Below, in pieces: positions 1 to 64,000 of a stretch of 64,000 nucleotides of DNA (position 1 is the stretch's first letter; the number at the start of each line of letters is the position of its first letter). The notes under the pieces were generated by a model. The model made no database searches, was not told where the DNA came from, and saw only the letters and a list, made by a program, of their open reading frames with translations. Origin of the DNA: Sneathiella marina. GTDB lineage: Bacteria > Pseudomonadota > Alphaproteobacteria > Sneathiellales > Sneathiellaceae. The position numbers and the translations under genes were made by a program. The stretch spans positions 186,001 through 250,000 of the forward strand of contig NZ_CP098747.1 in assembly GCF_023746535.1 (NCBI RefSeq), read 5' to 3'.

Positions 1-864
1 GGCCGTTCCCTGCAACCCGCTGCAGACCATATAGGCGTCGCCGATGGTTTTGATTTTCTCCAAACCCTGTTCGGCCGATAGTCTATCGAAATCAGAAAAT
101 ATCCGATCAAGCAGCAGCACGATTTCATCGGGATCATGGTCCATGGCGTATCCGGTGAAACCGACAATATCGGCGAATATAATTGTGACATTGTCCAGTT
201 GATCGGCTATGGGCCGCTGTTCGTTCTTCAACCTCTCGCTGATAGAAGCCGGCAGCATGTTTTCAATCAGTTGTTCGGATCTTCGCCGTTCGAGAGAGAG
301 AAGATCAAGGGCTGTATTTTTTTGTTTGACGAAATAGCTCATCATGACAAAGGCAACGATGGACACGCCGCTCAAGTTCATCACAAACAGCACGACAACA
401 ACACCGGCGGGTAACAGGTTATCAATGGTGACGGCCGGATACTCTATGGTACTTCCGATTGAGACAAGCAGAATAAAGCCGATAAACCACAAAGCCGCTT
501 GCCGGCGTCCGGCAAACATCAGGGCGCCGATGGGGCTGGTGAACGACCAGACGACCACAGCCGATGAATTGACAAAACCGCCCAATTCCCACATCAGGAA
601 AAACGGCAGGAGCAATGAACAGGCAAGCTGGCTGCTCCTGAGCAAAGTAAATCCGTGTCGAAGCTTCAGGGTTAAAAGAGAGGCGAGAGATAGAATAACA
701 TAAGTGCCGGGGATCGCGGCGGCCCCGATTTCACCGAAATATCCGTATAAAGCGGACCAGAAAACAGCCGCACCGGTCATCATCAGGGTGGATAGAATAA
801 GCAGACGGCGCTGCAATCCCATTTCTTCATCGTCCGGCTTTATGAGGGGCGATTGTGCAAACAT
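1..864 (-). CDS. Membrane class III adenylate/guanylate cyclase, C-terminus cut by window edge
   Basis: The reverse strand reads open from an ATG at 864 to the window edge (288 codons seen). The first two thirds hold about six hydrophobic segments (for example around IGALMFAG and VVVVLFVMNLSG). A short linker with LERRRSEQLIENMLP follows, and then the start of a class III cyclase domain: IIFADIVGFTGYAMDHDP carries the first metal-binding Asp, and EKIKTIGDAYMV is the second conserved block. The family makes cAMP or cGMP from ATP/GTP at the inner membrane face. The substrate-specifying residues and second metal region are beyond the edge, so cAMP versus cGMP cannot be decided. The gene is isolated and transcribed away from the AT-rich patch to its right. 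Confidence 0.85.
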   Translation of the reverse strand, partial: MFAQSPLIKPDDEEMGLQRRLLILSTLMMTGAAVFWSALYGYFGEIGAAAIPGTYVILSLASLLTLKLRHGFTLLRSSQLACSLLLPFFLMWELGGFVNSSAVVVWSFTSPIGALMFAGRRQAALWFIGFILLVSIGSTIEYPAVTIDNLLPAGVVVVLFVMNLSGVSIVAFVMMSYFVKQKNTALDLLSLERRRSEQLIENMLPASISERLKNEQRPIADQLDNVTIIFADIVGFTGYAMDHDPDEIVLLLDRIFSDFDRLSAEQGLEKIKTIGDAYMVCSGLQGTA

Positions 865-869
865 TGGAA

Positions 870-1204
870 ACAGACGCCCCTTTTTGGCAATTAATTACCC
901 AAGCCCTAGGGTCCAGCTATCGACTTTCAGCTGGTAGGTGTCAGTTTACAGGGTTTTTCGAGCTAGAAAATCTAATTATTTTTCTTTTTCTACCTACCGC
1001 CTCTTCAACTTACCTGGCGTAAGGTTTTCGACCGCGTCGCACCATAAGCCATGGTTTGCTTTCAGGATAAGATAGAAACAGCATTTCAATTTCACTAAAG
1101 GTAAGAATACTATTTTTACTATAAAATATATCTAAAATCCATTACTCATAGATGTAAATAAAAATCAAATATTATATGTATATTTTTAATATAAAGGAAA
1201 TATT
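870..1204. other. Non-coding, strongly AT-rich intergenic stretch
   Basis: No convincing gene on either strand. The base composition drops sharply from about 1080 onward (long A/T runs) compared with the flanking core genes. It presumably holds the promoters of the cyclase (leftward) and of the orphan gene (rightward). An AAAGGA ribosome-binding-site-like sequence sits at 1193-1198, just before an ATT codon at 1205. Confidence 0.5.
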
Positions 1205-2305
1205 ATTAAAATATTAGGCGTATTAATATCTTTATGTGCAATATTTACTATTATAAGATCATCTGTTTATTCACATAAAAATAAAGAAAATACTCATAAA
1301 TTTATTGGACTCGTCGCTATTTATGAGAAAATTTGCCGTGATGTTAAGATGGAAAAATTTGTAACAATCAATCGCCCTAAAAACATGGATCTCGCGTTAA
1401 TTGAAAATCTTGGTTTTATTGGACCCGCCAGCTGTATTCCCTTCGACGAGGAGGCAATAAGCGATCAATGCATGGAGGATATCGAGGTAGTACGCGGGCA
1501 CAGGGAAAAGTACGAAAATCTTCTAGCAGGCCTCGAAAGAGCTTTCACAGTCGCAACGAGCAATATGCAAAAGCAAATTGGGTATTCGTCTGGTGCTTTA
1601 TCGAAGATTATTGGGGAAAATCTGGCGACCAAAATAGCCAATCGGAATATCTATTTTATCAACTATGTATATGCGCAGATGACAGATTACGGTAGATGCG
1701 GCCAATTAACCTCAAAGGTTTTTTTCAATTATGTGGCCGAGCTTTATAAATCGACACGAAAAGTTCCCAAATTGCAGATTGTAAAGGTTGTCGGTGACAC
1801 AGCACCGGATGTGAAAGCCTTTCGCAAAAGCAAAAGCCGAATTAATGATCATAGTTTTTTTGTCGTTGGCGGTGATCTTCCGGTAGGAGAGGCTATGGTT
1901 GACATAAATACAACCAAACCGATCCCGGAAAAGTACCTCACAGGTTGGGTATGTGATTTATGGAACAAAGACCTCGTCTCTGGTCCTGTTTCGGAAGTTG
2001 CCAAATCAAACAAAATCTACGACTTGTCTAAATGGAAAAAAGTCACGATTCTAGATGTCTCTGATCCGTATTTTTCAGGCTCTGGGCGAAACTATAATCT
2101 CCCGCCCGACACCTCCCTCAGTCACTATGACTATTTTTTGAATCCACAGCTCTTCCTTGACATGATGGAGATGGACGTGCGTCTGAAAGAGGGATTTGAT
2201 ATGGCAAAAGTGAAAAAGGCAATCGAGTTACCAGACCGGATAAAAAAAGATACAGAAAAAAACAAAGTCGATAGCAACAGGCCATCTGGTCATACCGGCT
2301 TATAG
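1205..2305 (+). CDS. Orphan hypothetical protein, probably with an N-terminal membrane anchor; start at ATT proposed
   Basis: I do not recognise this protein. The first in-frame ATG is at 1349 (318 aa), but the frame stays open back to a TAA at 1187. The 48 codons upstream look coding: a hydrophobic stretch (ILGVLISLCAIFTII) followed by a polar segment (SSVYSHKNKENTHKF) that runs smoothly into the annotated part. An AAAGGA motif lies 6 bases before an ATT at 1205, whereas 1349 has no ribosome site. I therefore propose a rare ATT start giving about 366 aa with a single transmembrane anchor. The rest is soluble, lysine-rich and AT-rich, unlike the neighbouring core genes, which suggests recent acquisition. 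No catalytic motif was seen. A start at 1349, or a missed frame error, remains possible. Confidence 0.6.
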   Translation: MKILGVLISLCAIFTIIRSSVYSHKNKENTHKFIGLVAIYEKICRDVKMEKFVTINRPKNMDLALIENLGFIGPASCIPFDEEAISDQCMEDIEVVRGHREKYENLLAGLERAFTVATSNMQKQIGYSSGALSKIIGENLATKIANRNIYFINYVYAQMTDYGRCGQLTSKVFFNYVAELYKSTRKVPKLQIVKVVGDTAPDVKAFRKSKSRINDHSFFVVGGDLPVGEAMVDINTTKPIPEKYLTGWVCDLWNKDLVSGPVSEVAKSNKIYDLSKWKKVTILDVSDPYFSGSGRNYNLPPDTSLSHYDYFLNPQLFLDMMEMDVRLKEGFDMAKVKKAIELPDRIKKDTEKNKVDSNRPSGHTGL

Positions 2306-2318
2306 GACAGAGTTTAAC

Positions 2319-2350
2319 GGGAAAGAGCGATGACTTGGCTCGCTCTTTCC
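2319..2350 (+). terminator. Hairpin after the orphan gene
   Basis: A perfect 11-bp inverted repeat (GGAAAGAGCGA at 2320-2330, its complement at 2340-2350) with a 9-base loop lies 14 bases after the stop at 2305. There is no following T run, so it may act as a transcript end or stabiliser rather than a classic intrinsic terminator. Confidence 0.5.
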
Positions 2351-2391
2351 TAAGCTGAGAGTCCGTAAAAGAGGGCGCGTGCCCATGGAAT

Positions 2392-2476
2392 TCAAGCGAC
2401 CTGTTTCAATTTTTCGGCGGGTGTGATGCCGTGAATATGTCCTTCTGCGCCTTGAAAGAAATCCGATTTGTCGCCC
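2392..2476 (-). pseudogene. Possible transposase C-terminal remnant
   Basis: On the reverse strand a short open stretch ends with HIHGITPAEKLKQVA and a TGA at 2392-2394. The ITPA-(E/Q)-KL ending resembles the C-terminus of IS3-type integrase-core transposases. An in-frame TAG interrupts it just upstream and no other transposase part or clear terminal repeats were seen. If real, it is a scar of an insertion sequence between the orphan gene and xthA. Confidence 0.25.
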
Positions 2477-2537
2477 TAGCTGCCCTCTTTCGTACAGGGA
2501 ACGCCACCTTAATGGTGCCCCCTGCTGGCGATACAAT

Positions 2538-3350
2538 CTATTTCAGACCCTTCAAGTCGAAATCGACGACTACCGGCGCATGGTCCGAAGGCTTTTCCCA
2601 ACCGCGGGGTTCAAGCAGGACGTCCATGGCTTTCAAATGCGGCTTGAGAGCCGGCGTCACCCAGACATGATCGAGCCGGCGGCCCTTGTTTGCGGCTTTC
2701 CAGTCCCGGGCGCGATAGCTCCACCAGGAATAAAGTGGCTCTGGTTCCGGCACAAAATGACGCATGACATCAATCCAGTCATGGGAATTCATGATGCGAT
2801 CCATATGCTCGACTTCGATGGGGGTATGGCTGACCACCTTCAATAGCTGCTTGTGGCTCCACACGTCGCTTTCATAGGGAGCCACATTCAAATCACCGAC
2901 GAGGACCAGCTTGTTGTTTTTGGACTGTCGCTTGGTGAACCAATCGGTCATTTCTGTCATGAAATCCAGTTTATGGGCGAATTTGTCATTCTCGTCGACA
3001 TCGGGAACATCACCGCCGGCGGGCACATAGAAATTGTTCACTTCAATGCCATTTTCCAGTTCTATTGCCAGATGCCGCTTGTCGTCTTTGCCGCACCATA
3101 AGGGCCCATCACAGACGGAAAAGGGTCGTTTCGAGAAAATAGCCACGCCATTATAACTTTTCTGACCCGCAATAACATGATGTTCAAATCCCATTTTCGT
3201 GAAAGCTTTCAATGGAAATTCGTTGTCGGTGACCTTGGTTTCCTGAAGGCACAGGATATCGGGATTATTTTCTGCAACAAAGTTTTCAACATGGGAGAGG
3301 CGGGCTCTGACGGAATTTACATTCCAGGTGACAAGGCGCATTTTGCTCAT
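2538..3350 (-). CDS. xthA: Exodeoxyribonuclease III
   Basis: A 270-aa AP endonuclease/3'-5' exonuclease of the exonuclease III family, acting in base excision repair on abasic sites and blocked 3' ends. The fold's signatures are in order: TWNVNSVRAR near the N-terminus, LQETK with the metal-binding Glu37, the tyrosine of FYVPAGG near 108, VGDLNVAP with Asp153 and Asn155, RLDHVWVT, and the C-terminal SDHAPVV with the catalytic Asp-His pair (256-257). Length is normal for the family. A second ATG three codons in could be the true start, since most relatives begin right before the TWN strand. It is transcribed in the same direction as the hypothetical gene, lolA and ftsK. Confidence 0.95.
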   Translation of the reverse strand: MSKMRLVTWNVNSVRARLSHVENFVAENNPDILCLQETKVTDNEFPLKAFTKMGFEHHVIAGQKSYNGVAIFSKRPFSVCDGPLWCGKDDKRHLAIELENGIEVNNFYVPAGGDVPDVDENDKFAHKLDFMTEMTDWFTKRQSKNNKLVLVGDLNVAPYESDVWSHKQLLKVVSHTPIEVEHMDRIMNSHDWIDVMRHFVPEPEPLYSWWSYRARDWKAANKGRRLDHVWVTPALKPHLKAMDVLLEPRGWEKPSDHAPVVVDFDLKGLK

Positions 3351-3376
3351 AATGACGTGTTCCGTGGTTGAAATTT

Positions 3377-3973
3377 CTAAAAGATATTAAAGCTGTTGCC
3401 CGTGATAGCGATCGGCCAATGGCCCTGTTCGAAGAGTTTGTATTTGATGGCAAAGGGATGGGTATCCTCTTCGCCCGCCGCGAGGACGAGGGCAGCCTGA
3501 TGGCAGGTTTGCAACGCCGAGCCGACGGCGGCGCGGATCAGTTCCTGATCCTCAATTCCGTTATCGTCGGTGATGGCTTCAACCGCCGTGGTTACCACTG
3601 AGGAGGCCGTTGCCGAAATTTGGGTGAGCGCGGCATTCAGATCTTCTTCGCTGATGAGCTCTAATGCCGCTGTGGTCAGGCCCATGCGCAGCTGTTCTTC
3701 AGCTTCCCACCAGTCACTGTTCCAGTCCGGATTGCTTGCGGCATAGGCCGCGTCATCCCAGTCCTCCACTTCACCCACAAAGGCATCGGGAAATCCAAGC
3801 GCGTTCATATAATCCCGGGCGACGGCAAACGATTCCTCCGTCAGCGGCTGACCGACTTCCTCAAACCAGGAAATGGAGGGGAGCAATTTGTTAAAGCGGA
3901 CAACCGATACCAGTGTCGGGTAATCGTCAAGATCCAGCTCTTCTTCTTCATCGTCGAATTCGTCGTCATGCAT
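3377..3973 (-). CDS. Conserved hypothetical protein, acidic N-terminus
   Basis: A 198-aa soluble protein without a motif I can name. It opens with a very acidic tract (DDEFDDEEEELDLDD). A helical, alanine-rich middle follows and the C-terminus ends in a GNSFNIF tail. It sits between xthA and lolA in the same orientation, 26 bases from xthA and 14 from lolA, so co-transcription is likely. Codon use and composition match the core neighbours, which argues that it is a genuine gene of this lineage. I can infer no function. Confidence 0.7.
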   Translation of the reverse strand: MHDDEFDDEEEELDLDDYPTLVSVVRFNKLLPSISWFEEVGQPLTEESFAVARDYMNALGFPDAFVGEVEDWDDAAYAASNPDWNSDWWEAEEQLRMGLTTAALELISEEDLNAALTQISATASSVVTTAVEAITDDNGIEDQELIRAAVGSALQTCHQAALVLAAGEEDTHPFAIKYKLFEQGHWPIAITGNSFNIF

Positions 3974-3987
3974 GGCAGTCGGGGCGC

Positions 3988-4608
3988 CTATTCGTAATCG
4001 CTATCAAAGAATGTAAACAGCTCCGGCCGGAGTTTCAGATTTCTCTGAATATTGCCGATGCTGATACTCGTGACGTTATTTTGAGCGTCCGTCACGAGCC
4101 ATTGACGCAGTTTAAGGGGCTCGTCAGCAAACACCAGCATAATACTGCCTTCATCCGGGTTTTCCGTATCGACAAGAGTAATCCGGAGCGTTTTCCCGTC
4201 ATTTTCTACCTTGGTTACCGTCACATCGCCGCTGAGTTTTATCTCGTCTTTCAACAGCACACTGACCGGCGTTGTGAACAGCGGTAACCGGGTTGTTTCC
4301 TTCAGTTCCTTGTCATGAAAAACCAGCCAGGTCCCATCGGCGACAACCAGGATTTGGGCAGGCGGACTATATTCGAACCGCATGCGTCCGGGACGGCGCA
4401 TATAAACATCGCCTTTTGTCACACCGCCAAAAGCATCGATTTGCAGAAATTCGGCTTGCATGGATTTAAGGTCGTTAAGATAGGCTTCAGCGCGGGTAAT
4501 CTCGATTTTATCTGCCGCACTTAACTCGGCCAGTGCAATAATTGGCATTCCGGCAACCATTAGCCCGGCGAGGGCAGGGGTCAGTTTTTTCAGCAGCTGC
4601 CGCATCAT
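3988..4608 (-). CDS. lolA: Outer-membrane lipoprotein carrier protein (LolA family)
   Basis: A 206-aa secreted protein. It has an N-terminal signal peptide (two Arg/Lys, then LTPALAGLMVAGMPIIALA). After it comes the LolA pattern: LKSMQAEFLQID, GDVYMRRPGRMRFEY, a PPAQILVVADG strand, and KLRQWLVTD. LolA takes lipoproteins released by LolCDE across the periplasm to the outer membrane. The MRRPGRMRFEY segment is the family's most recognisable block. It lies just downstream of ftsK in the same direction, the usual arrangement in alphaproteobacteria. Two adjacent ATGs (4608 and 4605) compete as start; the difference is immaterial. Confidence 0.9.
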   Translation of the reverse strand: MMRQLLKKLTPALAGLMVAGMPIIALAELSAADKIEITRAEAYLNDLKSMQAEFLQIDAFGGVTKGDVYMRRPGRMRFEYSPPAQILVVADGTWLVFHDKELKETTRLPLFTTPVSVLLKDEIKLSGDVTVTKVENDGKTLRITLVDTENPDEGSIMLVFADEPLKLRQWLVTDAQNNVTSISIGNIQRNLKLRPELFTFFDSDYE

Positions 4609-4712
4609 AAAATTTCCAGTTTTCTGTCAGGGTCGTTAAAATATTGTTCTAGATATAGGCTTGTATGCGGGGATTGCCAGACCAGGATCGGAATTCAACG
4701 GCTAAATTTGCC

Positions 4713-7091
4713 CTAATATTCACGGTCGTCAATATCCCGGGCCAAAACTTCCCGTTTTCCCACATGGTTGGCACTGCCGATGACGCCCTCTTTTTCCATC
4801 TGGTCAATGATACGGGCGGCGCGGTTATAGCCGATTTGCAGGTGACGCTGAACAAAACTGGTGGAAGCCTTGCGTTCGCGGCAGACCAGTTCGACGGCCC
4901 GGTCATATAGCTCATCTCCGCTGGAGCCACCGCCGGGTGCACCGGACATTCCGTCAAAATCACCCTGGGCTTCTTCGGTAACCTCATTTTTATAATCCGG
5001 TTGGCCCTGGCTTTTCAGGAAAGTAACCACTTGCTCAACTTCTTCATCCGAGACGAACGGCCCATGAACGCGCTGCACACGTCCTGCCCCCGGCATATAG
5101 AGCATATCACCCTGGCCCAGAAGCTGTTCCGCGCCCTGTTCACCGAGGACGGTTCGACTGTCGATTTTTGACGTGACCTGGAAACTGATGCGGGTCGGGA
5201 AGTTGGCCTTAATGGTCCCGGTGATGACGTCCACGGAGGGGCGCTGCGTGGCCATGACAACATGTAGGCCGGCCGCCCGGGCCATTTGAGCAAGACGTTG
5301 CACCGCGACCTCGATATCCTTGCCGGCGACCATCATCAGGTCAGCCATTTCATCAACGATGATGACAATCATCGGAAGCGGATCGGTGTCCAGACCGCGC
5401 TCCTCAAAGACCGGTTCGCCCGACACCGCATCAAAACCGGTTTGCACGGTGCGTTTGAGAACCTCGCCTTTTTTCTTGGCTTCGCGGATGCGCTGGTTGT
5501 AACCGTCGACATTTCGAACGCCAAGCTCTGCCATCTTGCGATAGCGATCCTCCATTTCCTTCACCGCCCATTTCAAGGCAACAACAGCCTTGCCCGGCTC
5601 GGTTACGACCGGAGCCAGCAAATGCGGGATCCCATCATAAACGGACAATTCCAGCATTTTCGGATCGATCATGATAAAGCGGCACTCTTCGGGGGAGAGG
5701 CGATATAGTAACGACAGGATCATGGTATTCACGGCCACGGACTTACCCGAACCAGTGGTTCCCGCGATCAGCAAATGGGGCATCCGGGCTAGATCGGCGA
5801 CCACCAGATCGCCGCCAATATCCTTGCCCAAAGCCAATGTCAGCTTGGAACTGGTGCTTTCATAGGCGGCGGCGGAGAGCAGTTCCCGCAGGAAAACGGT
5901 TTCCCGCCGCTGGTTTGGCAGCTCGATGCCGATGGCATTACGCCCCGGAATAACGGCGATACGGGTTGAGATGGCGCTCATGGAACGGGCAATATCGTCG
6001 GCAAGGCCGATTACCCGCGAACTTTTCAGACCTGGGGCCGGTTCCAGTTCATACAAGGTGACAACCGGTCCGGGCCGAACCCGGCTGATTTCTCCCTTGA
6101 TCCCATAGTCATCAAGCACGGATTCCAGTAATCGGGCATTTTTCGACAACGCTTCTTCGCTGATCGGCTTGGCAACCAGCTTGGTGTCGGGCAGGGATAG
6201 CAGATCCAGCGGCGGCAATTGGTATTCGCCGGAGGGGCCAAGGTCGAGAGCAGGCTGTTTTTCGGCAGCGACACGTTTACCGACTGCCGTTTTGCTGCTG
6301 CGCTGCTCGATATGCGGTTCCGCCGATTTACGGAAGACGGGTTTTTTGACCTTCTTTTCCCGCGATTTCTTTTTCGGTGTTGCGACAGGGGCGTCGATCT
6401 CGTCATATTCGGTCTCATCTTCATCGGCAGATTTTTTCCTGAAACCGCGCAGGTAGCCCGGTGCCAGAAGCAATGTTTGCAAGATGGTCCTGAAGCCACC
6501 GCCGATAACCCGCCACTCCTGTTGCGACATCCCAAAGGAGACGAGCAGCAAGACGGCGGCAAAAACGAAGAGAACCGGGCCCAGAATGGCGGGATGAATG
6601 GGCACTCCGATTTTCTGCCCCAGAACGATAATTGAATTGAAGATCACTTCGCCGACGATGCCGCCATAACCGGAATTAAGCGGCCAGCCATCGGCCACCG
6701 GCAATGCCGCCAGCATGGCGGAGGTAAAACAGATCCCGAACGGGAAGACGGCCAAATGGATCCAACCCCAAGGGAGACCGCGGTGCGACATGACGCGCCA
6801 GGCCCAGGCGAGAAGGCCCAATATAAGAGCTATCGAGCCGAAACCGATTGTCTGCAGCAGCAAATCCGCCAAATGGGCCCCACCGGTACCCAGCAAATTG
6901 CTGGTCGCGCCGTCTGTGGCGTGATTGAAATTCGGATCCGCAGGTGAATAGGTGACAAGGGACAGGACGCAGATAAGCGCTAGAACCAGCAATGCCAGCC
7001 CGGCAAGTTCAATAACCCGCCGGTGGATAAAGTCCACACTACCTGTCGGCAGGAGAGAGATCGATTTGGAACTTCTACTTTTAGCCATCAT
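4713..7091 (-). CDS. ftsK: DNA translocase FtsK/SpoIIIE
   Basis: A 792-aa septum-located DNA pump that moves chromosome termini during division and activates dimer resolution. The N-terminal 200 residues have about four membrane segments. A charged linker of about 100 residues (KKKSREKKVKK) follows, then the motor: the alpha region around 310-430, and Walker A GTTGSGKS at 444-451. The Walker B block (MIVIIVDEMADLMM) comes next, with the RISFQVTSKIDSRTVL segment after it. A C-terminal gamma winged-helix domain (YDRAVELV, IGYNRAARIIDQMEKEGV) would read KOPS/SRS sequences. The linker is short compared with E. coli FtsK but normal for alphaproteobacteria. It is followed by lolA. Confidence 0.96.
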   Translation of the reverse strand: MMAKSRSSKSISLLPTGSVDFIHRRVIELAGLALLVLALICVLSLVTYSPADPNFNHATDGATSNLLGTGGAHLADLLLQTIGFGSIALILGLLAWAWRVMSHRGLPWGWIHLAVFPFGICFTSAMLAALPVADGWPLNSGYGGIVGEVIFNSIIVLGQKIGVPIHPAILGPVLFVFAAVLLLVSFGMSQQEWRVIGGGFRTILQTLLLAPGYLRGFRKKSADEDETEYDEIDAPVATPKKKSREKKVKKPVFRKSAEPHIEQRSSKTAVGKRVAAEKQPALDLGPSGEYQLPPLDLLSLPDTKLVAKPISEEALSKNARLLESVLDDYGIKGEISRVRPGPVVTLYELEPAPGLKSSRVIGLADDIARSMSAISTRIAVIPGRNAIGIELPNQRRETVFLRELLSAAAYESTSSKLTLALGKDIGGDLVVADLARMPHLLIAGTTGSGKSVAVNTMILSLLYRLSPEECRFIMIDPKMLELSVYDGIPHLLAPVVTEPGKAVVALKWAVKEMEDRYRKMAELGVRNVDGYNQRIREAKKKGEVLKRTVQTGFDAVSGEPVFEERGLDTDPLPMIVIIVDEMADLMMVAGKDIEVAVQRLAQMARAAGLHVVMATQRPSVDVITGTIKANFPTRISFQVTSKIDSRTVLGEQGAEQLLGQGDMLYMPGAGRVQRVHGPFVSDEEVEQVVTFLKSQGQPDYKNEVTEEAQGDFDGMSGAPGGGSSGDELYDRAVELVCRERKASTSFVQRHLQIGYNRAARIIDQMEKEGVIGSANHVGKREVLARDIDDREY

Positions 7092-7100
7092 ACCTGTATT

Positions 7101-8294
7101 CTATAAGCTATTGACGAGTCTAGATAAAGCCTCTTCCGTGGCGTCGGCGCTGCCAACCAGGGCAACACGGATATATTCATCGCCGGGATTGACGCCCTGC
7201 TCATCGGTGACACTGAGAAAGGCGCCCGGCAAGACCCGTAACGCGGCCTCCGTCCAGAGGCGTTTCGTGGCCTCCACCCCATTGCCGACATTCAGCCAAA
7301 GGAAAAATCCGGCTTGCGGTCGATAAAAGTCAAACCGCCCGGCCAGCAGTCTTTCAGCAATATCAAATTTCTGCCGGTACAAGGCCCGGTTTTCTGCCAC
7401 ATGGGCATCATCATTCCACAAGGCTGCCGCAGCCGCACATACGGGCAAGGGGGACGCGGCCCCGGCGAAGTTCCGTAAATTCAGAAAGTTCCTGATGATA
7501 TCTTCCTGGCCGACACAAAACCCGGATCGCAGACCGGCGGCGCTGGACCGTTTGGACAGGGAATGAAAGGACAGGACATGATCGAGGCTGCCACCGTCTT
7601 CCCTGCAGATTTCCAGAATACCGGCCGGTGGCTCCTGATCATAAATTTCGGTGTAGCATTCATCCATGACCAGCATGAAATCATGCTTTCTGGCAAGCCC
7701 TAGCACCCGGCGCAAATAATCCTTGCTGGCGCAGGTGCCTTGCGGGTTGGCCGGGCTGCACAGATAAAAAGCTGTTGTCCGGTCCAGCAGGTCGGGGTCG
7801 AGGGCGTCAAGGTCCGGGAAAAACCCCGATTGTTTGGTTGCCGGCATAAAAACCGCGTCCGCGCCGGCCATGACAGCGGCGGCATGATAGACATGATAAT
7901 AGGGGGTGGGCAGCAGGATGGCGGGTTTCGCCTGATTATGTCCGGCCCGTTCCGTGATCACCTGTGCGATCATGTACAGGGCTTCCTTGGTTCCGTTTAC
8001 CGGCGCAATATGCCGGTCCGCTTCTATCATTCCCGCAGGCAAATGATAGCGGCGATCCAGCCAGTTGGTGATGGCGCTGCGTAAGTCGGCACTGCCACCT
8101 ACCGGCGGGTATTTACCATAGAGATGTTCATTGGCCCGCAAGGCATCAATCATCAACTGAGGCGGTGTATGTTGCGGCTCGCCGATGGTCAGGGTTTGCG
8201 GCGCCAAATTCGGCGCAGCTGACAAGGGCCCCAATAGAGCCCTCAAGGCCTCAAACGGGGATCCCCTCAATTGTGATAAGTCAGAATTCAGCAT
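7101..8294 (-). CDS. Class I/II pyridoxal-phosphate aminotransferase, DapC-like
   Basis: A fold-type I aminotransferase of about 397 aa. Visible landmarks are SIGEP-like TIGEPQHTPP near the start, YGKYPPVGGSADLR, the substrate/PLP region PVNGTKEALYMIA, YLCSPANPQGT, the aspartate strand MLVMDECYTEIYD, and the PLP lysine in SFHSLSKRSSAAGLRSGF. Relatives with this look include N-succinyldiaminopimelate aminotransferases of lysine synthesis, but substrate cannot be read from the sequence. I place the start at the ATG at 8294, which begins MLNSDLSQL as in relatives, instead of a TTG at 8327. It lies 9 bases upstream of ftsK and is probably co-transcribed with it. Confidence 0.85.
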   Translation of the reverse strand: MLNSDLSQLRGSPFEALRALLGPLSAAPNLAPQTLTIGEPQHTPPQLMIDALRANEHLYGKYPPVGGSADLRSAITNWLDRRYHLPAGMIEADRHIAPVNGTKEALYMIAQVITERAGHNQAKPAILLPTPYYHVYHAAAVMAGADAVFMPATKQSGFFPDLDALDPDLLDRTTAFYLCSPANPQGTCASKDYLRRVLGLARKHDFMLVMDECYTEIYDQEPPAGILEICREDGGSLDHVLSFHSLSKRSSAAGLRSGFCVGQEDIIRNFLNLRNFAGAASPLPVCAAAAALWNDDAHVAENRALYRQKFDIAERLLAGRFDFYRPQAGFFLWLNVGNGVEATKRLWTEAALRVLPGAFLSVTDEQGVNPGDEYIRVALVGSADATEEALSRLVNSL

Positions 8295-8443
8295 CAAGTC
8301 CGTGCAAACCATTTTTGTAGAGAACAAAACGTGCTCGAACTTAAATAATTAGTCCTCTCGGCACAAGCAGCTTCGCCGCCCCGACGGTCATAAAAAGACA
8401 GCCTGTGTTTTTATACCACTATGAACGCCAGAGGGAGGGTCCT

Positions 8444-9673
8444 TTACCTAAGATCCTCTTCCGGATAGGCGCCGATTTTGTGAATACTGAGGTCTGCGCC
8501 AATGAATTCCTCTTCTTCCGTCAGGCGGATACCCATGCTGGCTTTCAACAGGCCATAGACAACGAACCCGGCGGCGAGCGCGTAGGCGCATCCGATCAGG
8601 CTGACAACCAGTTGTGCCATAAAGCTGACGCCGCCCAGCCCGCCGAGCGCCTCCAGCCCGAAAATACCGGCGGCGATACCGCCCCAGAGGCCGCAAAGAC
8701 CGTGCAAGGGCCAGACACCAAGAACATCATCAATTTTCAGCTTGTTCTGGCACAGGGTAAAGGCGAATACGAAAAGGGCGCCGGCAATACCGCCGGTGGC
8801 AAGGGCGCCGATCGGGTGCATGATATCGGAGCCGGCGCATACCGCGACCAATCCTGCCAACGCGCCGTTATGGACAAAGCCGGGATCGTTTTTTCCGACG
8901 AGGAGGGCGGCGATGATGCCCCCCACCATGGCGAGCAGGGAATTCATCGCCACCAGACCGGATATGCCGCCGATGGACTGGGCACTCATGACGTTAAAGC
9001 CGAACCAGCCAATACACAGGATCCAGGACCCAAGGGCGAGAAAGGGGATGTTCGAGGGCGGAATGCCCATAACCCGGCCGTCTTTCCGATATCGTCCGCG
9101 GCGGGCACCGAGCAGGAGGACGGCGCCAAGGGCAATCCAGCCGCCGACCGCATGTACAACAATCGATCCGGCAAAATCATGAAAGCCGACACCGAAGATA
9201 TTGGTTATGACCTCTTGCAAGCCAAAATTCCCGTTCCAGATTATGCCTTCGAAGAAGGGATAGATCAGCGCCGTTAAGATCGCTGTTGCAAAAAGTTGTG
9301 GCCAGAATTTCGCCCGTTCGGCAATCCCGCCGGAAATGATTGCCGGGATCGCGGCGGCAAATGTCAACAAGAAGAAGAATTTGACGAGGTCGTAGCCATT
9401 GCTGGCAAACGCATAGCCCTCAGTTTCAGCGGTTCCGGATAGAACAGCTGCGTTGACAAAGAAATCAACACCATAGGCAACGGCATAGCCGATGAAGAAA
9501 TAGCTGACCGTGGAGATGCCAAAATCAACAAGGATCTTGACCAGGGCGTTAACTTGATTTTTGCGCTGTACGGTGCCGACTTCCAAAAAGGCAAATCCGG
9601 CATGCATGGCAAAAACCATGATTGCACCCATAAGAACAAACAGGACGTCAGAGCCCGTAATCGCATCGGACAT
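8444..9673 (-). CDS. Ammonium transporter (Amt family), second copy
   Basis: A 409-aa Amt/Mep/Rh-family channel with eleven expected membrane helices. Signs are AMHAGFAFLEVGTVQRKNQVN near the start, DFAGSIVVHAVGGWIALGA with the first pore histidine, and LCGLWGGIAAGIFG with the second. Unlike the copy upstream it has no cleavable signal peptide, and it ends in LTEEEEFIGADLSIHKIGAYPEEDL, a tail shared with the other copy. It imports ammonium and is expected to be blocked by GlnK. It is downstream of glnK-amtB but separated by 216 bases that hold a terminator and a sigma-54-like promoter, so it is probably a separate transcription unit. Confidence 0.93.
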   Translation of the reverse strand: MSDAITGSDVLFVLMGAIMVFAMHAGFAFLEVGTVQRKNQVNALVKILVDFGISTVSYFFIGYAVAYGVDFFVNAAVLSGTAETEGYAFASNGYDLVKFFFLLTFAAAIPAIISGGIAERAKFWPQLFATAILTALIYPFFEGIIWNGNFGLQEVITNIFGVGFHDFAGSIVVHAVGGWIALGAVLLLGARRGRYRKDGRVMGIPPSNIPFLALGSWILCIGWFGFNVMSAQSIGGISGLVAMNSLLAMVGGIIAALLVGKNDPGFVHNGALAGLVAVCAGSDIMHPIGALATGGIAGALFVFAFTLCQNKLKIDDVLGVWPLHGLCGLWGGIAAGIFGLEALGGLGGVSFMAQLVVSLIGCAYALAAGFVVYGLLKASMGIRLTEEEEFIGADLSIHKIGAYPEEDLR

Positions 9674-9730
9674 TTGGTTATTTCTCCCTCATATTTATCA
9701 CCGCGTTTGCTCGCGGGTTATCCGTTCCTT

Positions 9731-9746
9731 ATCAAGGAGCATGCCA
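9731..9746 (-). promoter_or_regulatory. Sigma-54-type promoter of the second amt gene
   Basis: The reverse strand reads TGGCATGCTCCTTGAT: GG and GA are ten bases apart, close to the RpoN consensus TGGCAC-N5-TTGCA. It lies about 58 bases before the start at 9673. An almost identical element stands in front of glnK. Confidence 0.5.
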
Positions 9747-9808
9747 AACCTGATATGCCCAAGATTTCAGCGGATATAGGGAGATTACCGGTCTATTTTC
9801 CCGGAAAT

Positions 9809-9848
9809 TGCCCAAAATCTAGTCATTCAACTGACCAAATTTTGGGCA
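9809..9848 (-). terminator. Hairpin terminator after amtB
   Basis: TGCCCAAAAT (9809-9818) pairs perfectly with ATTTTGGGCA (9839-9848), with a second short stem (AGTCA/TGAC) inside the loop. It lies just after the amtB stop and before the promoter of the second amt gene. Confidence 0.55.
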
Positions 9849-9889
9849 TTTTTATATTGTTGCACAAATATGTGGCGTGCAGGTTGCGG

Positions 9890-11215
9890 CTATAAGGTCT
9901 GCGATCCTCTACCAAATTCCGGGTAGGCTTCCAGACCAAGCTCTGTTTTATCAAGCCCCATCACTTCATCTTCCTCGTCCACGCGTAGGCCGATGGTGAA
10001 TTTGAGGATAAACCAGAAGACCGTACTGAGGACAAGGGCAAAGGCGCCGATGGCAACAATTCCGATAAGCTGCGTGATAATGGTTGCCTCCGGATCAGAA
10101 AAAGCAACGGCCAGGGTGCCCCAGATACCGGCGAATAAATGCGCGGGAATGGCACCGACAACATCATCAATCTTAAGCTTGTCGAGAAAGGGCACCGCCA
10201 GCACGACAATGACGCCGCCAACAGCACCGATCAGGACCGCCATGCCCATTGACGGGTCCGCAGGTTCGGCTGTTATGGACACCAGTCCGGCGATGGCCCC
10301 ATTGAGCGCCATTGTCAGGTCGACCTTCTTGTACAGAACCTGCGTCATGACCATGGCGGCGATTACCCCGCCGGCGGCGGCCATATTTGTATTGGCAAAC
10401 ACATTGGACATTTCAATGGCGCTGGCCGCAGAACCGAGCGCCAGGACGGACCCGCCATTGAAGCCGAACCAACCCAGCCAGAGAACGAAGGTTCCAAGAG
10501 TGGCAAGCGGGAGATTGGCACCGGGAATTGGCTGGACCCGGCCATCCGCTGCATATTTGCCTTTTCGGGCGCCGAGGATAATGGCGCCGGACAAAGCGGC
10601 CCAGCCACCAACGGAATGAACCAGGGTCGATCCGGCATAATCCGAAAAGCCCATTTCGGAAAGCCAGCCACCGCCCCATACCCAGGATCCCTGAATTGGG
10701 TAGATAATGGCTGTCAGCAGGACAACGAAAGCAAGGAAGGACCAGAGTTTGACCCGCTCGGCGAGGGCGCCAGAGACGATGGAGGCTGCGGTCGCAACGA
10801 AAACCATCTGGAAGAACCAGTCTGACGAGGCCGAATATCCACCTTCTTCAAAGGTCCCCTCCAGAGCCGCCGCATCATCGGGCCCCCAGAACGGGCTTAA
10901 ACTGCCCACATAGCCGGTAACATCCAGATACATCAGGTTATACCCGACCAGATAGAAGGTCAGCCCGGCGAGGGAATAAAGGGCAATATTCTTCAGGCAG
11001 ATGGTCGCCGTATTCTTGGATCGCACCAGGCCGCTTTCCAGCATGGCAAATCCGGCCGCCATCCACATGACCAGGGCACCGTTCACTAGGAAGGAAAATG
11101 TATTGAGGACATAGGCGGTCTCTGCATCAACCGCCGCCTGAGCAGGTGCTGCACTGAGCGCCATGAAGGCGGCAGTGACGGCGGCCGCATTTTTTAGGTT
11201 AAGTATGTTACGCAT
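9890..11215 (-). CDS. amtB: Ammonium transporter AmtB
   Basis: About 441 aa. It has a cleavable signal peptide (MRNILNLKNAAAVTAAFMAL, cleavage after APAQA), as in many proteobacterial AmtB proteins. The channel follows: MWMAAGFAMLESGLVRSKN, DYAGSTLVHSVGGWAALSGA (first pore histidine) and IPAHLFAGIWGTLAVAF (second). The C-terminal tail, DEVMGLDKTELGLEAYPEF, is the part that senses GlnK. The start at 11215 is chosen over 11272 because it has AGGAGA seven bases before it, begins the signal peptide and avoids overlapping glnK. It is co-transcribed with glnK, the standard pair. Confidence 0.95.
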   Translation of the reverse strand: MRNILNLKNAAAVTAAFMALSAAPAQAAVDAETAYVLNTFSFLVNGALVMWMAAGFAMLESGLVRSKNTATICLKNIALYSLAGLTFYLVGYNLMYLDVTGYVGSLSPFWGPDDAAALEGTFEEGGYSASSDWFFQMVFVATAASIVSGALAERVKLWSFLAFVVLLTAIIYPIQGSWVWGGGWLSEMGFSDYAGSTLVHSVGGWAALSGAIILGARKGKYAADGRVQPIPGANLPLATLGTFVLWLGWFGFNGGSVLALGSAASAIEMSNVFANTNMAAAGGVIAAMVMTQVLYKKVDLTMALNGAIAGLVSITAEPADPSMGMAVLIGAVGGVIVVLAVPFLDKLKIDDVVGAIPAHLFAGIWGTLAVAFSDPEATIITQLIGIVAIGAFALVLSTVFWFILKFTIGLRVDEEDEVMGLDKTELGLEAYPEFGRGSQTL

Positions 11216-11225
11216 GTAATTTCTC

Positions 11226-11564
11226 CTAGAGTGCGTCAGCGTCGGTTTCGCCCGTGCGAATGCGGACGACATTATTCAAGTCATAGACAAAGATTTTTCC
11301 GTCACCGATCTGGCCGGTTTTTGCGGCCGAGGCGATAACCTCAACCGTTTGCTCAACCAGTTCGGCCTTTACAGCGACTTCAAGTTTGATTTTCGGGAGA
11401 AAAGAGACGGCATATTCGGCTCCCCTGTAGATTTCCGTATGCCCTTTTTGACGGCCATACCCTTTAACCTCGGTCGCGGTCAGTCCTTCAACACCGATGG
11501 ATGTAAGTGCGTCGCGCACGTCATCCAGTTTGAAGGGTTTAATTACAGCCATAACCAGCTTCAT
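11226..11564 (-). CDS. glnK: Nitrogen regulatory protein P-II
   Basis: A 112-aa P-II protein. It begins MKLVMAVIKPFKLDDVRDAL, has the T-loop KGYGRQKGHTEIYRGAEYAV with the uridylylated tyrosine (Y51 in relatives), and ends with IGDGKIFVYDLNNVVRIRTGE. It senses 2-oxoglutarate, ATP/ADP and glutamine (through uridylylation) and plugs AmtB when nitrogen is plentiful. It stands directly upstream of amtB and behind a sigma-54-like promoter, so it is most likely the GlnK paralogue and not GlnB. Confidence 0.95.
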   Translation of the reverse strand: MKLVMAVIKPFKLDDVRDALTSIGVEGLTATEVKGYGRQKGHTEIYRGAEYAVSFLPKIKLEVAVKAELVEQTVEVIASAAKTGQIGDGKIFVYDLNNVVRIRTGETDADAL

Positions 11565-11627
11565 GATTTTAACCTCTGCGGTTTGTTGTGATCACGGGGC
11601 GGTTTCCCCAGATTTCAAGAGACTGAA

Positions 11628-11643
11628 TTCAAGAGCTGTGCCA
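11628..11643 (-). promoter_or_regulatory. Sigma-54-type promoter of glnK-amtB
   Basis: The reverse strand reads TGGCACAGCTCTTGAA, with a perfect -24 half (TGGCAC) and TTGA where TTGC is usual. It lies about 64 bases before the glnK start. NtrC control is inferred from the genes it serves. Confidence 0.6.
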
Positions 11644-11721
11644 ACAAAGCGAAAAGGATTTTAAACGTTAAGAATCAGCAGGTTATAAAAAGAACCCGTT
11701 TGATAAACCTGAAATGGCAGG

Positions 11722-11773
11722 AAAAATTGCCTAAATAATAATCAATATTCGAACACTGATTATTATTTAGGCA
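11722..11773 (-). terminator. Intrinsic terminator of the amidase gene
   Basis: A perfect 17-bp inverted repeat (TGCCTAAATAATAATCA at 11728-11744 and its complement at 11757-11773) overlaps the amidase stop codon. On the reverse strand it is followed by a T-rich run. The stem is AT-rich but unusually long. Confidence 0.7.
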
Positions 11774-13134
11774 TTCATCGATGTGAGGACGTTTTCTGCA
11801 GCAGCGCTCAGGCGCAGGAGCTTGCCTTCGTGATGGGCCGGAGCCATCAGCATCATGCCAACAGGCAATCCGTCCAGCTTGCCGCAGGGCAAGGTTGTCG
11901 CGCAGAGTTTCAGGAGATTGCCAAGCCGCGTGAGGCTGATTGACATGAGGGTTGCTGCCAGATAGGCGTCTACATTTTCCAGAAGCGGAGCAATTTCCGG
12001 AGGATGCTGCGGCTGCGTTGGCCCCACAACCAGATCATATCCGGCTGTCTGCTCCAGATACTCTTGTTCAAGTCGCTTCATCCCGTCAAACAACGCGGTT
12101 ATGCCAACGGCTGAATAATTCTCAGCCGCAAGAATGCGTTGTGTGATCGGCGCATACATTCCGTCCGGATTTGCGTGAAGTCGCTCACCATACATCATGC
12201 AGGCTTCAATGGCGGCCGGGCTTCCCTGTTTGGCGGACAGATCTATGACGTCGTCGAAGGCCTGAACCGGTCCTTCGGTGACCTCAGCGCCTGCGGCTTC
12301 AAGCAGGGCAAGACCCTCCTTGAATTTTGCCATGATCGATGGATCCGTAAGCTCATCAAACTGCGATGTGGCCCGCAGGATCCGCACCCCTTGCAAGGAA
12401 ACACCCTGCAAATCCGCCGCAGGTTCGCCTGAAAGAATGGCATATAAGGCGTTTGCGTCGGCGATATCCTTTGTCAGGGGGCCGATGGTATCTTGTGAAT
12501 AGGAAAGCGGCACAACGCCTTTCAGTGAAATGACATCATGGGTAACTTTCAGGCCGGTAATCCCGCACCAGGAGGCGGGAATACGGACGGACCCTGCTGT
12601 GTCTGATCCAATGCCGGCGGCGGCCAAACCTTGCGCCACGGACAAGGCGGCCCCGGCGGAAGAGCCGCCCGGAACCCGGTCGACGGTTTTGTCATGAGGA
12701 TTGGGGCCTGTCCCCGTCCAGGCATTCACGCCAATGCCGGAAAAGGCGATATCGGGCATATTGGTTTTTCCAAGACAGACCAGCCCCGCTCTTGTTGCCC
12801 GCTTCAGGCATTCCGCATCCTCTGACGGGATCCTCCCCTCCAGCAGGGGGGCGCCGGCTTCCGTTGCGACACCGGCCGTATCAAAAAGATCCTTCCAGGA
12901 TATGGAGACGCCGTCCAGCGGGCTGCGCCGGGTGCCGTTCTTGGCGCGCTCGGAGGCTGCGGCGGCCTCTGCCAAGGCCCGTTCTTTCGTCAAGCGCACA
13001 TATATGCGCTTTTGTGGATCGGCTTTTTCGATGCGATCATAAAAATATTGCGCAAGATCAATTGGATCGATTGCGCATTCCCCTATAAGATGCCCTAGTT
13101 CCAGGGCTGTCATTTCGTGCCATGCTTTTGTCAT
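11767..13134 (-). CDS. Amidase-signature family hydrolase
   Basis: A 455-aa amidase of the Ser-cisSer-Lys type. The catalytic lysine is in ISWKDLFDTAG, the cis-Ser in PGGSSAGAALSVAQ, and the nucleophile in GIGSDTAGSVRIPASWCG. Length fits the family. It resembles GatA, but no gatB/gatC is near, so a stand-alone amide hydrolase is more likely. It is the closest look-alike in this window of the amidase at 62 kb (shared ISWKDLFD start of the core). It is divergent from the ubiH-like gene, with about 60 bases between. Confidence 0.88.
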   Translation of the reverse strand: MTKAWHEMTALELGHLIGECAIDPIDLAQYFYDRIEKADPQKRIYVRLTKERALAEAAAASERAKNGTRRSPLDGVSISWKDLFDTAGVATEAGAPLLEGRIPSEDAECLKRATRAGLVCLGKTNMPDIAFSGIGVNAWTGTGPNPHDKTVDRVPGGSSAGAALSVAQGLAAAGIGSDTAGSVRIPASWCGITGLKVTHDVISLKGVVPLSYSQDTIGPLTKDIADANALYAILSGEPAADLQGVSLQGVRILRATSQFDELTDPSIMAKFKEGLALLEAAGAEVTEGPVQAFDDVIDLSAKQGSPAAIEACMMYGERLHANPDGMYAPITQRILAAENYSAVGITALFDGMKRLEQEYLEQTAGYDLVVGPTQPQHPPEIAPLLENVDAYLAATLMSISLTRLGNLLKLCATTLPCGKLDGLPVGMMLMAPAHHEGKLLRLSAAAENVLTSMNA

Positions 13135-13193
13135 TCGAAGAGACTACCCCTATATACTAAGAGACACAATATGATCGGGAATTAAAGACTGCC

Positions 13194-14423
13194 ATGAAGA
13201 GTGCCGATGAGAAAAAAGTGATTAAGTCAGATGTTTTAGTTGTTGGCGGCGGCTTGAATGGTTTGCCCCTGGCCATCTCTCTGGCGGCTGCCGGTCTTGA
13301 TGTTGTGGTGTTGGAGCGTCAGGTGCCTGAAACACTTTTGTCCCCGGAATTCGACGGGCGCGTCTCCGCCATCGCCCATGCGTCACGCAACTTGTTCCGA
13401 TCCGCCGGTATCTGGGACCATGTTGAAGAGAAACAGCCGATGCTGGATATCCGCATCACCGACGGCCCGTCCAAATGCTTCCTGCATTATGACCATCGCC
13501 AGCTTGGAGATGAGCCTTTCGGTCATATGGTGGAGAACCGTTATTTGCGATTGGCCATGTCGCGGCGGGCCGCGGAACTGGAGAGCTTGAGAATAATCGC
13601 CCCGGCGGAGTATCTGTCCATTGACCGGGATACTACTGGCGTCACGGCGTCACTGGCGTCGGGAGAAACCCTTAGTGCCCGGCTGGTGGTCGCGGCCGAT
13701 GGCCGGCAATCGCCATTGCGTAAACTGGCCGGCATCAAGACCGTTGGCTGGTCCTATAACCAGTCCGGCATTGTTTGTACGGTCGCCCATGAGCTGCCTC
13801 ATCAAGGGGTTGCCCAGGAGAGATTTCTCAATCCGGGTCCGTTCGCCATTCTGCCCATGACCGGGAACCGGTCCTCTCTGGTCTGGACCGAGGAAACGGC
13901 ACGCGCCAAACAAATCATGGCGTTGCCCGATGACGACTTTCAATCTGAAATGGCGGCGCGGTTCGGTGACTATCTAGGCGCGTTGGAGGTTGTCGGTCCG
14001 CGCTGGAGTTACCCCCTCTCCTTGCATCAATCGGAACAGTATATGGCAGAGCGGCTGGCCCTGATCGGCGATGCGGCCCATGGCATGCATCCGATCGCCG
14101 GGCAGGGGCTGAACCTTGGATTGCGGGATGTGGCGGCGCTGGCACAGGTGGTTATCGATGCCTCTCGCCTCGGTCTCGATATGGGCGGTGCGACGGTACT
14201 TGAGGATTACCAAAGATGGCGCCGTTTTGACAGCATTGCCTTGTTGGCCATAACCGATGGTCTCAACAGGCTCTTCGGGTCTGACATACCGGCAGTGCGG
14301 CTTTCCCGGGATATCGGGCTGGCGGCCGTGAATAAAATGCCCAAGCTCAAGGGCTTTTTTATGGAGCATGCCCGCGGGACTGTTGGCAAGATGCCCAGGA
14401 TGCTGCAGGGAAAACCTTTGTAG
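13194..14423 (+). CDS. UbiH/UbiF/COQ6-family FAD-dependent hydroxylase
   Basis: A 409-aa flavoprotein monooxygenase. The FAD dinucleotide motif VLVVGGGLNGLPLAISLA is at about residues 14-31. The second FAD contact is GDAAHGMHPIAGQGLNLGLRD at about 290. LERQVPETLLSPEFDGRVSAIA matches the family's early region. These enzymes hydroxylate the ring of ubiquinone precursors at the membrane. Which ring carbon cannot be told from the sequence, and in alphaproteobacteria one enzyme can serve several positions. It starts at an ATG 59 bases from the divergent amidase and ends five bases before the convergent DUF971 gene. Confidence 0.9.
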   Translation: MKSADEKKVIKSDVLVVGGGLNGLPLAISLAAAGLDVVVLERQVPETLLSPEFDGRVSAIAHASRNLFRSAGIWDHVEEKQPMLDIRITDGPSKCFLHYDHRQLGDEPFGHMVENRYLRLAMSRRAAELESLRIIAPAEYLSIDRDTTGVTASLASGETLSARLVVAADGRQSPLRKLAGIKTVGWSYNQSGIVCTVAHELPHQGVAQERFLNPGPFAILPMTGNRSSLVWTEETARAKQIMALPDDDFQSEMAARFGDYLGALEVVGPRWSYPLSLHQSEQYMAERLALIGDAAHGMHPIAGQGLNLGLRDVAALAQVVIDASRLGLDMGGATVLEDYQRWRRFDSIALLAITDGLNRLFGSDIPAVRLSRDIGLAAVNKMPKLKGFFMEHARGTVGKMPRMLQGKPL

Positions 14424-14428
14424 GGTCC

Positions 14429-14815
14429 TTACGGGTCGCGATTCAAGCCATTGCGGGTCAGGTTTTCAAGATAGGTTTCCCAAATGGTTTCCTGCTGCAA
14501 TCCCATCTCATATAGATAGGACCAGGAAAAAAGCCCTGTATCATGCAGGTCATCAAAACTGATGCGGATGGCGTAATTCCCAACCGGCTCCAGGCCCATG
14601 ATGCCCACATGACGCCGTCCGGAGACAATCTGCTTTTGACTGGGGCTGTGGCCTTGCACTTCAGCAGACGGGCTTTCAACCCGCAGCAATTCTGCCGGAA
14701 ACTGAAAGGCGTGGCCGTCGGAGAAAGAGACCAGAAGCTGCTTTTCCTCTTTCTTCAGTTTGATTTCAATTGGTTTTGGCCGCCCGGCATTGTCGTATAG
14801 CTCGCCGGTCATCAA
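14429..14815 (-). CDS. DUF971 protein (gamma-butyrobetaine hydroxylase N-terminal-like domain)
   Basis: A 128-aa single-domain protein. It carries the DUF971 pattern: [74 protein letters not shown]. The stand-alone domain is widespread in proteobacteria and has been tied to iron-sulfur or metal handling, but no firm role is known. It overlaps the stop of the Trm112-like gene by four bases (ATGA), so the two are translationally coupled. Confidence 0.85.
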
Positions 14816-15012
14816 CTGTTGTCTCCGTCAAGCTGACGGGCTTCTTCCACCAGCATGATCGGAATACCATTGCGGATCGGATAGGCGAGGCCGGCTTTTT
14901 CACTCACCAGCTCATTTTTCTGACGATCATAAGTCAGGGTTTCCTTGGTTAGAGGACACACCAGTATCTCCAGGAGTTTTGGATCGACGGTCGGTATTTC
15001 CTTGTCTGCCAT
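14812..15012 (-). CDS. Trm112-family small protein
   Basis: A 66-aa YcaR/Trm112-type protein: [20 protein letters not shown] followed by [21 protein letters not shown]. The usual zinc knuckle is reduced to a single Cys in LVCPLTKE, as in many bacterial members. Eukaryotic relatives activate methyltransferases; the bacterial role is unclear. It lies between the LON-domain gene and the DUF971 gene in one leftward operon. Confidence 0.9.
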
Positions 15013-15038
15013 GCTGATTTCTCTTCCCGGAATTCCGT

Positions 15039-15698
15039 TTATTGTACCGTGTTGTGCATTTGGTCATGCTGCAACATCATTTGCAGAAGGCTGATCAATA
15101 ATTCTGACCGGGAGAAAATATCCTTGGCCTCCAGAAGGGCCTGTTTTTCAGCCGGTGAAAACGGACAGATCATGGACAGCGAATTGATCAGGCTGTCATC
15201 CTCCAGATGATCCAGTGCCTGCCAGTCCTTTGCATCATTTTCAAACTCCAGAAAATGATGCAGCGCTTCATGCAGGGCGTCCCGGTCAATTTGCTGGTTG
15301 TGTATTTCCGTCCGGTCTTGTTTATATGTGTCAAAATCCGCACGTATCTGCCGGTACTGTGTACTGACATTCAATTCTTCCAGAATCCGGAACCGGCAAA
15401 CGCCTTCAAGTGTAATGCGCAGCATGCCATTGGGAAGCTTTGCATATTCACAGATCTTGCCGGCGCAGCCGACTGAATAAATTTCCGGCTCCAGAAGGGT
15501 GGAGTCGGGATCTCTGGGTTGGATCATGCCGATCAGACGATGGGTTTCCATGGCATCATTGACCATCGCCAGATAGCGCGGTTCGAAAATATTCAAGGGA
15601 AGTTGACCGGTTGTCAGTAACAATGCGCCGGTGAGCGGGAATATCGGCAGAACAGAGGGAAGTTCCTCCAACCCGGTCATGGCACCCGTTTCCGTCAT
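15039..15698 (-). CDS. LON-substrate-binding-domain protein
   Basis: A 219-aa protein made of a LON N-terminal (PUA-like) domain without protease or ATPase parts. Diagnostic pieces are [33 protein letters not shown] (read in parts), [34 protein letters not shown], and the helical C-terminus [21 protein letters not shown]. Such proteins may bind unfolded substrates or nucleic acid; no reaction is known. Its start overlaps the stop of the thioredoxin-TPR gene by four bases, so the pair is coupled. Confidence 0.9.
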
Positions 15699-16600
15699 GA
15701 GAACAAAATAGCGGAAAGTTGCCGGCGAAATGTCTTCGTCAAAGGATCTGCTGGACCGAGAACTTCCAACAGCTTGAGCAGTTCCACACGCCCGGCGGCG
15801 TCATTCCAGTCCCGGTCCCGCCGGATAATCTCCAATAGCTCCTGGCCGCCGGTTTCATTCTCCCCGCCGCCCAACAAGGCCTGGGCAAGTTCGAAACGGG
15901 CGTCGAGATTGTCCGGCGCCGCCTCAACCTTCTGGCGAAGCGGTTCGATATCACCTGCATCGACGGCATTCTCCGCCAGGGAAATAGCAGCCAAAGCAGC
16001 AGAGACCATGGCCGATTTCTGGTCACCGGCGTCAAGCGTTGCAACCAGTTCCTTGGCAGCCTCAATCTCACCGAGCTGAACATATACCCGCGCCAATTGC
16101 GCCTTCGCATCAACGTGATCGGGATCCAGGTCGAGAATTTTGACAAAGGCCGTCAGGGCGACTTCCGTATTGCCTTCTTCCAGGGCAGCGGTGCCGGAGT
16201 CAAATGCCGCCTCGATGGGGGAGGGGCCAATGGGTCCGGCATGCTTTTCAACGAATTCCTTTATCTGGCTTTCCGGGACGGCCCCCATAAAACCGTCAAC
16301 CGGGCGCCCGTCCTTAAAGGCAAAAACCGCCGGAATAGATTGCACCTGCAGGCTTTGTGCGATTTGAGGATGCTGGTCTATATCAATTTTGACCAACGCC
16401 ACGGCCCCCTTGGCCTCTTCGACAACCTTTTCGATCATCGGCCCGAGCTGCTTACAAGGTCCGCACCACGGAGCCCATAAATCCACCAGCACCAGCTTCT
16501 CCTGACTGGCGTCGATTACATCCTGGGCAAAGGTCTGGGCCGAGCCGTCCTTGACCCAGTTATTTCCCGAAGCCGTGTTTTCGTCGAGTAGCGTTTCCAT
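15695..16600 (-). CDS. Thioredoxin-TPR co-chaperone (CnoX/YbbN-like)
   Basis: A 301-aa protein with a thioredoxin domain (about 20-125) and a tetratricopeptide tail (about 130-301). The active site reads LWAPWCGPCKQL, so unlike E. coli CnoX it keeps both redox cysteines, and the cis-proline is in VQSIPAVFAF. The tail has TPR-like helices (NTEVALTAFVKILDLDPDHV, AKAQLARVYVQLGEIEAAKE). Relatives hold folding proteins and protect them from oxidation. It is the first gene of a leftward operon with the LON, Trm112 and DUF971 genes. Confidence 0.92.
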   Translation of the reverse strand: METLLDENTASGNNWVKDGSAQTFAQDVIDASQEKLVLVDLWAPWCGPCKQLGPMIEKVVEEAKGAVALVKIDIDQHPQIAQSLQVQSIPAVFAFKDGRPVDGFMGAVPESQIKEFVEKHAGPIGPSPIEAAFDSGTAALEEGNTEVALTAFVKILDLDPDHVDAKAQLARVYVQLGEIEAAKELVATLDAGDQKSAMVSAALAAISLAENAVDAGDIEPLRQKVEAAPDNLDARFELAQALLGGGENETGGQELLEIIRRDRDWNDAAGRVELLKLLEVLGPADPLTKTFRRQLSAILFS

Positions 16601-16760
16601 AGAATCAATATACCAAAAAAAGAGTGTTTTTCAAACGAGTAGAAGAATGATCACTGACAATCACAAACAAGGCAATAGCATCTCTGGCTCTGTTTGTTAA
16701 GGGCACCTTAGGAAGGATTTAGGCATGTTTACCGGTCAATCAAGTCGCAGGGTGATTTTG

Positions 16761-17261
16761 CTAATCGGGGTTGTCCAGATTTACAATAATAGGGGCATGA
16801 CCACAATCGGAGATAAACCTGCGTAAATCCTGCGAAGATATCTGTGTTGTCATGCTGTTTATGAGCGGGTGAAAATTGAGCATGTCCATTTCCATCATGC
16901 GCGCTTCCAACACGACGGTGACCGTTTGCGCCGCATCGTTGATCAAGGAGAAAGGCGTTACGGAGCCAGGATCTATTCCGAGGGTCTCCTTCAAGAGTTC
17001 GGGCTTTCCGAAACTCAGGTTCTTGGCACCGACCAATTTGCGGAACGACTTCAGGTTTACCACCGTATCTTCCAGGCAGACCAGCAAGTATAAATCCCCG
17101 TTTTTGTCTTTGAGAAAAAGATTTTTACTATGGCCACCTGCCAGATCCCGATGGACAGCCTGGGCCTCTTCGACCGTAAAAACCGGATCATGCTGATGGG
17201 TTTCATATGTGATTCCCATCTGGTCAAGTTTAGCAAATAATTCTTCAGAAGTCGCCGCCAT
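16761..17261 (-). CDS. YbaK/ProX-type aminoacyl-tRNA deacylase
   Basis: About 166 aa of the prolyl-tRNA editing superfamily. Seen: YETHQHDPVFTVEEAQ, GGHSKNLFLKDKNGDLYLLV with the conserved lysine, LGIDPGSVTPFSLINDA, and NFHPLINSMTTQISSQDL. Free-standing members such as PrdX/ProXp-ala hydrolyse mischarged Ala- or Cys-tRNA(Pro). I choose the ATG at 17261 because relatives begin at SEELFAKLDQ. The upstream ATG at 17306 would add a non-conserved stretch. It stands alone, next to the tRNA-Gly. Confidence 0.9.
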   Translation of the reverse strand: MAATSEELFAKLDQMGITYETHQHDPVFTVEEAQAVHRDLAGGHSKNLFLKDKNGDLYLLVCLEDTVVNLKSFRKLVGAKNLSFGKPELLKETLGIDPGSVTPFSLINDAAQTVTVVLEARMMEMDMLNFHPLINSMTTQISSQDLRRFISDCGHAPIIVNLDNPD

Positions 17262-17360
17262 CACATTCTCTTTCCTGTAAAGAAGGGGATGGAAAATAGC
17301 GGCCAATTGCGGTTAAGCAAATAAAGAAAATGGAAATAGCATGTTTTTTGTAAAACGCGC

Positions 17361-17388
17361 TTGCATTCAGGAGCTATTTACGTATTAT
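17361..17388 (+). promoter_or_regulatory. Promoter of tRNA-Gly
   Basis: TTGCAT (17361-17366) and TATTAT (17383-17388) are spaced by 16 bases and lie about 30 bases before the mature tRNA. Confidence 0.6.
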
Positions 17389-17418
17389 CCCGCCTCGCAA
17401 CATAAGTTGCACGCTCGA

Positions 17419-17493
17419 GCGGGCGTAGCTCAGGGGTAGAGCATAACCTTGCCAAGGTTAGGGTCGTGAGTTCGAATCTCATCGCCCGCTCCA
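17419..17493 (+). tRNA. tRNA-Gly (GCC)
   Basis: The cloverleaf can be folded by eye. The acceptor GCGGGCG (17419-17425) pairs with CGCCCGC (17483-17489). The D-arm is GCTC/GAGC. The anticodon arm is TAACC-TTGCCAA-GGTTA with GCC at 17451-17453, and the T-arm contains GTTCGAATC. The discriminator is T, and CCA (17491-17493) is encoded. The gene marks the change from core genes on the left to transport and catabolic genes on the right. Confidence 0.97.
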
Positions 17494-17648
17494 ATTTTCT
17501 CAATAAATGCTAAGATACCTGTTCTGGTACCCATCGGGTTTTGGGGCGCGCTGTCCGCCATTTCAGGATATCGAAGCTGCCAATCCTTCAGTGATCTTGC
17601 GGATGACAATTTATTAACGTTCGTCAAAACCCTATATAATTTTCGGAA

Positions 17649-17662
17649 ATCCTATAGAATAT
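17649..17662. promoter_or_regulatory. GntR operator candidate (autoregulation)
   Basis: ATCCTATAGAATAT is a near copy of the perfect palindrome at 18500-18515. It lies right behind a TATAAT at 17635-17640, about 50 bases before the gntR start. That position fits repression of its own gene. Confidence 0.5.
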
Positions 17663-17712
17663 GGAATGAGATAGTCTAAGGTCCTCATTATGCAAGGCGG
17701 ATAAATACAAAA

Positions 17713-18375
17713 ATGCTCCCAAATACCGATACTGATTTTCTGACGAAAACCGATCTTGCAAAAAGGCATATTCAAACTCTTGTTCTTTCCGGCGTTTATG
17801 CACCTGGCGATCGTATTACCACCCGAGAAGTCGCGCGAGCGCTTGGTATAAGTGATACGCCCATTCGTGAAGCATTCCAAAGCCTTGCTTCAGAAGGGTG
17901 GCTGCAAATCCAGCAGCATGTAGGTGCAATCGTCCAAGGTGTAAAAGTAGAGCAGGTGCGCGAGATAAGTAGGCTTCGTGGTGCTGTTGGCGGGCTTGCG
18001 ATTGAAATTGGCTGGTTGGCATTTGATGAAGCCCGCCTGCAGGCTATCGATGACGTTCTTGATGAAATGCAGCTTGCATTGGATAATGATGACTATGACA
18101 GTTTTGGGATGAAGAACTACGAATTCCACGATCTTATTTCTGACAGAGACCATGCTCCTTGGTGCCGGCGTTTTCTTGACAGTATGTACGGGCATATGTC
18201 TCCTAAAAGGCTTCGTATCACGCCTACGAAAGAAAGAATGGCTGCTGCCTTACAAGAGCATAGGGATATCCAGTCCAAATTGCGCGAAGGCGAATTTGCA
18301 GAAGCCGCCAGGCGGGTAGAAATTCATGAGCGAAATGCAGGAGATTTTTACCTGGATATCCTGGCAAAAGACTGA
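17713..18375 (+). CDS. GntR-family (FCD) transcription regulator
   Basis: A 220-aa regulator. The winged helix is residues about 12-75 (YAPGDRITTREVARALGISD, TPIREAFQSLASEGWL). The helical FCD ligand domain follows, with FHDLISDRDH and the conserved late histidine region VEIHERNAGDFYLDIL. FCD domains usually bind carboxylic acids through a metal held by Asp/His residues. The gene opens the accessory region and points at the enolase/GMC/TRAP genes. It is probably their repressor, because the same palindrome stands in both promoters. Confidence 0.9.
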   Translation: MLPNTDTDFLTKTDLAKRHIQTLVLSGVYAPGDRITTREVARALGISDTPIREAFQSLASEGWLQIQQHVGAIVQGVKVEQVREISRLRGAVGGLAIEIGWLAFDEARLQAIDDVLDEMQLALDNDDYDSFGMKNYEFHDLISDRDHAPWCRRFLDSMYGHMSPKRLRITPTKERMAAALQEHRDIQSKLREGEFAEAARRVEIHERNAGDFYLDILAKD

Positions 18376-18475
18376 AAAGCAAAAATTTAAAAATTTTTCT
18401 CAGAAAAACACAAATAAATCAATGAATTAACAAAAATCTGTGATCTGGACCCGCGCCAGATTGCAGAATGCATAG

Positions 18476-18515
18476 TTGACAGGATTTTTGTCAAATGCAA
18501 TATTCTATAGAATAT
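18476..18515 (+). promoter_or_regulatory. Promoter with overlapping GntR operator before the enolase-superfamily gene
   Basis: TTGACA at 18476-18481 is a perfect -35. The perfect 16-bp palindrome ATATTCTATAGAATAT at 18500-18515 covers the expected -10 position. It matches the sequence in front of the gntR gene. Confidence 0.55.
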
Positions 18516-18552
18516 ATAATATCAAGAAAAATGTAGTAAGGATTGAATATCC

Positions 18553-19776
18553 ATGATTCCAAGCGTGATTATCGGCGAAATTGAAGTGCTGTCTTGCAGC
18601 AATTCCTGGCGCAATTTCCACTTTGTAAAAATAACGGCGGAAAATGGTCTCATTGGCTGGAGCGAGTTTGATGAGTTCTTTGGTATGCCGCATGTTTCTT
18701 CCGTCATTGAATCTCTCGCGCCACGTATAATTGGTCAAAATGCTGTTCATCACCAGGCAATCAGGCAGGATTTGCTGAACGTCACTCGTCCTGGGGCGGG
18801 AGGTGTCGTTGGGCAAGCAATTGGATCCATTGAAAATGCATTGATTGATTTGTATGCAAAGTCTTTGGATGTTCCGGCTTATGTGGTTTTAGGCGGGAAA
18901 ATTCGCGATCGAATACGGGTATATTGGTCTCATTTTGTCTCACATAGAGCGCGGGTCGGACATTTTGAGAAAGATATTATTGATGTAGGTGGCGTGCGTG
19001 AAAACGTCAAAGATGCCTTGGAGGGTGGCTATACCGCTCTTAAAACCAACGTTTTTAATTATGATGACGACGGTAAAACGAAAAGCTGGGCCCCAGGATT
19101 TGGCCGGCCATTTGACCCATCCAGAAATGCCGAGAAAAATCTCCGTAAGGGCTTGCATCAACATCTTGAATTGTTGCGGGAAACATCAGGCGATGACATG
19201 GACATTATGCTGGACCTCAATTTCAATTCTCGACCGGAAGGATATCTTTCTATTCTAAGAGAGTTGGAAGACTTGGATCTGTTCTGGGTGGAATTGGATG
19301 TGCTTGATGCCAAGGCACTTTCCATGATCCGGTCGCAAAGCAAGCATCCCATCGCCTCTTGTGAAACGTTGATCGGGCTGCATCAATTTCTCCCGTTTTT
19401 TGATCACCAGTCTATCGATGTCGCAATCGTTGATACGTTGTGGAATGGCGTCTGGCAGTCCATGCATATTGCGGCGGCAGCGGACGCGTTTGATGTAAAT
19501 GTCGCGTGCCATAATTTCTACGGTCATCTCAGCACCATGATGAACGCGCATTTCTGTGCTGCGGTACCAAATTTACGGATCATGGAGATCGATGTGGACC
19601 GCGTTTCCTGGGATCGGGATATCTTTACGCATCTGCCGGACATCACGGATGGGTATATGACAGTTCCTGACCGTCCGGGCTGGGGAACAGAACCAATAGA
19701 AGCCGAGTTAAAGAAATTTCCTCCAATTCCTGATGCGGGATTGGCGCGCGCCGCGCCGAGGCAAAGTTTTCTCTAA
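18553..19776 (+). CDS. Mandelate racemase/muconate lactonizing enzyme family protein
   Basis: A 407-aa member of the enolase superfamily. The N-terminal capping domain ends with GSIENALIDLYAKSLD, VPAYVVLGG. In the barrel, ALKTN carries the catalytic-lysine position. The metal ligands are in MLDLNFN (Asp), FWVELDVLD (Glu) and ASCETLIG (Glu), and a general-base candidate histidine is in ACHNFYGHLS. These enzymes abstract the alpha proton of a carboxylate, typically dehydrating or racemising sugar acids. It leads a probable operon with the GMC oxidoreductase and the TRAP transporter. Substrate unknown. Confidence 0.88.
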   Translation: MIPSVIIGEIEVLSCSNSWRNFHFVKITAENGLIGWSEFDEFFGMPHVSSVIESLAPRIIGQNAVHHQAIRQDLLNVTRPGAGGVVGQAIGSIENALIDLYAKSLDVPAYVVLGGKIRDRIRVYWSHFVSHRARVGHFEKDIIDVGGVRENVKDALEGGYTALKTNVFNYDDDGKTKSWAPGFGRPFDPSRNAEKNLRKGLHQHLELLRETSGDDMDIMLDLNFNSRPEGYLSILRELEDLDLFWVELDVLDAKALSMIRSQSKHPIASCETLIGLHQFLPFFDHQSIDVAIVDTLWNGVWQSMHIAAAADAFDVNVACHNFYGHLSTMMNAHFCAAVPNLRIMEIDVDRVSWDRDIFTHLPDITDGYMTVPDRPGWGTEPIEAELKKFPPIPDAGLARAAPRQSFL

Positions 19777-19825
19777 TAATTCGGAATATCACTTCCTTTT
19801 TGAGTTTAGCAGAGGGGAGAGGGAC

Positions 19826-21424
19826 GTGAATGAAGTTGTTGATATATTGATAATTGGAGGCGGACCCTCTGGTGCGGCTATCGCCTGGAGTCTCGCTGAA
19901 ACGAAAATGCGCATCCTTTGCTTGGAACAAGGGGAATGGCCAAATTCAGATCAGTTTCCGAGCACTGGAATGGACTGGGAGGGGCGGCAGCAAAGTGATT
20001 TTTCTATCAATCCGAATGTCCGGAAAAATTCTGCAGATTACCCCATCAATGACGATGACTCGCCCATCAAAATTGCAAATTTTAACGGCGTTGGAGGAGG
20101 GACTGTTCTTTATGCTGGACATTTTCCACGCCTTTTGCCGTCTGATTTTCGAGTTCGCAGTCTTGACGGTGTCGCTGAAGACTGGCCGATCACTTACAAG
20201 TCCCTGGAACCGTTCTACGCTCATAATGACCGGATAATGGGCATATCTGGGCTTGCCGGCGACCCTGCATACCCAGCAAAAGATCAAATTTTACCGCCCG
20301 TACCAATGGGTAAAACAGGTCGGATGTTTGGCAAAGCCATGAACAAGCTCGGCTGGCACTGGTGGCCATCTGACGCCGCCATCCTGACAGAGGAATATGA
20401 GGGGCGTGCCCCATGTATCAATCTTGGGCAATGTCTATCCGGTTGCGCGCAAGGGGCAAAGGGAACTGCCGACCTTGCCTATTGGCCCGAGGCGGTTCGT
20501 GCCCGGGTTGAAGTCCGTACGGGGTGCCGTGTCAGTCGTATAGATACCCGTGAAGACGGTATGGCCTCGGGCGCGTATTACTTTGATAAAGATGGAAATG
20601 AAGTTTTCCAGCCGGCCGAAATTGTTGTTGTCGCCTGCAATGGGATAGGGACACCACGGCTCCTTTTAAACTCTGCGTCGGAGAAATTTCCAAACGGTCT
20701 CGCTAACTCCAGTGGGCTTGTCGGTAAAAACCTCATGCTTCACCCTTACGCAAAAATATGGGGTCAGGTTGATGAAGAACTGGACGGTCACAAAGGTCCG
20801 CCGGTTTGTCTGTGGAGCATGCAATTCTACGAAACTGATAAGAACAGAGGATTTGACCGAGGGTACTCTTATCAATTCGTGCGGGGGCAGGGGCCTGCGC
20901 GAACAGCTATTGACGGTTTGTCTGCCGGGCAGATTCCGTGGGGGCAAGATCATCATCAGGCGTTTCGAAATGCCTTCGGTAGAAGTGCCGGCTTGGTTTC
21001 TATCTGTGAGGATCTTCCGGAACTTACCAATACTGTCACGCTCGATCCTGAGATGACAGACGGAAACGGAATTCCGGCTCCTAAAATTACCTATCGGATC
21101 AGTGAAAATACGCAACAAATGCTGGATCATTCCATTGCTCGTGGAACAGAAATTCTTGAAGCAGCAGGGGCGAGAAATATAACTTCTCAATCCCCGCTGC
21201 CCTATGCGGGATGGCACCTTCTGGGAACAGCCCGAATGGGTACGGACCCTCAAAAATCGGTCGTGAATGAATGGGGGCGGTCTCATGATATCAAAAATCT
21301 GTTTATCGCAGATGGCAGTGTCTTTGTGACTTCAGGAGGTGTTAATCCAACGTCCACCATTCAGGCAATCTCGCTATATGTGGCCGATCAGATCAAAACT
21401 CGAATTTACGATCTTTTTGATTAG
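19826..21424 (+). CDS. GMC-family FAD oxidoreductase
   Basis: About 532 aa. The FAD motif DILIIGGGPSGAAIAWSLA begins within ten residues of the start. The second family block is NGVGGGTVLYAGHFPR. CINLGQCLSGCAQGAKGTAD is a cysteine-rich segment seen in sugar-acid and sorbitol dehydrogenases of this family. The C-terminal active site is GWHLLGTARMG with the His, and GGVNPTSTIQAISLY with the Asn. I choose the GTG at 19826, preceded by GGGGAGAGGGAC, because the longer reading would overlap the previous gene and add residues absent from the family. It probably works with the small protein downstream as a membrane-linked dehydrogenase. Confidence 0.9.
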   Translation: MNEVVDILIIGGGPSGAAIAWSLAETKMRILCLEQGEWPNSDQFPSTGMDWEGRQQSDFSINPNVRKNSADYPINDDDSPIKIANFNGVGGGTVLYAGHFPRLLPSDFRVRSLDGVAEDWPITYKSLEPFYAHNDRIMGISGLAGDPAYPAKDQILPPVPMGKTGRMFGKAMNKLGWHWWPSDAAILTEEYEGRAPCINLGQCLSGCAQGAKGTADLAYWPEAVRARVEVRTGCRVSRIDTREDGMASGAYYFDKDGNEVFQPAEIVVVACNGIGTPRLLLNSASEKFPNGLANSSGLVGKNLMLHPYAKIWGQVDEELDGHKGPPVCLWSMQFYETDKNRGFDRGYSYQFVRGQGPARTAIDGLSAGQIPWGQDHHQAFRNAFGRSAGLVSICEDLPELTNTVTLDPEMTDGNGIPAPKITYRISENTQQMLDHSIARGTEILEAAGARNITSQSPLPYAGWHLLGTARMGTDPQKSVVNEWGRSHDIKNLFIADGSVFVTSGGVNPTSTIQAISLYVADQIKTRIYDLFD

Positions 21425-21433
21425 GCGGTTGAA

Positions 21434-21901
21434 ATGAACATATCGGACAACAACACAGGAACAAACGCACTAAGCGCTCACGAACGTGAAATCTTTGTAT
21501 TTCTTGTGGGATGCATCATTCCAAGCGCAAAGGACTTAGACCTTCCCGGTGCCGATGATCCGGTAATTATTGAAGATATAATCGCCATTGGTCAGCAAAA
21601 TACTTCAAACCTGAAAAAACTAATCTGTGAACTAGATACTCTGGCTCCCGGGGATTTTCAGGATCTTACTAGTCGAGAGAAAGCGGCGTTGATCCACGAA
21701 TTTCGCCATCAATGCACTCATTCCGCCTTATTTCTTGAAACCATTACAGCCACTGGATATTACCGCGATCCCCGTGTCCTGGAACATATTGGCGTGGAAG
21801 TCCGTCCACCATTCCCTGAAGGATATCATGTGGAACAAGGTGATTGGGGACTGTTGGATCCGGTTCGGGAAAGAGGCCCGATTTTTATTATGCCGGACTA
21901 A
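21434..21901 (+). CDS. Gluconate 2-dehydrogenase subunit 3-like small protein
   Basis: A 155-aa partner of the GMC protein, nine bases downstream. The early LSAHEREIFVFLVGCIIPSA and LPGADDPVIIEDI match the small-subunit family. The ending is RPPFPEGYHVEQGDWGLLDP then VRERGPIF, typical of copies next to GMC oxidoreductases. No clear twin-arginine signal is present, although small subunits of gluconate dehydrogenases often have one. Its role as a chaperone or subunit is inferred from position. Confidence 0.75.
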   Translation: MNISDNNTGTNALSAHEREIFVFLVGCIIPSAKDLDLPGADDPVIIEDIIAIGQQNTSNLKKLICELDTLAPGDFQDLTSREKAALIHEFRHQCTHSALFLETITATGYYRDPRVLEHIGVEVRPPFPEGYHVEQGDWGLLDPVRERGPIFIMPD

Positions 21902-21961
21902 CGATAGTTCAAGCCTCGTTCAATATAGGTAAAAAACCTAACAGCCTCCTGGGAGAATTAG

Positions 21962-22498
21962 ATGGTAGCGTCAAATAAAAAAATAATACCGATAATGGCG
22001 CGAATGCTTGAAAAATTTGCAGCGGTCATCCTGTTGCTCATGGTTCTACATATTGTCGCGGACGTTCTGCTTAAATTTCTGTTCAACTATCCACTACCTG
22101 GAACGCTCAATATTGTTGCCAATTATTACATGGTGGCCTGTGTATTTCTCCCCATTGCAATTGTTGAATTAACCCGTGGGAATATCGCCGTTGATCTGTT
22201 TTTCAAATTACTCCCAAAATCAATCCGCTTCGTCCTGCTGATTACCGGAACCCTGTTCAGCTTGTTCTTTTTTGCCCTGCTTGGATACCAGTCCATTTTT
22301 GATGCAGTGAAATCCTACAATAAAGGAGAATTTATAGATGGGATTGTCATTATTCAAATTTGGCCGAGCCGTTTTATCCTGCCAATAGGTCTTGGTATTG
22401 CGGTTTTTATTCTTGTGTATCGGTTAATTCACGAATTGCGGAATGGCGAACAGGAATTGCTTCCACCCTCAGAAGAAGACGTGAGAGGGGAAGTATAA
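21962..22498 (+). CDS. TRAP transporter small permease (DctQ-type)
   Basis: A 178-aa four-helix membrane protein. It has the DctQ pattern: VILLLMVLHIVADVLLKFLF, YPLPGTLNIVANYYMVACVFLP, ELTRGNIAVDLFF. The family forms the membrane part of the transporter together with the large permease. A ribosome site CCTGGGAG precedes the ATG. It is three bases from the large-permease gene. Confidence 0.9.
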   Translation: MVASNKKIIPIMARMLEKFAAVILLLMVLHIVADVLLKFLFNYPLPGTLNIVANYYMVACVFLPIAIVELTRGNIAVDLFFKLLPKSIRFVLLITGTLFSLFFFALLGYQSIFDAVKSYNKGEFIDGIVIIQIWPSRFILPIGLGIAVFILVYRLIHELRNGEQELLPPSEEDVRGEV

Positions 22499-22501
22499 AC
22501 G

Positions 22502-23809
22502 ATGACAAATATCGAAATTGGCATTTTGGGTGTCGCCGCTACCCTTATTCTCATCGCCGCTAGAATACCAATTGGGGTTGTACTCGGTGTCGTGGCGTTT
22601 TGCGGAATCACATTGATTACAAACCTAAAGGCTGCTCTCAGCATCACATCGGTAATTCCGTATAACTTTATCACAGACTGGAATTTGTCTGCTATCCCAA
22701 CCTTCCTTGCAATGGGCTTTATCGCGTCGGAGGCGGGACTTACTAATGGCTTATTTGCTGCAATTCGCATGTTTTTATGGCGCATTCCGGGAGGGATGGC
22801 CTCTGCGACAGTTGTGTCATCGGCAATGTTTGCGTCCGCTTCTGGATCAAGTATAGCAACGGCCGCCGCGTTTTCTCGTATTGCTGTCCCAGAGATGCTG
22901 AAAGCCAAATACAATGTCGGTTTGGCAACCGGTAGCGTCGCCGCCGCCGGAACGCTTGGGTCCTTGATTCCGCCCAGTATTCTGATGATCCTGTATGGAA
23001 TATTTACCAGCACTTCCATCGCCAGTCTGTTTTTGGCGGGTGTCCTACCCGGCCTTTTATCCGCAGCCATGTTCATCGCAATGATTACGTTTCGTTGCTG
23101 GCGGTCACCAAAACTGGCGCCAGCAACAAACGAGCAGTTTAGCTGGGAGGAGAAAAAGGCTGCCTTGAAGGATATTTGGGCATTACCTGTTCTTGTTGGA
23201 TTTGTGCTGGGGGGTATTTTCTTTGGCATTTTTTCACCGACAGAAGCGGGTGCCATCGGCGCTTTTCTTTCTGCACTCATCGGGTTTTCCCGTCGTTCTC
23301 TCTCCTTTGAGGGAATTCAGAAATCGCTAACTCAAGCTGTTTATGGCACCAGCTCAATTTTCATCATCGGTCTCGGTGCCTCTATTTATGTCCGGTTTTT
23401 GGGCCTAAGCGGCCTGCCGGTATATCTGGCTGACCTGTTACTGCCGGTTACAAGCAACGAATATCTGCTGATCGCCATGATCTCGATACTGTTCATTGTC
23501 CTTGGGATGTTCGTGGATTCCCTGGCGATTTTGCTGCTGACCCTACCCATTGTCATGCCGCTGGTGATCGGACTTGGCATTGATACGGTGTGGTTTGGCA
23601 TCATTGTCATCAAACTTCTGGAAATTGGGTTGATTACACCGCCAGTCGGTCTCAACGCCTTTGTGATCAAAAGCTCTCTTGGAAACCTTGTTTCTCTTAA
23701 TCAGATCTTTGCGGGTATTTTCTGGTTCTTCCTGATGGAAGTCCTCACCCTTGGAGCCCTGATTTATTGGCCGCAGATCAGTTTGTTTCTGCCAAGCCTA
23801 GCCAACTAG
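22502..23809 (+). CDS. TRAP transporter large permease (DctM-type)
   Basis: A 435-aa protein with about twelve membrane segments, the Na+-coupled transport subunit. Family marks are AIPTFLAMGFIASEAGL, VSSAMFASASGSSIATAAAF, GTLGSLIPPSILMILYG, SPTEAGAIGAF and LITPPVGLNAFVIKS. Partner of the small permease and of the binding protein downstream. Confidence 0.95.
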   Translation: MTNIEIGILGVAATLILIAARIPIGVVLGVVAFCGITLITNLKAALSITSVIPYNFITDWNLSAIPTFLAMGFIASEAGLTNGLFAAIRMFLWRIPGGMASATVVSSAMFASASGSSIATAAAFSRIAVPEMLKAKYNVGLATGSVAAAGTLGSLIPPSILMILYGIFTSTSIASLFLAGVLPGLLSAAMFIAMITFRCWRSPKLAPATNEQFSWEEKKAALKDIWALPVLVGFVLGGIFFGIFSPTEAGAIGAFLSALIGFSRRSLSFEGIQKSLTQAVYGTSSIFIIGLGASIYVRFLGLSGLPVYLADLLLPVTSNEYLLIAMISILFIVLGMFVDSLAILLLTLPIVMPLVIGLGIDTVWFGIIVIKLLEIGLITPPVGLNAFVIKSSLGNLVSLNQIFAGIFWFFLMEVLTLGALIYWPQISLFLPSLAN

Positions 23810-23851
23810 TGGCCCCTAAAAAGGTCAAATAAATTAACTGAGGAGGAAAAA

Positions 23852-24976
23852 ATGAAGAAACTAACATTCTTATCAATGGTAACGGCATTCGGTCTTATGG
23901 GATCAACTGCTTTGGCGGATAGCTATCAGGCCAGCACCTGGTTGCCACAAAGTGCAACAACCGTGAAAGTGACATATTCAGATTTTGCTGAGGCTGTGAA
24001 GAAGGGAACGGGTGGTGAGGTTTCATTCGATCTGCATGTGGGCGGGGCCTTGCTGCCGGCCGCGGAAACGCTTCAAGGTGTCAGCGACGGAGTTGCGGCG
24101 GTTGGAGATATTCTGTCTGCCTATACGCCTGCTGATTTACCCTTGAACAATGTTGTTGGTGATCTTGGGTTTCTGACCGATAGTTCTCTGGTCGCTTCTT
24201 TCGCCGCCGCAGAAGTAAAATTTACCAATCAGAAGCTCCGTGAAGAATGGCTCGAACATAACGTTGTTTTTGGTGGTAACTGGAGTACATCTGAATATCA
24301 TTTCCGTTGTGGAGAGGAAATCCGCAGTCTCGCCGATGTTAAAGGCAAGCGCGTGCGGGCCTCTGTAGGCGCGCAAATTGATTTCCTGAAGTCCATTGAA
24401 GCCATTCCGGTTAGTGTCCCCGGCTCTGAAATTTATACGGCACTGGAGCGCGGCTCGCTTGACTGTACGCTTGTCGCGGATGAATCATTGCAAGCTTTGA
24501 AACTCGGTGAAGTCATCAAATTCTCCACTGAAATGCCGATGGGTGTCTTTATCGATGGGGCCACCTGGGGATTCAATCGTGATTTCTGGACAGAAATTGG
24601 AGCTAAAAACCGCCGTGTAATCCTGGATGAGATGGCAAAATATATCGTACTCACACAGGTTGGAATGCTGGCCGATGACGAAACAGCCACCAAAGATACT
24701 CAAGCGCGTGGGGTAAAGTGGCTGACACCTGAAAGCGATCTAGCGCTGGAGCTTGAAAAGTTCCGCTCCAGCTATCTGCAAACTTTGGCCAAGGCGGAAG
24801 TAGAAAAGCGTAAAATTGAGGACCCTTCCGATATTATCGATGACTATATTAAGGCCCGCGATAAATGGACCAAGTTGCTTGCCAACGTCGACAAGAGTGA
24901 CAGTGACGCGCTAATCAAACTGGTGAGAAGTGAAATCTACAGCAAAGTAGATGAGAAGTCTTATGGCGTGAAATAA
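23852..24976 (+). CDS. TRAP transporter substrate-binding protein (DctP family)
   Basis: A 374-aa periplasmic binding protein with a signal peptide (MKKLTFLSMVTAFGLMGSTA, cleavage after ALA) behind a GAGGAGG ribosome site. Family marks are AETLQGVSDGVAAVGDILSA, the conserved arginine region KGKRVRASVGAQIDF that usually holds a substrate carboxylate, and ERGSLDCTLVADES. The setting with an enolase-type dehydratase and a GMC dehydrogenase suggests a carbohydrate or related acid. A strong terminator ends the operon. Confidence 0.92.
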   Translation: MKKLTFLSMVTAFGLMGSTALADSYQASTWLPQSATTVKVTYSDFAEAVKKGTGGEVSFDLHVGGALLPAAETLQGVSDGVAAVGDILSAYTPADLPLNNVVGDLGFLTDSSLVASFAAAEVKFTNQKLREEWLEHNVVFGGNWSTSEYHFRCGEEIRSLADVKGKRVRASVGAQIDFLKSIEAIPVSVPGSEIYTALERGSLDCTLVADESLQALKLGEVIKFSTEMPMGVFIDGATWGFNRDFWTEIGAKNRRVILDEMAKYIVLTQVGMLADDETATKDTQARGVKWLTPESDLALELEKFRSSYLQTLAKAEVEKRKIEDPSDIIDDYIKARDKWTKLLANVDKSDSDALIKLVRSEIYSKVDEKSYGVK

Positions 24977-24984
24977 CGCTCATT

Positions 24985-25030
24985 AAAAAAGCTGGTCAGC
25001 GTCAAATCGAAGGACGCTGACCAGCTTTTT
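24985..25030 (+). terminator. Strong intrinsic terminator of the TRAP operon
   Basis: The stem GCTGGTCAGCGTC (24991-25003) pairs perfectly with its complement at 25013-25025, with a nine-base loop. Six A before it and five T after it make it usable in both directions. Confidence 0.92.
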
Positions 25031-25119
25031 GGCATCGTCTCGTAGCTGACATCAATCCTACATTCCTAGAGAAGATACTCGACTTGCTCTTGCGACAAAG
25101 CATACCGGACATAAATCAC

Positions 25120-25137
25120 ATGTTTCACGTGAAACAT
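25120..25137. promoter_or_regulatory. parS: parS centromere site (ParB-binding palindrome)
   Basis: ATGTTTCACGTGAAACAT is an 18-bp perfect palindrome containing the 16-bp universal chromosomal parS consensus TGTTTCACGTGAAACA without mismatch. It lies in the 267-base gap between the TRAP terminator and the convergent LysR gene, outside any coding region. ParB spreads from such sites, and they cluster near the replication origin in most bacteria. I saw no second copy in the window and parA/parB are not here. Confidence 0.9.
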
Positions 25138-25297
25138 TTAGGCTAAATATACCCGCATAACAAGAAAAACAGGGAAGTCCTGATACCACTTATAAATCAT
25201 ATTTATTCGCCCGAGGAAATATGCCTGTCCGCCCGCCCTTTATCGAGTGACCCGTGACCCCGAGGATGGCCTGAGGCTAAATTCCATAACAGCACCG

Positions 25298-26170
25298 TTA
25301 GGGTGCAGCTTTCATGGACCAGGCGATGTCAAAAAAAGCCCGGATTATTCGGGAATCCCGCCGTTCCTCCAGACAGGTCACATGGGCTGTTGTAAAGATA
25401 TCGGCATCAGAAATTTTCAGGGCCCTGAGGTTCGGGTGCGGATTAAATTCAATGTCCGAGACGGCGCCAATTCCAATTCCCCGCTCAACGGCGAGCCAGA
25501 CGGCTTCCCGGCTTCCCAGTTCCATAACTTCATCTACGTCAATATTCTGGCGGCAAAGAGCTTTTTCAATAGCCAGACGAGTAGTGGAGCCGGTCTCCCG
25601 GTGCAGGAAACGCTGCCCCTGCAGCTCCTTTAACCGGATAGAGCTACGCCCGGCAAAGGGATGCGACGCATTCACAAATATAACAACTTCATGTCGACTA
25701 AAGGGTCTGGAAAAAAGGGCCGGATTATCCTCTGTATGGGCAAGGACGGCAACATCAACGGTGTAATCTTGCAATAGCTCAACCATGTTCATGGAATTCC
25801 CCTGGGTAACGGACAGCTTTATTCCCGGAAATTTTTCGTTAAAGGAGCCAAGCATTTCCGTTGCGTGATAGGGGCCAACGGCCCCCACTCTGAGCGCACC
25901 GGTCAGCAGTCCGCCATAATTTACCAGCAGATTTTGAGCCTCTTCTTCCAGCATCAGTATTCTGTTGCTGACGCGAAACAGCGCGTGCCCGCAGTCCGAC
26001 AGCAGTACTTTTCGGCCCCGCCTGTGAAAGAGAGTCACGCCATAATGATCTTCCAACGCCTTGATTTGGCTTGAGATTGTTGGCTGCCCAACATTGATTG
26101 CCTTCGACGCCGCCGTGAATCCCCCCTCTTTGGCCACGGCGTGAAAGGATCTTAGTTGGGAATGAAGCAT
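25298..26170 (-). CDS. LysR-family regulator, phosphonate-associated type
   Basis: A 290-aa LysR regulator. The helix-turn-helix is near the N-terminus (EGGFTAASKAINVGQPTISS) and the rest is a two-lobed effector domain. The wording of the effector domain (RVGAVGPYHATEML, LHRETGSTTRLAIE, ELGSREAVWLAVERGIG) is what I remember of LysR proteins tied to aminoethylphosphonate catabolism. That subfamily call is from memory only. It is divergent from the iron alcohol dehydrogenase at 26283, about 110 bases apart, which is its likely target. Confidence 0.85.
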   Translation of the reverse strand: MLHSQLRSFHAVAKEGGFTAASKAINVGQPTISSQIKALEDHYGVTLFHRRGRKVLLSDCGHALFRVSNRILMLEEEAQNLLVNYGGLLTGALRVGAVGPYHATEMLGSFNEKFPGIKLSVTQGNSMNMVELLQDYTVDVAVLAHTEDNPALFSRPFSRHEVVIFVNASHPFAGRSSIRLKELQGQRFLHRETGSTTRLAIEKALCRQNIDVDEVMELGSREAVWLAVERGIGIGAVSDIEFNPHPNLRALKISDADIFTTAHVTCLEERRDSRIIRAFFDIAWSMKAAP

Positions 26171-26282
26171 TGATTAAACCAATAGAAATCATTGTTTATA
26201 TGTATTTGTTCAATGGTAAAGGGCGGGCGTAAGTTTCGTCAACAAGAAGTTGCGAAGCAATTTGATCCCGTGGAGAGACGTG

Positions 26283-27383
26283 ATGTGGCAATTCGAGAAC
26301 CCGGTCAGCGTCTGTTTTGGCGCCGGCGCCTTGAACAGAATTGCAGATCTTATAGAAGGGCGGCCCTATTGCCTTGTGACTTATAAGGACCCTTTTTTTG
26401 CAGAACTGACCGAAAAAGTGACGTCTATGGCAGGCTCGCCGGACGTCATTGTCAATAACATAACCACAAACCCTGATTTTCTATCTTTATCTCAATCTTG
26501 TCGGCATTTTGCCAATAAGGCGACGACAGATACCATCATAATAGCCTTAGGCGGTGGATCTGTCATTGATGCTGCCAAAGTACTGGCATCCAGTAATGAC
26601 GGATTTGAGGTCGTTAAAAGGTTTCTGGAAACAGGTGAGGGAGAAGACCGGTTGGGATCCCGTCCTTTAATCGCTGTTCCGACGACGGCGGGAACGGGCA
26701 GTGAAGTCACATGCTGGGCGACAGTTTGGGATACTGTTGCCCAGAAGAAATATTCACTGGCGCGCCATGATCTATACCCGACGCATGCTGTTGTTGATCC
26801 GGAACTGATGTTGGGCCTGCCAAGAGATCTGACAATCAGTACCGGCCTTGATGCCTTGTCGCATGCATTGGAAAGTCTTTGGAACAGGAGCTGTAATCCC
26901 ATTTCAGCGATCCATGCTGTATTTGCGGCGAAAGAGATTATCGACATCTTGCCAAGGCTGGCTAATGATCTGCAGAACCTGGAACTAAGATCCCGCGCCG
27001 CCCAAGCCAGTTTATTTGCCGGCCTCGCTTTTTCAAATACCAAAACGGCGTTGGCTCATTCCGTGTCTTATCCAATTACCCTAAAATATGGAGTGCCTCA
27101 TGGCCTGGCTTGCTCCTTCAGTTTGCCCATGGTGCTGGCAAGTGTCATTGGCGCCGATGAAACTTGCGATAAATATCTCAGGCAGATTTTTGGCGACAAC
27201 CTCCATAACGCCATCGCGGATCTGGAGAATTTTCTTCACAGGCTGGATGTGTCGACCAGGGCCTCAAGTTATGGCGTGAAAAGGGACGAATGGAAAGAGT
27301 TGCTGACCTCTGCCCTTGCCGGTGAACGAGGGCGAAACTTTATCGGCACAAAAGAGCGTGTGCTGGAAAATTTCACTCTTTAA
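26283..27383 (+). CDS. Iron-containing alcohol dehydrogenase
   Basis: About 366 aa of the group III iron-dependent dehydrogenases. The NAD site is IIALGGGSVIDAAKVLA, then AVPTTAGTGSEVTCWA. Metal ligands are expected in HAVVDPELML (Asp), GLDALSHALESL (His), TALAHSVSYP (His) and YGVPHGLACSF (His). The FENPVSVCFGAGAL opening and the LysR neighbour recall phosphonoacetaldehyde reductase-like enzymes, but the aldehyde/alcohol is unproven. The ATG at 26283 is chosen because GGAGAG sits five bases before it. An upstream in-frame ATG at 26250 has none. Confidence 0.85.
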   Translation: MWQFENPVSVCFGAGALNRIADLIEGRPYCLVTYKDPFFAELTEKVTSMAGSPDVIVNNITTNPDFLSLSQSCRHFANKATTDTIIIALGGGSVIDAAKVLASSNDGFEVVKRFLETGEGEDRLGSRPLIAVPTTAGTGSEVTCWATVWDTVAQKKYSLARHDLYPTHAVVDPELMLGLPRDLTISTGLDALSHALESLWNRSCNPISAIHAVFAAKEIIDILPRLANDLQNLELRSRAAQASLFAGLAFSNTKTALAHSVSYPITLKYGVPHGLACSFSLPMVLASVIGADETCDKYLRQIFGDNLHNAIADLENFLHRLDVSTRASSYGVKRDEWKELLTSALAGERGRNFIGTKERVLENFTL

Positions 27384-27482
27384 AGATAAATCGCCATCGG
27401 GTGACCGACGGCGGGAACAGGAGACTATTTTCATCTATGGATAGTTAATGTCAATCTGCCCTTCGGATAGCCACGATCAGGA

Positions 27483-28934
27483 TCAATCATCGAAGCCGGG
27501 TGGAGGGGTGAACCCTCCAAACTCCTGCGCCATAAGCTCGGCAAACCGGATTGTTTTACGGTCGTTAAATTCCGCGCCGACAGCTTGCAGGCCAATCGGC
27601 AGGCCGTCTGTACCGGGGCCGGTTGGAAAGACCGTGGAGGGTAGATATGCGACGGTAATATGTCCTGACCAGAGAAGCTGTTCGAAATAGGGATGTTCAG
27701 CGTTATCAAAGGTAATTCGCCTGCCATTGAAATGACTTTGATCATGCTTGAAAGCTGTCGTCGCCATTTGCGGACAAATCAAAATGTCCCAGTCCTGGAA
27801 AAATTCCTGCCACGCCATGCGAAGTATTTCGCGGCGGTTGTTCCATGCCAGCCAAGTCTGATGGCTTTGGGTGAGGGAGCGGGCCGTGAGGGCTCCCGGG
27901 CTGGAATTACCGGATGAGTATCCAGCCGCTTTTTCTGTCAGGGCAGCCGTTTCCTCTTGCGGGAGATGGGCACCAAGGACCCCGTTCAGCATGAAAAAAT
28001 ATGTCTGACGGGACATTGCCACGTCAATATCCGGACGGGCCTTGTCAGAAACGGTCGCGCCAAGCTTGGCAAGCCTGTCGCCAATTTCCTGAACACGGCC
28101 TGACATTTCGCTGCTTACCGGCGAAAGAGGGTCATCTGGCCAGATCGCAATTTTGAAGTCTTTCAAGCCTGTCATGCCCGGGTCAGGAAGGCTGAGCGTC
28201 CATCCGGGGGAATTCAACGGATCCGGCCCCGCCATGATATTCATTGCCAAGGCCAGGTCTTGTGCACTGCGTGCCATGGGACCGACAACAGCAATATCCG
28301 GCGGTGCGACATCTCCTGGCAGCGCGTGACCTTGAGACGGAACAATTCCCCAAGTGGGCTTATGCCCATATACGCCACAGAAATGAGCCGGATTGCGAAT
28401 GGATCCGCCAATATCAGATCCGCTTTCAAGACCACAGAAACCGGCCGCCAGAGCTGCCGAGGACCCTCCCGAAGATCCGCCTGGTGTTCGGCGGACGTCC
28501 CAGGGATTATTGGTTGTCCCGTAAATACTATTATAGCTTTGAAAGTCAGCTAGCCCTTCGGGCACATTTGTCTTGCCGATGAAATGAGCGCCAGCTGCCT
28601 TAAACTTTTTGACGACTTGGGAATCTGTCTGCGCAATATTCTTGGCAAAATTTTCAATTCCCCAGGTCGTCGGAAGATGTGAAATGTCATAGGCTTCCTT
28701 GATGGTCATGGGCAGCCCGTGCAGAGGGCCCAGTGATCGACCGGCCGCCTGTTCCGCATCCGCCTGATCGGCGGCATTGCGGGCTGTGTCGAAATCATGG
28801 ACTGGCACGGCATTGATCTTTCCGTCAAACCGCTCGATCCGGTCAATATAGTAATCCGTGAGTTCCCGGGAGCTTATCTCTTTGTCTTGAATTTTTTGAG
28901 TGAGTTCGCTCGCCGATTGAAATGCCAGGGTCAT
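27483..28934 (-). CDS. Amidase-signature family hydrolase
   Basis: A 483-aa amidase. The catalytic lysine is in LPMTIKEAYDISH, the cis-Ser in RTPGGSSGGSSAALAAGF, and the nucleophile in GLESGSDIGGSIRNPAHFCG. FPTGPGTDGLPIGLQAVG is the common C-terminal loop. Unlike the two GatA-like amidases in this window it has the KEA core and a long insertion near the C-terminus. It is convergent with the alcohol dehydrogenase and lies in the same direction as the LysR gene that follows. Substrate unknown. Confidence 0.9.
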   Translation of the reverse strand: MTLAFQSASELTQKIQDKEISSRELTDYYIDRIERFDGKINAVPVHDFDTARNAADQADAEQAAGRSLGPLHGLPMTIKEAYDISHLPTTWGIENFAKNIAQTDSQVVKKFKAAGAHFIGKTNVPEGLADFQSYNSIYGTTNNPWDVRRTPGGSSGGSSAALAAGFCGLESGSDIGGSIRNPAHFCGVYGHKPTWGIVPSQGHALPGDVAPPDIAVVGPMARSAQDLALAMNIMAGPDPLNSPGWTLSLPDPGMTGLKDFKIAIWPDDPLSPVSSEMSGRVQEIGDRLAKLGATVSDKARPDIDVAMSRQTYFFMLNGVLGAHLPQEETAALTEKAAGYSSGNSSPGALTARSLTQSHQTWLAWNNRREILRMAWQEFFQDWDILICPQMATTAFKHDQSHFNGRRITFDNAEHPYFEQLLWSGHITVAYLPSTVFPTGPGTDGLPIGLQAVGAEFNDRKTIRFAELMAQEFGGFTPPPGFDD

Positions 28935-29059
28935 ACCAATATCCTTCTTCTTTTCTTTGACCGTATCCTAGCATGATATTTGCTGGCCTTGTCAGAGTAA
29001 ATTAGGAGGTGCAGCGCGGCTGCCGCCAGCCCCTGACCCTGTGATCCTCAAATCCCTTT

Positions 29060-29956
29060 TCAGTTTTTAAAAGACGCAAGCTGTGCCCTGACAATTTCAA
29101 TAAATGCCATGGCATGGTCTGACAGGGGCCGGTTAATTGGATGAATAACTTCCAGCTCGACAGGTATGGCGGGGGCATATTTGCGAACAACCAAATTCGG
29201 CCCGGCATAAGCCCTTGCCGTGAGAGGTTCCAGAATTGAAATGCCAAGATTCTGCCCAACCAAATTACATATCGGAGCCGAAAATGTTGATTCCAAAATG
29301 ACATTGATATCAATTCCGGCGTCCTCAAGACTGCGAAATACATGCTGATGTGTTAAACTGTAATCTGAAATTAGCAACAATGGCTCTCCATCCAGGTCTT
29401 GGGGATGAATGAGGCGTTTTGCCGCGAGCGGATGGGTGCCAGGAAGAATGCAAACAGCGTCCAGAACAGGTAACGCGCTTCTATGTACGCCGGTGACGGT
29501 CGACGGCACGACTGCAATCCCCATATCGTGCTGGCGCATTGCCACGAGCTCCAGGACTTCGGGGGAGGCGCAGGCATGCATGGATATCTTTATGTCCGGC
29601 CAGTCCTGATGAAAACGCTGAATAGCGTCTGGCAGTAAATAAAATGAAGTTGCGACATTTGCCGCGATCCGCAATTCTCCTTTTCGTCGGCGCCGGAGTT
29701 CTTCCGCAGCCCGTCCAAGGCGGTCGAGGCCATAGAAACTGCGTTGAACCTCCCGATAAAATTCTGTTGCATCAGCGGTTGGGGTAAGACCACCGCGCGT
29801 ACGATCAAACAGTTTAAAGCCGATATCAATTTCCAGGTCTCTTATCAGCCGACTGATTGCCGGCTGGCTGACCCCCATGAATTCACCTGCGACCGTCATG
29901 CTTCCCGTTTGATGGACGAATCGGAAAGCTTCTATTTGCCGAAGATTGAGGCGCAT
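29060..29956 (-). CDS. LysR-family regulator
   Basis: A 298-aa LysR protein. The helix-turn-helix is in TGSMTVAGEFMGVSQPAISR and the arm LIRDLEIDIGFKLFDRTRGG. The effector domain has LRIAANVATSFYLLP and VGQNLGISILEP. It stands between the amidase (same direction) and the divergent PhyH gene (145 bases away). The gap holds AATTCGAC with its complement about 40 bases on, and two copies of CCGGCTAA. These could be its binding sites. Confidence 0.88.
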   Translation of the reverse strand: MRLNLRQIEAFRFVHQTGSMTVAGEFMGVSQPAISRLIRDLEIDIGFKLFDRTRGGLTPTADATEFYREVQRSFYGLDRLGRAAEELRRRRKGELRIAANVATSFYLLPDAIQRFHQDWPDIKISMHACASPEVLELVAMRQHDMGIAVVPSTVTGVHRSALPVLDAVCILPGTHPLAAKRLIHPQDLDGEPLLLISDYSLTHQHVFRSLEDAGIDINVILESTFSAPICNLVGQNLGISILEPLTARAYAGPNLVVRKYAPAIPVELEVIHPINRPLSDHAMAFIEIVRAQLASFKN

Positions 29957-30101
29957 TTCATTTCTCTATTAGCATAATATTTTGGTATTTAAGGAAACAA
30001 TTTTGAATTCGACATTATTCTAAAACCGGCTAATCTGTCAGCAATAAATTGAAGTCGAATTTCCGGCTAAAAAATAATGTGTTGTTTGTTGGGATCAGAG
30101 T

Positions 30102-30941
30102 ATGCGTGAATTATCGGCGAGTGAAATTGATCAGCATTCCGGGAATCTGGACAAGAACGGGTTCACGATCGTCAAAAATGCAATACCACCGGTTTTGCTG
30201 AGCGAACTGCGCGAAGCACTGGCTGAGGTGCAATCAACCCATGATATCGGGTACAGTGAAACGTCATTTGAAGGCACCCGGACGGTTAGGATCTACAATT
30301 TGCTTGCCTATCACCGGGCATTTGAAAAAATACCGGTTTCACCTGTGGTTCTTCCCATTGTCGCACGTATTTTGGACAGTGAATTACAATTGTCGTCGCT
30401 GTCGGCAATATGTCCGGGACCTGGCCAGGAAGCCCAGCCTTTACATGGGGATAATCAAATGATCCCGCTGCCCCGGCCGCATATTCCTATTGCCGTGAAT
30501 TCCATGTGGGCGCTCACCGATTTTACGGAAGAAAACGGCGCAACCCGGTTTGTTCCCGGCAGTCATCTATTCGACCATAATCCAGATTATGACGGACAGT
30601 ATGAGACAGAATGCGCAGAAATGTCCGCTGGCTCAATTCTAATTTGGAATAGCGCGCTGTGGCATGGCGGGGGTGAAAATCAAACGGATAAGCGACGCGA
30701 TGGTATCGCGTGCTATTATTGTGCGGGCTGGGTACGGCAGCAGGAAAACCAGCAGCTAGGTATTCCATTTGACCGGATCAAGCAATTTCCCCGTCGATTG
30801 CAGGAGCTTTGCGGCTTTTCCGTCTATCGCGGTGTTTACGGTCATATCGACAACCGCGACCCGATCCAAATGCTCGGCCGGGAGCAAAAGGGGAAAATGG
30901 TATGGCAAGCCAGCGACAGCGCGAAAGAAAGAAAAAAGTAG
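30102..30941 (+). CDS. Phytanoyl-CoA dioxygenase family (PhyH) Fe(II)/2-oxoglutarate oxygenase
   Basis: A 279-aa oxygenase. Iron is held by the HxD of PLHGDNQMIP and the distal His of ALWHGGGENQ, and the 2-oxoglutarate arginine is probably in TDKRRDGIACYY. The N-terminus (LDKNGFTIVKNAIPPVLLSE) is the usual PhyH opening, so the active site looks intact. Family members hydroxylate very different substrates, including phytanoyl-CoA, ectoine and aminoethylphosphonate, and nothing here picks one. It is divergent from a LysR gene, its likely regulator. Confidence 0.87.
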   Translation: MRELSASEIDQHSGNLDKNGFTIVKNAIPPVLLSELREALAEVQSTHDIGYSETSFEGTRTVRIYNLLAYHRAFEKIPVSPVVLPIVARILDSELQLSSLSAICPGPGQEAQPLHGDNQMIPLPRPHIPIAVNSMWALTDFTEENGATRFVPGSHLFDHNPDYDGQYETECAEMSAGSILIWNSALWHGGGENQTDKRRDGIACYYCAGWVRQQENQQLGIPFDRIKQFPRRLQELCGFSVYRGVYGHIDNRDPIQMLGREQKGKMVWQASDSAKERKK

Positions 30942-31009
30942 CGGGTACCAAAAGGCCTGTTTTTTAGATGCGAGTTGCCTGTTGAGAAAATTATGGCATA
31001 AAGAGCGCC

Positions 31010-32170
31010 ATGGCATTAAGGATCAAAAATAAAGCCGCCCGACGGTTGTGGCTTGATACAAATTCGCTTTCGATGACACCGACCGGCTCGCTTGATGTTT
31101 TACAGATCATCAAGAACCTGGGATTTGTTCAACTTGATACAATCCAGTATGTATCACGGGCGCATCATCATATATTATGGAGCCGCAATCAGAATTACCG
31201 TGAAGGAATGCTTGATAAGCTCCTTTCACGGGACCGTGCTGTTTTCGAACATTTCACACATGATGCCTCCATCCTGCCCATGGAATTTTATCCCATGTGG
31301 AGACGACAATTTTCCCGGATGGCGGCGCGGGTTCAAAAATCGGGTTACTATCGGACACCGCTTAGCAATACCATATGTGAGGAGATACGAGCCCGGATCG
31401 AAAAGGAGGGGCCGCTTTCCACTCATGCTTTCGACACGCGCGTCACCGGGGAAAAGAAGATGTGGTCCCGACCCCCTCATAAATTGGCGCTGGATCAAAT
31501 GTGGTACGCCGGAGAATTATCCACCTCCCATCGCGAGAGCTTCAAGAAATTCTATGATTTGTCCGAGCGGATCATACCCCCGGAATTACTGGAAATTGCC
31601 CATGAGGAAGATGCGCAAATTAACTGGCTTTGCAGCGAGGCTCTTAATCGACTGGGTTTTGGGTCCCTGGGAGATATTCAACGGTTCTGGGCGGCGACGG
31701 ATCGGGCGGAAGTGCAAATCTGGGCCGAGCAAAACAGCAATAAGCTGATCCCTGTAGAGATTGAGGATATTGACGGGAATTGGATGAACGGGTTTGCGCC
31801 GCTCGATATTGAAGACCGGTTAAATGCCGCGCCTGTTCCGACTTCCAGGTTGAGGATTTTAAATCCTTTTGATCCTGCCATACGAGATCGGGCGCGCCTT
31901 GCCAAATTATTCGGGTTTCACTATCGGATCGAGATTTTCGTTCCGGCGAAAAAGCGAAAATGGGGATATTACGTGTATCCTCTGCTTGAAGGAGATCGGT
32001 TTGTCGGGCGCATTGAGGTAAAAGCTGACCGTAAATCGAGTAGTCTGAAGGTTATTCAATTTTGGCCGGAGCCGGGTGTAAAATGGCCGCAAAGCAGAAA
32101 AGCCAAGCTCGCCAAAGAGCTCGAGAGGCTGGCCCGTTTCACAAATTTGAACTCCGTAAATTGGCTATGA
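31010..32170 (+). CDS. YcaQ/AlkX-type DNA glycosylase (HTH_42 family)
   Basis: A 386-aa protein made of tandem winged helices. LGFVQLDTIQYVSRAHHHIL contains the Q-hydrophobic-D motif that marks the AlkX/YcaQ branch (AlkZ has Q-x-Q). Other family blocks are EHFTHDASILPMEFYPMW and LRILNPFDPAIRDRARLAKL. Relatives unhook interstrand crosslinks and remove bulky N-alkylated purines. Some members protect makers of DNA-damaging natural products. It is convergent with the lanthipeptide synthetase gene, 60 bases away. Confidence 0.87.
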   Translation: MALRIKNKAARRLWLDTNSLSMTPTGSLDVLQIIKNLGFVQLDTIQYVSRAHHHILWSRNQNYREGMLDKLLSRDRAVFEHFTHDASILPMEFYPMWRRQFSRMAARVQKSGYYRTPLSNTICEEIRARIEKEGPLSTHAFDTRVTGEKKMWSRPPHKLALDQMWYAGELSTSHRESFKKFYDLSERIIPPELLEIAHEEDAQINWLCSEALNRLGFGSLGDIQRFWAATDRAEVQIWAEQNSNKLIPVEIEDIDGNWMNGFAPLDIEDRLNAAPVPTSRLRILNPFDPAIRDRARLAKLFGFHYRIEIFVPAKKRKWGYYVYPLLEGDRFVGRIEVKADRKSSSLKVIQFWPEPGVKWPQSRKAKLAKELERLARFTNLNSVNWL

Positions 32171-32230
32171 TCTGACCATTCCCATGCGCGAATTGGAGCT
32201 AGTCCCTTGCCAGGCAGTTTTTTAAAGACT

Positions 32231-35200
32231 TTATCCCTGACCGCAATGCCCAAAGGACAGAATATCCGGAATTTTCCCCGGCTCGGCAATTTGCAAAAGG
32301 GCCAGTCCCACGCCGGCAGCACCATTGAAAAACCCTGGATTATCAGCGTCATTCCCTACTCGCCACTGAAAACTCTTGTCCGTTTTCGCTTTCGCTAAAA
32401 TACATGAAATTTGCGAGAGCACCTGTTTTTCCAACTTGCATTTACCAGTTTCCCGTGCGGCTCGGGTCAAAAAGAAAAGAATACCGAGATTTCCGGAAAA
32501 GAGGTCATCATTGTCCAATAACGCCCGACCGGATAATCTTTCAATGGCATGTTCTATGTCCTCCGAGTAGCTGGCGTAAGGCCTATTCAGCGCTTCGAGT
32601 TCGATGCGCGCTATTCCGATGCCTGCTGCGCCATTTGCGTAGCCTGGTAATTGCGGTGCTTGTGAATCCTCCCTCTGGTGTTCCACATTGCGTAAATCGG
32701 GCCATGATCCAAATTTATCCCGCAAGGAACTTTCATATTCCAGACCTTCTATTGCCGCGTCATTGAATTGTGGAAGATTTAAAGCCTGCGCAGCGCGGGA
32801 GAGGGCGAGGGCGATACCGCTTGCACCATGCATTAGCCCGGATAGAGGCATGGCCCAGTTCTGGCTTTTCCATGCGGTGCTGCCGCAGGCCAAAAGAGTC
32901 GAGCAATCTAAGAGATGGCGTCCACAATTTCGGATTTTATGCACAATTTCCGGACTGGGGTATCTATGGTAAAAGGCCTGAAGGCCAATCATTGCTCCGG
33001 CAACTCCGGACATCAATCCAAAATCCCTGCTTGTTGCTATTTTCTCCGGTGTTATTGTTTGCGCGAAGACTTGTGCGAAGCTCAAATATCGACTGTCATT
33101 CAGCATATCAGCCAGCACCACAAGAGCGTATACAATCCCCCCGAGGCCAAACCCTAGCCCAAGCGACATGGCGCATCCCGATCGTTGCAATTTGACAATC
33201 ATGCTTGCTCGCTCAAGCACAATCGCGGTTGTTTCGGTCGCACGGATTCGATAAGTTTCCTCGCCGGTTATCTTGTAAAGCGCGGCTTGCAGCAATCCAA
33301 TTCCAAGAGTGCCGCAAATTAGAGATGGTGGAAGTATGCTAAGCTGAAGCTTCTGTTCATCCGAAGTAACCGGTAATAGCCCAAGCCAGGTAACGCCGCC
33401 ACCGGCTTTGATGGCAGACATATTAATCACCTCTTCCAAGTCTCTTACAGTTTCAATGATCGTCTCTTTGCTCGCTGGTGCCAGCGGTGATTCTACGACT
33501 TCTGGTAACGGGTCATGTGGTTCACCTATCCTGGATACGCTAACGCATTGCTGGATCATGAGGCGATCACGCTTGAGCATTTTACTGTCCAATTCCTGCA
33601 GCCGGGATTTAGCTTGTTCAAGACAGGGGGCACGGAAAAAATTCTTGATGATATATTGGTCACCACAAGCAAGGCTCGTTGAGGTAGGAGATCCGCTATA
33701 AAAGGGAATATTGAATGTAGACAGGCAGGATATTTCGTAATTTCTGAAGGCAGCTGATGCATTGAATTCTTCCTGCGTGAACTCTGACAACAGCAACAAA
33801 TCGAATTGTGAGCTCCATGTAACACCGTTTTCAAGGTTTTGAGGGCTGAGGGCTCTTTCCATCAGCATAGTATAGACATGTGTGGGTCTTAAGATTGAAC
33901 GAAAGGTCACCTTTTCGAATGCGTCCAGTGGTCCGCCTGACGCGCCTATTCTAGATCCAAATTTTATCAGAAATGCAAACATATCTTTGTAGCCCGCGAC
34001 TAGATATTTTTCATATTTATTTACATCCAGCACTGCTCCTTGCAGTCTGGGAATATTGTTAAAGAGAATGCCTTTTTTAGGAGCTTCTTGGGCATGGGTA
34101 GGATGGTTATTCGAAGGAACAGAAGATATTTCAGCAATATCGAGGCCGCCAAGCCGGATCGCTTTTCCATTTGGAGCGCTATACCAACCTGGTAAATATC
34201 CGGTATTTAGAACGGAATTTTCGATAATATCTGATGCTAATTCGAAAGCCTGTTCAGCACCTCGAGATTGCAGGCTTCTTTTCGGCTGCGCTTGAAAAAC
34301 TGTTTCCAGATCAAGTGGTACCGGCTTGGTCCCGGACGCGATAATATTACCATAATGGAAATCATTTCCGTGCAGTAACCGAATTAAGCAAAGCGTGGCT
34401 CCTGACCGCCGAAAAAACTCTTCGGCTTCCGATTGTGTTTCACAGGGTTTAGGGACGATCCACTCCACCCAACCATATCCGTTACAGACCCGGGTTTTTG
34501 GGACACCGGCGGAGTAGGGTGCACCATGATCGTTAAGCCACTGGATTAATGTGCCCCAGGCTCGATCAATGCGCAAATCCTTGGGTTTGTATCCGATACT
34601 GATGTTGTTCTCAAATGTCAGCTTATAAATAGATTTTCCTTCGTTATATAGTTCTGATAGACCATATTCGATGCTTACGACCCGTCCGGGAGTGTCAATT
34701 TTCGTCAAGGAAAAGATCTCAGTGCTCAAATCTTGAGACAGACGTTCCAGGAATTCTAAGGTAGTGGCTTGCCAGTGCATTATCATTGTCGTAATCAACC
34801 GGGCAAGTACAGGCCGGTTGTATAAGAAATTATCCAGCCCTTCCTTTTCAATTACTTGAATCGCTTTTTTTTGCCTGTGGCATTCTGTAATTCGTGCTGT
34901 CTTTTCCTGACTGGAAGGGAGATTTGACGACATGCCAGATTTGTTGCCGTAGTTTTCTCCGACATCATCAATCGATTTGATACAACAATCTGAGATGGGT
35001 TCTAGTAATGAGAAATCCAAATCCGAAAGCGCTTCACATGATAGATTTTGCAGCCAGATGTCTTTGGCTTTCATGTCTCGCATATGTCGGGCATTTTTTA
35101 CCAATGGAAAGAAAATTTGCTCGTAGGGAAAAAGGGATTTTGGTGTTGAGCTAGATTGCTTCTTGGTAGTTTTTTTGTTTACCGGGCCGGCAACCAGCTG

Positions 35201-35542
35201 ACTAAATACAATTGCCCATTCTGGAAGAGGTTGATCGCAGTTGAGCACAACTTCGCCAAATAGCGGTTTTGCTTTCGCGGGATCAATGTTTCGATCGGCC
35301 AGAATATCGCTCATCAAGAAAGGATCCCCTCTAGATGTTGATTTAACCCAAGCGTTGTACCGGCTCTTTGCAATTGCATAATTTCTCTTGGTTTTCTTTG
35401 GCGCAAAATGTCCCGATAGCCTTTCTTCCAATGTACTTGCGCGAGCGGCGAGCGTTTTCAACTCTTCGATGGTGAAAGCCTCTCTTGTGAAGGTTGGGCC
35501 TGCCGCAGTGATTTGCGCGGATAGAGTAGCTTGAGCAGTCAT
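32231..35542 (-). CDS. Class II lanthipeptide synthetase LanM with degenerate cyclase domain
   Basis: About 1103 aa. The N-terminal dehydratase half keeps its catalytic set: Lys in GYKPKDLRIDRAW (about 319), Asp, His and Asn in LHGNDFHYGN (394, 396, 399), Asp in VPLDLETVF (411), and Arg/Thr in SILRPTHVY (552, 554). These phosphorylate and eliminate Ser/Thr in a precursor peptide. The C-terminal half is LanC-shaped, with glycine-rich repeats such as GLMHGASGIALAL. But the WC(H/N)G motif reads YANG (Cys to Ala, about 969), and the CHG motif reads LFSG (Cys to Phe and His to Ser, about 1015-1016). All three zinc ligands are therefore absent. The ATG at 35542 has GGGAG before it. No precursor, protease or exporter gene is adjacent. 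Confidence 0.92.
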   Translation of the reverse strand: MTAQATLSAQITAAGPTFTREAFTIEELKTLAARASTLEERLSGHFAPKKTKRNYAIAKSRYNAWVKSTSRGDPFLMSDILADRNIDPAKAKPLFGEVVLNCDQPLPEWAIVFSQLVAGPVNKKTTKKQSSSTPKSLFPYEQIFFPLVKNARHMRDMKAKDIWLQNLSCEALSDLDFSLLEPISDCCIKSIDDVGENYGNKSGMSSNLPSSQEKTARITECHRQKKAIQVIEKEGLDNFLYNRPVLARLITTMIMHWQATTLEFLERLSQDLSTEIFSLTKIDTPGRVVSIEYGLSELYNEGKSIYKLTFENNISIGYKPKDLRIDRAWGTLIQWLNDHGAPYSAGVPKTRVCNGYGWVEWIVPKPCETQSEAEEFFRRSGATLCLIRLLHGNDFHYGNIIASGTKPVPLDLETVFQAQPKRSLQSRGAEQAFELASDIIENSVLNTGYLPGWYSAPNGKAIRLGGLDIAEISSVPSNNHPTHAQEAPKKGILFNNIPRLQGAVLDVNKYEKYLVAGYKDMFAFLIKFGSRIGASGGPLDAFEKVTFRSILRPTHVYTMLMERALSPQNLENGVTWSSQFDLLLLSEFTQEEFNASAAFRNYEISCLSTFNIPFYSGSPTSTSLACGDQYIIKNFFRAPCLEQAKSRLQELDSKMLKRDRLMIQQCVSVSRIGEPHDPLPEVVESPLAPASKETIIETVRDLEEVINMSAIKAGGGVTWLGLLPVTSDEQKLQLSILPPSLICGTLGIGLLQAALYKITGEETYRIRATETTAIVLERASMIVKLQRSGCAMSLGLGFGLGGIVYALVVLADMLNDSRYLSFAQVFAQTITPEKIATSRDFGLMSGVAGAMIGLQAFYHRYPSPEIVHKIRNCGRHLLDCSTLLACGSTAWKSQNWAMPLSGLMHGASGIALALSRAAQALNLPQFNDAAIEGLEYESSLRDKFGSWPDLRNVEHQREDSQAPQLPGYANGAAGIGIARIELEALNRPYASYSEDIEHAIERLSGRALLDNDDLFSGNLGILFFLTRAARETGKCKLEKQVLSQISCILAKAKTDKSFQWRVGNDADNPGFFNGAAGVGLALLQIAEPGKIPDILSFGHCGQG

Positions 35543-35961
35543 GAAGTTTCTCCCGCGCTCAAGCAACAAGCTGGCGCGACCTAAATGTTTCTAGAATGTG
35601 GATTGAGTACCGGCAATTATGGAGTAGAGGGACCTTATCCGGCTCTCTCTAAGAAATTATATTGACAGGTCAAAACAGTGCCCAAATTGACTTTAAGCTT
35701 TGTCGTGGCGACAAAAAAAACCTCTATCAATGTTAGAGGTTCGCGTTTCATCATTCGCCATTCAATTCACGTTGGCCTAAATCTAAGGTGTTTTGATAGC
35801 TGTTCAAATTCATAAAATATATGAACTATATAGAGAAACCCTATGGTGACTGAGCTGAGTCTTTTGCCATGGAAAAAAATTGTCAGTGGCTACTTGTTCT
35901 AACTATTGATCTTTCTTATATAGCGAGACGGTAAGTAGTATGTACAAATGGGATCAGTCGT
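35543..35961. other. Intergenic region upstream of lanM and of the OxyR-like gene
   Basis: No recognisable lanthipeptide precursor. On the reverse strand there is a good -10 (TATAAT, complement at 35656-35661) about 115 bases before lanM, with a weak TTGGGC -35. Further up, an intrinsic terminator faces lanM. Just before it lies a 20-codon reading frame (35813 to 35751, starting MNLNSYQ) without a ribosome site, cysteine-free and so an unlikely lanthipeptide precursor. Forward-strand short frames (for example MEKNCQWLLV at about 35870) also lack support. Confidence 0.4.
35713..35741 (-). terminator. Intrinsic terminator on the reverse strand upstream of lanM
   Basis: Read on the reverse strand, AACCTCTA and TAGAGGTT pair perfectly around a seven-base loop, followed by eight T. 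It would end a leftward transcript that begins between about 35750 and 35960, where no normal gene exists. Confidence 0.75.
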
Positions 35962-36900
35962 ATGGCGTGTTTTAAGCCGTCCCCGAGACAGCTGGAGTAT
36001 TTGGTTGCTGTCAGCAAGACAGGAAGTTTTTCAAAAGCCGCCCGGCTGTGTCACGTTTCACAGCCTACTTTATCGACGCAAATTCAACTATTGGAAAGCC
36101 AGCTTCAAGTAACGCTAATCGAAAGATCCAGGAGCGGCGCTTGCCCGACACCTATCGGCCTTAAGGTCATTGATCAATCTAAATCTATTCTGGCAGATCT
36201 TTCGCACTTAATGAATACGGTCGCCCATACCAGCGGGAATTTGGACAATAAAATTAAACTGGGTGTTGGCCCAACATTTGGACCATATTTTCTACCGTAT
36301 CTCCTGCCGTCGCTAAACACAAAAGACTTTGGATTGGAAATCTTGATTACTGAAGGAAGCTGGGAGGATATGCAGGAAGGGCTCTTAAAGGGTGAATTGG
36401 ATTGTGCTTTAACATCCCCGTTTGAAGAGTTGATCCATTTGGAATATGAAGAAATTATCGCTGAACCCATGTGGATTGGAATTCCGGTCGATCATGAATT
36501 TGCCCGATGTGATCGTCTTTTACCTGAAATGCTCAAGGGTCAGAAATTTTTCGGTCTGGCTGATGACTATACCTACTATCAGACGAAGCTTCAGGAGTTT
36601 TGCGATTTTGTAGGAGCGTCAATTCATGAAGAATATGTTGGTGCAAATTTGGACGCTATCCGGCAATTAGTCTCCATCGGCAAAGGGTTGTCGTTTTTTC
36701 CAGAGTATTATGTAGCTTCTGAATTTACAAAAGAAGGTCGTGTGGCGCTTCGTCAAATTTCTGGTGTTTCTCTTTCCAGGTCGATCGGTCTGATTTGGCG
36801 TCAGGATTCGCCTCGACAGCTGCATTTTCAAAAACTACTCGATGCGTGCAAAGGAAGCCTGATGGATTGTCGTGAGCTTAGTGAACGGCAGATTGCTTGA
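35962..36900 (+). CDS. OxyR-like LysR-family regulator
   Basis: A 312-aa LysR protein. It opens PSPRQLEYLVAVSKTGSFSK with the helix-turn-helix in AARLCHVSQPTLSTQIQLLE. The effector part (GVGPTFGPYFLPYLLP, SIGKGLSFFPEYYV) resembles the OxyR branch. OxyR's paired redox cysteines cannot be assigned with confidence: several cysteines exist (for example LDCAL, FCDF) but not in the C-G-x-C-type setting. So hydrogen peroxide sensing is not established. It faces the short-chain dehydrogenase downstream. Confidence 0.85.
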   Translation: MACFKPSPRQLEYLVAVSKTGSFSKAARLCHVSQPTLSTQIQLLESQLQVTLIERSRSGACPTPIGLKVIDQSKSILADLSHLMNTVAHTSGNLDNKIKLGVGPTFGPYFLPYLLPSLNTKDFGLEILITEGSWEDMQEGLLKGELDCALTSPFEELIHLEYEEIIAEPMWIGIPVDHEFARCDRLLPEMLKGQKFFGLADDYTYYQTKLQEFCDFVGASIHEEYVGANLDAIRQLVSIGKGLSFFPEYYVASEFTKEGRVALRQISGVSLSRSIGLIWRQDSPRQLHFQKLLDACKGSLMDCRELSERQIA

Positions 36901-37034
36901 AGTTCATCGAAACCAAGCCTTTTTAATATACCTAATTTCTACATTTCCAATGCAATTTAACGTTGTTTCCATAAAACCGTGACTTTTGTAGCAAGAACCG
37001 TAATCATTGTAAGAATAGAAAATAATAAAGGAAA

Positions 37035-37829
37035 ATGTTTATGGCGAACCCTTCCGCGACCAATGCCGTTGGTTATCATAGAGATCTTACAAAGAAAGTA
37101 GCCTGGATTACTGGGGCGGGAACAGGCATTGGCCAGGCGGCCGCAATTTCGCTGGCGAGCGCAGGAATGAATGTCATTCTTTCCGGGCGCCGCAGGACTG
37201 CGCTTGAAGAAACTGCGAACCTTGTAAGGAAATTCGGAGTTGAACCAGTAATCGAGGAGCTTGATGTAGCGGATGCTGGGGCAATCGATCAGTTAGTATT
37301 GCGTATAAAAGAAAAGTTCGGCCGTCTGGATATTGCTGTTTTGAGTGCGGGCATCAATGTGAAGGCCAGATCCTGGAATGAAGTGACCATCGAGGGTTGG
37401 GATGATGTTATCGACATTGATTTAAATGGCGCTTTTTACTGTTGTCGTGCAGCTTTGCCGATGATGAGAGAGCAAAAATCCGGCTTGATAATCAATGTTG
37501 CATCTTGGGCCGGTGTGCATGTCTCTAAAATGACGGGTCCCGCTTATACCGCAGCGAAACATGGCATGGTCGCCATGAGTGAATCAATTAACATGGAAGA
37601 AGCTATTCATGGCATTCGATCATGTGCCCTCTGTCCGGGCGAAGTGGCAACACCGATCTTGGATAATCGACCCGTACCAATTACGGATGAACAAAAGGAA
37701 GTTATGCTGCAAGCGGAAGACCTAGGTCAGACGATCTTGTTTCTCGCTCAGATGCATGAACGCATTTGTATAAACCAATTGGTGATTAGTCCAACCGCGA
37801 ACCGTGCTTATACCTCAACTGTTTTTTGA
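37035..37829 (+). CDS. Short-chain dehydrogenase/reductase
   Basis: A 264-aa SDR enzyme. The cofactor motif TGAGTGIGQAAAISLA is followed by SGRRRTALEE, whose arginines suggest NADP(H). The LSAGIN block stands where NNAG is usual. The active site is Ser in NVASWAGVHV with Tyr-x-x-x-Lys in AYTAAKHGMV. The C-terminus lacks the common VTGQ ending and instead reads NQLVISPTANRAY. It lies behind the OxyR-like gene and ends at a hairpin shared with the convergent acyl-CoA dehydrogenase gene. Substrate unknown. Confidence 0.9.
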   Translation: MFMANPSATNAVGYHRDLTKKVAWITGAGTGIGQAAAISLASAGMNVILSGRRRTALEETANLVRKFGVEPVIEELDVADAGAIDQLVLRIKEKFGRLDIAVLSAGINVKARSWNEVTIEGWDDVIDIDLNGAFYCCRAALPMMREQKSGLIINVASWAGVHVSKMTGPAYTAAKHGMVAMSESINMEEAIHGIRSCALCPGEVATPILDNRPVPITDEQKEVMLQAEDLGQTILFLAQMHERICINQLVISPTANRAYTSTVF

Positions 37830-37913
37830 GATATATGTGAATGTAAAATTAGGCTCAACAGGTTTGCATCAGATTTCCAAATTGCTGGAGCATGCGGAAG
37901 ATCATATATTAGT

Positions 37914-37963
37914 TCATCCCGCGATATTCCCTGTATTGGCAACGGGAAAATATCACGGGATGA
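37914..37963. terminator. Hairpin between convergent genes
   Basis: TCATCCCGCGATATTCCC pairs with the complementary arm ending CACGGGATGA with one mismatch and a small bulge. It lies between the stops of the SDR and acyl-CoA dehydrogenase genes and could end both transcripts, although no clean T run follows. Confidence 0.45.
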
Positions 37964-37999
37964 CGTCAAACTCTTATCTTAAATGTCTTTTACGGGTTT

Positions 38000-39247
38000 C
38001 TACCAGCACTCATGCTTCTGCGCTTCCGCCCGGCCAACTACCATATGATGGACTTCATCGGGACCATCTGCCAGACGAAGGATGCGCTGCGTTGCATACA
38101 TGCTTGGAAGAGGCGTCCATTGTGAGACACCAGTCGCGCCGTGAATCTGGATTGCCTGATCGATGATCTGGCAGACTTTCTCCGGCACCATGGCCTTTAC
38201 AGCACTCACATAAACCCGTGCTTCGCGATTACCCAAAACATCCATTGCTTTGGCAGCCTGCAACACCATCAATCGCATGGCGTCAATTTCGATACGGGCG
38301 CGCGCGATGACCTCCAGGTTTTTACCGAGTTTGAGGATGGGCTTTCCAAAAGCTTCCCGGCTACCAGCCCGTTTGACCATCAACTCGAGCGCCTTCTCGC
38401 CTTGACCAATGGAGCGCATGCAATGATGGATCCGGCCAGGCCCAAGCCGGACTTGCGAAATTTCGAAGCCACGACCTTCGCCCAACAGAATATTTTCTTC
38501 CGGTACCCGCACATTATCAAAAATGATACGCATATGGCCGTGCGGGGCGCCATCTTCTCCGAAGAATTGCATACCCTCGACAACGTCCACACCCGGGGTG
38601 TCAATGGGCACGAGTATCTGGGACTGCTGTCTTGATGACGGGGCATCCGGGCTGGTTTTAACCATGACAATCATGATTTTACAGCGTGGATCTCCTGCGC
38701 CTGAAATATAGTATTTCTCACCGTTGATGACCCATTCCCCATTTTCGAGGACGGCTTGCGTTGAAACATTTTTTGCATCAGACGAAGCCACACCAGGCTC
38801 TGTCATGGCGTAAGCTGACCGGATCTCTCCATTGAGGAGCGGCTTCAGCCATTTATCCTTTTGTGCCTTCGTGCCGACTCGCTCAAGAACCTCCATATTC
38901 CCGGTATCCGGCGCACTACAATTCAGCGTTTCCGATGCCAGAGGATTTTTACCCAGTTCTGCGGCAATATAAGCGTAATCCAGGTTTGTCAGGCCTTCAC
39001 CCGTTTCGGCATTTGGCAGGAAGAAATTCCAGAGCCCGGATTCCTTGGCTTTCGCCTTGGCGCCATCCAACAGCTCCAGTTGACGTGGATGCCAAGCCCA
39101 GCGATCCTCTTTGCCCTTATCCAGCTCAAAGAATTCATCCGTGATGGGGTCAACATTTTCGGTAATATGCTTCTTGACCGCATACATCAATGGTTGGGCG
39201 TCTTCCGACATTGCAAGGTTAAATAATTCTTGATCGGATTCTGACAT
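38000..39247 (-). CDS. Acyl-CoA dehydrogenase family protein
   Basis: A 415-aa flavoenzyme of the acyl-CoA dehydrogenase fold. FAD and substrate contacts lie in SAYAMTEPGVASSDAKNVST and WVINGEKYYISGAGDP. GPGRIHHCMRSIGQGEKALE is the family's helical core, and the C-terminal QIHGATGVSQWTPLPSMYA resembles the ACAD10/11-like branch, which handles long or hydroxylated acyl-CoAs. It is alone, with a leftward direction, between the SDR and a LysR gene that is also leftward. A fatty-acid role is likely but the chain type is unknown. Confidence 0.9.
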   Translation of the reverse strand: MSESDQELFNLAMSEDAQPLMYAVKKHITENVDPITDEFFELDKGKEDRWAWHPRQLELLDGAKAKAKESGLWNFFLPNAETGEGLTNLDYAYIAAELGKNPLASETLNCSAPDTGNMEVLERVGTKAQKDKWLKPLLNGEIRSAYAMTEPGVASSDAKNVSTQAVLENGEWVINGEKYYISGAGDPRCKIMIVMVKTSPDAPSSRQQSQILVPIDTPGVDVVEGMQFFGEDGAPHGHMRIIFDNVRVPEENILLGEGRGFEISQVRLGPGRIHHCMRSIGQGEKALELMVKRAGSREAFGKPILKLGKNLEVIARARIEIDAMRLMVLQAAKAMDVLGNREARVYVSAVKAMVPEKVCQIIDQAIQIHGATGVSQWTPLPSMYATQRILRLADGPDEVHHMVVGRAEAQKHECW

Positions 39248-39544
39248 GACTGTTCTTTCTTTTTATTGTTATGATTTCCAGTATCAATACTGCAAATACG
39301 ACGGTTGTTGTCAATGCAGTAGATTGCCCGGCTCCCCGATGCAAATTTATATTTCAGATATCGAAGTCTTCACGCAATGGCATTGGCCAAACGGAAAGAA
39401 AGTCAATGGAGCACCGTCGATATTGCAGAACTCTCATCTGATGTTCTCACTACTGCCTCGTAACAGGTACGTGAGCGTATGAAGAGGGTTCTGGATGGCA
39501 TGCACAATGTTGATCCGCCTGAAAAACTAACAAGGAAATTTGAT
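39248..39544. other. Gap without a recognisable gene
   Basis: Between the acyl-CoA dehydrogenase start and the LysR stop. Short frames exist on the forward strand but none has a ribosome site or a recognisable sequence. It should hold the promoter of the acyl-CoA dehydrogenase gene. Confidence 0.5.
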
Positions 39545-40507
39545 CTATTTACCAAATGCAGGCCGGTTTTCATTGCCGATAAAGTTGTGAGATTGCCCGG
39601 TTCCGGTGCTCATATGCATGAATTCAATGAACGCTTTGGCCGCCTCGTTATGTGTATGGTTGCGCAACCAGGCCAGACCAATATCCATTGTGGGAACACC
39701 GTCCGCGACTTCAAGGGTTTCTACCCTGCGTCCTTCCAGAGACCAGGGCCGGTAAACCATGTCTGAAAGTATGGAGATGCCCATGCCACTGGCAACCATG
39801 CTACGCACCGCTTCAACGGATAATGTCCGGAAGAAGACATTGGGTTTGTATGAAGTTTTATTCCAGTAACGCTGAGCCGTATTACTCGCCTCGTCGACGG
39901 TCAACATGATATAGGGTTCACTGGATATGTCTTGTAGGGTTACTGATGGTTGCTTCAGAAATTTATGATGGGCATCTACCCAAAGCCGTCTACGAGATTT
40001 CACAAGAATATCGTGTGAGAGCTCTTCATGATTCACAATGTTGGATGTCAGCATAACGGCCAGATCAAATCCGCCAGCGATCAACCCCTCTTCTATATTT
40101 GGCCTGTCGGCCTCAGAGATATGAATGCGCACATTTGGAAATGCCCTGGAAAACCTGGAAACGAATGGGGGGACGAAATAGCCCGCAATGGTATAAGTGA
40201 CAGCGAGATTGATTGATCCTTTCACATCCTCCCGGATGCGCCGAGGAATTCGAATTGCCTCTTCCACAGACTCCACAATATGACGGGCATGGTCGAGAAA
40301 GAGGTTTCCCTCATAGGTTAACGAGACCCCACTGGAATGACGCTCAAATAACGTTGTTCCAACTATTTCTTCCAACGCTTTAATCGCAGTTGTGATGGCC
40401 GACTGGGATACATTAATATCCTTCGCCGCCCTTGAAATCTGCCCGGCATTTGCCGTGGCAATGAAGTATCTTATGTGACGTAAAGAAGGTTCCATCATAT
40501 TTTCCAA
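39545..40507 (-). CDS. LysR-family regulator
   Basis: A 320-aa LysR protein with the helix-turn-helix in AGQISRAAKDINVSQSAITTAIKALE (read in parts) and the linker TTLFERHSSGVSLT. The effector domain includes GSINLAVTYTIAGYFVPPF and VASGMGISILSDMVY. Three nearby Met codons compete as start; relatives begin at the PSLRHIRYF segment. It is divergent from the TorT-like transporter operon and an LysR-type palindrome lies in between. It probably controls that operon. Confidence 0.87.
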   Translation of the reverse strand: MENMMEPSLRHIRYFIATANAGQISRAAKDINVSQSAITTAIKALEEIVGTTLFERHSSGVSLTYEGNLFLDHARHIVESVEEAIRIPRRIREDVKGSINLAVTYTIAGYFVPPFVSRFSRAFPNVRIHISEADRPNIEEGLIAGGFDLAVMLTSNIVNHEELSHDILVKSRRRLWVDAHHKFLKQPSVTLQDISSEPYIMLTVDEASNTAQRYWNKTSYKPNVFFRTLSVEAVRSMVASGMGISILSDMVYRPWSLEGRRVETLEVADGVPTMDIGLAWLRNHTHNEAAKAFIEFMHMSTGTGQSHNFIGNENRPAFGK

Positions 40508-40847
40508 TACTCATTATTTCAAAATCGAAAATACCGCAAAGCAATATTATTGTAAAATATTGCCCGTTATCTATCTAATATTTCAAATATGTACATAACT
40601 AACATATTGTAATTAAATAATTAAATCGCATATTTGTTACCTGTCAAGGTCGGGCTTTTCTGAGTCTATCCAGCATTTCTTATATCATAAATATTAATAT
40701 TAATATATTTAAAATCATATTTTACAATATTACAATTAGATGTCCTAATTAACCTCGTAAGAAACGGGGCTGCTCTTTTGCATGACTTTACTAAAGAGGC
40801 TGCAATTGAGACGTACTCGTTCAACAAACAGGGAAAAGGATAAAACA
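40508..40847. other. AT-rich divergent control region
   Basis: A 340-base gap between the LysR gene and the transporter operon, with no gene. It is very AT-rich and contains the inverted repeat at 40541-40563 and many TATA-like elements; no single -10/-35 pair stands out. Confidence 0.5.
40541..40563. promoter_or_regulatory. LysR-type operator candidate
   Basis: GCAATATT and AATATTGC form a perfect 8-bp inverted repeat around seven bases, including the T-N11-A pattern of LysR sites. It lies 34 bases before the LysR start, the usual autoregulatory place. Confidence 0.5.
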
Positions 40848-41921
40848 ATGAAGAGACTTACTTATGGTCTTATGGCTACAGCGGTGGTCGCAGCAGCGAT
40901 CACGGCGCCGGCATTCGCCGCGGATTGGTTTCCAGTGCAAGTACAGGTTTGGGAACCGGCATTCGATATGAATAGTCCCCGCAGGGACATCAATTACACA
41001 CCCCTTGAAAAAGCAGCCAAGCCTTGGGATTTATGTGTTTCGTTTCCGCATATGAAAGATGCCTATTGGTTAGGCGTCGATTATGGTGTCACGGAAGAAG
41101 CCAAACGCCTAGGCGTTAAGATGCAGGTTGTCGAAGCGGGCGGGTATACTGAACTTAACAAACAGATTTCTCAGTTGGAAGACTGTGTAGCCTCAGGTGC
41201 CGACGCTGTCATTATCGGTGCGATATCTGCAGATGGCCTGAATAACGTTATCAAGGAAATTCGGGCAAAGAATATTCCCGTCATTGATGTTATTAATGGC
41301 ATCTCTTCTCCTGAGCTGACTGCAAAATCTCTTGTCTCATTTGGTGAAATGGGTGCGAAGACAGGTGAATATCTCGCAAAACAACATCCTGCTGGTAGTG
41401 GCAAGGTAAAAGTCGCCTGGTTCCCTGGACCCTCCGGTGCAGGTTGGGTAGAAGCGGGTAACTCTGGATTTACGGGGGCAATAGCCGGCAGTGATATTGA
41501 ACTTGTTGAAACCAAATATGGCGATACGGGTAAAGAAGTTCAGGCGAAACTGGTCGAAGATACCTTGGAAGCCCATCCGGATCTTGCTTATGTAGTGGGA
41601 ACTGCCGTGACTGCAGAAGCGGCTATCCCCATTCTTCGATCGAGAGATCTGACAGGCCAGGTCAAAGTCGCGTCCTACTATTTTACGCCAGGTGTCGAGC
41701 AAGGTCTTCGCCGTGGTCAAATTGTCGCCGCACCGACTGATTCCACTGTTCTTCAAGGTCGGATTGCAGTTGATATCGCCGTTCGTGCATTGGAAGGCAA
41801 ACCCTATGAGAAGCATGTAGGGCCAGCGCTTTACGTGGTTGATGGTGACAATCTAAAGGACTTTGACGCCTCGTCTACATTGGCGCCAAAAGGCTTCTCA
41901 CCTATCTTCACGGTTGAATAA
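40848..41921 (+). CDS. TorT/RbsB-like periplasmic binding protein
   Basis: About 357 aa. It has a signal peptide (MKRLTYGLMATAVVAAAITA, cleavage after AFAA) behind AAGGA, which is why I start at 40848 and not at an upstream codon. The mature part has the type I periplasmic fold: DLCVSFPHMKDAYWLGVDYG, EDCVASGADAVIIGAI, NIPVIDVING. The WFPVQVQVWEPAFD opening followed by KPWDLC is like TorT, the TMAO-sensing protein, but here it is followed by a sugar-type ABC ATPase and permease. It is thus likely a transport binding protein. Ligand unknown. Confidence 0.87.
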   Translation: MKRLTYGLMATAVVAAAITAPAFAADWFPVQVQVWEPAFDMNSPRRDINYTPLEKAAKPWDLCVSFPHMKDAYWLGVDYGVTEEAKRLGVKMQVVEAGGYTELNKQISQLEDCVASGADAVIIGAISADGLNNVIKEIRAKNIPVIDVINGISSPELTAKSLVSFGEMGAKTGEYLAKQHPAGSGKVKVAWFPGPSGAGWVEAGNSGFTGAIAGSDIELVETKYGDTGKEVQAKLVEDTLEAHPDLAYVVGTAVTAEAAIPILRSRDLTGQVKVASYYFTPGVEQGLRRGQIVAAPTDSTVLQGRIAVDIAVRALEGKPYEKHVGPALYVVDGDNLKDFDASSTLAPKGFSPIFTVE

Positions 41922-41923
41922 CG

Positions 41924-43486
41924 ATGAACCCGCAAGCCGCAACAACTCCCGATCATCGGCTTGAAAAGGATACGCATCCCGGTGATGCGTATCCTCTCCT
42001 CAAAACTGATGGATTAACGAAAGACTATCCGGGTATTCGCGCATTGGACGGTATGAATTTCGACCTTAAGGCTGGAGAGGTTCACATCCTGTTCGGAGAG
42101 AATGGTGCAGGGAAATCAACGTTGATTTCCATGCTCGCTGGCGCCAATACACCGACATCAGGCAACATTCGGTTCAATGGAGAATTAGTTGAACTAAGTA
42201 GTGTTCATAAAGCGCGGGAATTGGGTATCAGCGCTGTTTTTCAAGAATTTTCGCTTATTCCGCAAATGACGGTGGCGGAGAACCTGTTCTTGGGAGCCGA
42301 GCCAACAACACATGGGATGCTAAATTCCGCGGCACAAAAAAAAGCAGCAGAAGAAATCCTTTCAAGCCTCGACTTTCAGTTGCCTTCCGACAAGCGAATT
42401 GACCATTTGACGCGCGCAGAACAACAGATGGTGGAGATTGCAAAAGCCTTTAGATCGGATCTTTCCGTGCTTATCTTGGATGAGCCAACGGCATCTCTGA
42501 CGAACCATGAAACAGATCAGTTATTCAGATTGATTGGCAAATTGAAAAGTCAGAATGTCGGTATAATTTACATAACCCATCGCATGGCGGAAATACGCGA
42601 GATTGGTGACCGGATCACTATTTTGCGTGACGGCAAGTATATTGACACAGTTGATGCCAAGACAACAGATGACGACGAGCTTGTGCGCCTTATGACCGGG
42701 CGTGTCGTCGGACAGATATTTCCAAAGATTGCCTATAATCCAGGCGAGGTTGCCCTGGAGGTGAAGGATCTCCATACAGTAGGTGGCTCTGTCAAAGGCG
42801 CTTCAATTACGGTCCGAAAAGGTGAAATCGTAGGCTTTGCTGGCCTTGTCGGGTCCGGTAAATCCAAATTTGCGAAAGCCTGCTTCGGTGCTTTCGATAT
42901 TGAAAGCGGTTCAATCATATTTAACGGCGAGAAGATAACCAGACCAAAAACCAAGGATATGCTCAAGCGCGGATTTATGTATCTCCCCTCCGACCGCCGG
43001 AATGACGGTTTAATGATGATGCGTTCGGCCCGGGAAAACATAAGTATTGCATCACTGGATATCCCGCCCTTCTCAAACGGCTGGATGTTAAACAGGAAAA
43101 AAGAAGCAAAAGTCGTCAAGGCGCTGGCTAAACAGTTAAACCTTTCTCCAAATCGGGTGGAACGAGATGCTGGCTTCTTCTCAGGCGGAAACCAGCAGAA
43201 ACTGATGTTGGCACGCAGCTTAACGCGAGAGTTTAATCTTGTTGTATTTGACGAACCAACAGTCGGTGTCGATGTCGGCACGCGAGCTGCCATATATGAA
43301 TTTATAGCCAAGCTTGCCAATGATGGTACGGCCATACTTCTTATTTCATCAGATTTGCCTGAAATCCTCAACCTGACCAATCGCGCATATGTGTTTTATC
43401 AGGGCCAGATTCAGGCGGAGCTTAAAGGCGAAGAAATTACGGAGACAAATGTATTGTCATATTTCTTTGAGCGGGAGGCGGCGTAA
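41924..43486 (+). CDS. Sugar-type ABC transporter ATP-binding protein (two nucleotide domains)
   Basis: A 520-aa RbsA/MglA-like double ATPase. Domain 1 has Walker A GENGAGKSTLISMLAG, a weak signature (LTRAEQQMVEIAKA) and Walker B VLILDEPTASL. Domain 2 has the altered Walker A GLVGSGKSKFAKACFG, a good signature FFSGGNQQKLMLARSL and LVVFDEPTVGVD. One strong and one weaker site is normal for the family. The gene begins two bases after the binding-protein stop and abuts the permease gene. Confidence 0.93.
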   Translation: MNPQAATTPDHRLEKDTHPGDAYPLLKTDGLTKDYPGIRALDGMNFDLKAGEVHILFGENGAGKSTLISMLAGANTPTSGNIRFNGELVELSSVHKARELGISAVFQEFSLIPQMTVAENLFLGAEPTTHGMLNSAAQKKAAEEILSSLDFQLPSDKRIDHLTRAEQQMVEIAKAFRSDLSVLILDEPTASLTNHETDQLFRLIGKLKSQNVGIIYITHRMAEIREIGDRITILRDGKYIDTVDAKTTDDDELVRLMTGRVVGQIFPKIAYNPGEVALEVKDLHTVGGSVKGASITVRKGEIVGFAGLVGSGKSKFAKACFGAFDIESGSIIFNGEKITRPKTKDMLKRGFMYLPSDRRNDGLMMMRSARENISIASLDIPPFSNGWMLNRKKEAKVVKALAKQLNLSPNRVERDAGFFSGGNQQKLMLARSLTREFNLVVFDEPTVGVDVGTRAAIYEFIAKLANDGTAILLISSDLPEILNLTNRAYVFYQGQIQAELKGEEITETNVLSYFFEREAA

Positions 43487-44515
43487 ATGTCCAACCAAAC
43501 CGAAACAATGCCAAAAACGAGGATTTCACCTGCTGATATACTCAAGAAAATATTCGTCCGGCTGGGCATATTGCCTTTCCTGTTGCTTATCGCCGTCATT
43601 GTATTCGCTTCGCTCTCGGACAACTTTCTGACAGGGCGTAATTTAATGAACGTATTGCGACAGTCTGTTTACTTGACGATTGTTTCCATGGGGCAAATGC
43701 TTGCGTTGCTTACCGGTGGATTTGATCTTTCTGTCGGAACAATTCTTGCCCTAACGTCTGTAGTGGGTGCGACAGTCATGGCAAGTGTGTATGCAGCGAT
43801 GCCCGATGCCATATGGCTGGCAATTATACTCGGATGTCTTGCCGGGATCGCAGCGGGAACCTTTATCGGTGTATTCAATGGCGTCGGCGTTGCTTTTTTT
43901 GGTGTATCGCCTTTCATGATGTCTTTGGGCATGGCATCAGTAGGCTTTGGCCTCGCCCTGTTCCTAACTGGTGGGACGCCCGTGTATGGAATGCCAGAAG
44001 CATTTGGGAACATTTTTGGCTTTGGCACCTTATTCGGAATACATGCGCCAATTTATGCCGCCGTTCTGATCGCGTTACTGCTCTATTTTTATTTGTATCG
44101 AACGAAGTCCGGCCGCTATTTCTATGCGGTTGGCGGCAACATAAAAGCGGCGAAATTATCCGGTATCAGTACCCGAAAAACTCTGCTCATGACGTATATT
44201 TTATGCGCTTTAATGGCAGCATTGGCGGGCATGTTGTTGACCGCAAGATTAGATACGGGGGAAGCCAATATTGGAGCGTCGATGCCCTTGCAATCCATTG
44301 CCGCATGCGTGATTGCCGGAGTGAGCCTGCGTGGCGGCGTTGGGCGCCTTGAAAATGTCATCTTGGGCGCAATTTTCATTGGCTTGGTACAGAATGGCAT
44401 GAACCTCGCCCGTATGGAATCTTACCTCCAAACCGTTGTTCTAGGTTCGTTGCTGATCCTGGCTGTAATCGCCGACCAAGTCAGGCTTCGCTATGTTGCA
44501 TCACTAAAGGATTAA
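43487..44515 (+). CDS. Sugar-type ABC transporter permease (RbsC-like)
   Basis: A 342-aa membrane protein with eight to ten helices. Family marks are QMLALLTGGFDLSVGTILAL, GVSPFMMSLGMASVGFGLAL, AVGGNIKAAKLSGIS and the coupling region RGGVGRLENVILGAIF. It forms the transmembrane dimer for the ATPase just upstream. The gene starts immediately after the ATPase stop. Confidence 0.93.
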   Translation: MSNQTETMPKTRISPADILKKIFVRLGILPFLLLIAVIVFASLSDNFLTGRNLMNVLRQSVYLTIVSMGQMLALLTGGFDLSVGTILALTSVVGATVMASVYAAMPDAIWLAIILGCLAGIAAGTFIGVFNGVGVAFFGVSPFMMSLGMASVGFGLALFLTGGTPVYGMPEAFGNIFGFGTLFGIHAPIYAAVLIALLLYFYLYRTKSGRYFYAVGGNIKAAKLSGISTRKTLLMTYILCALMAALAGMLLTARLDTGEANIGASMPLQSIAACVIAGVSLRGGVGRLENVILGAIFIGLVQNGMNLARMESYLQTVVLGSLLILAVIADQVRLRYVASLKD

Positions 44516-44526
44516 AAGGAAAAAAA

Positions 44527-45258
44527 ATGGCAGTAAACATCAATTGCGATATGGGCGAAAGTTTCAGTCTCTACAAGATGGGCGAGGATGAAGCCATCAT
44601 GCCCTATGTTACAGAGGCAAATGTTGCTTGCGGATTTCATGGTTCCGATCCAAATCATATGCGCAGTACAGTAGAGTTGGCAAAAAGCCATAATGTAAAA
44701 GTTGGCGCTCATTTTTCGCTTCCAGATTTAGCCGGGTTTGGCCGACGGGAAATGAAGATCGAGCGGGCCGAGATGGCCAATATTGTCATCTATCAAATTG
44801 GTGCACTTAAAGCATTTCTCGACATGTCAGGCGTAAAATTGAACCATTTGAAGCCGCATGGCGCACTATATGGCATGGCTGCGCGTGATGAGCATATTGC
44901 CCATGCGATTAGCGATGCGGCGGAATTTTACGACGTGCCGATATTTGGGTTAAGCGGAACATTGCACGAAGAAATTTATACGCAACGCGGTTTGAAATTT
45001 CGCGCGGAATTCTTTGCTGATCTTGATTATGATGATGCTGGTAATCTTTTGATTACGAGAGAGCATCATGCAGTTGATGCGGATGATGTAAGCGCGAAAG
45101 CCTTGAGGGCAGTAACTGACGGCATCGTGGTCAGTTTGAACGGCAAGGAAGTTCCGGTCAAAGCCGAAACCATCTGCATTCATTCGGACACGCCGGGCGT
45201 CTTGAAGACAGCGAAAGCGCTGTGGGCCGCGCTGGAAGATCATCTGGAGATCAACTGA
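44527..45258 (+). CDS. pxpA: LamB/YcsF family protein, 5-oxoprolinase subunit A-like
   Basis: A 243-aa PxpA/YcsF protein. Signature: INCDMGESFSLYKMGEDEAI, EANVACGFHGSDPNHMRSTV, VGAHFSLPDLAGFGRREM, LKPHGALYGMAARDE. With PxpB and PxpC this family forms an ATP-dependent 5-oxoprolinase; the closely related uses are other lactams. VGAHFSLPD replaces the more usual VGAHPSYPD wording, perhaps a hint at a different substrate. It is separated from PxpB/C here by biotin genes, which is a common rearrangement. Operon member. Confidence 0.9.
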   Translation: MAVNINCDMGESFSLYKMGEDEAIMPYVTEANVACGFHGSDPNHMRSTVELAKSHNVKVGAHFSLPDLAGFGRREMKIERAEMANIVIYQIGALKAFLDMSGVKLNHLKPHGALYGMAARDEHIAHAISDAAEFYDVPIFGLSGTLHEEIYTQRGLKFRAEFFADLDYDDAGNLLITREHHAVDADDVSAKALRAVTDGIVVSLNGKEVPVKAETICIHSDTPGVLKTAKALWAALEDHLEIN

Positions 45259-45294
45259 CGTATTTCCAACCATTCCATAAAGGAGAAATGAAGA

Positions 45295-45537
45295 ATGGCA
45301 AATTCTGAAATTCGCGCACCGCTTCCCGGTGTTTACTATCGAAGACCATCACCGGAAGAGCCCAACTACAAGGAAGTCGGCGATAATGTCTCCAAAGGGG
45401 ATGTGATCGGGCTAATTGAAGTAATGAAAACCTTCACGCCCGTCACGTCTGAATTCGAGGGAATAATTGTGGAATTTCAAGTCGAGACGGAAGACCCCGT
45501 CATGGCGGGCCAAGTGCTCGTGGTCGTGGAAGGTTAA
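45295..45537 (+). CDS. Small biotin carboxyl carrier protein
   Basis: An 80-aa single biotinyl domain. APLPGVYYRRPSPEEP is the start seen in AccB-like domains and LIEVMKTFTPVTS holds the biotinylated Lys45 in the V-M-K-T context. There is no N-terminal extension as in true AccB, so it is a stripped carrier. It is followed 12 bases later by a biotin carboxylase. Set between pxpA and pxpB/C it is likely a subunit of a split carboxylase and not of acetyl-CoA carboxylase. Confidence 0.9.
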   Translation: MANSEIRAPLPGVYYRRPSPEEPNYKEVGDNVSKGDVIGLIEVMKTFTPVTSEFEGIIVEFQVETEDPVMAGQVLVVVEG

Positions 45538-45549
45538 TCGGAACGTATT

Positions 45550-46935
45550 ATGGCTATCACCAAATTACTTATTGCAAATCGCGGCGAGATCGCCGTGCGC
45601 ATAATACGAGCCGCGCAGGATCTTGGCATCAAAACCGTTCAGGTTTACAGCATCGCTGACGCCACCTCTTTAGCAGTTCAGATGGCGGATGAAGCCGTTG
45701 AGATCGGTCCACCGGCGGCCAAAAAATCTTATCTAAATGCCGACGCCGTGTTGAAGGCTGCAAAAGATACTGGGGCAGATGGCATCCATCCAGGGTATGG
45801 TTTTCTAGCGGAAAATGCGGATTTCGCTGATGCAGTGGAAGCCGCCGGTATCTCTTTTGTCGGACCCACAGGCGATATGATACGCACCATGGGTGACAAA
45901 GCCTCTGCACGTAGAGCCGCGGAAAATGCGGGCGTTCCAACCGTACCGGGCAGTGATGGTATTATTACAGATATGGATGAAGCGGCGGATCTGGCGGAAC
46001 AGATTGGCTATCCGGTAATGATCAAAGCAACTGCAGGCGGAGGAGGACGTGGTATTCGTGTTGCAGAAACTGCTGAAGAATTTGCTGAGCTCGCCCCGCA
46101 AGCATCTGCGGAAGCAGCTGCAGCTTTTGGTGATGGCGGTCTCTACATGGAAAAGCTGATCGCGCTCGCTCGTCACATTGAGGTTCAGATACTTGGTGAT
46201 GGCACCGATTTCATTCACTGTTATGAACGGGAATGCACCTTGCAGCGGCGGCGGCAGAAAGTGTGGGAGGAGGCTCCCTCTTCCGCGTTGTCAGAGGACG
46301 TTCGGGAAAAACTGTGCTCTTCGGCTGTGGCGTTGGCGCGAGCTGTCGGGTATCGTGGTGCCGGAACCGTTGAATTTCTCTATGACGATGAAAGCGGTAG
46401 ATTCTTTTTCATTGAAATGAATACCCGTATTCAAGTTGAACATCCTGTAACAGAGAGTATTACCGGAATTGATCTCGTCGCTGAGATGATTCAAATCGCT
46501 GGCGGAGAACCGTTGTCAATCAAACAAGAGGAAATCGTGGTGCGGGGCCATTCAATCGAGGTTCGGATCAATGCTGAAGATCCCGCCAACAATTTCATGC
46601 CGTTTCCTGGCGTTGTTGATGATTTACGTATCCCGGGCGGGCCGGGCGTACGGTTTGATCATATGCTCTATCATGGATACCAGATCCCTCCTTTCTATGA
46701 CTCGTTACTGGGCAAATTGATTGTTCACGCAGAAAGCAGAAGCTCGGCAATTACCCGACTGAAACGCGCAGTCGCCGAATTGAATTTTGGTGAGTTGAAA
46801 ACCACAACACCGCTATTCCTGCTATTGGCTGAAGCCGAAGAAGTTCGGTCGGGCAATATCCACACTAACTGGCTGGAGCCATGGCTTGAGACCAATGAAG
46901 CAAAGCTTGCAAGCATAGGAGACAATGAAAAATGA
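45550..46935 (+). CDS. Biotin carboxylase (AccC-like)
   Basis: A 461-aa ATP-grasp enzyme that carboxylates carrier biotin with bicarbonate. Marks: LIANRGEIAVRIIRA at the start, DGIHPGYGFLAENADFA, the ATP loop MIKATAGGGGRGIRV, EVQILGDG, and the active-site arginine strand IEMNTRIQVEHPVTE. The full domain is present, normal length. It overlaps pxpB by four bases (ATGA). Its placement suggests service to the KipI/KipA-type subunits; a housekeeping accC is expected elsewhere. Confidence 0.93.
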   Translation: MAITKLLIANRGEIAVRIIRAAQDLGIKTVQVYSIADATSLAVQMADEAVEIGPPAAKKSYLNADAVLKAAKDTGADGIHPGYGFLAENADFADAVEAAGISFVGPTGDMIRTMGDKASARRAAENAGVPTVPGSDGIITDMDEAADLAEQIGYPVMIKATAGGGGRGIRVAETAEEFAELAPQASAEAAAAFGDGGLYMEKLIALARHIEVQILGDGTDFIHCYERECTLQRRRQKVWEEAPSSALSEDVREKLCSSAVALARAVGYRGAGTVEFLYDDESGRFFFIEMNTRIQVEHPVTESITGIDLVAEMIQIAGGEPLSIKQEEIVVRGHSIEVRINAEDPANNFMPFPGVVDDLRIPGGPGVRFDHMLYHGYQIPPFYDSLLGKLIVHAESRSSAITRLKRAVAELNFGELKTTTPLFLLLAEAEEVRSGNIHTNWLEPWLETNEAKLASIGDNEK

Positions 46936-47807
46936 CGACAAGATTCACGTTCGGAGGCGACGAACATATCTTTGTGGAAATCAGCGAGGAGATGTCGCTG
47001 GAAGCTTTTTTTAAATCGCTCTCAATAACAAACGCTGTGCGTGATACGGAGATTAAGGGGGTTACAGAAATTTGTCCTGCAAATGCCTCCTTTCAGATCA
47101 AATTTAACCCTGACTTGATTCACCCAGACGATCTTCTGACTGAACTGAAACGTATTGAGCAGAATGCGGATTTATCTGACGCTGTATTGAATACACGGAT
47201 CATAGAAATACCTGTGTTCTATCAAGACCCCTGGACAAACGAGACACTAATGCGGTTCCGGGAGCGTCACCAGGATCCGACGGTGACGGACCTTGAATAT
47301 TCAGCCCGGATTAATGGGTATGATACTGTCGAGAGCTTCATTGCCGCCCATGCTGGCTCGCCCTGGTTTGTTTCCATGGTCGGGTTCGTCTCCGGTTTGC
47401 CATTCCTCTATCAGATGGTTGAGCGGGAAAAACAGATTCAGGTTCCAAAATACCTTAGCCCCCGAACAGATACTCCGAAGCTCACTGTCGGATATGGCGG
47501 CTGTTTTTCTTGTATCTATTCGGTGCGCGGAGCGGGGGGATATCAAATGTTTGGGATTACACCCATGCCCATTTTCGACCCCGAACAGAAGACTAGTTAT
47601 CTGAAAGATTTTATGGTGTTTTTTAAACCCGGCGACATCGTAAAATGGAAACCCATAAACCGCGAGGAATACGACCAGGCGCTTGCAGAAGTGGACGCCG
47701 GAACCTTTGAGCCCCGGATCAGGGAGGTCGTATTTTCTCTCGACGATTTCAACAAAGATATCGAGGGAACAAATACCAAGCTGGAGGAAATTCTCTATGC
47801 CAATTAA
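46932..47807 (+). CDS. pxpB: 5-oxoprolinase subunit B-like / KipI-type (AHS1) protein
   Basis: A 291-aa AHS1 protein. Family wording: EIPVFYQDPWTNE, GSPWFVSMVGFVSGLPFLY, LSPRTDTPKLTVGYG and GGYQMFGITPMPIFDP. It forms a pair with PxpC; the same two folds make the carboxyltransferase part of urea carboxylase. An extended N-terminus of about 90 residues (TRFTFGGDEHIFVEI) is longer than in E. coli PxpB only slightly. It overlaps the biotin carboxylase and pxpC genes, so all three are translated in step. Confidence 0.9.
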   Translation: MTTRFTFGGDEHIFVEISEEMSLEAFFKSLSITNAVRDTEIKGVTEICPANASFQIKFNPDLIHPDDLLTELKRIEQNADLSDAVLNTRIIEIPVFYQDPWTNETLMRFRERHQDPTVTDLEYSARINGYDTVESFIAAHAGSPWFVSMVGFVSGLPFLYQMVEREKQIQVPKYLSPRTDTPKLTVGYGGCFSCIYSVRGAGGYQMFGITPMPIFDPEQKTSYLKDFMVFFKPGDIVKWKPINREEYDQALAEVDAGTFEPRIREVVFSLDDFNKDIEGTNTKLEEILYAN

Positions 47808-48771
47808 CGTTAAAACAGCAGGACTATCGGTAACAATACAGGACCTGGGCCGGCCGGGTTACTACCACCTTGGAATTCCCATGGGGGGTGCGATGGATCG
47901 CTTGGCTTTACGTGCTGCCAATTTGCTTGTCGGTAACGACGAAGGTGCCGCGGCACTCGAAGCCGTTTTTATCGGTCCAGAACTGGAATTCACGGAAGAT
48001 GCGCTCATTGCAGTTACAGGGGGAGAACTACCTCCAAAACTCGATGGCGAGACAATGGAAACCTGGACAACCATAAAAGTAAAATCCGGGCAAATTCTCA
48101 CATTTGACTATTTGCGATCCGGAGCCCGTGCGTATATAGCGGTTTCCGGGGGGATCGACACAGCTCCAGCACTAGGAAGTCGGTCGACCTACGCCATTGG
48201 CGCCTTGGGAGGAGTTGAAGGCCGTGCTATCGCGCCGGGTGATGTATTGCCGATTGGGGCGAGCCGAGGGTCCATAGCGGAGGGCACTACACTTCCAAAA
48301 GAACTTCGCCGCACTCCTGGAAATCCGGTAGAATTGAGGGTCCTCCCAGGCTTGTATTGGCACCGCTTGACGGATGCAGCAGGAGAACGTTTTTTTTCAG
48401 AAACCTGGAAAGTTGCCTCTGAAGCAGATCGCATGGGGTACAGGTTTCAGGGCGGCACTCCTATAGAGTTTGTTGAGAGGAAACAACCTTTTGGTGCGGG
48501 CTCCGATCCATCGAACATTACTGATTCCTGTTATCCTTATGGTTCGATTCAGATCCCGGGCGGTACCGAACCAATTATTCTTCACCGTGATGCTGTATCG
48601 GGAGGTGGATTTTTCACCATCGGCGCCGTGATATCGGCCGATATGGATTTAATTGGTCAATTACAACCGCATACACCAACAAAATTTGTGAAGGTCAACA
48701 TGCATACCGCCCTTGCAGCGCGCCGTGAAAGATCGGCACTGATTGAAGGAATTCGAGATGTGATTACTTAA
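47797..48771 (+). CDS. pxpC: 5-oxoprolinase subunit C-like / KipA-type (AHS2) protein
   Basis: About 324 aa of the AHS2 family. Marks: LSVTIQDLGRPGYYHLGIPMG, GGAMDRLALRAANLLVGN, ALGSRSTYAIGALGG, PIEFVERKQPFGAGSDP. The start at 47797 is chosen because GGAGG lies nine bases before it and MPINVKTAGLSVTIQD is the normal family start; the longer frame begins inside pxpB. The two genes overlap by 11 bases. Acts with PxpB as the lactamase or carboxyltransferase core. Confidence 0.92.
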   Translation: MPINVKTAGLSVTIQDLGRPGYYHLGIPMGGAMDRLALRAANLLVGNDEGAAALEAVFIGPELEFTEDALIAVTGGELPPKLDGETMETWTTIKVKSGQILTFDYLRSGARAYIAVSGGIDTAPALGSRSTYAIGALGGVEGRAIAPGDVLPIGASRGSIAEGTTLPKELRRTPGNPVELRVLPGLYWHRLTDAAGERFFSETWKVASEADRMGYRFQGGTPIEFVERKQPFGAGSDPSNITDSCYPYGSIQIPGGTEPIILHRDAVSGGGFFTIGAVISADMDLIGQLQPHTPTKFVKVNMHTALAARRERSALIEGIRDVIT

Positions 48772-49140
48772 TTAGCGGCCGAAAATAAACTTCGCACCTC
48801 TATTTGATTATCCAAAGGACTGGTACGACTAACCATAAAAAATACAATCTAAAATAGATTAAATATAAATACCAGCATTCGTAATATGGGATTTATTGGG
48901 AGAATGACACACGGGTTGGGAAATTTTTGAGGAGCGGGGAAGATATCGGCTCATGTGAGGCAAAAAGTAATTACGCTGTCGATACATTGCTCTTTGGAAT
49001 TTGGCCGTAGATCAAAGGGAAGTTCTCGTAGCCCCTGGAAAAATATGGTGAGAAAATCGCAGCCGAATGCGTGCAGACGTATTGGAATTACCCATCGAAA
49101 TTTACTTCAAAAACACTATTAGACGAAGAGAGTTAGTAAA
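48772..49140. other. Gap before the aminotransferase gene, with a possible gene remnant
   Basis: No intact gene. Near its right end, one frame reads a protein-like 34-codon stretch (PLEKYGEKIAAECVQTYWNY and on) that ends in TAG a few bases before the next start, and another frame upstream reads LAVDQREVLVAPGKIW before a stop. This could be a decayed gene, but I cannot name it. Confidence 0.35.
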
Positions 49141-50436
49141 ATGACTGACAATGCAACCATGCAAATCCGAAAAAATGAAGCGATAGCCCAGGGTGTTGGC
49201 ATGATGACTCAAATTTATGCTGAACGAGCAGAAAATGCTGAGATTTGGGATATAGAGGGTAATCGATATATTGATTTTGCCGCCGGGATCGCTGTCGTTA
49301 ACACCGGCCACCGCCATCCAAAAGTAATTGAGGCGGTGAAGAGGCAGTTGGATCATTTCACGCATACATGTCATCAAGTTGTGCCCTATTCAAACTATGT
49401 CCACCTGGCCGAGCGATTGAATAAACTGGTACATGGAGACTTTGATAAGAAAACTGTCTTTGTAACTACCGGCGCCGAAGCCGTAGAAAACGCGATCAAG
49501 ATCGCGCGGGCTGCGACAGGGCGCACAGCGATCGTCTCCTTTTCGGGCGGTTTTCATGGCCGTACCTTTATGGGAATGGCCCTGACAGGGAAGGTGTTTC
49601 CCTACAAGGCTGGTTTCGGAGCAATGCCAGGTGATGTTTACCATGTACCTTTTCCCATCGAATTACATGGCGTATCAGTTGAGCAGTCTCTGGCTGCCTT
49701 GGAAACATTATTTAAAGCCGATGTAGATCCATCGCGAGTAGCCGCAATCATTTTGGAGCCGGTACAGGGTGAAGGCGGTTTCTACGAAGTGCCGAGCGGT
49801 TTCTTTGAATCCCTGAGAGAGCTATGTGACGAGCACGGAATTTTGCTGATCGCCGATGAAATCCAAACGGGATTTGCCAGAACAGGTACGTTATTTGCGA
49901 TGGAACAGCACGGTGTTGCGGCAGATCTTACCACGATGGCGAAAGGGCTTGCAGGTGGATTCCCTCTGGCAGCGGTAACCGGTAAGGCGGAGGTCATGGA
50001 TGCTGCCAACCCCGGCGGCCTTGGTGGAACATATGGTGGAAATCCCCTTGGTATTGCTGCGGCGCATGCAGTTCTGGATGTAATCGAGGAAGAGGATCTT
50101 TGTGATCGCTCGATGATCCTTGGTAACCGATTAAAACAGCGGCTTCAAGGGATACGGGAGGAAGTTCCAGAGATAGCGGATGTAAGAGGTCCGGGTTTTA
50201 TGAATGCAGTTGAGTTTAGTGACGCCAAGACAGGAAAACCGAGCCCAGAGTTTGCTAATGCCGTAAAATCCAGGGCTCTTGAGAAAGGGCTTATTCTTCT
50301 AACTTGCGGTGTTCAGGGGAATGTCATCAGATTCTTGTCTCCAATAACAATTGAAGACAATATTTTTCAAGAAGCTTTGGAGATCCTAGAGACATCTATT
50401 CGGGAAGTCTATTCTGCAAAAGCCAAAACAAAATGA
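49141..50436 (+). CDS. gabT: 4-aminobutyrate/omega-amino acid aminotransferase
   Basis: A 431-aa class III PLP aminotransferase. It has YIDFAAGIAVVNTGHRHPKV, TTGAEAVENAIKIARAATG, VSFSGGFHGRTFMGMALTGK, the LIADEIQTGFARTGTLFA strand, and the PLP lysine in TTMAKGLAGGFPLAAVTGK. This wording is close to GabT, which moves the amino group of GABA to 2-oxoglutarate to give succinate semialdehyde. Related enzymes use 5-aminovalerate or beta-alanine. Behind the lactam-opening operon, it would take the omega-amino acid product. No succinate-semialdehyde dehydrogenase is in the window. Confidence 0.9.
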   Translation: MTDNATMQIRKNEAIAQGVGMMTQIYAERAENAEIWDIEGNRYIDFAAGIAVVNTGHRHPKVIEAVKRQLDHFTHTCHQVVPYSNYVHLAERLNKLVHGDFDKKTVFVTTGAEAVENAIKIARAATGRTAIVSFSGGFHGRTFMGMALTGKVFPYKAGFGAMPGDVYHVPFPIELHGVSVEQSLAALETLFKADVDPSRVAAIILEPVQGEGGFYEVPSGFFESLRELCDEHGILLIADEIQTGFARTGTLFAMEQHGVAADLTTMAKGLAGGFPLAAVTGKAEVMDAANPGGLGGTYGGNPLGIAAAHAVLDVIEEEDLCDRSMILGNRLKQRLQGIREEVPEIADVRGPGFMNAVEFSDAKTGKPSPEFANAVKSRALEKGLILLTCGVQGNVIRFLSPITIEDNIFQEALEILETSIREVYSAKAKTK

Positions 50437-50634
50437 CTTCTGCAGATATTCCGGCAAAATTCCGCTGAAATAGAGTATCGAAAACCTCAAACTGTATACT
50501 TGCAGTTATTTGGGCCGTGGAAAATAGAAGTATCGAATATAGATATCATTTATTGGTAAGAATGATTTGACGTACTGTGAGTTTAGACGCAATAAACATC
50601 AAAGCTTTTTTCCAGCTTCAGAAGGTGTCCCGAA

Positions 50635-51816
50635 TTGACTGCAGCTCCCAGCATAAAAAAAAGCAAGCCCACACTTCGTGTCCTGGGCACTGCTGTCACT
50701 TTGATCGAACCGATCAGAAAAGAAGCAGAGAAAGATCTGGGTATAAATCTGGAATTTACGATTTTGGATGGCACCGAAGCGCAGAGAAAAGGCGCTATGC
50801 ATCCAGAAAGTTTCGATGTTTATGATCAATGGTTTCACGACTTAGATTTGATCTGGCCCGCCAACTCCATCGGTCCAATAGACGTGAGCCGTATTCACAA
50901 TTGGGAGCAAATCAACTTACTTCCAAAAGCAGGTAAGTTGGTTGGCAGCTCTCACACTGGATTGCACGGTGATCCTAGCAAACGCCTTTATGTTCAGCTG
51001 GACGGTACATTGGGTCAGTCTCCTTCCGGGCAGATTAGTATGTTGCCAACAGTGCATAATGCAGACAGCTTTGTTGTGCCGGAAGAATTGGCGGACAAGA
51101 TTACGAGCTGGGCTTGCTTGCTGGATCCAAAATGGTCAGGCCGTGTGGTATTGCAGCGGGATGCTGCAATTGGCTGCCTTGATATATTATTGGCCCTGTC
51201 CGCAAAAAAAGAATTTCAAGCAGCAGATATAGGAAATCTGGAACTGGAAGAAATAGACGAATTGGCAAAGGTTTTAAGGCGCTATCGTACAAAAGGCCAT
51301 TTTAGAAGCATTTGGGCGGACGAGATTGACGCAATAGCTGCGATAGATGGAAATACGCCAATCATTGGATCCATGTGGTGGTCCGGGTTGATTGCGTTAA
51401 GAGCAAAAGGTATCCCTGTGACAATGGCAACGCCAACTGAGGGGTATCGTGGGTGGTTTGGTGGTATCGCATTATCTCGCCGACTTGATGATCGAACTAA
51501 AGACGCGGCCTATGAATATTTGAACTGGTGGTTGGAAGGGCATGCGGGCGCTCTGGCCACCCGGAACGGTGCATACATGTCCAATCCACAAGCATCTCGG
51601 CGTTATCTTTCAAAGGCCGAATGGGATTTCTGGTATGGGGGAAAACCGGCGCGGGAAATCATTCGAAACACCTTTGGAGCGCCGGTCTTTAAAAAAGGGG
51701 ATGTGCGTCCAGGCGGAGCTTATGAAGAGCGAATGTCGAAAGTTGTTGTTTGGGATACAATTATGGATGAACATAATTATCTCGTGCGTCACTGGGATTA
51801 TGCCCTAGGCCTTTAA
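50635..51816 (+). CDS. PotD-like ABC substrate-binding protein without signal peptide
   Basis: A 393-aa extracellular-solute-binding-type protein, a relative of the one at 57513 (both end in a WYGGKP or WYEGKP block, a G-G-x-x-x-E-R segment and a WDYAL/WDEFL tail). It starts at TTG with GAAGGTG a few bases before. The frame is closed upstream by TAA at 50593 with no ATG or GTG before the TTG. The N-terminus (MTAAPSIKKSKPTLRVLGTA) has no hydrophobic leader, unlike its paralogue. Either it is a cytoplasmic or sensory version, or the leader has been lost. It is convergent with the GntR gene. Confidence 0.75.
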   Translation: MTAAPSIKKSKPTLRVLGTAVTLIEPIRKEAEKDLGINLEFTILDGTEAQRKGAMHPESFDVYDQWFHDLDLIWPANSIGPIDVSRIHNWEQINLLPKAGKLVGSSHTGLHGDPSKRLYVQLDGTLGQSPSGQISMLPTVHNADSFVVPEELADKITSWACLLDPKWSGRVVLQRDAAIGCLDILLALSAKKEFQAADIGNLELEEIDELAKVLRRYRTKGHFRSIWADEIDAIAAIDGNTPIIGSMWWSGLIALRAKGIPVTMATPTEGYRGWFGGIALSRRLDDRTKDAAYEYLNWWLEGHAGALATRNGAYMSNPQASRRYLSKAEWDFWYGGKPAREIIRNTFGAPVFKKGDVRPGGAYEERMSKVVVWDTIMDEHNYLVRHWDYALGL

Positions 51817-51829
51817 CCCGTACTATAGG

Positions 51830-52843
51830 TTAGTATTTCTGCCGAATTAGGAATTGCGGTAGTTCAGGTTCTATAAAAACTGAAAATGTCTTTAATCGGT
51901 TGCGACTTCGGGCCGCCGCCAAAACAATGTGCTGCTCCAAGGCTTGCGCGGCCATATCAAATGCCTTTCGCATTACGAAATCCAATACGATGATATGCTC
52001 CCGAATAGAAGATAAGGGAGGTGTTGAGCCAACAGTTGAGAAAAAGAGATTGTTGATGACCAAAGTTGATTGGCTTTGACTGATCATAGTTAGCAATGGA
52101 CTGTTTTTTGATTTTGCAAGTAGATGGACGTGGAGGTCTTCTTCAAGCACGTCACATTCAGATTTTTTTCGTGATGATCCCTGATCATATACAGCTTGAG
52201 CTCGCTCCCACATTGCCCGTATTTCCTGGGAAGAAATGAGCTGCGCACTTTCAAACAGGGCAAGTGGCTCTAGCTTGCTTCTAATAGCGTAGTGATTATC
52301 CACATCGCGTGTTGTAAGTGGGCCAATAAGCCAATGGGAACGTTCATCTTTTGTTACGAGGCCGCGCTGATTAAGCCGCGATAGTAATTCGCGAATTACA
52401 GTGCGGCTAACTTGATAATAATCCGCGGCCATTTGTTCATTGATCTGGTACACACCAAAAGGCAGGGCACGAAGTAGGGATTTCTCAAAATCTCCGGCAA
52501 TCCGCTGAGAGATAATTCTTGGTTGCTTGGAAATTTTGTCGACCTCGTCGAGGCCAAGATGACTTAGTGTCAATGTAATGCGTTGTGGTTCATTACTACT
52601 GTTCTTCCCCGCGACGATATATCCACGACCTTCAAATTGCCGTAATACACCGTTCTCAAAAAGTTCTGCAAAAGCTTTCCTAACGGGCGTTCTGCTGGTG
52701 TCAAACAGTCGCGCAACAGGTTCTTCTGTCAGCACCGTATTAGCTTCGAGGCTGCCTCTCTCAATCGCCCTAGAAAGAAGGTTGGCAATCTCGAGATAGC
52801 GTGGTGTCGGGCGTTTTGTAATAGAGGCGTTTTTACTTTCCAT
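51830..52843 (-). CDS. GntR-family regulator with two winged helices and FCD-like domain
   Basis: About 337 aa, a third longer than usual. The first winged helix is near residues 15-75 (NTVLTEEPVARLFDTSRTPV, RKAFAELFENGVLRQF). A second is near 110-165 (QINEQMAADYYQVSRTVIRE, LLSRLNQRGLVTKDERSHWL). A helical ligand domain follows (RSKLEPLALFESAQLI, LEEDLHVHLLAKSKN, SSIREHIIVLDFVMRKAFD). It lies divergent from the ABC operon at 53080 with a palindrome between them, so it probably controls that operon. I take the second ATG (52843) as a plausible start; 52858 is also possible. Confidence 0.85.
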   Translation of the reverse strand: MESKNASITKRPTPRYLEIANLLSRAIERGSLEANTVLTEEPVARLFDTSRTPVRKAFAELFENGVLRQFEGRGYIVAGKNSSNEPQRITLTLSHLGLDEVDKISKQPRIISQRIAGDFEKSLLRALPFGVYQINEQMAADYYQVSRTVIRELLSRLNQRGLVTKDERSHWLIGPLTTRDVDNHYAIRSKLEPLALFESAQLISSQEIRAMWERAQAVYDQGSSRKKSECDVLEEDLHVHLLAKSKNSPLLTMISQSQSTLVINNLFFSTVGSTPPLSSIREHIIVLDFVMRKAFDMAAQALEQHIVLAAARSRNRLKTFSVFIEPELPQFLIRQKY

Positions 52844-52939
52844 CTCACTACATCTCACGGCTGAAAATTAGATTCAAGAATAGCTTTCGACGGCGGAACA
52901 TCAATTTATTTGAATATAAATGAAATTAACGATTTTTGT

Positions 52940-52954
52940 ATACGGAAACCGTAT
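52940..52954. promoter_or_regulatory. GntR operator candidate
   Basis: ATACGGAAACCGTAT is a perfect 6-3-6 inverted repeat between the divergent GntR gene and the ABC operon. A TTGACT (53001-53006) with an A/T-rich -10 region follows, before the ATPase start at 53080. Confidence 0.45.
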
Positions 52955-53079
52955 TAAAAATTCAAATACCGAGTATATGAAAAAAATATACATATAATAA
53001 TTGACTTTTGAATACAAAAAGCATTATTTTTAAAAAACGGATTCGGGAAAAATGTGAAAATATATTGGGGGCGGATGTA

Positions 53080-54174
53080 ATGATGGAGTTGAGGGGATTG
53101 GAGAAATCATATGGTGGAAAGCCCGCCATAAAGGATTTATCCCTCGATATACACAAGAACGAGTATCTCACTCTGCTGGGGCCATCCGGATCAGGTAAAT
53201 CCACCTTGTTGCGCTTAATCGCCGGTCTGGAGCAGCCTGACAGAGGAGGTGTTTTTCTAGACAATGCAGCGCTGCTAAATATGCCTGCTCACATGCGAAA
53301 CTTGGGTTTCGTTCAACAAAAATACGCGCTTTTTCCACATATGGCCGTGTTTGATAATGTTGCGTTCGGATTACGGTATCGCCATTTAAATCCGCTTGAC
53401 GACGAAGCTGAGATCCGGACAAAAGTGATGGATATGCTAGAGCTCGTCGGCCTCTCCGACCTGGAAATGCGCAAAGTGGGTCAACTCTCAGGCGGTCAAA
53501 AGCAAAGGGTATCTGTCGCCCGAACACTTGTATGTGAGCCTAAAATCTGTCTTCTAGATGAGCCGTTGGGAGCACTGGATGCAAACCTTCGCGAGCGAAT
53601 GGCGATAGAATTACGCCGCATTAGAGCTGCTCTTGGAGTCACATTCCTTCATGTAACCGGAAACGAGACTGAAGCTCTTGCCATGGGCGATCGCGTAGTC
53701 GTTCTGGATAATGGGTGTATTCGACAAGTTGATATACCTGAGAAAATATTTACCAAACCGACTTCGATCCAAGTTGCAAAATTTGTCAATGCTTACAATT
53801 TGTTTCCCGGCAAAGGACGACCAGAGAAATTTGAATACTGTGACCATAAATTTCCACTACGCGGAGATGCCGGCGCAGCTCGCTACTACGGCATTAGATA
53901 TGACCAGATGCGGGTCTCCTATCAAAATGACGGTCAAGCAGGTTTATCAGCAAAATTTGTCACCAGTGAATTCGAAGGCGCACGTATCAAGTATTTTTTT
54001 GAATGTCCTGACGTCGGCGTGTTTGAGGCGGAAGTACATCTTGGTGAGGAGGGGCTAGGACGCCTTCAACAAGGAGAGGAATATTACGTTTCATGGGATC
54101 CGAACCAGGCGCTGCTATTTGATGGAGCAGGAGAACTTATGAGCGGGTTCGGCGCGACGGAGGGTTTACAATGA
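53080..54174 (+). CDS. PotA-like ABC ATPase lacking the H-loop histidine
   Basis: About 364 aa. Walker A GPSGSGKSTLLRLIAG, Q-loop FVQQKYALFPHM, signature LSGGQKQRVSVARTL, Walker B ICLLDEPLGALD, then a C-terminal TOBE-like regulatory domain. The H-loop, normally VTHDQxEA, reads HVTGNETEA: Gly194 takes the place of the switch histidine. The second ATPase of the cluster (58801) has it. The start at 53080 is preferred over 53008, which would lie inside the promoter spacer. It overlaps the first permease gene by four bases. Confidence 0.9.
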   Translation: MMELRGLEKSYGGKPAIKDLSLDIHKNEYLTLLGPSGSGKSTLLRLIAGLEQPDRGGVFLDNAALLNMPAHMRNLGFVQQKYALFPHMAVFDNVAFGLRYRHLNPLDDEAEIRTKVMDMLELVGLSDLEMRKVGQLSGGQKQRVSVARTLVCEPKICLLDEPLGALDANLRERMAIELRRIRAALGVTFLHVTGNETEALAMGDRVVVLDNGCIRQVDIPEKIFTKPTSIQVAKFVNAYNLFPGKGRPEKFEYCDHKFPLRGDAGAARYYGIRYDQMRVSYQNDGQAGLSAKFVTSEFEGARIKYFFECPDVGVFEAEVHLGEEGLGRLQQGEEYYVSWDPNQALLFDGAGELMSGFGATEGLQ

Positions 54175-55085
54175 CTGACATAAAAACTCCCTCCGTAAGT
54201 AACTTTGACCAAGAAACTCCAGTTACTGCAGCGAATAATGCGAGAAAGAAAAGCCATTTTCTGTTGTTGGCGCCCGGTGTTTTCTGGATGATCCTCTTTC
54301 TTGTCATTCCTCTGGCGATGATGGTTTATGTGAGCTTTTGGACGCAAACAACCTTTGCTGTTAATCCCACTCTTACTGCGAAATCCTGGATAACGTTCTT
54401 TTCGTCAGAGACCTATGTGAACGCGTTGCTTAGGACAGGCAGACTCTGGCTGACTGTTCTCGTACTAACATTTGTTATTGGGTATCCTGTCGCTCTTTTT
54501 GTCGGGCAGCTCGTTCGCTCCGAAACTCTACGTACAATTTTGCTCGTGACATGTGTCATCCCATTTTGGACATCTTTCTTGATACGCGTATTGGCATGGC
54601 GGCCAATGCTTGGAAAGGAAGGTGCCGTAAATATACTGCTACAAAAATTCGGCCTGATCTCAACGCCGATCGATGTTCTTTTGTTTACAGAGTTTTCAGT
54701 CGTCATTGGTCTGGTACAGATTTATGTCGTGTTCATGGTTGGACCCATCGCCTTCATGCTTGGCCGCATAGATCACAGCCTTTTAGAGGCAGCTAGAGAT
54801 CTTGGCGCGTCAACTTGGACAATATTTCGCAAGATAATATTTCCCCTAAGCCTCCCTGGCGTCGCAGTCGGAGCGATTTTCGTTTCAGTAATGGTACTGG
54901 GTGAATTCGCTACGCCTGCGGCGTTATCCGGAAGGAAAGTAAACTTGCTCGGAAATATAATTGTAACGCAGGTTGGATCCTTGAAGTGGGCATTTGCGGC
55001 TGTTGTTGGTGTCGTTTTAACTATCGTGATGGCGCTGGTAATCACAGCCTTGCTCCGCATCGTCAATCTTAGAAAAGAGCTATGA
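54171..55085 (+). CDS. Polyamine/opine-type ABC permease (PotB-like)
   Basis: A 304-aa permease with six helices and a polar N-terminus. Marks are APGVFWMILFLVIPLAMMVY, YPVALFVGQLVRSETLRTIL, and the ATPase-contact EAA loop LLEAARDLGASTWTIFRKII. It forms the channel with the next permease and is nine bases from it. The surrounding binding proteins suggest a cationic or amide-type substrate, unidentified. Confidence 0.92.
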   Translation: MTDIKTPSVSNFDQETPVTAANNARKKSHFLLLAPGVFWMILFLVIPLAMMVYVSFWTQTTFAVNPTLTAKSWITFFSSETYVNALLRTGRLWLTVLVLTFVIGYPVALFVGQLVRSETLRTILLVTCVIPFWTSFLIRVLAWRPMLGKEGAVNILLQKFGLISTPIDVLLFTEFSVVIGLVQIYVVFMVGPIAFMLGRIDHSLLEAARDLGASTWTIFRKIIFPLSLPGVAVGAIFVSVMVLGEFATPAALSGRKVNLLGNIIVTQVGSLKWAFAAVVGVVLTIVMALVITALLRIVNLRKEL

Positions 55086-55094
55086 GGATCAGCC

Positions 55095-55952
55095 ATGTAT
55101 CATCTTAATGGGCTTCGCTGGGTTCTCGGTTGTTTTACGGCCTTGTTTCTGGTTTTCCTCTATGGGCCATTTGTCGTCATGACAATCTTGAGCTTCCAGC
55201 AAGGGCCGGAAGGGGGCCCGCAATTTCCCATAATCGAATGGTCAACCTTCTGGTATAAGCATGTGCTTTCCATTGCAGAGCCGTCAAGGGTCGCGCCGCT
55301 TCCCATAGGTGATGCATTGTTGCGTTCATTGACATTGGCTTTTGCGACAATGGTTGTGGCTACCCTTTTGGGAACTTTATCAGCGCAAGCCTTCCGTCGT
55401 AACTTCAAGGGATCTGGCGTCGTTTTCTACCTCATCGTCCTCGGAATGATGGTGCCTGGTGTGTTGCTCGGATTAGGTATGGCACTCGTGGCTGATCAAT
55501 TCGATATTGCGCGCACATGGTGGGGTACAGCCTTTGCCCTTCATGTTGTCTATACGTTTCCTTTTGCCTTCCTCGTTATGTTGGCCATATTCAATCGCTT
55601 CGATAAAACCCTCGAAGAAGCATCATGGATGCTTGGTGTAAATCCGGTCAAAACTTTCCGAAAAGTTACGTTTCCAATGATTTTTCCGGGAGTGCTGTCC
55701 TCAATGTTATTTGCCTTCACTTTGAGCTATGACGAGTTTCCAAGAACCCTGTTTACCGGTGGTTCCGAGGCAACAATGCCGATCGCCATTTATGGCACCT
55801 TCTCTGTTGAAATTCATCCAAACCTGTTTGCCTTTGGTGTCTTGACCACATTGGCTTCGTTCGCTCTTTTGACAATTTATGGCGTGCTTATGGCGCTATC
55901 CGTCCGCCGATCAAAAATTCAAAGCTCCGGCCTGCAGGAGGAAATTGCGTGA
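55095..55952 (+). CDS. Polyamine/opine-type ABC permease (PotC-like)
   Basis: A 285-aa six-helix permease. LRWVLGCFTALFLVFLYGPF starts it and FQQGPEGGPQFPIIEW matches the PotC-type periplasmic loop. The EAA loop is LEEASWMLGVNPVKTFRKVT. It overlaps the following SDR gene by four bases. Only this one pair of permeases exists for two ATPases and two binding proteins. Confidence 0.92.
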   Translation: MYHLNGLRWVLGCFTALFLVFLYGPFVVMTILSFQQGPEGGPQFPIIEWSTFWYKHVLSIAEPSRVAPLPIGDALLRSLTLAFATMVVATLLGTLSAQAFRRNFKGSGVVFYLIVLGMMVPGVLLGLGMALVADQFDIARTWWGTAFALHVVYTFPFAFLVMLAIFNRFDKTLEEASWMLGVNPVKTFRKVTFPMIFPGVLSSMLFAFTLSYDEFPRTLFTGGSEATMPIAIYGTFSVEIHPNLFAFGVLTTLASFALLTIYGVLMALSVRRSKIQSSGLQEEIA

Positions 55953-56695
55953 CGAGATTATCTGAAAAACTGGCAGTCGTGACCGGCGCAGGTGCAGGCA
56001 TTGGTCGCGCGATTGCATATCGCTTGTCGGAAGAGGGGGCAAAAGTAGTTGTTACTGATCTCAACATTGAGGCGGCCGAAGAAACGGCGAAACAAATAAT
56101 TGCTGCGGGAAATACAGCTTTGGCTGTTCAAGGAGATGTTGCCTCCTCGGTTGATGTTGAAAAGGCGTTTGCGATTTGTGAGGCGGCCTGGGGCAGCTGC
56201 AATCTTCTTGTTAATAATGCCGGAATTGCCCAGCAGATTTCGTTTGTCGATATGAAAATTGAAGACTGGGATCGGATGATGTCAGTTCATCTTCGCGGCT
56301 GCTTCCTTTCCTGTCGTCGAGCGATCCCGACGATGTGTAAATCAAGGGACGGTGTAATCGTCAATATTGCCTCACAGCTTGGCCAGATCGGCGGGGTTGA
56401 GCTTGCCCATTACTCAGCTGCGAAAGCTGGAATTATTGGTTTTACGAAGGCTTTGGCGCGTGAAATCTCAAATACCGGCGTACGGGTAAACGCTGTCGCA
56501 CCTGGGCCAATAAACACTGAGCTAGTGACTTCACTCTCGGAGGACTGGCGGAAAACAAAGGCGGAAGAATTGCCCCTGGGGCGCTTCGGCGAACCTGAGG
56601 ACGTTGCCGCAACGGTTGCCTTTTTGGCTTCTGAAGATGCGCGAATTTATGTCGGACAAACTCTAGGCCCAAATTCGGGCGATGTAATGCTTTGA
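55949..56695 (+). CDS. Short-chain dehydrogenase/reductase
   Basis: A 248-aa SDR starting at GTG. The cofactor loop is VTGAGAGIGRAIAYRLS with VVTDLN (Asp in the second strand, so probably NAD). NNAGIA follows. The active site is NIASQLGQIGG with [10 protein letters not shown], and VNAVAPGPINTELV is the usual late block. Paralogous to the next gene. Its tight coupling to the permease gene suggests that it oxidises the imported compound. Confidence 0.92.
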   Translation: MTRLSEKLAVVTGAGAGIGRAIAYRLSEEGAKVVVTDLNIEAAEETAKQIIAAGNTALAVQGDVASSVDVEKAFAICEAAWGSCNLLVNNAGIAQQISFVDMKIEDWDRMMSVHLRGCFLSCRRAIPTMCKSRDGVIVNIASQLGQIGGVELAHYSAAKAGIIGFTKALAREISNTGVRVNAVAPGPINTELVTSLSEDWRKTKAEELPLGRFGEPEDVAATVAFLASEDARIYVGQTLGPNSGDVML

Positions 56696-56707
56696 GGAGA
56701 TAACCAA

Positions 56708-57469
56708 GTGAGCGAAAAGAAAACGGTACTCATTACTGGCGCCGGAATTGGCATAGGCCGAGCGACTGCCAAAGCTTTTGGTGCCGCTGGATACCGTGTT
56801 TTTGTTACCGATATCCTGAAGGCTGAAGGTAATCAAGTTGCTGAAGAAATTAATGAGGCTGGTGGTACGGCCGAATTTAACAAACTGGACGTTCGATCGA
56901 CAGGGCAGGTAAATGCTTTGGTCGCATCAATTGAAAAGATGTGGGGCGCGCTTGACGTTGTGGTTGGGAATGCTGGCATTGCACATAGAGTTCCACTTGG
57001 CGAAATGACAGACCAAAAATGGGATGAGACGTTTGATATAGATCTTAAAGGAATTTTTCGCGTCGTTCGAGCAACTGCGCCGACTATGAGGGCGGCAGGT
57101 AAAGGCTCGGTCATAGCAGTCTCGTCGATCATGGGAGTCGCTTATGGATGGGATGAACATGCCCATTATTCCGCGGCTAAAGCTGGAGTGGTCGGCCTTG
57201 TTCGTGCGCTCGCTGTAGAATTTGCGCAAGAAGGAGTCCGGGTGAACGGAATCGCGCCTGGGTATATCAAAAGTGCTCAAACCCTTTCCGAACAACATTC
57301 TCTTGGGCCGGAAGGTTTAGAGAAAGCCGCGGAATTTATTCCGATGGGCAGGGTCGGCCAGCCAGAAGAAATTGCCGACGTCATCTTATTTTTAGCTTCC
57401 AACGCCGCCCGGTACATGACTGGTCAGACCGTGGTCGTCGATGGAGGTTTGCTAGTGGGTAGATACTGA
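56708..57469 (+). CDS. Short-chain dehydrogenase/reductase
   Basis: A 253-aa SDR starting at GTG after GAGGAG. Seen are [42 protein letters not shown], then [19 protein letters not shown] and [11 protein letters not shown] with the Ser-Tyr-Lys set, [12 protein letters not shown], and [16 protein letters not shown] at the end. It is 12 bases downstream of the other SDR. Two consecutive dehydrogenases fit a stepwise or stereo-inverting oxidation of one substrate. Confidence 0.92.
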
Positions 57470-57512
57470 TCAGTCATAACCAATTTTAACTCTACTAACG
57501 GGGAGATAAAAC

Positions 57513-58733
57513 ATGAATAACAAGTTTTCACTAAATCGCAGACAGTTACTGGCAGGCGCCGGTACTGCAGCAGTTATTGGGGGGGCGGGATTGTTAAACA
57601 GCCAGTCCGCTTTCGCTGCAAATCTTGGTGACCAGAGCCTCCGCACTGTTGGCCTTTCAGTCACCGTTCAGGAACGAATACTGAATGATTTCAAGAGTAA
57701 ATCCGGTGTTGGCGATGTCAGCGGGAAAGCTGATATTTTTCCGAATACACAAACGGAACTCTTGTCCGGTTCAGATGCTTACGATGTTTGGGAGACGATT
57801 GGCGAACGATTGCCTGCGATGACGTCAACCGGCACAATCCGACCTGTTCCTACAAGTAAGCTTTCTAATTGGGGAAATATCCGGGACACATTTACCAAAG
57901 TCGACCCGCGAATGGAGCCGCGAGCTCAAATCTCCGGCCAAATTTGGGCCGACGCAGATAAAACAGAACTGTGGATGGTCCCAACTGTCTATAATTATGA
58001 CTCCATAGGGTATCGTCCGGATCTTGTGAGCGCCGAGGAAGCGAATACATGGACTGCGTTATTCGATCCTAAATTCAAAGGGAAAACCGGACTGAACGTT
58101 GATCCGTTGATTGCTTTCGGGCAAGCGATACTGGCCATGAATTCACTAGGTCTTCTGGAGGTTCCAAACCCAGGAAATCCAAATATCGAGGAAATAGACG
58201 AAGCTGCCAAATTCCTTATCGCTAAGAAAAAGGAAGGCCAGTTCCGAGCGCTTTGGGGCGATTTCGGCGAATTGGTCAATCTACTGGCCTCAGGCGAAAT
58301 GATTTTGGCTGACGCGTGGCAACCAGCAGTAATGGCCGTTAAAGCTCAAGGTATTCCGTGCTCGTATGCCGTGCCAAAAGAAGGGTATCGAGGATGGGCA
58401 ATCGGGATTTCGGCAATATCAAACTCACCGAATATTGATGCCGTTGAAGCTTATGCGGATTACTGGCTGTCCGGTCCCCCCGCCGTAACGGTATCGGAAC
58501 AGGGGTATTACTCTCCGACAACAAATGTCAAAGAAGCGATGGACCCTGACAAATACGCATTCTGGTACGAGGGAAAGCCTTGGGTTGGTGCACCAGAACG
58601 CGGCATTAAGGATGGCGATTTACGTGATGGTGGTTCCCTAAAAGAACGCGCGTCTCATGTAAACTACTGGCATCAATGGCCCGACGAATATGACCATCTT
58701 ATTTTGCGCTGGGACGAATTCCTAAGCGCCTAA
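57513..58733 (+). CDS. PotD-like ABC substrate-binding protein with twin-arginine signal
   Basis: A 406-aa binding protein. The leader has NRRQLLAGAGTAAVIGGAGL, a twin-arginine-type signal with cleavage after AFA. The mature part includes SDAYDVWETIGERLPAM, MVPTVYNYDSIGYRPDLV, and YWHQWPDEYDHLILRWDEF. The family covers polyamine- and opine-binding proteins. It is the secreted partner of the permease pair and a paralogue of the leaderless protein at 50635. A hairpin follows it before the second ATPase. Confidence 0.92.
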   Translation: MNNKFSLNRRQLLAGAGTAAVIGGAGLLNSQSAFAANLGDQSLRTVGLSVTVQERILNDFKSKSGVGDVSGKADIFPNTQTELLSGSDAYDVWETIGERLPAMTSTGTIRPVPTSKLSNWGNIRDTFTKVDPRMEPRAQISGQIWADADKTELWMVPTVYNYDSIGYRPDLVSAEEANTWTALFDPKFKGKTGLNVDPLIAFGQAILAMNSLGLLEVPNPGNPNIEEIDEAAKFLIAKKKEGQFRALWGDFGELVNLLASGEMILADAWQPAVMAVKAQGIPCSYAVPKEGYRGWAIGISAISNSPNIDAVEAYADYWLSGPPAVTVSEQGYYSPTTNVKEAMDPDKYAFWYEGKPWVGAPERGIKDGDLRDGGSLKERASHVNYWHQWPDEYDHLILRWDEFLSA

Positions 58734-58741
58734 GAAACGAT

Positions 58742-58770
58742 GCGGGAGATGGTTTATCGCCATCTCCCGC
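58742..58770 (+). repeat. Intra-operon hairpin
   Basis: GCGGGAGATGG (58742-58752) pairs perfectly with CCATCTCCCGC (58760-58770), with a seven-base loop and no T run. In this place, after a binding-protein gene, such a stem usually protects the upstream message so that more binding protein is made. Confidence 0.75.
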
Positions 58771-58800
58771 GTAGAAATTGCCTGTAAATTTAGACGTGGA

Positions 58801-59922
58801 ATGATCGATAAAATGGCCGATTTTGATCTCGAATTAATCAAACTTTCTAAAACGTACCCGGGTGGCGCTGTTGCTGTAAAGGAGTTCGATTTAGAGGTGG
58901 AACGTGGTGAGTTTGTCTCATTCGTAGGGCCATCAGGCTGTGGAAAAACGACAACTCTGCGGATGATAGCCGGCCTGGAAGACATTACTTCTGGAAAAAT
59001 TCAAATCCGTGGTGAGGATGTTACTAAAGTTCCGACCGAAAAACGGCCGACATCTACAATTTTCCAAAACTATGCAATTTTCCCTCATATGACGGTGCGT
59101 CAAAACATTGAATTTGGCCTCAATGTCAGAAAAATGACAACTAATGTTATCAATAAACGAGTAGGGGACATTCTCGAAAAGCTGGATCTTGGTGATGTTG
59201 CAAATGCCAAGGAAGAATCACTTTCAGGCGGGCAAAAACAACGCCTTGCTCTCGCGCGAAGCCTGGTTATCGAGCCCGAAATTTTGCTGCTTGATGAGCC
59301 GCTTGGAGCATTGGATGCCAATCTAAGAAGATCTATTCAGGAAGAACTTAAACTTCTGCAACGTAGTCTCGGAATTACGTTCATATTTGTAACTCATGCA
59401 CAATCGGAAGCTCTGTCTCTATCCGATAGAATAGTCGTCATGAATGCAGGAGAGGTGGAGCAAATCTCCGATCCCCTGGAGCTATATACGAGACCACAAA
59501 CACCGTTTGTAGCAAAATTTGTGGGTTCAAACTTGATTTTTCCGGCGCGGTTCGAAGCGATGTTGGATGAGAATGCTGCTGTTTCGACCGACATCGGAAG
59601 TTTTGATGGTATGCCGGTATTTGACAGGTCCTCATGTAAAAAAGGAGAGACCGTATCATTGGTAATTCCATCTGAATTTATAGATGTTTTTCCCTCTGAG
59701 AAAGCCATTTACAAGGATAATTGTAACTACCTCAAAGGGACACTCTCTGAGGTCGATTTTGTCGGTCGAGATGCCTACCTTTCCATTGTGCTTTCTAATA
59801 ATCAGCCGATCAGACTGCAGAGTGACGCGACAGCGATACGGTCACGCAATCTTACTCCTGGGGGGCCAGTGGATATGCAATGGCGTAGGCAAAGAGCAAC
59901 AGTTGTATTGGGCCATGCATGA
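58801..59922 (+). CDS. PotA-like ABC ATPase, canonical motifs
   Basis: A 373-aa ATPase. Walker A GPSGCGKTTTLRMIAG, FQNYAIFPHMTVRQNIEFG, signature LSGGQKQRLALARSL, Walker B ILLLDEPLGALD and a complete H-loop FVTHAQSEALSLSD (His199). A C-terminal OB-like domain follows. With the other ATPase (53080), whose H-loop is degenerate, it could form a mixed pair on the single permease dimer. Confidence 0.92.
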   Translation: MIDKMADFDLELIKLSKTYPGGAVAVKEFDLEVERGEFVSFVGPSGCGKTTTLRMIAGLEDITSGKIQIRGEDVTKVPTEKRPTSTIFQNYAIFPHMTVRQNIEFGLNVRKMTTNVINKRVGDILEKLDLGDVANAKEESLSGGQKQRLALARSLVIEPEILLLDEPLGALDANLRRSIQEELKLLQRSLGITFIFVTHAQSEALSLSDRIVVMNAGEVEQISDPLELYTRPQTPFVAKFVGSNLIFPARFEAMLDENAAVSTDIGSFDGMPVFDRSSCKKGETVSLVIPSEFIDVFPSEKAIYKDNCNYLKGTLSEVDFVGRDAYLSIVLSNNQPIRLQSDATAIRSRNLTPGGPVDMQWRRQRATVVLGHA

Positions 59923-59994
59923 ATATTGATGAGCGGTTTCGGCAATAGCCTAAGAGTTTTGACTAAATGATAACCTTCAAAATGGAGAAAAAGA

Positions 59995-60876
59995 ATGACG
60001 AAAGAAATCTTGTGCGCGTTTGGGGTAGATGTGGATGCGGTTGGCGGTTGGTTGGGATCCTATGGCGGGGAAGATAGCCCATGTGATATTTCCCGCGGCA
60101 TGTTTGCCGGCGAAGTGGGGTCAATGAGAATTCTGGAGTTGTTTGAGCGTTGGGGAATTAAATCCACGTGGTTTGTACCTGGCCATTCTTTGGAAACTTT
60201 CCCTAAAGAAATGGCGGCAGTCGCCGCGGCTGGGCATGAAATAGGAATGCATGGTTATAGCCATGAAAATCCCATTGCCATGACACCTGAGCAAGAAGAA
60301 GCGGTAATGGATAAATCCATTCAACTTATTGAAGATCTTTGTGGACGACGTCCAACGGGATATGTTGCTCCTTGGTGGGAGTTTTCTCATGTTACCAACG
60401 AACTATTGCTGAAAAAGGGGATAAAATACGACCATTCCCTCATGCACCGAGATTTCACTCCTTATTATGTGCGCGTTGGAGATAGTTGGACAAAAATTGA
60501 TTACTCCAAAAAAGCGGAAGAGTGGATGAAGCCTTTGGTACGCGGAGAAGAGTCAGATCTCATTGAAATTCCATGTAGCTGGAATTTAGATGATCTCCCG
60601 CCAATGATGTTTATAAAGGCTGCGCCGAATAGTCATGGTTTTGTAAATCCTCGGGATCTCGAACAAATGTGGCGCGATCAATTCGACTGGGTTTATCGCG
60701 AAATGGATTATGGTGTCCTCACCTTCACAATTCATCCCGATGTTTCTGGTAAGCCACATGTATTGATGATGCTGGAACGACTTTATAATCATATTATAAG
60801 TCATCCAGGCGTCAAATTCACGACATTTGACGCGATCGCCGATGATTTTGCGGCGCGCTCTCCTCGCGTGAAATAA
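59995..60876 (+). CDS. Polysaccharide deacetylase (CE4/NodB) family, cytoplasmic PuuE-like
   Basis: A 293-aa metal hydrolase with no signal peptide. CE4-type motifs: [13 protein letters not shown] with the metal/catalytic Asp pair, [14 protein letters not shown] with the two metal histidines, [20 protein letters not shown] and [16 protein letters not shown] with the late His. Cytosolic members of this shape act on small rings (allantoinase PuuE, cyclic imidase) and not on polysaccharide. Next to an amidase and a CobW chaperone, ring opening of a small amide or imide is the better guess. Confidence 0.88.
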
Positions 60877-60895
60877 TTTCGAAAGAGATAATCAG

Positions 60896-61219
60896 ATGTG
60901 CGGGCTTTGTGGATTGTTGGGCATTGATCACTGGACAGAAACTTCAGCTAATGCCGAGGTTTTTTCCGGTGATATTGAACGGTCAATTCGTCATGAGCGT
61001 GCACATCGCGTATTACTTCTTAACAAAGCGCTGGCGCCTGTACGCATGAAAGCCAGAGATTTTCAGGCGTCCAGCTACATTATATCCTCTTCGACAGGTC
61101 GATCGGAGATAGTCCATGATATTCAAGCATTATGGTTGGCTGTGGAAAAAATGGGCTCGAAGCCTGTTGACCCTCTGAGTGCAGAATATCTTGATCAGCT
61201 TTCCAAGGGCCAGCCATGA
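60896..61219 (+). CDS. Small protein with N-terminal CxxC, CobW-associated
   Basis: A 107-aa protein I cannot name. It starts MCGLCGLLGIDHW: the two cysteines at 2 and 5 form a CxxC, and the exposed Cys2 also recalls the start of class II glutamine amidotransferases, although the rest of that domain is missing. The middle is basic (RSIRHERAHRVLLLNKAL) and the last part is helical. It overlaps the CobW gene by four bases, a strong sign of a shared task, possibly metal transfer. Confidence 0.75.
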   Translation: MCGLCGLLGIDHWTETSANAEVFSGDIERSIRHERAHRVLLLNKALAPVRMKARDFQASSYIISSSTGRSEIVHDIQALWLAVEKMGSKPVDPLSAEYLDQLSKGQP

Positions 61220-62265
61220 TACCTGTAAATATTGTTACCGGTTTTCTGGGTTCAGGAAAAACGACATTGTTACGAGAAGTATTGGGCCGACCGGAATATG
61301 CGGATACGGCTGTAATCGTCAACGAGTTTGGAGAGATTGGCCTGGATCATTTCTTGCTGGAGGAAGTGGAAGAAGGAATTCTGCTCCTGCAATCGGGATG
61401 TATATGCTGTACAATTCGATCAGACTTACAGGAGACAATCCGAAGTCTTCAAAAACGAGCTGGTGATGGTCTCATTCCGAAATTTAGGCGGTTAATAATA
61501 GAGACCACAGGTATCGCGGATCCCGCTCCGATCGTCTCAACCATCAGCTCCGATCCACTTATTAGTAAACATTTTTACCTTGCAAATATTGTGTGTACCG
61601 TGGATGGCCTCTCGGGAGCATCAAGCCTTGCGAGCGCACCGGAGGCTTTTAAACAGGCGGCTGTTGCTGACCGGATTCTGGTCACCAAATCGGATCTTAC
61701 CGAGATCGACATATTGGTGAAAATAGAGAAAACCTTGCGTCACCTAAACCCTACTGCATCAATCCAAAGATCCAGCGGTGCGGAATTTGATACGAAGCAT
61801 TTATTTTCTCAAGATGTTTTTGTCAGCAACGCGGAAGCAGAAGATGTTCTCACAAAGTTGGACCGCCACCTTAAAGGATCGGCATCAATTCAGGACCCTC
61901 TGAAAATTTTGCATGATATTTCTAGCTTCAGCCTCGAATTTCCGGGGTCAATTGATTGGATTGCATTTGGTGTTTGGTTGACGGCCACACTTCATGTGCA
62001 TGGGGAAAATATCCTCCGTGTAAAAGGTATTCTCAACACCCGTGAATCTGCTGAGCCGGTTTTTATCAATGGCGTTCAGCATACCATGCACCCACCGATA
62101 CATATGGATCGTTGGCCAAACGGCGAGCGAACATCACGCATAATTTTCATAACACGTGGCATAAAAAAGGATATTGTTCAACGGTCACTTCATGCTTTTC
62201 TATCTGCGGCAGATAAAGAATATAGACAAAATGAACTTGCTGATCTCACGACTTTCAGGACCTGA
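61216..62265 (+). CDS. CobW/P47K-family GTP-binding metal chaperone
   Basis: A 349-aa G3E GTPase. Walker A is TGFLGSGKTTLLREVLG. NEFGEIGLDHFLLEE is the switch I region, and the metal site is the CxCC of LLQSGCICCTIRSDL. The Walker B/D block is RRLIIETTGIADPAPI and LVTKSDLTEID gives guanine specificity. A CobW C-terminal domain ends it. Members load zinc or cobalt into target enzymes. In this operon the target could be the deacetylase-like hydrolase. It abuts the amidase gene directly. Confidence 0.93.
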   Translation: MIPVNIVTGFLGSGKTTLLREVLGRPEYADTAVIVNEFGEIGLDHFLLEEVEEGILLLQSGCICCTIRSDLQETIRSLQKRAGDGLIPKFRRLIIETTGIADPAPIVSTISSDPLISKHFYLANIVCTVDGLSGASSLASAPEAFKQAAVADRILVTKSDLTEIDILVKIEKTLRHLNPTASIQRSSGAEFDTKHLFSQDVFVSNAEAEDVLTKLDRHLKGSASIQDPLKILHDISSFSLEFPGSIDWIAFGVWLTATLHVHGENILRVKGILNTRESAEPVFINGVQHTMHPPIHMDRWPNGERTSRIIFITRGIKKDIVQRSLHAFLSAADKEYRQNELADLTTFRT

Positions 62266-63645
62266 ATGATGACCAATATTGAAGAATTATCATGGCGAAG
62301 CGCGGCGGATATTGGGCGCGCACTTTCCAATCGCGAGGCTCGATCTGTTGAACTTACGGAATATCTATTGTCCAAAATTCAGGAAAACCTCCATTCGAAC
62401 GTGTTTCTGAACGTTACGAGAGACCGGGCCCTTGTTGAAGCACGAGCTGCGGACGATCGACTTGCAAACGGTGCAGCGATTTCAAAACTGGACGGTGTTC
62501 CTATTTCCTGGAAGGACTTATTTGATCTTGAGGGAGAAAGTACGACAGCCGGGTCAAAGTTCTATAGAAATGCAGCGCCGGCCACCGAGGATGCGGCGCT
62601 GGTCAAAAAGGCGGCGGCGGCCGGTATGGTCACTCTAGGAAAAGTAAATTTAACAGAATTTGCCTATTCTGGTCTTGGTTTAAACCCCCATTTCGGCACT
62701 CCAGCTAATCCGAATGATGCAAAGGCATCCAGAGCACCAGGCGGCTCTTCTTCTGGCAGCGGCGTGTCCGTCGCCTGTGGCTATTCACCTTGCAGTATTG
62801 GGACAGACACGGGCGGATCCGTCCGAATACCTTCTGCTTTTAACGGTTTAGTGGGATTTAAATCAAGCGAAGGCCGCTATGACAAATCGGGTCTATTTGC
62901 CTTGTCCCCGACACTCGATACAGTAGGGCCGCTAGCAAGGTCTGTTGAAGATTGCCAACTGATTGACGCGCTATTTACCGGGGCCGGCCATAGCTCAAAA
63001 CATGCCGCACCTGTTGCTCGGTCTTTGAAGCACACGACATTATTTGTTCCGGAATCTGTCGTTTTGGATGATTTGGATATTGCTGTCGCCGAAAATTTTG
63101 AAACCTCGTTGAGGCACCTTGAAACTGCAGGGGCGAAAATATATCGAAGGAAGCTGAGAATTTTTGACGAGGCGGTACATTTGGCAGAGGAACATGGCAC
63201 CATTACTGCAGCCGAGGCCTATTTTCAACATAAAGAATTGATGGAATCAACGGATATTAAACATGTAGATCGCCGTGTTGTTGCCCGTATATTAAAAGGC
63301 CGTGGTATGACGGCAAATGATTTCATTGCGCTGCGGCAATCTCGAGTGTCGCTGGCAAACAATTTAAGTGAAAAACTAGATGGAGCTATATTGGTAATGC
63401 CGACAACACCGATTACAGCGCCAGAAATTGCACCTCTCGACGCGGATGATGGATACTTCAATTATACTAATTTGAAGACTTTGAGAAACACAATGCTGGG
63501 TAATTTCTTGAACCTTTGCGGACTTGCACTCCCCAACGGAACCGATAAAAATAACCTCCCGACCAGCATCTTGTTCAGTGCCCCTGCCGGATCGGATGAA
63601 TTGCTGTTGGAATGCGGCCCGTCCTTTGAAAATGCGGTATGTTGA
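62266..63645 (+). CDS. Amidase-signature family hydrolase
   Basis: A 459-aa amidase. The catalytic set is VPISWKDLFDLEG (Lys), APGGSSSGSGVSVACG (cis-Ser) and SIGTDTGGSVRIPSAFNG (Ser nucleophile). Length is normal. Closest in the window to the amidase at 11767. The start abuts the CobW stop, with two ATGs in a row. As the last gene of the ABC/SDR/deacetylase operon it may release ammonia from a linear amide made by the ring-opening step. Confidence 0.92.
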   Translation: MMTNIEELSWRSAADIGRALSNREARSVELTEYLLSKIQENLHSNVFLNVTRDRALVEARAADDRLANGAAISKLDGVPISWKDLFDLEGESTTAGSKFYRNAAPATEDAALVKKAAAAGMVTLGKVNLTEFAYSGLGLNPHFGTPANPNDAKASRAPGGSSSGSGVSVACGYSPCSIGTDTGGSVRIPSAFNGLVGFKSSEGRYDKSGLFALSPTLDTVGPLARSVEDCQLIDALFTGAGHSSKHAAPVARSLKHTTLFVPESVVLDDLDIAVAENFETSLRHLETAGAKIYRRKLRIFDEAVHLAEEHGTITAAEAYFQHKELMESTDIKHVDRRVVARILKGRGMTANDFIALRQSRVSLANNLSEKLDGAILVMPTTPITAPEIAPLDADDGYFNYTNLKTLRNTMLGNFLNLCGLALPNGTDKNNLPTSILFSAPAGSDELLLECGPSFENAVC

Positions 63646-63673
63646 TTTTTAAGCGTTTGAAATGGATTTGAGA

Positions 63674-64000
63674 TCAAATGCCTGGAGAATGACCGGGAGG
63701 CGAATTGCGCTTGTTCGCAATCCATTCATCGAGTGACCAATGGTCCCGATGGCGCAAAAGCCATAATGCGGCGAAGCCGGCGAGGGCGGCTAACGCTATT
63801 GAGCTGTTCCGATTAACTGGAAAATTATCCTCAATAACAAAGGGCGCTATGAGACTTTGGTAGATAACGGCGACGGTAACCAGATGCATAAGAAACAAGA
63901 GGCCGTATGACCAAAACCGCCACAGGCCCAAAGCTGCAAATATACAAACCACAATTTGAGCGCTTCCCATGAAATAAGGAAGGTTGGCCCCTATGTCGAT
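63674..64000 (-). CDS. Small multi-helix membrane protein, N-terminus beyond the window
   Basis: The reverse strand is open from a stop at 63674 to the window edge (109 codons). Three membrane segments can be seen: VVCIFAALGLWRFWSYGLLF, LVTVAVIYQSLIAPFV and SSIALAALAGFAALWLL, with a polar tail HRDHWSLDEWIANKRNSPPG. The Met at 63970 is unlikely to be the real start, because the residues before it (NLPYF) continue the helix. I do not recognise the family with confidence; the shape recalls DoxX-like proteins. Confidence 0.6.
   Translation of the reverse strand: MDIGANLPYFMGSAQIVVCIFAALGLWRFWSYGLLFLMHLVTVAVIYQSLIAPFVIEDNFPVNRNSSIALAALAGFAALWLLRHRDHWSLDEWIANKRNSPPGHSPGI

Follow-up and report, generated by a model that had tools for sequence, protein, structure and literature searches.

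What does a LanM do once its cyclase half has lost the residues that hold zinc? The question is raised by a LanM-like gene of Sneathiella marina (32231..35542, on the minus strand, as are all features of the gene given below), which lies in a 64-kb stretch of DNA called here the window. The gene, recognized from its ORF, from Pfam and TIGR03897 profiles and from alignment with LicM2, encodes a protein of 1103 amino acids. It is a real, intact ORF that begins with an ATG at 35542 and has 1103 codons before its stop; the chance value for an open frame of this length, calculated from base composition, is 9e-27. A GGGAG at 35550..35554, 7 nt before the ATG as read from the sequence, is a likely ribosome-binding site, and a TTG at 35569 is a possible alternative start. 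Farther upstream there is a promoter-like TGGGCA-N17-TATAAT (35656..35684), which is weak because the scan gave three sites and shuffles gave an average of 6.0. Upstream of this is a terminator-like hairpin with a T run (35718..35742), one of six such sites compared to a shuffle average of 4.7. A search of 35400-36100 gave no Rfam matches up to an E of 1.

The protein is a class II LanM by its profiles. It scores 592 bits against TIGR03897 (cut-off 304) and consists of a DUF4135 dehydratase domain with a kinase fold (aa 244-616, 33695..34813; 280 bits, profile positions 2-376 of 378 covered) fused to a LANC_like cyclase domain (aa 736-1095, 32258..33337; 137 bits). In contrast, it scores only 84 bits against the class III LanKC model NF038151 (cut-off 575), and DUF4135 stands, by Pfam, in place of the lyase and Ser/Thr kinase domains expected of class III. 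The closest solved relative by sequence is LicM2 (PDB 6st5, E 6e-57), and no second LANC_like match was found in the S. marina genome.

We tentatively favor the view, drawn from its residues and its comparison with other LanMs, that the S. marina LanM is a non-cyclizing dehydratase that phosphorylates Ser and Thr and acts in trans. Because it has lost both the zinc site and two residues for removal of phosphate, it probably only phosphorylates or dehydrates a peptide. The kinase-fold domain would bind ATP and phosphorylate Ser and Thr of the peptide, and elimination of the phosphate, probably at a lower rate than in ordinary LanMs, would then yield dehydroalanine and dehydrobutyrine. No lanthionine rings would form, and the zinc-free LanC domain would remain to provide structure or to hold the substrate, as has been reported for CcaM. 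The substrate would be encoded elsewhere in the genome, or would not be a classical leader peptide.

Loss of the zinc site in the cyclase half

All three zinc ligands are gone, as the sequence-only reading had proposed. When the protein is aligned with LicM2 (6st5), WCHG falls over YANG (32630..32641) and LCHG over LFSG (32492..32503), and the alignment with other LanMs likewise puts these two motifs where WC(H/N)G and LC(H/C)G are expected. The first zinc Cys is replaced by A969, the second Cys by F1015 and the third ligand by S1016. In 46 other LanMs, whose rows are not independent (several pairs of rows are almost identical, and one gene appears as both L030 and L026), the first ligand column has Cys in 40, Ala in four and Ser in two; the second has Cys in 42 and Met, Ser, His and a gap in one each; and the third has Cys in 29, His in 11, Trp in four, Ser in one and a gap in one. 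These counts leave out L010, L014, L025, L027, L028 and L029 (each below 780 aa) as well as L012 and L013. The Cys/Cys/(His or Cys) set of class II LanMs is therefore absent from the S. marina protein, and neither YANG nor LFSG contains a Cys or His.

The C-terminus is not quite normal, contrary to what had first been read, because a short tail with H1099-C1100 runs past the usual LLWE-type end. Residues such as these could conceivably hold a relocated zinc, and a tail that exceeds the usual family end gives the idea its starting point. However, nothing places the tail near the active site and the ligand motifs themselves are empty of Cys and His, and we find a relocated zinc barely credible.

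Two other positions in the cyclase half bear on catalysis. G842 (33017..33019) lies in a column that is acidic in 42 of the 46 other LanMs (Asp in 36, Glu in six), which we take, from alignment spacing, to be the position of NisC Asp141. H905 (32828..32830), in a column with His in 39 of the 46, is kept; we assign it to the LanC position whose His is described as a general acid (PMC9934072, in the part available). Losses in the cyclase half are concentrated in the catalytic columns, with four of five changed compared to three of 27 other conserved columns (Fisher p 0.0044, with 39 zinc-intact rows of 45 as the reference, and with G842 placed among the catalytic columns only once its change had been noticed). 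The earlier view that the toroid glycines remain and that the gene is not simply broken holds up. Loss of the ligands with retention of the fold residues argues for a protein that dehydrates without cyclizing.

The protein might instead make rings without a metal, as class III enzymes do. ThurKC is reported to cyclize metal-free, with Ser726, Phe770 and Asp771 at the ligand positions and with both Phe770 and Asp771 needed (PMC10604976, available portions). It shares with the S. marina LanM a metal-free LanC-type domain and a Phe at the second ligand position (Phe1015, matching the needed Phe770), and H905 is kept. However, ThurKC has separate lyase and kinase domains, its needed Asp771 corresponds to Ser1016, and the poor class III score given above also speaks against the comparison. 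We consider zinc-independent cyclization very improbable.

An altered phosphate-elimination pair in the dehydratase half

The dehydratase half had been taken to be intact, and much of it is. The kinase catalytic residues D394, H396, N399, D411 and E413 (34304..34363) are all retained, as are K319 (codon 34586-34588) and R548 and T554 (33881..33901), all by alignment. In CylM, phosphorylation is attributed to Lys274, Asp347, His349, Asn352 and Asp364, and phosphate elimination to Asp252, His254, Arg506 and Thr512 (PMC4550811, in the sections available). The whole phosphorylation set is thus matched in the S. marina LanM by K319, D394, H396, N399 and D411, and from the elimination set Arg506 and Thr512 are matched by R548 and T554. 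What did not stand is the other half of the elimination set: the P-loop reads E297-L298-Y299 (34646..34654) where other LanMs have Asp-x-His, and CylM Asp252 and His254 correspond to Glu297 and Tyr299. The column of Glu297 has Asp in 45 of the 46 other LanMs and Glu in one. That of Tyr299 has His in all 46, and Tyr is unique among the 47 aligned.

How much elimination such a protein would carry out can be judged from CylM. Replacement of either Asp252 or His254 with Ala is reported to make phosphorylated intermediates pile up, with partial dehydration, and the H254A enzyme is reported to complete the reaction given time (PMC4550811, same sections). Elimination in the S. marina LanM may therefore be slow rather than absent. 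The retained kinase residues together with R548 and T554 count in favor of dehydration, and Glu297 and Tyr299 count against it.

The same residues allow for a LanM that is disabled in elimination, has a dead cyclase and works as a peptide or protein Ser/Thr kinase, with a phosphopeptide or phosphoprotein as its product. The unique Tyr299, the phosphorylated intermediates of the two CylM mutants, and the fact that both activities that follow phosphorylation are affected together would fit such a kinase. Conversely, Asp to Glu is a mild change, and the same Glu is found in L022; CylM H254A still eliminates phosphate with time; and the critical CylM Thr512 is retained as T554. We regard a kinase of this kind as possible, if somewhat unlikely. 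It is unlikely, in our judgment, that the LanM shed both elimination and cyclization to become a free-standing Ser/Thr kinase, which would undo the gain of phosphate elimination by a kinase fold. The S. marina LanM is one step beyond zinc loss, since the phosphate-elimination pair is changed too, and it could serve as a natural test case for the conversion of a LanM into a plain peptide kinase.

A third possibility is that a recently acquired LanM is in early decay, its frame still open and selection gone. At dehydratase columns conserved in at least 90%, the S. marina protein keeps 18 of 22, the lowest value among the 14 rows with the lowest cyclase retention of 46 computed (the partial L007 was dropped from the retention and cyclase-loss counts). 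This low retention counts towards divergence or decay, and against a working dehydratase. The conserved columns changed beyond the P-loop are D611N and F615Y, and these changes, like the long branch on which the protein sits in the tree, are in keeping with decay. Yet the frame is open over 1103 codons and the cyclase losses are concentrated in catalytic columns, which argues against it. Weighing these together with the distribution and composition of the gene (below), we think decay quite unlikely.

Zinc-less LanMs and their precursors

Zinc-free cyclase domains had been called not usual for class II. They are indeed uncommon, but they are already in print, in LanMbC/CcaM (PMC10676384), in a LanM of P. 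galeata (PMC11356792) and in CA_C0082 (PMC10301443), each known to us from part of the report, and the S. marina LanM is an unusual variant. CcaM, the dehydrazole dehydratase, is a zinc-less enzyme that has been tested. As described in the available part of that paper (PMC10676384), LanMbC/CcaM also has DUF4135 fused to a LanC-like domain that lacks zinc ligands; it made no lanthionine and required its cyclase domain for dehydration, a precedent that we count for dehydration by the S. marina LanM. CcaM acts only on Ser preceding an azole and adjoins a YcaO, a dehydrogenase and an NHLP precursor (PMC10676384, same part), none of which was recognized among the ten genes nearest the S. marina LanM. 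In the S. marina protein the P-loop Asp-x-His is changed as well; the comparison with CcaM covers its domains, neighbors and activity as published.

The LanM of P. galeata CCNP1313 (OA858_RS24675) has likewise lost all three ligands, and it has been published as probably unable to cyclize (PMC11356792, available portion). In contrast to the S. marina LanM, it has a Nif11-type precursor without Cys nearby, its dehydratase motif is intact and it falls in a separate, cyanobacterial group of the tree. CA_C0082 of Clostridium acetobutylicum is LanM-like, lacks zinc ligands and has altered dehydration residues, and according to the accessible text its genome is devoid of further known lanthipeptide genes (PMC10301443). 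However, it has 670-728 aa, is missing parts of the dehydratase and is tied to agr quorum sensing (PMC10301443, same text); judged by this description, the S. marina LanM has neither a shortened dehydratase nor, among its ten nearest large genes, agr neighbors. We saw no description of a full-length LanM that is changed at the zinc site as well as at the P-loop pair in the literature searched, most of which was covered through listings, which included few subscription papers and which left the CcaM P-loop outside the comparison.

Two or three zinc ligands are missing from six of the 45 LanMs compared. This share does not reflect how common such enzymes are in nature, because the search that gave L036-L049 used patterns taken from the zinc-less alignment A1. 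The ligand positions are Ala/Cys/Trp in L032 (Nostoc sp. UHCC 0926), L042 (Nostoc flagelliforme) and L043 (Nostocales HT-58-2), Ala/Met/Trp in L034 (Pseudanabaena galeata), Ser/Ser/Cys in L046 (Nostoc sp. CMAA1605) and Ser/His/Ser in L103 (a Rhizobium beringeri plasmid), for which the alignment is insecure and the His may be relevant. All six retain Asp-x-His and the whole dehydratase set, which counts for dehydration without a zinc site. All six have also lost the equivalent of His905, so the S. marina LanM, which keeps it, has a different loss pattern, and we count this against the dehydratase reading.

The candidate precursors near these genes have few Cys, which again points to dehydration. 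All 11 cores at L032 (four), L034 (one) and L046 (six, one of them doubtful) are without Cys, and the four at L042 and L043 (two each) have one Cys apiece; both of these loci contain a YcaO, and a ThcOx-type oxidase is confirmed at L042. In contrast, all seven candidate cores at the zinc-intact L033, L037, L038, L039, L041 and L045 have one to five Cys. The candidates come from one leader pattern, by which L036, L040, L044 and L047 have none, and the counts leave out a further Cys-free ORF at L032 (17725-17985) and a longer one at L046 (3030-3500). The Cys-free precursors at L046 may belong elsewhere, because a second, zinc-intact LanM frame is nearby, and we count this against the argument. 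The Rhizobium plasmid LanM (L103/L107) has, by annotation, Nif11, two YcaO-like, TfuA-like, MoaD/ThiS and MoeB neighbors, a locus that we count for dehydration; its Nif11 core region has no Cys as read by eye. At the zinc-less cyanobacterial loci examined, cores with no Cys or only one connect the missing metal site with a change from making rings to dehydrating.

Zinc loss in the S. marina LanM appears to be independent of that in the cyanobacterial group. In the tree, L032, L034, L042 and L043 cluster, and the S. marina LanM is outside them, toward six rows from its own class. An AU test rejected a single origin for the S. marina LanM and these four WANG sequences (p-AU 0.0015; branches are long, the group was defined by its motif once a first tree was available, and L046 and L103 fall outside the test). 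The tested tree left out L006_gen (wrong reading frame), L048, L008_gen, L022_gen, L026_gen, L023_gen and L024_gen. The pairing of the S. marina LanM with L048 in the first tree was a long-branch join. The tree suggests convergence, with at least two separate losses of the zinc site among LanMs.

Distribution and genomic setting of the gene

Few of the genomes searched contain a match to this gene. Whole-genome searches with the S. marina LanM, its own genome counted, gave matches in one of 24 genomes of the genus, one of 25 of the order, 11 of 385 of the class and 12 of 398 of the phylum, and two of 48 in the class of genome G424, both found previously. TIGR03897 is matched in one of 25 genomes of the family. 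Long matches had 24-29% identity, and the top value (34%, L010) covered the cyclase only. There is no close relative among the sequences compared (28-30% identity at full length, at most 34% in the cyclase domain), and pattern scans of genome and viral contigs with this LanM as sole query confirmed none. Neither a close relative with an intact CHG, which would have pointed to recent decay of this copy, nor an alignment that moves the zinc ligands to other positions appeared in these comparisons. The AlkZ-like neighbor is present in 13 of the 24 genus genomes including its own; in the other 12, whose flanks extend up to 1.5 kb, nothing else matched the window and no empty site was found. The neighboring LysR gene has a best-scoring match of 35% identity in the other genomes. 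Occurrence in a single genus genome favors recent acquisition and decay and counts against a dehydratase in use.

The orphan setting that had been noted is borne out: among the ten nearest large genes, judged by Pfam, and the small ORFs of the window, screened with a leader pattern, nothing was recognized as a RiPP precursor, protease or transporter. The other large genes of the window were covered as ORFs. The ten encode an iron alcohol dehydrogenase, an amidase, a PhyH dioxygenase, the AlkZ-like protein, an SDR, an acyl-CoA dehydrogenase and four LysR regulators. The LanM gene is convergent with the AlkZ-like gene and divergent from a LysR gene. No small ORF in the 64 kb fits the leader pattern, which suits Nif11/NHLP-type leaders and would miss other types, and the YcaO and NHLP precursor that mark LanMbC were not recognized among the same genes and ORFs. 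The lack of recognized partners is in keeping with decay, and a trans-acting dehydratase would have its substrate elsewhere.

In the whole genome, the Nif11 profile has no match over its cut-off. Six NHLP precursor matches at three loci were rejected; all three loci have a CTLCSC motif, which presumably marks nitrile hydratase alpha subunits. That no Nif11 or NHLP substrate was found counts against dehydration. Two C39-domain proteins are encoded about 0.8 and 2.1 Mb from the LanM gene, and small ORFs beside them, tried as precursors, fit a loose pattern and were unconvincing by eye.

Composition lends something to decay after recent acquisition. GC content stands at 0.43-0.45 across the 5' two thirds of the LanM gene and at 0.43-0.46 across the LysR and SDR genes next to it; with 0.42-0.56 in the surroundings, this is weak evidence. 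The codon-use index of the gene is 0.747, the lowest among ten window genes compared (others 0.762-0.800). The window has one tRNA, at 17419, distant from the LanM gene.

Zinc-less LanMs in Nostocales

Two Nostocales clusters, one in Nostoc flagelliforme (L042 2591-7502) and one in Nostocales HT-58-2 (L043 2855-7488), combine YcaO and a zinc-less LanM (one without two or three of the cyclase zinc ligands) with Nif11 precursors, the cores of which have a single Cys at the core start (xCTP). The L042 cluster additionally contains a ThcOx-type oxidase. On a plasmid of Nostoc sp. UHCC 0926 (L032 3731-7661), a zinc-less LanM is found with Nif11-type and nitrile-hydratase-type precursors, all Cys-free, and with a radical SAM-like protein that scores 26.6 bits, below the Pfam cut-off of 29.5. 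In Nostoc sp. CMAA1605, a zinc-intact LanM cyclase frame (L046 5-1126) and a full LanM with both zinc Cys changed to Ser (L046 7859-11110) share one locus with several Cys-free precursors.

A Rhizobium plasmid cluster

By annotation, a Rhizobium beringeri plasmid carries a cluster (L107; NZ_CP140809.1 135606-156290) that encodes a Nif11 precursor, two YcaO-like proteins, TfuA-like, MoaD/ThiS and MoeB proteins, a methyltransferase and a LanM without the zinc Cys. Its product is perhaps a RiPP that is dehydrated, thioamidated or azole-bearing.

The Sneathiella marina genome

The C-terminal tail of the window's LanM, GHCGQG (window:32231-32250), reaches past the family's usual LLWE-type end and includes a His-Cys pair. 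Elsewhere on the contig (G000:C1), three genes resemble the nitrile hydratase alpha subunit (162211-162600, 1268626-1269015 and 3676915-3677307). At ~2.35 Mb, one locus (L054 5213-10192) encodes a C39-domain ABC transporter and, next to it, large proteins and a pair of ~230-aa paralogues that both carry the motif SGGIDSVYVL.
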